DNA of 6,556 nucleotides from positions 1 through 6,556 of the forward strand of contig CAMMKE010000057.1 of the NCBI GenBank assembly GCA_946497375.1. Direction: 5' to 3'. The position numbers were made by a program, and so were the translations under genes. This document shows positions 1 to 6,556 of this stretch, piece after piece. Source of the stretch: an uncultured Mycoplasmatota bacterium. Lineage in GTDB: Bacteria; Bacillota_I; Bacilli_A; RF39; UBA660. The notes below the pieces were generated by a model. The model did not search any database. It was not told the origin of the DNA and worked only from the letters and a program-made list of their open reading frames with translations. Position 1 is the first letter of the stretch; each line of letters opens with the position of its first letter.

Positions 1-29
1 ATAAGATATATAATGAGAAAGGAATTAGT

Positions 30-512
30 ATGAGTTATATAAAAGATTTAAGAAAGTATGTAGGACATAATCCAATCTTAACTGCTGGAGTGGGGTTGTT
101 TGTTTTTAATGATAAAGATAAAGTGCTTATGCAACTTAGAACTGATTATAATCAGTATGGTTTTCCAGGTGGAGCGATGGAATTAGGAGAAAGCTTTGAA
201 GAAGTGGCAAGACGGGAATTAAAAGAAGAGACAAATTTAGATATTATTGATTTAGAGATGATAAAAGTATTATCAGGAAAAGATACTTATAGAGAATATC
301 CTAATGGAGATAAGTTATATGATATTACTGCTATCTTTGTAGTAAAAAAGTACAGTGGTGAATTAAGAGTAAATGATAATGAAAGTAAGAAACTAGAGTG
401 GTTTAATGTATGTAATTTACCATCTAATATGACAGAACACACTAAAAATTATCTTTTAAAATATGGTGATATATTAGGCGATGCTTTAAAAATATATAAG
501 GAGACTAAATAA
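30..512 (+). CDS. NUDIX hydrolase
   Basis: A 160-residue protein with one NUDIX fold, which normally hydrolyses a nucleoside diphosphate linked to another group (oxidised dNTPs, ADP-ribose, nucleotide sugars) in the cytoplasm. The NUDIX box is visible at residues 48-70: G48, E54, then R62-E63-L64 and E66-E67, which supply the metal-binding glutamates. The usual Gly near the end of the box is Asn69 (EETNL), a mild deviation. The preceding FPGG (residues 45-48) is typical of the family. The length is normal for a single-domain member. The ATG at 30 is preceded by AAAGGA at 18-23 with a 6-nt spacer. The stop overlaps the next start by one base (TAATG), so the two genes are probably translated as one unit. 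The substrate cannot be read from the sequence. Confidence 0.93.
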   Translation: MSYIKDLRKYVGHNPILTAGVGLFVFNDKDKVLMQLRTDYNQYGFPGGAMELGESFEEVARRELKEETNLDIIDLEMIKVLSGKDTYREYPNGDKLYDITAIFVVKKYSGELRVNDNESKKLEWFNVCNLPSNMTEHTKNYLLKYGDILGDALKIYKETK

Positions 513-1405
513 TGATAGATTTACATATACATACAACTTATTCTGATGGAACAGATACAGTTAAGGAATTATTAAAAAAAGCTGAAGGTATTGGATTAGA
601 AGTTATTTCTATTACAGATCATAATACTTGTAAAGCATACTATGAAATGGAAGAATTTAATGTCAAAGAAATATATAAAGGAAATATTATAGTAGGCTGT
701 GAATTTACTACTAGCTTTGATAATAGATTAATTGAAGTGTTAGGTTATGGTTTTGATTATAAAAAAGTTAATAATTATTTAGAAGAATTTTATAGTGATG
801 AATTGGTTAGTAAAAGAACTAATATTCTTTATAATAGATTACTTGATATAATAAATGAATTAGGTTTAGAGTTTCATATTGAAAAAGTGAGAGATAAGAA
901 GTTTACAAATGAGTTCTTTGAACGTGGTATATATGAAGAATTAGTTAAATATGATAATAATAAAGAAAAATTAAAAGAAGATGTTTGGGCATCTTTTAGT
1001 AATTTCTATAGAAAAGGATTAACTAATCCTAAAAGTAAATTGTTTATAAATCATGTTGAGTTTAAACCTCCTATTAAAGAAATAGTTAATCTTATTCACA
1101 AAAATGGAGGTATTGCCTTTTTAGCACATCCTTATCAATATAAATTTACTGATACAGAAAAGTTTTTAGATAAAATTTATAATGAAGTTTCTTTAGATGG
1201 AATAGAGTGTTTTTATACAACTTTTAGTAAAGACCAAACTAATTATTTAGTTAATTTTGCAAAAAAGAAAAATCTCTTAATATCAGGTGGAAGTGATTAT
1301 CATGGTACTAATAAAGAAAATCATAATCTAGGTGTAGGTAGAGGTAATCTTGAGATAAGTAAAGATATTATAAATAACTATAAAATAGGTAAATATTACC
1401 AGTAG
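512..1405 (+). CDS. PHP-domain metal-dependent phosphoesterase/nuclease, YciV/TrpH-like
   Basis: A 297-residue protein of the PHP family, two- or three-metal phosphoesterases. Ligand residues appear in the expected order: H5-x-H7 with D12 (motif LHIHTTYSDGT), D36-H37 (ITDHN), E64 (GCEF), H206 (LAHP), and D262-x-H264 (GSDYHG). Length and motif order match the YciV/TrpH group, whose E. coli member is the 5'-3' exonuclease RNase AM; histidinol-phosphatase-type activity is an alternative. The stretch at about residues 85-180 is charged and lineage-specific. The family makes a metal-dependent phosphodiesterase or nuclease almost certain, but the substrate is inference. The start is set by AAGGAG at 498-503, 8 nt upstream, and by the one-base overlap with the NUDIX gene. 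It is the only gene in the window that ends in TAG. Confidence 0.9.
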   Translation: MIDLHIHTTYSDGTDTVKELLKKAEGIGLEVISITDHNTCKAYYEMEEFNVKEIYKGNIIVGCEFTTSFDNRLIEVLGYGFDYKKVNNYLEEFYSDELVSKRTNILYNRLLDIINELGLEFHIEKVRDKKFTNEFFERGIYEELVKYDNNKEKLKEDVWASFSNFYRKGLTNPKSKLFINHVEFKPPIKEIVNLIHKNGGIAFLAHPYQYKFTDTEKFLDKIYNEVSLDGIECFYTTFSKDQTNYLVNFAKKKNLLISGGSDYHGTNKENHNLGVGRGNLEISKDIINNYKIGKYYQ

Positions 1406-1411
1406 TTTTTT
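1376..1411 (+). terminator. Possible terminator of the NUDIX-PHP unit
   Basis: GGTAA (1388-1392) and TTACC (1396-1400) form a short stem. AACTA (1376-1380) can pair with TAGTT (1403-1407) as a lower stem, with an asymmetric internal loop. A T-run follows directly (1406-1411). The hairpin overlaps the last codons of the PHP gene. It is weak and AU-rich, so the call is tentative. Confidence 0.35.
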
Positions 1412-1423
1412 ATTCACTATGTA

Positions 1424-1480
1424 TTGAATTTTTAAATATTTTATGATACTATTAATATGAAAGAGAAATTTGCATAAAAT
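1424..1480 (+). promoter_or_regulatory. Promoter(s) of the antisense RNA
   Basis: Two overlapping sigma-A-like promoters can be read. The upstream one is TTGAAT (1424-1429), a 17-nt spacer and TACTAT (1447-1452). The downstream one is TTAATA (1452-1457), a 17-nt spacer and TAAAAT (1475-1480). The downstream promoter would start RNA at about 1486-1488, exactly at the TAGGAACA motif that also begins the opposite transcript, so it is the more attractive choice. In AT-rich DNA such hexamers also occur by chance. Confidence 0.55.
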
Positions 1481-1512
1481 AAAAAAGTAGGAACACTTAA
1501 TATTGACGTGTT
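1481..1512 (-). terminator. Possible terminator of the peptide mRNA
   Basis: Read on the - strand, AACAC (1512-1508) pairs with GTGTT (1496-1492) around an 11-nt loop, then CCTAC and a run of six T (1486-1481). The 5-nt gap between stem and T-run makes it imperfect. Its position would end the - strand RNA just past the start of the convergent RNA and give an mRNA of about 235 nt. Confidence 0.35.
1488..1502 (+). repeat. Inverted repeat, left arm
   Basis: TAGGAACACTTAATA here recurs on the opposite strand at 1716-1702 with one C/T difference. GAGCCT also recurs (1517-1522 here; 1693-1688 on the - strand). Each copy lies at the predicted 5' end of one of the two convergent RNAs. Confidence 0.8.
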
Positions 1513-1538
1513 GAGTGAGCCTTTAGTATTATTGTTAG

Positions 1539-1578
1539 ACTACCTAATCAACATATGTTAGTTAGGTAGTTTTCCTTT
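1539..1578 (+). terminator. Strong hairpin terminator of the antisense RNA
   Basis: ACTACCTAA (1539-1547) pairs perfectly with TTAGGTAGT (1562-1570). The stem continues inward through a T-G wobble and one C/A mismatch into the palindrome AACATATGTT (1550-1559). The 3' side is followed by a T-rich tract (TTTT, CC, TTT; 1570-1578). On the - strand the same hairpin begins 6 nt after the stop of the small ORF but has no T-run, so it would be a stable 3' untranslated structure there and not a terminator. Confidence 0.75.
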
Positions 1579-1660
1579 ATATTAATACTATGAATAGTAA
1601 GAATAGTAAAAGGAAGATAATCATTACTAAAGAAAAAATTAGAAAATCTTTCTTGTTCAT
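1577..1660 (-). CDS. Small hydrophobic membrane peptide, putative type I toxin
   Basis: A 27-codon ORF that encodes a peptide starting MNKKDF followed by about 21 almost purely hydrophobic residues (Leu, Ile, Phe, Val, Met and one Ser), enough for one transmembrane helix, with the positive charges at the N-terminus. No charged residue follows the helix. The ATG (1660-1658) is preceded by GGAGGTGA (1673-1666) with an 8-nt spacer, one of the best ribosome sites in the window, so chance is unlikely despite the short length. The gene has its own promoter, a 5' hairpin covering the ribosome site and a convergent antisense RNA, the usual organisation of type I toxins. I do not recognise the peptide as a named family (Fst, TxpA, BsrG or Ldr). 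Toxicity is inference; a non-toxic small membrane protein is the alternative. Confidence 0.68.
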   Translation of the reverse strand: MNKKDFLIFSLVMIIFLLLFLLFIVLI

Positions 1661-1667
1661 TAATATC

Positions 1668-1691
1668 ACCTCCCTCTATTATGAAAGAGGC
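1668..1691 (-). promoter_or_regulatory. Hairpin occluding the ribosome site of the small peptide
   Basis: On the - strand, GCCUCUUUC (1691-1683) pairs with GAGGGAGGU (1676-1668) across a six-base loop. This gives nine consecutive pairs, three of them G-U. The 3' arm contains the GGAGGU core of the ribosome binding site. A shorter alternative, CCTCT (1690-1686) with AGAGG (1677-1673), would leave the core free, so the leader could switch. Such 5' helices limit translation of type I toxins, for example in the par/fst locus. Confidence 0.6.
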
Positions 1692-1701
1692 TCTACCCAA
1701 C

Positions 1702-1716
1702 TATTAAATGTTCCTA
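1702..1716 (-). repeat. Inverted repeat, right arm
   Basis: TAGGAACATTTAATA on the - strand matches the left arm at 14 of 15 bases. In a - strand RNA that runs through position 1488, this 5' segment could pair with its own 3' end over 15 consecutive pairs, one of them G-U. Confidence 0.8.
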
Positions 1717-1721
1717 AATAT

Positions 1722-1750
1722 ATAGTAATATATTATATATCTTATAACAA
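1722..1750 (-). promoter_or_regulatory. Promoter of the small peptide mRNA
   Basis: On the - strand, TTGTTA (1750-1745), a 17-nt spacer and TACTAT (1727-1722) form a sigma-A-like promoter. The -10 hexamer is identical to that of the upstream antisense promoter. The expected start at about 1716-1714 falls at the beginning of TAGGAACATTTAATA and gives a leader of about 55 nt. Confidence 0.6.
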
Positions 1751-1754
1751 TTAA

Positions 1755-1874
1755 AAATATAAAGTTTTTACTGGTAATTTTTGTCATTGTGTAAGAAATG
1801 GTTTTTAGTGGAAATTATATATGTTGATAATTAGATTTACCTATGATAGACTTAAAAAGAAGTGAGGAGTAATT
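1755..1874 (+). other. Leader region of the first ABC transporter unit
   Basis: This 120-base AT-rich stretch has no gene, repeat or riboswitch-like structure that I can support. GATAAT (1826-1831) could serve as a -10 element, but no good -35 lies 17 nt upstream, so the promoter of the ABC unit is not securely placed. The ribosome site GAGGAG (1864-1869) lies 5 nt before the ATG at 1875. Confidence 0.4.
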
Positions 1875-2582
1875 ATGAAGTTAGTAATAGAAAATCTAAG
1901 TAAAAACTTTGATAAAAAAGAAGTCCTTAAAAATATTAATTTTACATTTGAAAGTGGTAAAATTTATGGGCTTTTAGGAAGAAATGGAGCAGGGAAGACT
2001 ACATTTTTCAACTGCTTAAATGAAGATTTAAAATGTGATAGTGGAGAGTTTTTCTTAAATGATGGTAAAAGTAATAAAAAAATAGAAAGTAGCGATATAG
2101 GCTATGTTTTATCAACTCCTGTTGTTCCTGAATTCTTAACAGGAAGAGAGTTTTTAAAATACTTTATAGATATTAATAAAGATAACATTAAAGATTTAAA
2201 AACTATAGATGAATATTTTGATATAGTTAAAATAGATAAAGAAGATAGAGATAAGCTTATGAAAGATTATTCTCATGGTATGAAGAATAAAATGCAGATG
2301 TTAATCTATTTAATAGCAAGTCCTAATATCTTATTATTAGATGAACCTCTAACATCATTTGATGTTGTAGTAGCAGAAGAGATGAAAGAGTTATTAAAGA
2401 AAATGAAAAAGAATAGAATTCTTATCTTTTCTACTCATATTATGGAACTTGCCTTAGATTTATGTGATGAGATAGTAGTATTAAACAAAGGTGAACTTTT
2501 AGAAATAAAAAGAGATGAATTAACAGATAAAGAATTAAAGAATAAGATAATTAATGTTTTAAAAGGTGAAGAAGATGCTTAA
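1875..2582 (+). CDS. ABC transporter ATP-binding protein
   Basis: A 235-residue ABC ATPase, the cytoplasmic motor of an exporter whose permease is the next gene. Walker A is GRNGAGKT (35-42), the signature motif is YSHGMK (132-137) in place of LSGGQ, Walker B is ILLLDEP (152-158), and the switch histidine is H188 (STHIM). The Q-loop lacks its usual glutamine (GYVLSTP, 77-82), and the D-loop reads SFDV where LDP is common. The SHGMK signature is frequent in EcsA/BcrA-type exporters, so the protein is probably active. Length is normal for a stand-alone subunit. It overlaps the permease gene by 8 bases, which implies coupled translation. No regulator is adjacent. The substrate (peptide, lipid or drug) is unknown. 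Confidence 0.93.
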   Translation: MKLVIENLSKNFDKKEVLKNINFTFESGKIYGLLGRNGAGKTTFFNCLNEDLKCDSGEFFLNDGKSNKKIESSDIGYVLSTPVVPEFLTGREFLKYFIDINKDNIKDLKTIDEYFDIVKIDKEDRDKLMKDYSHGMKNKMQMLIYLIASPNILLLDEPLTSFDVVVAEEMKELLKKMKKNRILIFSTHIMELALDLCDEIVVLNKGELLEIKRDELTDKELKNKIINVLKGEEDA

Positions 2583-4155
2583 TAACTTTTTAATATCTTT
2601 AAGAGTAAAAAATGCTTATACTGTTAATCAAGTTATTTATGGCTTTAGTAAACTGCCTTTAATAGGCAAATTAATACCTTCGAAGTTTTATAGCTTTAAG
2701 AGTTTTAAAGTAATTAGTTTTATAATCTTTATTATAAGAGAATTAATTAGGACTTTTGGATATAAACTACTATATATTTATATATTCTTATTATTACCAT
2801 TAACTCTTTATAAAAATTTTGATGTTAGTTATATAATACATATCTATATCTTTTTAGCATTAATAGGATCTTTTGCTAACACAGAAATATTTAATCCCAC
2901 AAGAGATAAATACTATATAATAGTCTTAATGAAAATGAGGTCGAAAGATTATATTGTACCTAACTTTATTTATTTTTTAGGAAGTATCTTTGTAGGACAA
3001 TTAGTATCCTTAATTCTATTATTCTTTAAGGTTATTACTTGGTATCAAGCTTTAATGTTAGTAATATTTACATTATGTGTTAAATCAATTGCTATAGCCT
3101 TCTACTTTTATCGCATGAAAAAGAAAAATATCATTATAAATGAGAATAAACCTAAGTCTTGGACTTTATACTTTGGTTTAATAATAGCACTTTTATTAAT
3201 AGGGTATTTATTACCATACTATAATTTAGTAATACCTGTTAATGTTTTCTATATAGTTTTTATTATTACTTTAATATTAGGAATAATATCTTTTAGAAAA
3301 GTATTAACTTATCATAACTATCAATATCTATGTAAAGAATTATTAAAGCATGATAATATTTTTGTTGCAAATAATTCTAATAATACGGAATTAATTACGA
3401 AAACAAGTAGGGAACAGATTACTCTTGATAAAGGTATAACTAGTGATAAGAGCGGTTTTGCTTATTTTCATGATTTATTTGTTAAAAGACATAGAAAACT
3501 CTTAATTGATAGTGCTAAAAAGCTGACTATGTTCATTTTGATAATAGGTATAGTTTTAGGAATACTTATTTTCTTTGTTCCTGCCTTAAAAACTGGAGTT
3601 AATAACTTTGCTTTATTACTTCTACCTTATATGTTATTTATAATGTACTTTATTAACACAGGTAAAAATATTACTAATGCGATGTTTATGAACTGTGATC
3701 ACTCCATGTTATTCTATAGATTTTATCGTGAACCGAAAATAGTTTTATCTTTATTTAAAGAAAGATTAAAAACAGTAATAGTTATTAACTTATTACCAAC
3801 TACTGTTCTTGCTCTAGTTCTTGCCATACTTTTATATTTAAGTGGTGGAACAACTAATTATCTAAACTATATAATTATTATATTATCAGTTATCTCAATG
3901 TCTATATTCTTTTCTATTCATAACTTAGTCTTATATTATTTACTACAACCTTATAATATTGGAATGGAAATGAAAAGTACTACTTATACAATCGCTAGTA
4001 TAATAACTTACTGGGCATGTTACTATATTTCAAAAATAGAAGTATCTTCATTTATCTTTGGAATCATTATGATAATCTTTGTAATGCTTTACTCTATAAT
4101 ATCTTTAATTTTAATATATTACTATGCTCCTAAAACATTCAAGTTAAAGAATTAA
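2575..4155 (+). CDS. Polytopic ABC exporter permease
   Basis: A 526-residue integral membrane protein with about 12-13 hydrophobic segments: some seven between residues 45 and 240, a hydrophilic, probably cytoplasmic stretch at about 241-317, then five or six more from 318 to 517. This is larger than typical ABC-2 permeases and of the same general type as EcsB, but I do not recognise a named family. A motif around residues 374-387 (NCDHSMLFYRFYREP region) is a good search tag. The preferred start is the ATG at 2575, preceded by AAGGTG at 2563-2568 with a 6-nt spacer. A GTG at 2566 lies inside that ribosome site and would add only three residues. The ATG gives the overlap ATGCTTAA with the ATPase. 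Partner assignment is firm; the exported substrate is unknown. Confidence 0.88.
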   Translation: MLNNFLISLRVKNAYTVNQVIYGFSKLPLIGKLIPSKFYSFKSFKVISFIIFIIRELIRTFGYKLLYIYIFLLLPLTLYKNFDVSYIIHIYIFLALIGSFANTEIFNPTRDKYYIIVLMKMRSKDYIVPNFIYFLGSIFVGQLVSLILLFFKVITWYQALMLVIFTLCVKSIAIAFYFYRMKKKNIIINENKPKSWTLYFGLIIALLLIGYLLPYYNLVIPVNVFYIVFIITLILGIISFRKVLTYHNYQYLCKELLKHDNIFVANNSNNTELITKTSREQITLDKGITSDKSGFAYFHDLFVKRHRKLLIDSAKKLTMFILIIGIVLGILIFFVPALKTGVNNFALLLLPYMLFIMYFINTGKNITNAMFMNCDHSMLFYRFYREPKIVLSLFKERLKTVIVINLLPTTVLALVLAILLYLSGGTTNYLNYIIIILSVISMSIFFSIHNLVLYYLLQPYNIGMEMKSTTYTIASIITYWACYYISKIEVSSFIFGIIMIIFVMLYSIISLILIYYYAPKTFKLKN

Positions 4156-4188
4156 AAAGATGCTTTTAAAATCATAAGCATCTTTTTT
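4154..4188. terminator. Bidirectional intrinsic terminator
   Basis: AAAAAGATGCTT (4154-4165) and AAGCATCTTTTT (4176-4187) form a 12-bp stem with a 10-nt loop. The T-run on the + strand (4183-4188) and the A-run on the other arm make it work in both directions. It serves the permease gene, whose stop it overlaps, and the convergent - strand gene ending at 4190. Confidence 0.88.
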
Positions 4189-4189
4189 G

Positions 4190-5758
4190 TTATAGTCTCT
4201 TGGTTTTTTGAAATCCTTTATCAATTAATGATAAAGATTCTTTTAAAGCAGATTGTTCAGTAATATCTATTTTTCCTTTTTCATTAACAGGAGCCATGAT
4301 AGAAAGGGGAGTAAACTTATCAACTTCAGTATTAAAATATTTAGTCTCTCCATCTTTAATTATTTGAATATAGTTACCTAAAGGATAAACTTTACAGTCA
4401 TAGGTATCTAATATAACTTGTCCTCCGCTTCTTTCAATTATTTTTCTAAAGTGAGATAAGCCACGACCATCAACAACATGTTTTGAAATACATAGATAAT
4501 CCTTTATTATAAAATAAACGAACTCTGTGTGTGAGGGGCTTATATTATATTTCTTATAATTAAAATCTTTTATAATGACATTTAACTCTTCATCAAAAAA
4601 GTCCATCGTTTCTGTATCAAAGTTTACTCCATAACCATAGGGAAGGGATAAATGAAAATACATATCATCATAAGGAACATCTTTTAATAGACCTGTTTCC
4701 ATATTAAGAAATTGTTTTCTTTTATTACTTTCAATATAAAACATACACTCTTTTTTACTATCAATACTATAAATCTTCTTACCATTTATTTTCTTTCTTA
4801 AATTAAATTCTTCATCATAAAAATAATAATCTTGTTTTTCATCTTCTATTTTTTCTCTACCTATATAAGTAGTAGGTATCCACCATGGATATGGCTCTAT
4901 TCTAACATGAGAGATAGTCTTTCCATTTTTTAAATTAACAAAAAGGTATTTATTAGTATCTTGATAGGAAATACAAAATTTTAATGTGTTGTTAGTAAGT
5001 TCATAATCTACAACGTTATTTAAATCATTTACTAAAATACTGTTAATTAACTCTAAATCTAAATCATATATTTCTATTAATTCATTTTTAACTAATACTA
5101 TTTTTTCATCATAATATATGGGCTTAGTAAGTAATTTTTCATTAGACTCTACTGTTTTTTCTATGATATTACCTTCGTCATTTAAGTTAATAATCCGTAT
5201 TTTATCATCATTATCAATAACTAAATAATTACCACTATAATTAATCCATCCTGTAATGTCTTTTAACAATACTTTACCACTAGCATTAAGAATAACTCTT
5301 TTTCTATATAAAAAATCTTTTTCAAAACTATTATCTTTTTCTCTAAAAACATATAAATTATTTTCAAGAGAATGTTCAAATTCATAATCAGTAGGGATAC
5401 TTAAATATTCTTTTGTCTCAATATTATAGATAGCATCATCTCCACCACCCATTTTCATAATTACTTTTAGACGTTTTTCATCTTCTTTATTAATATCGTA
5501 AGCTTTAAAGTCTTTAAAAACTATTGTCTTAGTTTCTATATTAATTAAATGTAAAGTATTATCTTTTATTACTACAGCATAGTCTATATTATTCATAGTA
5601 ATAACTTTATGAAAAGAACTATAGTAGGAAATATCATATATTTTTTTATCCTTTACCAATAGTTTTTGCTCGTTATCTAAATATACAAAAGTATAGTCAT
5701 CACTTCTATATATATCTTTAATGTTTATTCTTTTGTAATTACCTAATTCATATTTCAT
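4190..5758 (-). CDS. Protein of unknown function with propeller-like beta repeats
   Basis: A 522-residue soluble protein with no signal peptide or membrane segment. I do not recognise a family. It shows recurring short beta motifs of the form hydrophobic-x-N/D-x-E/K-T/G-K, for example INIETK (72-77), YNIETK (111-116), VNLKNGK (274-280), LNMETG (351-356) and the related YDLDLEL (231-237), FYDEEFNL (313-320) and FFDEELNV (387-394), spaced as in WG or beta-propeller repeats. The C-terminal 40 residues look helical and charged. The ATG at 5758 has AAGGAG at 5774-5769 with a 10-nt spacer. It is monocistronic: its own promoter lies upstream and a shared terminator downstream. It faces the GntR/ABC cassette across a 125-base divergent region. 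A scaffold or sensor role is possible but unsupported. Confidence 0.85.
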   Translation of the reverse strand: MKYELGNYKRINIKDIYRSDDYTFVYLDNEQKLLVKDKKIYDISYYSSFHKVITMNNIDYAVVIKDNTLHLINIETKTIVFKDFKAYDINKEDEKRLKVIMKMGGGDDAIYNIETKEYLSIPTDYEFEHSLENNLYVFREKDNSFEKDFLYRKRVILNASGKVLLKDITGWINYSGNYLVIDNDDKIRIINLNDEGNIIEKTVESNEKLLTKPIYYDEKIVLVKNELIEIYDLDLELINSILVNDLNNVVDYELTNNTLKFCISYQDTNKYLFVNLKNGKTISHVRIEPYPWWIPTTYIGREKIEDEKQDYYFYDEEFNLRKKINGKKIYSIDSKKECMFYIESNKRKQFLNMETGLLKDVPYDDMYFHLSLPYGYGVNFDTETMDFFDEELNVIIKDFNYKKYNISPSHTEFVYFIIKDYLCISKHVVDGRGLSHFRKIIERSGGQVILDTYDCKVYPLGNYIQIIKDGETKYFNTEVDKFTPLSIMAPVNEKGKIDITEQSALKESLSLIDKGFQKTKRL

Positions 5759-5782
5759 ATGTAAAGTTCTCCTTTTTCACAT

Positions 5783-5811
5783 ATTATATCTAATTATTAT
5801 AAATAGTACAA
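5783..5811 (-). promoter_or_regulatory. Promoter of the 522-residue protein
   Basis: On the - strand, TTGTAC (5811-5806), a 17-nt spacer and a perfect TATAAT (5788-5783) predict a start near 5776, just upstream of the ribosome site. The leader would be very short, about 20 nt. Confidence 0.65.
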
Positions 5812-5828
5812 TTATAATCATATTTTTC

Positions 5829-5857
5829 TTGACATTAACATATATTCATTGTATAAC
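5829..5857 (+). promoter_or_regulatory. Promoter of the GntR/ABC unit
   Basis: A consensus TTGACA (5829-5834), a 17-nt spacer and TATAAC (5852-5857) make this the strongest promoter match in the window. The start is expected near 5863, inside the adjacent inverted repeat. Confidence 0.82.
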
Positions 5858-5877
5858 TGTATTAATCAAGTAATACA
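5858..5877. promoter_or_regulatory. Probable operator of the GntR repressor
   Basis: The perfect inverted repeat TGTATTA-N6-TAATACA directly follows the -10 element and covers the predicted start site. A dimeric repressor bound here would block transcription. The half-site TGTA...TACA resembles sites described for YtrA-type regulators, as I recall them. The obvious ligand is the GntR protein encoded immediately downstream, which would make this autoregulation. Confidence 0.65.
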
Positions 5878-5883
5878 AAAGAG

Positions 5884-6252
5884 GTGATAATTATAAGTTA
5901 TGTTTTTGATAATGATAAACCTATCTATTTACAACTAGAGGAAATAATTAAAAAAGAGATATTTAAAGGAGAGTTATTACCTAGTAGTAAAATACCTTCT
6001 GTTCGTGACTTTGCCTTTAAATATCAAGTAAATCCTAATACAATGCAGAAAGCTTTACAAGGATTAGAAGAAGAGGGATTTATCTATACAGTTAGAACTA
6101 GTGGTAAATATGTTACAGAAGATAGGGAGTTTATCTTAAAAGAGAAAAGATTACTTGCAAAAAGTCTATATCAAGATTTTATTAATAATTTAAAATCTTT
6201 AGGATATAGTGATACTGATATTAAAAAAATATTAAAGGAGAGTGAAATTTAA
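5884..6252 (+). CDS. YtrA-family GntR transcriptional regulator
   Basis: A 122-residue DNA-binding protein with an N-terminal GntR winged helix (about residues 13-77: PIYLQLEEII, then PSSKIPSVRDFA, the recognition-helix region VNPNTMQKALQGLEEEGF, and a wing ending in GKYV). A short helical tail of about 40 residues follows and lacks the larger ligand domain of FadR or HutC types. That architecture, and the position before an ABC ATPase, mark the YtrA subfamily, which represses its own exporter operon. The start is uncertain. The only standard codon in frame near the N-terminus is GTG at 5884, which sits inside the ribosome site GAGGTGAT (5881-5888). A rare ATT at 5890 or ATA at 5893 would be better spaced. 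The stop overlaps the next ATG by one base. Confidence 0.9.
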   Translation: MIIISYVFDNDKPIYLQLEEIIKKEIFKGELLPSSKIPSVRDFAFKYQVNPNTMQKALQGLEEEGFIYTVRTSGKYVTEDREFILKEKRLLAKSLYQDFINNLKSLGYSDTDIKKILKESEI

Positions 6253-6556
6253 TGGCTTTATTAGAAGTTAATCATATAACTAAAAGTTATGGTAATAATA
6301 TAGTTTTAAATGATGTTACTTTTAGTATTCCTAAAGGTAAGATAGTAGGACTTTTAGGACCAAATGGAAGTGGAAAGACCACTCTTATTAAATTAATAAA
6401 TGATTTATTAAAAGAAGATTCTGGGACTATTAAAGTAAATGGCTTAGACCTTGGTGTTGAAACTAAGAAGTTAATCTCTTATTTACCAGATAAAAACTAT
6501 CTAAATAATAATATGACAGTATTAGAGTTACTTAACTATTTTAAAGACTTTTATGA
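6252..6556 (+). CDS. ABC transporter ATP-binding protein, 3' end outside the window
   Basis: The first 101 residues of an ABC ATPase; the gene runs off the right edge. Walker A is GPNGSGKT (36-43), preceded by the A-loop tyrosine in SYGNN (Tyr13) and the usual VTFSIPKGKIVGLLG beta strands. The segment at the Q-loop reads ISYLPDKNYL, with Asp where Gln is usual, as is common in YtrB-like subunits. The ATG overlaps the GntR stop (TAATG), with GGAG at 6237-6240, an 11-nt spacing. This couples it to the repressor. A permease is expected just beyond the window. Confidence 0.93.
   Translation, partial: MALLEVNHITKSYGNNIVLNDVTFSIPKGKIVGLLGPNGSGKTTLIKLINDLLKEDSGTIKVNGLDLGVETKKLISYLPDKNYLNNNMTVLELLNYFKDFY

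What the first reader, a model, noticed from the sequence alone, without database searches (positions are those of the whole stretch)
1424..1750. Candidate new type I toxin-antitoxin locus in an apparently empty intergenic region
Within about 330 bases there are two convergent sigma-A-like promoters, a 27-residue one-helix hydrophobic peptide with a near-perfect ribosome site (1577-1660, - strand), and a short + strand RNA that ends at a strong hairpin and is complementary to the predicted mRNA 3' region over about 90 nt. The parts and their order match Gram-positive type I systems (txpA/RatA, bsrG/SR4, par/fst), but the peptide is not one I recognise. Standard gene callers would skip an ORF this short. 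Toxicity and antisense control are inferred.
Basis: partly seen in the sequence, partly recalled or inferred. Interest (0 to 1): 0.85.

Follow-up and report, generated by a model that had tools for sequence, protein, structure and literature searches.

The report
Multicopy antisense-controlled mini-toxin family
A tiny membrane-peptide gene and the antisense RNA facing it form a conserved two-RNA unit, probably a toxin and its RNA antidote, and diverse versions of it sit at many places in the small genomes of a group of uncultured gut bacteria.

Summary
The 27-codon ORF (1577-1660, -), its ribosome site, two facing promoters and a terminated + RNA are conserved at the same site in 14 relatives (Candidatus Onthousia and kin) plus the window. 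Two relatives lack the unit; one carries an IS605-type OrfB gene at the ORF's end. A covariance model of the + RNA gives 11-27 matches per genome (E<=1, this site included) in 18 of 23 genomes of about 0.9-1.5 Mb. It hits 287 of 385 genomes of the order; in a class sample, 22 of 23 hit genomes had already been hit in the order sample. Of 73 RNA hits, 58 have a short hydrophobic ORF with ribosome site opposite, against 0.33% of shuffles. The RNA has two-sided changes in 30 of 32 pairs. The mRNA's two ends pair. The antisense RNA covers the 3' UTR, like bsrG/SR4; the end-to-end lock recalls aapA/IsoA. Ten peptides matched no Pfam or NCBIfam family. Expression and toxicity are inferred. [quoted passage not shown]

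The parts
1424..1452 (+). Promoter of the antisense RNA: -35 TTGAAT (1424-1429), 17-nt spacer ending in TGA, -10 TACTAT (1447-1452)
   Evidence: TTGAAT or TTGAAA plus TACTAT in 15 of 15 copies at this site. Among 64 units of the family, the best -35 at spacing 16-18 matches TTGACA at 4 or more of 6 positions in 48 (no chance expectation was computed)
1459..1577 (+). Antisense RNA (predicted antitoxin): 5' hairpin region, stem-loop 1 (about 1489-1522), terminator hairpin (about 1537-1570) and T-rich run
   Evidence: Folding z -4.6 and -5.7 for 1480-1590; 30 of 32 pairs with changes on both sides over 82 distinct sequences. Both ends are inferred
1577..1660 (-). 27-codon ORF of a one-helix hydrophobic peptide (predicted toxin)
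   Evidence: about half as many changes at second codon positions
1665..1673 (-). Ribosome site GGAGGTGAT
   Evidence: GGAGG at this place in 15 of 15 copies at this site
1481..1715 (-). Predicted toxin mRNA, about 235 nt, ending in a U-tract at 1486-1481
   Evidence: Folding z -7.0 for 1715-1479; both ends inferred from promoter and U-tract
1689..1715 (-). 5' arm of the end-to-end helix of the mRNA
   Evidence: (pair I6)
1489..1521 (-). 3' arm of the end-to-end helix; also complementary to antisense stem-loop 1
   Evidence: (pair I6)
1722..1750 (-). Promoter of the toxin mRNA: -35 TTGTTA (1750-1745), spacer 17, -10 TACTAT (1727-1722)
   Evidence: Both hexamers identical in 14 of 15 copies at this site; L017 has TTGTTG and TACCAT

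Best explanation
This is one copy of a large family of type I toxin-antitoxin-like units found in one order of uncultured gut Bacilli. Shown by sequence and conservation: an ORF for a one-helix membrane peptide, mostly 22-33 residues, with a ribosome site; a predicted mRNA of about 235 nt whose two ends can pair; and a predicted convergent antisense RNA of about 119 nt, complementary to the mRNA's 3' UTR (in some groups also to the last codons) but not to the ribosome site. Inferred: both RNAs are made; the peptide harms the cell's own membrane; the mRNA is born folded and poorly translated; the antisense RNA pairs with the 3' UTR, probably starting at its stem-loops, and the duplex of about 100 bp is cut by RNase III, so that little peptide is made; loss of a short-lived antisense RNA frees the mRNA. 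The antisense sequences of the copies differ enough that most copies should be separate units.
For: Frame, SD and promoters kept at one site in 14 relatives and the window, with a 9-nt in-frame deletion in L013. 11-27 RNA-model matches (E<=1) in 18 of 23 genomes. Hydrophobic ORF with SD on the opposite strand in 58 of 73 units, 0.33% of shuffles (72 units x 100), 0 of 72 on the other strand; in 29 of 30 further loci. Antisense RNA: 93.1% of cells paired, 30 of 32 pairs changed on both sides, slid controls at most 42.5%. Own 5' UTR with own 3' UTR: mean duplex energy -36.8, with other units -26.0, shuffled -20.5 kcal/mol. Outer end-to-end helix 94.9% paired, at most 85.9% in 300 permutations of 3' arms. 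Non-cognate complementarity runs: median 8-9 nt. RNase III in 12 of 12 genomes searched.
Against: No expression data and no toxicity test. SD closure is hardly different from shuffles (mean unpaired 0.18 against 0.22; lower in 28 of 49), and blocking the 3' UTR changes it little (0.18 to 0.14), so a translation switch has weak support. In one search the number of two-sided pairs (10 of 10) does not discriminate: permuted arms give 7.1 on average and reach 10. In one search a unit's own partner was the single best in only 9 of 50, because close paralogues pair as well, and three units paired no better than average (G021_07, G021_21, G021_24). 15 of 73 hits failed the ORF test. The units are related, so they are not independent, and the alignment was fitted to its model.
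Confidence: 0.8

Rival explanations
1. The peptide is a non-toxic small membrane protein, such as a regulator of a membrane enzyme or a stress protein, whose amount is tuned by the antisense RNA.
For: Toxicity was not tested. Single-helix small proteins can be regulators (recalled, from no call). In G017 many copies sit next to core genes such as dnaJ, smpB, nusB, priA and mscL.
Against: High copy number, strong divergence among copies, absence at some sites (L012, L016), an antisense RNA with no recognisable peptide ORF (L049) and varied neighbours look more like addiction units. None of this excludes a regulator.
Confidence: 0.13
2. The unit is a miniature mobile element; the inverted repeat is its ends and the ORF is incidental.
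For: Many dispersed copies, sites without the unit, an inverted repeat at 1488-1502 and 1702-1716, and short AT-rich repeats near the borders (sequence).
Against: The inverted repeat lies inside both promoters, not at the borders of the missing segment. Its arms pair in 94.9% of cells, 45 of 468 of them G-U, which DNA ends would not need. The ORF with SD is kept. No transposase domain among 30 neighbouring proteins of 17 G017 loci, of which 25 had a Pfam match.
Confidence: 0.04
3. A true but very diverged member of a known type I family, TxpA/BsrG most likely.
For: Same order of parts and the same 3'-end overlap as bsrG/SR4 and txpA/RatA; bsrG mRNA also has a long main helix touched by its antisense RNA (PMC6562991, passages).
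Against: No credible Pfam or NCBIfam match for ten representative peptides (best E 0.022, to an unrelated family) and no related Rfam match in the window. Peptides this short match profiles poorly, so this is weak evidence.
Confidence: 0.03

Closest known systems
bsrG/SR4 and txpA/RatA (Bacillus subtilis)
   Same: [quoted passage not shown] small hydrophobic toxin; a main helix in bsrG mRNA (PMC6562991, passages)
   Different: Toxins there have 38 (BsrG) and 59 (TxpA) residues and lie on prophage regions; here mostly 22-33 residues and many copies, those scanned in G017 beside core genes. No profile match. Toxin sequences were not compared directly
aapA/IsoA (Helicobacter pylori)
   Same: Present in several copies; primary transcript held by a 5'-3' long-distance interaction; cis antisense RNA (PMC6733600, passages)
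   Different: Epsilonproteobacteria. In aapA3 the end-to-end fold includes an anti-SD that traps the SD; here the 5' arm lies upstream of the SD and SD closure was hardly above shuffles. Sequences were not compared
par/fst (Enterococcus)
   Same: Convergent promoters, short membrane peptide, intramolecular pairing of the toxin mRNA (PMC7472228, passages)
   Different: In par, RNA contacts at direct repeats block ribosome binding and the RNAs share a bidirectional terminator; here the antisense RNA ends downstream of the ORF, and PXXXG is absent from 93 of 93 peptides
Type I modules of Clostridioides difficile (CD2517.1-RCd8 and others)
   Same: Convergent overlapping units, 13 modules in one genome (PMC6563280, passages)
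   Different: Toxins of 34-35 and 50-53 residues; sequence relation to the present peptides not tested

Membership tests
Type I toxin-antitoxin system (class) | Small hydrophobic peptide gene with ribosome site | tested here: met
Type I toxin-antitoxin system (class) | Antisense RNA encoded opposite, with long complementarity to the mRNA | tested here: met
   Met at sequence level: conserved promoter, terminator hairpin and covariation. The long complementarity follows from the shared DNA. Transcription was not shown
Type I toxin-antitoxin system (class) | Peptide is toxic when made | not testable with these tools
   Needs an expression assay
Type I toxin-antitoxin system (class) | The RNA prevents toxin synthesis | not testable with these tools
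   Needs a co-expression assay
TxpA/BsrG family | Toxin sequence related to TxpA or BsrG | tested here: inconclusive
   No Pfam or NCBIfam match for ten peptides, but I did not check that these libraries hold a profile of this family, and short peptides match poorly
TxpA/BsrG family | RNAs overlap at their 3' ends | tested here: met
   Layout, with inferred RNA ends
Fst/Ldr family | PXXXG motif in the membrane helix | tested here: not met
   0 of 93 peptides; motif from PMC7472228
Fst/Ldr family | RNA contact at direct repeats that blocks the translation start | tested here: not met
   In the window the antisense RNA ends at about 1577, 88 nt from the SD, and no direct repeat lies at the SD
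aapA/IsoA family | End-to-end helix of the toxin mRNA | tested here: met
   Prediction and comparison:
aapA/IsoA family | Sequence relationship of the peptide | not tested
   No aapA sequence was fetched or typed

The most novel reading that the evidence does not exclude
Most members of a bacterial order guard their small chromosomes with a distributed set of one to two dozen little cross-reacting, RNA-controlled killer units placed between core genes and diversified by cassette exchange between sites, acting together in phage defence or genome integrity rather than as selfish leftovers.
Probability: 0.2. Interest if true: 0.85.

Novelty: new variant of a known kind. Interest (0 to 1): 0.66.

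Why it matters
Up to 27 matches in a genome of about 1.4 Mb is more than the 14 potential type I systems given for B. subtilis (PMC6562991, passage), the 13 modules for C. difficile (PMC6563280, passage) and the ten putative loci in Microcystis (PMC12390103, passage). The comparison is of predictions with predictions, and I did not survey all published counts. The lineage is uncultured and these ORFs are too short for usual gene callers (general knowledge). The family offers many natural variants of one RNA-RNA switch, so pairing specificity, cross-talk and the role of the end-to-end helix can be studied by comparison. It also raises the question why small gut genomes keep so many such units.

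Tried and rejected
Considered and rejected: chance ORF (0.33% of shuffles); chance hairpin (0 of 200 shuffles); miniature mobile element; membership of Fst/Ldr.

Led nowhere: Rfam on the window (two irrelevant matches at E up to 1). Phage and plasmid collections (no match at E<=0.01). Three patterns in IMG/VR (none; exact matching only, so diverged copies could be missed). Pfam and NCBIfam with ten peptides. Promoter scan (near chance). Paper searches gave mostly unrelated papers.

Not supported by my own tests: that SD closure is selected beyond composition (28 of 49 below their shuffles). That antisense binding closes the SD has weak support (lower in 37 of 49, higher in 12, mean 0.18 to 0.14, p 9e-4 on related units). 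The count of two-sided pairs in the end-to-end helix does not discriminate (permuted mean 7.1, maximum 10, observed 10); further pair types likewise (20 observed, permuted mean 18.4, maximum 22). Only the paired fraction does.

Dropped rows: of 73 units, 64 had an ORF with mean hydropathy of at least 0.9; 63 entered (G012a dropped) and 50 remained after removing near-duplicates; 49 (no start site found in G021_21); 47 (G021_07 and G032a also dropped by hand). In one search the row G017d has a mis-called start site and was kept. Starts chosen by script are not always right (G021_21, G017o, G032a and G012a look too long or mis-started).

Full report
WHERE IT LIES. The window carries a NUDIX gene, a PHP-domain gene (512-1405), the finding, an ABC ATPase (1875-2582), a hydrophobic 529-residue protein and a 522-residue protein without Pfam match, a GntR regulator and a second ABC ATPase. 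A scan of genome contigs with the PHP protein gave 23 loci, the closest 92% identical, among them Candidatus Onthousia excrementipullorum and O. faecipullorum. NCBI places Onthousia in Bacilli incertae sedis. No whole genome is held for the window.

THE UNIT AT THIS SITE. Between the PHP and ABC genes, 14 loci plus the window hold the complete unit: L002-L008, L011, L013, L014, L017, L018, L021, L022. In all 15 the ORF and a GGAGG site are intact. The peptides form three types: A (window, L006, L007, L008, L013, L014, L018), B (L002-L005, L021, L022) and C (L011, L017). L013 has a 9-nt in-frame deletion. The antisense RNA sequence differs between the A group and the B and C groups in step with the peptide. 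L012 and L016 keep the gene order but lack about 385-395 bp including the whole unit. L001 carries an IS605-type OrfB gene (Pfam OrfB_IS605, E 5.7e-24) at the end of a type C ORF, which separates it from the antisense RNA. Of the other six loci, L009 ends 164 nt after the gene and L010, L015, L019, L020 and L023 have other sequence there.

THE FAMILY. A covariance model of the + RNA (R1, 16 sequences) was run over the genomes of the 23 loci. At E<=1, which admits some chance matches and includes this site, 21 had matches, 18 of them 11-27; three had 1-4 and two none. At E<=0.01, G017 had 19 and G021 26. Of 60 genomes around G017 (itself included), 34 had matches at E<=0.01. A broader model (R2, 85 sequences) hit 287 of 385 genomes of the order at E<=0.001, with only 8 candidates scored per genome. 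In a class sample, 23 of 296 genomes were hit; 22 of them had already been hit in the order sample, one (G577) was new. The family thus looks confined to this order or nearly so, at this sensitivity; how many of the 296 lie outside the order is not told. E-values from these models are rough.

CODING EVIDENCE. The model describes the + RNA only. Opposite its 3' end I looked for an ORF of 17-40 codons with SD score of at least 5 of 6 and mean hydropathy of at least 1.4. It was present in 58 of 73 units, in 0.33% of dinucleotide shuffles (72 units x 100) and in 0 of 72 on the other strand. The 73 are 22 from G017, 28 from G021, the window and 22 from other genomes; they include weak model matches. 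Of 30 further loci from the order and class searches, 29 had such a peptide (none in L152). Groups by start of the peptide: KKD, KIKTF, RKxEKF...PTP, TKRE, and 22-residue KKD...R. Second codon positions change about half as often as first or third (447 against 843 and 888; 95 against 264 and 319). Ten representatives match no Pfam or NCBIfam family credibly.

RNA EVIDENCE. On 82 distinct antisense RNAs, 93.1% of cells pair and 30 of 32 pairs show changes on both sides; slid versions give at most 42.5%, shuffles 76.9% on average. The alignment was fitted to this structure, so it leans that way. The 5' hairpin (6 of 8 pairs with two-sided changes, some in few sequences) lies upstream of 1488 and, with the promoter at 1424-1452, argues for a start near 1459. 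The toxin mRNAs are far more stable than versions with shuffled flanks (mean z -7.4 over 49 units, 8 shuffles each). Their ends pair: own 5' UTR with own 3' UTR -36.8 on average, with other units -26.0, shuffled -20.5 kcal/mol over 50 units. The own partner was the single best in 9 of 50 and bettered or equalled by at most two in 32 of 50, because close paralogues also pair; three units showed no preference. Partition functions put 11.6-31.5 pairs between the two end regions in 49 of 49 units. In the outer helix 94.9% of cells pair, at most 85.9% in 300 permutations of 3' arms; 45 of 468 cells are G-U. All 10 pairs have two-sided changes, but permuted arms reach that number too.

SPECIFICITY. 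The cognate complementarity (longest run at least 88 nt in 20 units of G017 and 92 nt in 25 units of G021) follows from the shared DNA. Between copies the median longest run is 8-9 nt; 6 of 380 pairs in G017 and 16 of 600 in G021 reach 20 nt, with maxima of 33 and 37. Most copies should be separate units, but close paralogues may cross-react.

SURROUNDINGS. In G017, 30 of the 32 neighbouring proteins listed, from 17 loci, were scanned with Pfam; 25 matched. They include DnaJ, two aminoacyl-tRNA synthetases, SmpB, a Mur ligase, PriA, NusB, L31, MscL and Dus; none was a transposase or phage domain. Copies also occur close together (two in L033; two in L106 and four in L110). RNase III is present in 12 of 12 genomes searched.

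MECHANISM. Shown: layout, conservation, covariation, antisense complementarity in the 3' UTR and not at the ribosome site, and predicted end-to-end pairing. Inferred: transcription, toxicity, RNase III decay, antitoxin turnover. Blocking the 3' UTR lowers predicted SD accessibility slightly (0.18 to 0.14; lower in 37 of 49), but SD closure is hardly different from shuffles. I therefore favour decay of the duplex as the main effect over a translation switch. bsrG/SR4 is reported to do both, txpA/RatA only decay (PMC6562991, passages). aapA transcripts are held by a 5'-3' interaction until 3' processing (PMC6733600, passages).

NOVELTY. Three papers in the library name Onthousia (listing only, none with toxin-antitoxin in title or the shown abstract). 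No paper holds both RF39 and toxin-antitoxin; that RF39 is the name of this order in another taxonomy is recalled, from no call. PMC12390103 (passages) says that type I systems were known from Proteobacteria, Firmicutes and Tenericutes. The kind is therefore known. The peptide families and the scale appear new within what I searched. The library lacks many subscription papers.

Noticed in passing
L001:6074-7480: An IS605-type OrfB gene of 382 codons sits at the end of the peptide ORF and separates it from its antisense RNA, which scores as intact.
   Followed up: partly
L049:1501-1632: A well-scoring antisense RNA (64 bits) without a recognisable peptide ORF opposite: an apparent orphan antitoxin.
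   Followed up: partly
L033:178-308 and 589-717: Close pair of copies; the first joins a type B peptide to a 3' UTR like that of type A, as if cassettes recombine between ORF and antisense part.
   Followed up: partly
window 1424-1757 and L002-L022: Three peptide types occupy the same chromosomal site in different relatives, and peptides like A, B and C occur at different sites within G017, which suggests cassette exchange.
   Followed up: partly
L012 around 5870; L016 around 1986: Sites without the unit although the flanking genes are in place.
   Followed up: partly
window 4190-5758 (-): Protein of 522 residues without any Pfam match at E<=0.001, next to a GntR regulator and an ABC ATPase.
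   Followed up: no
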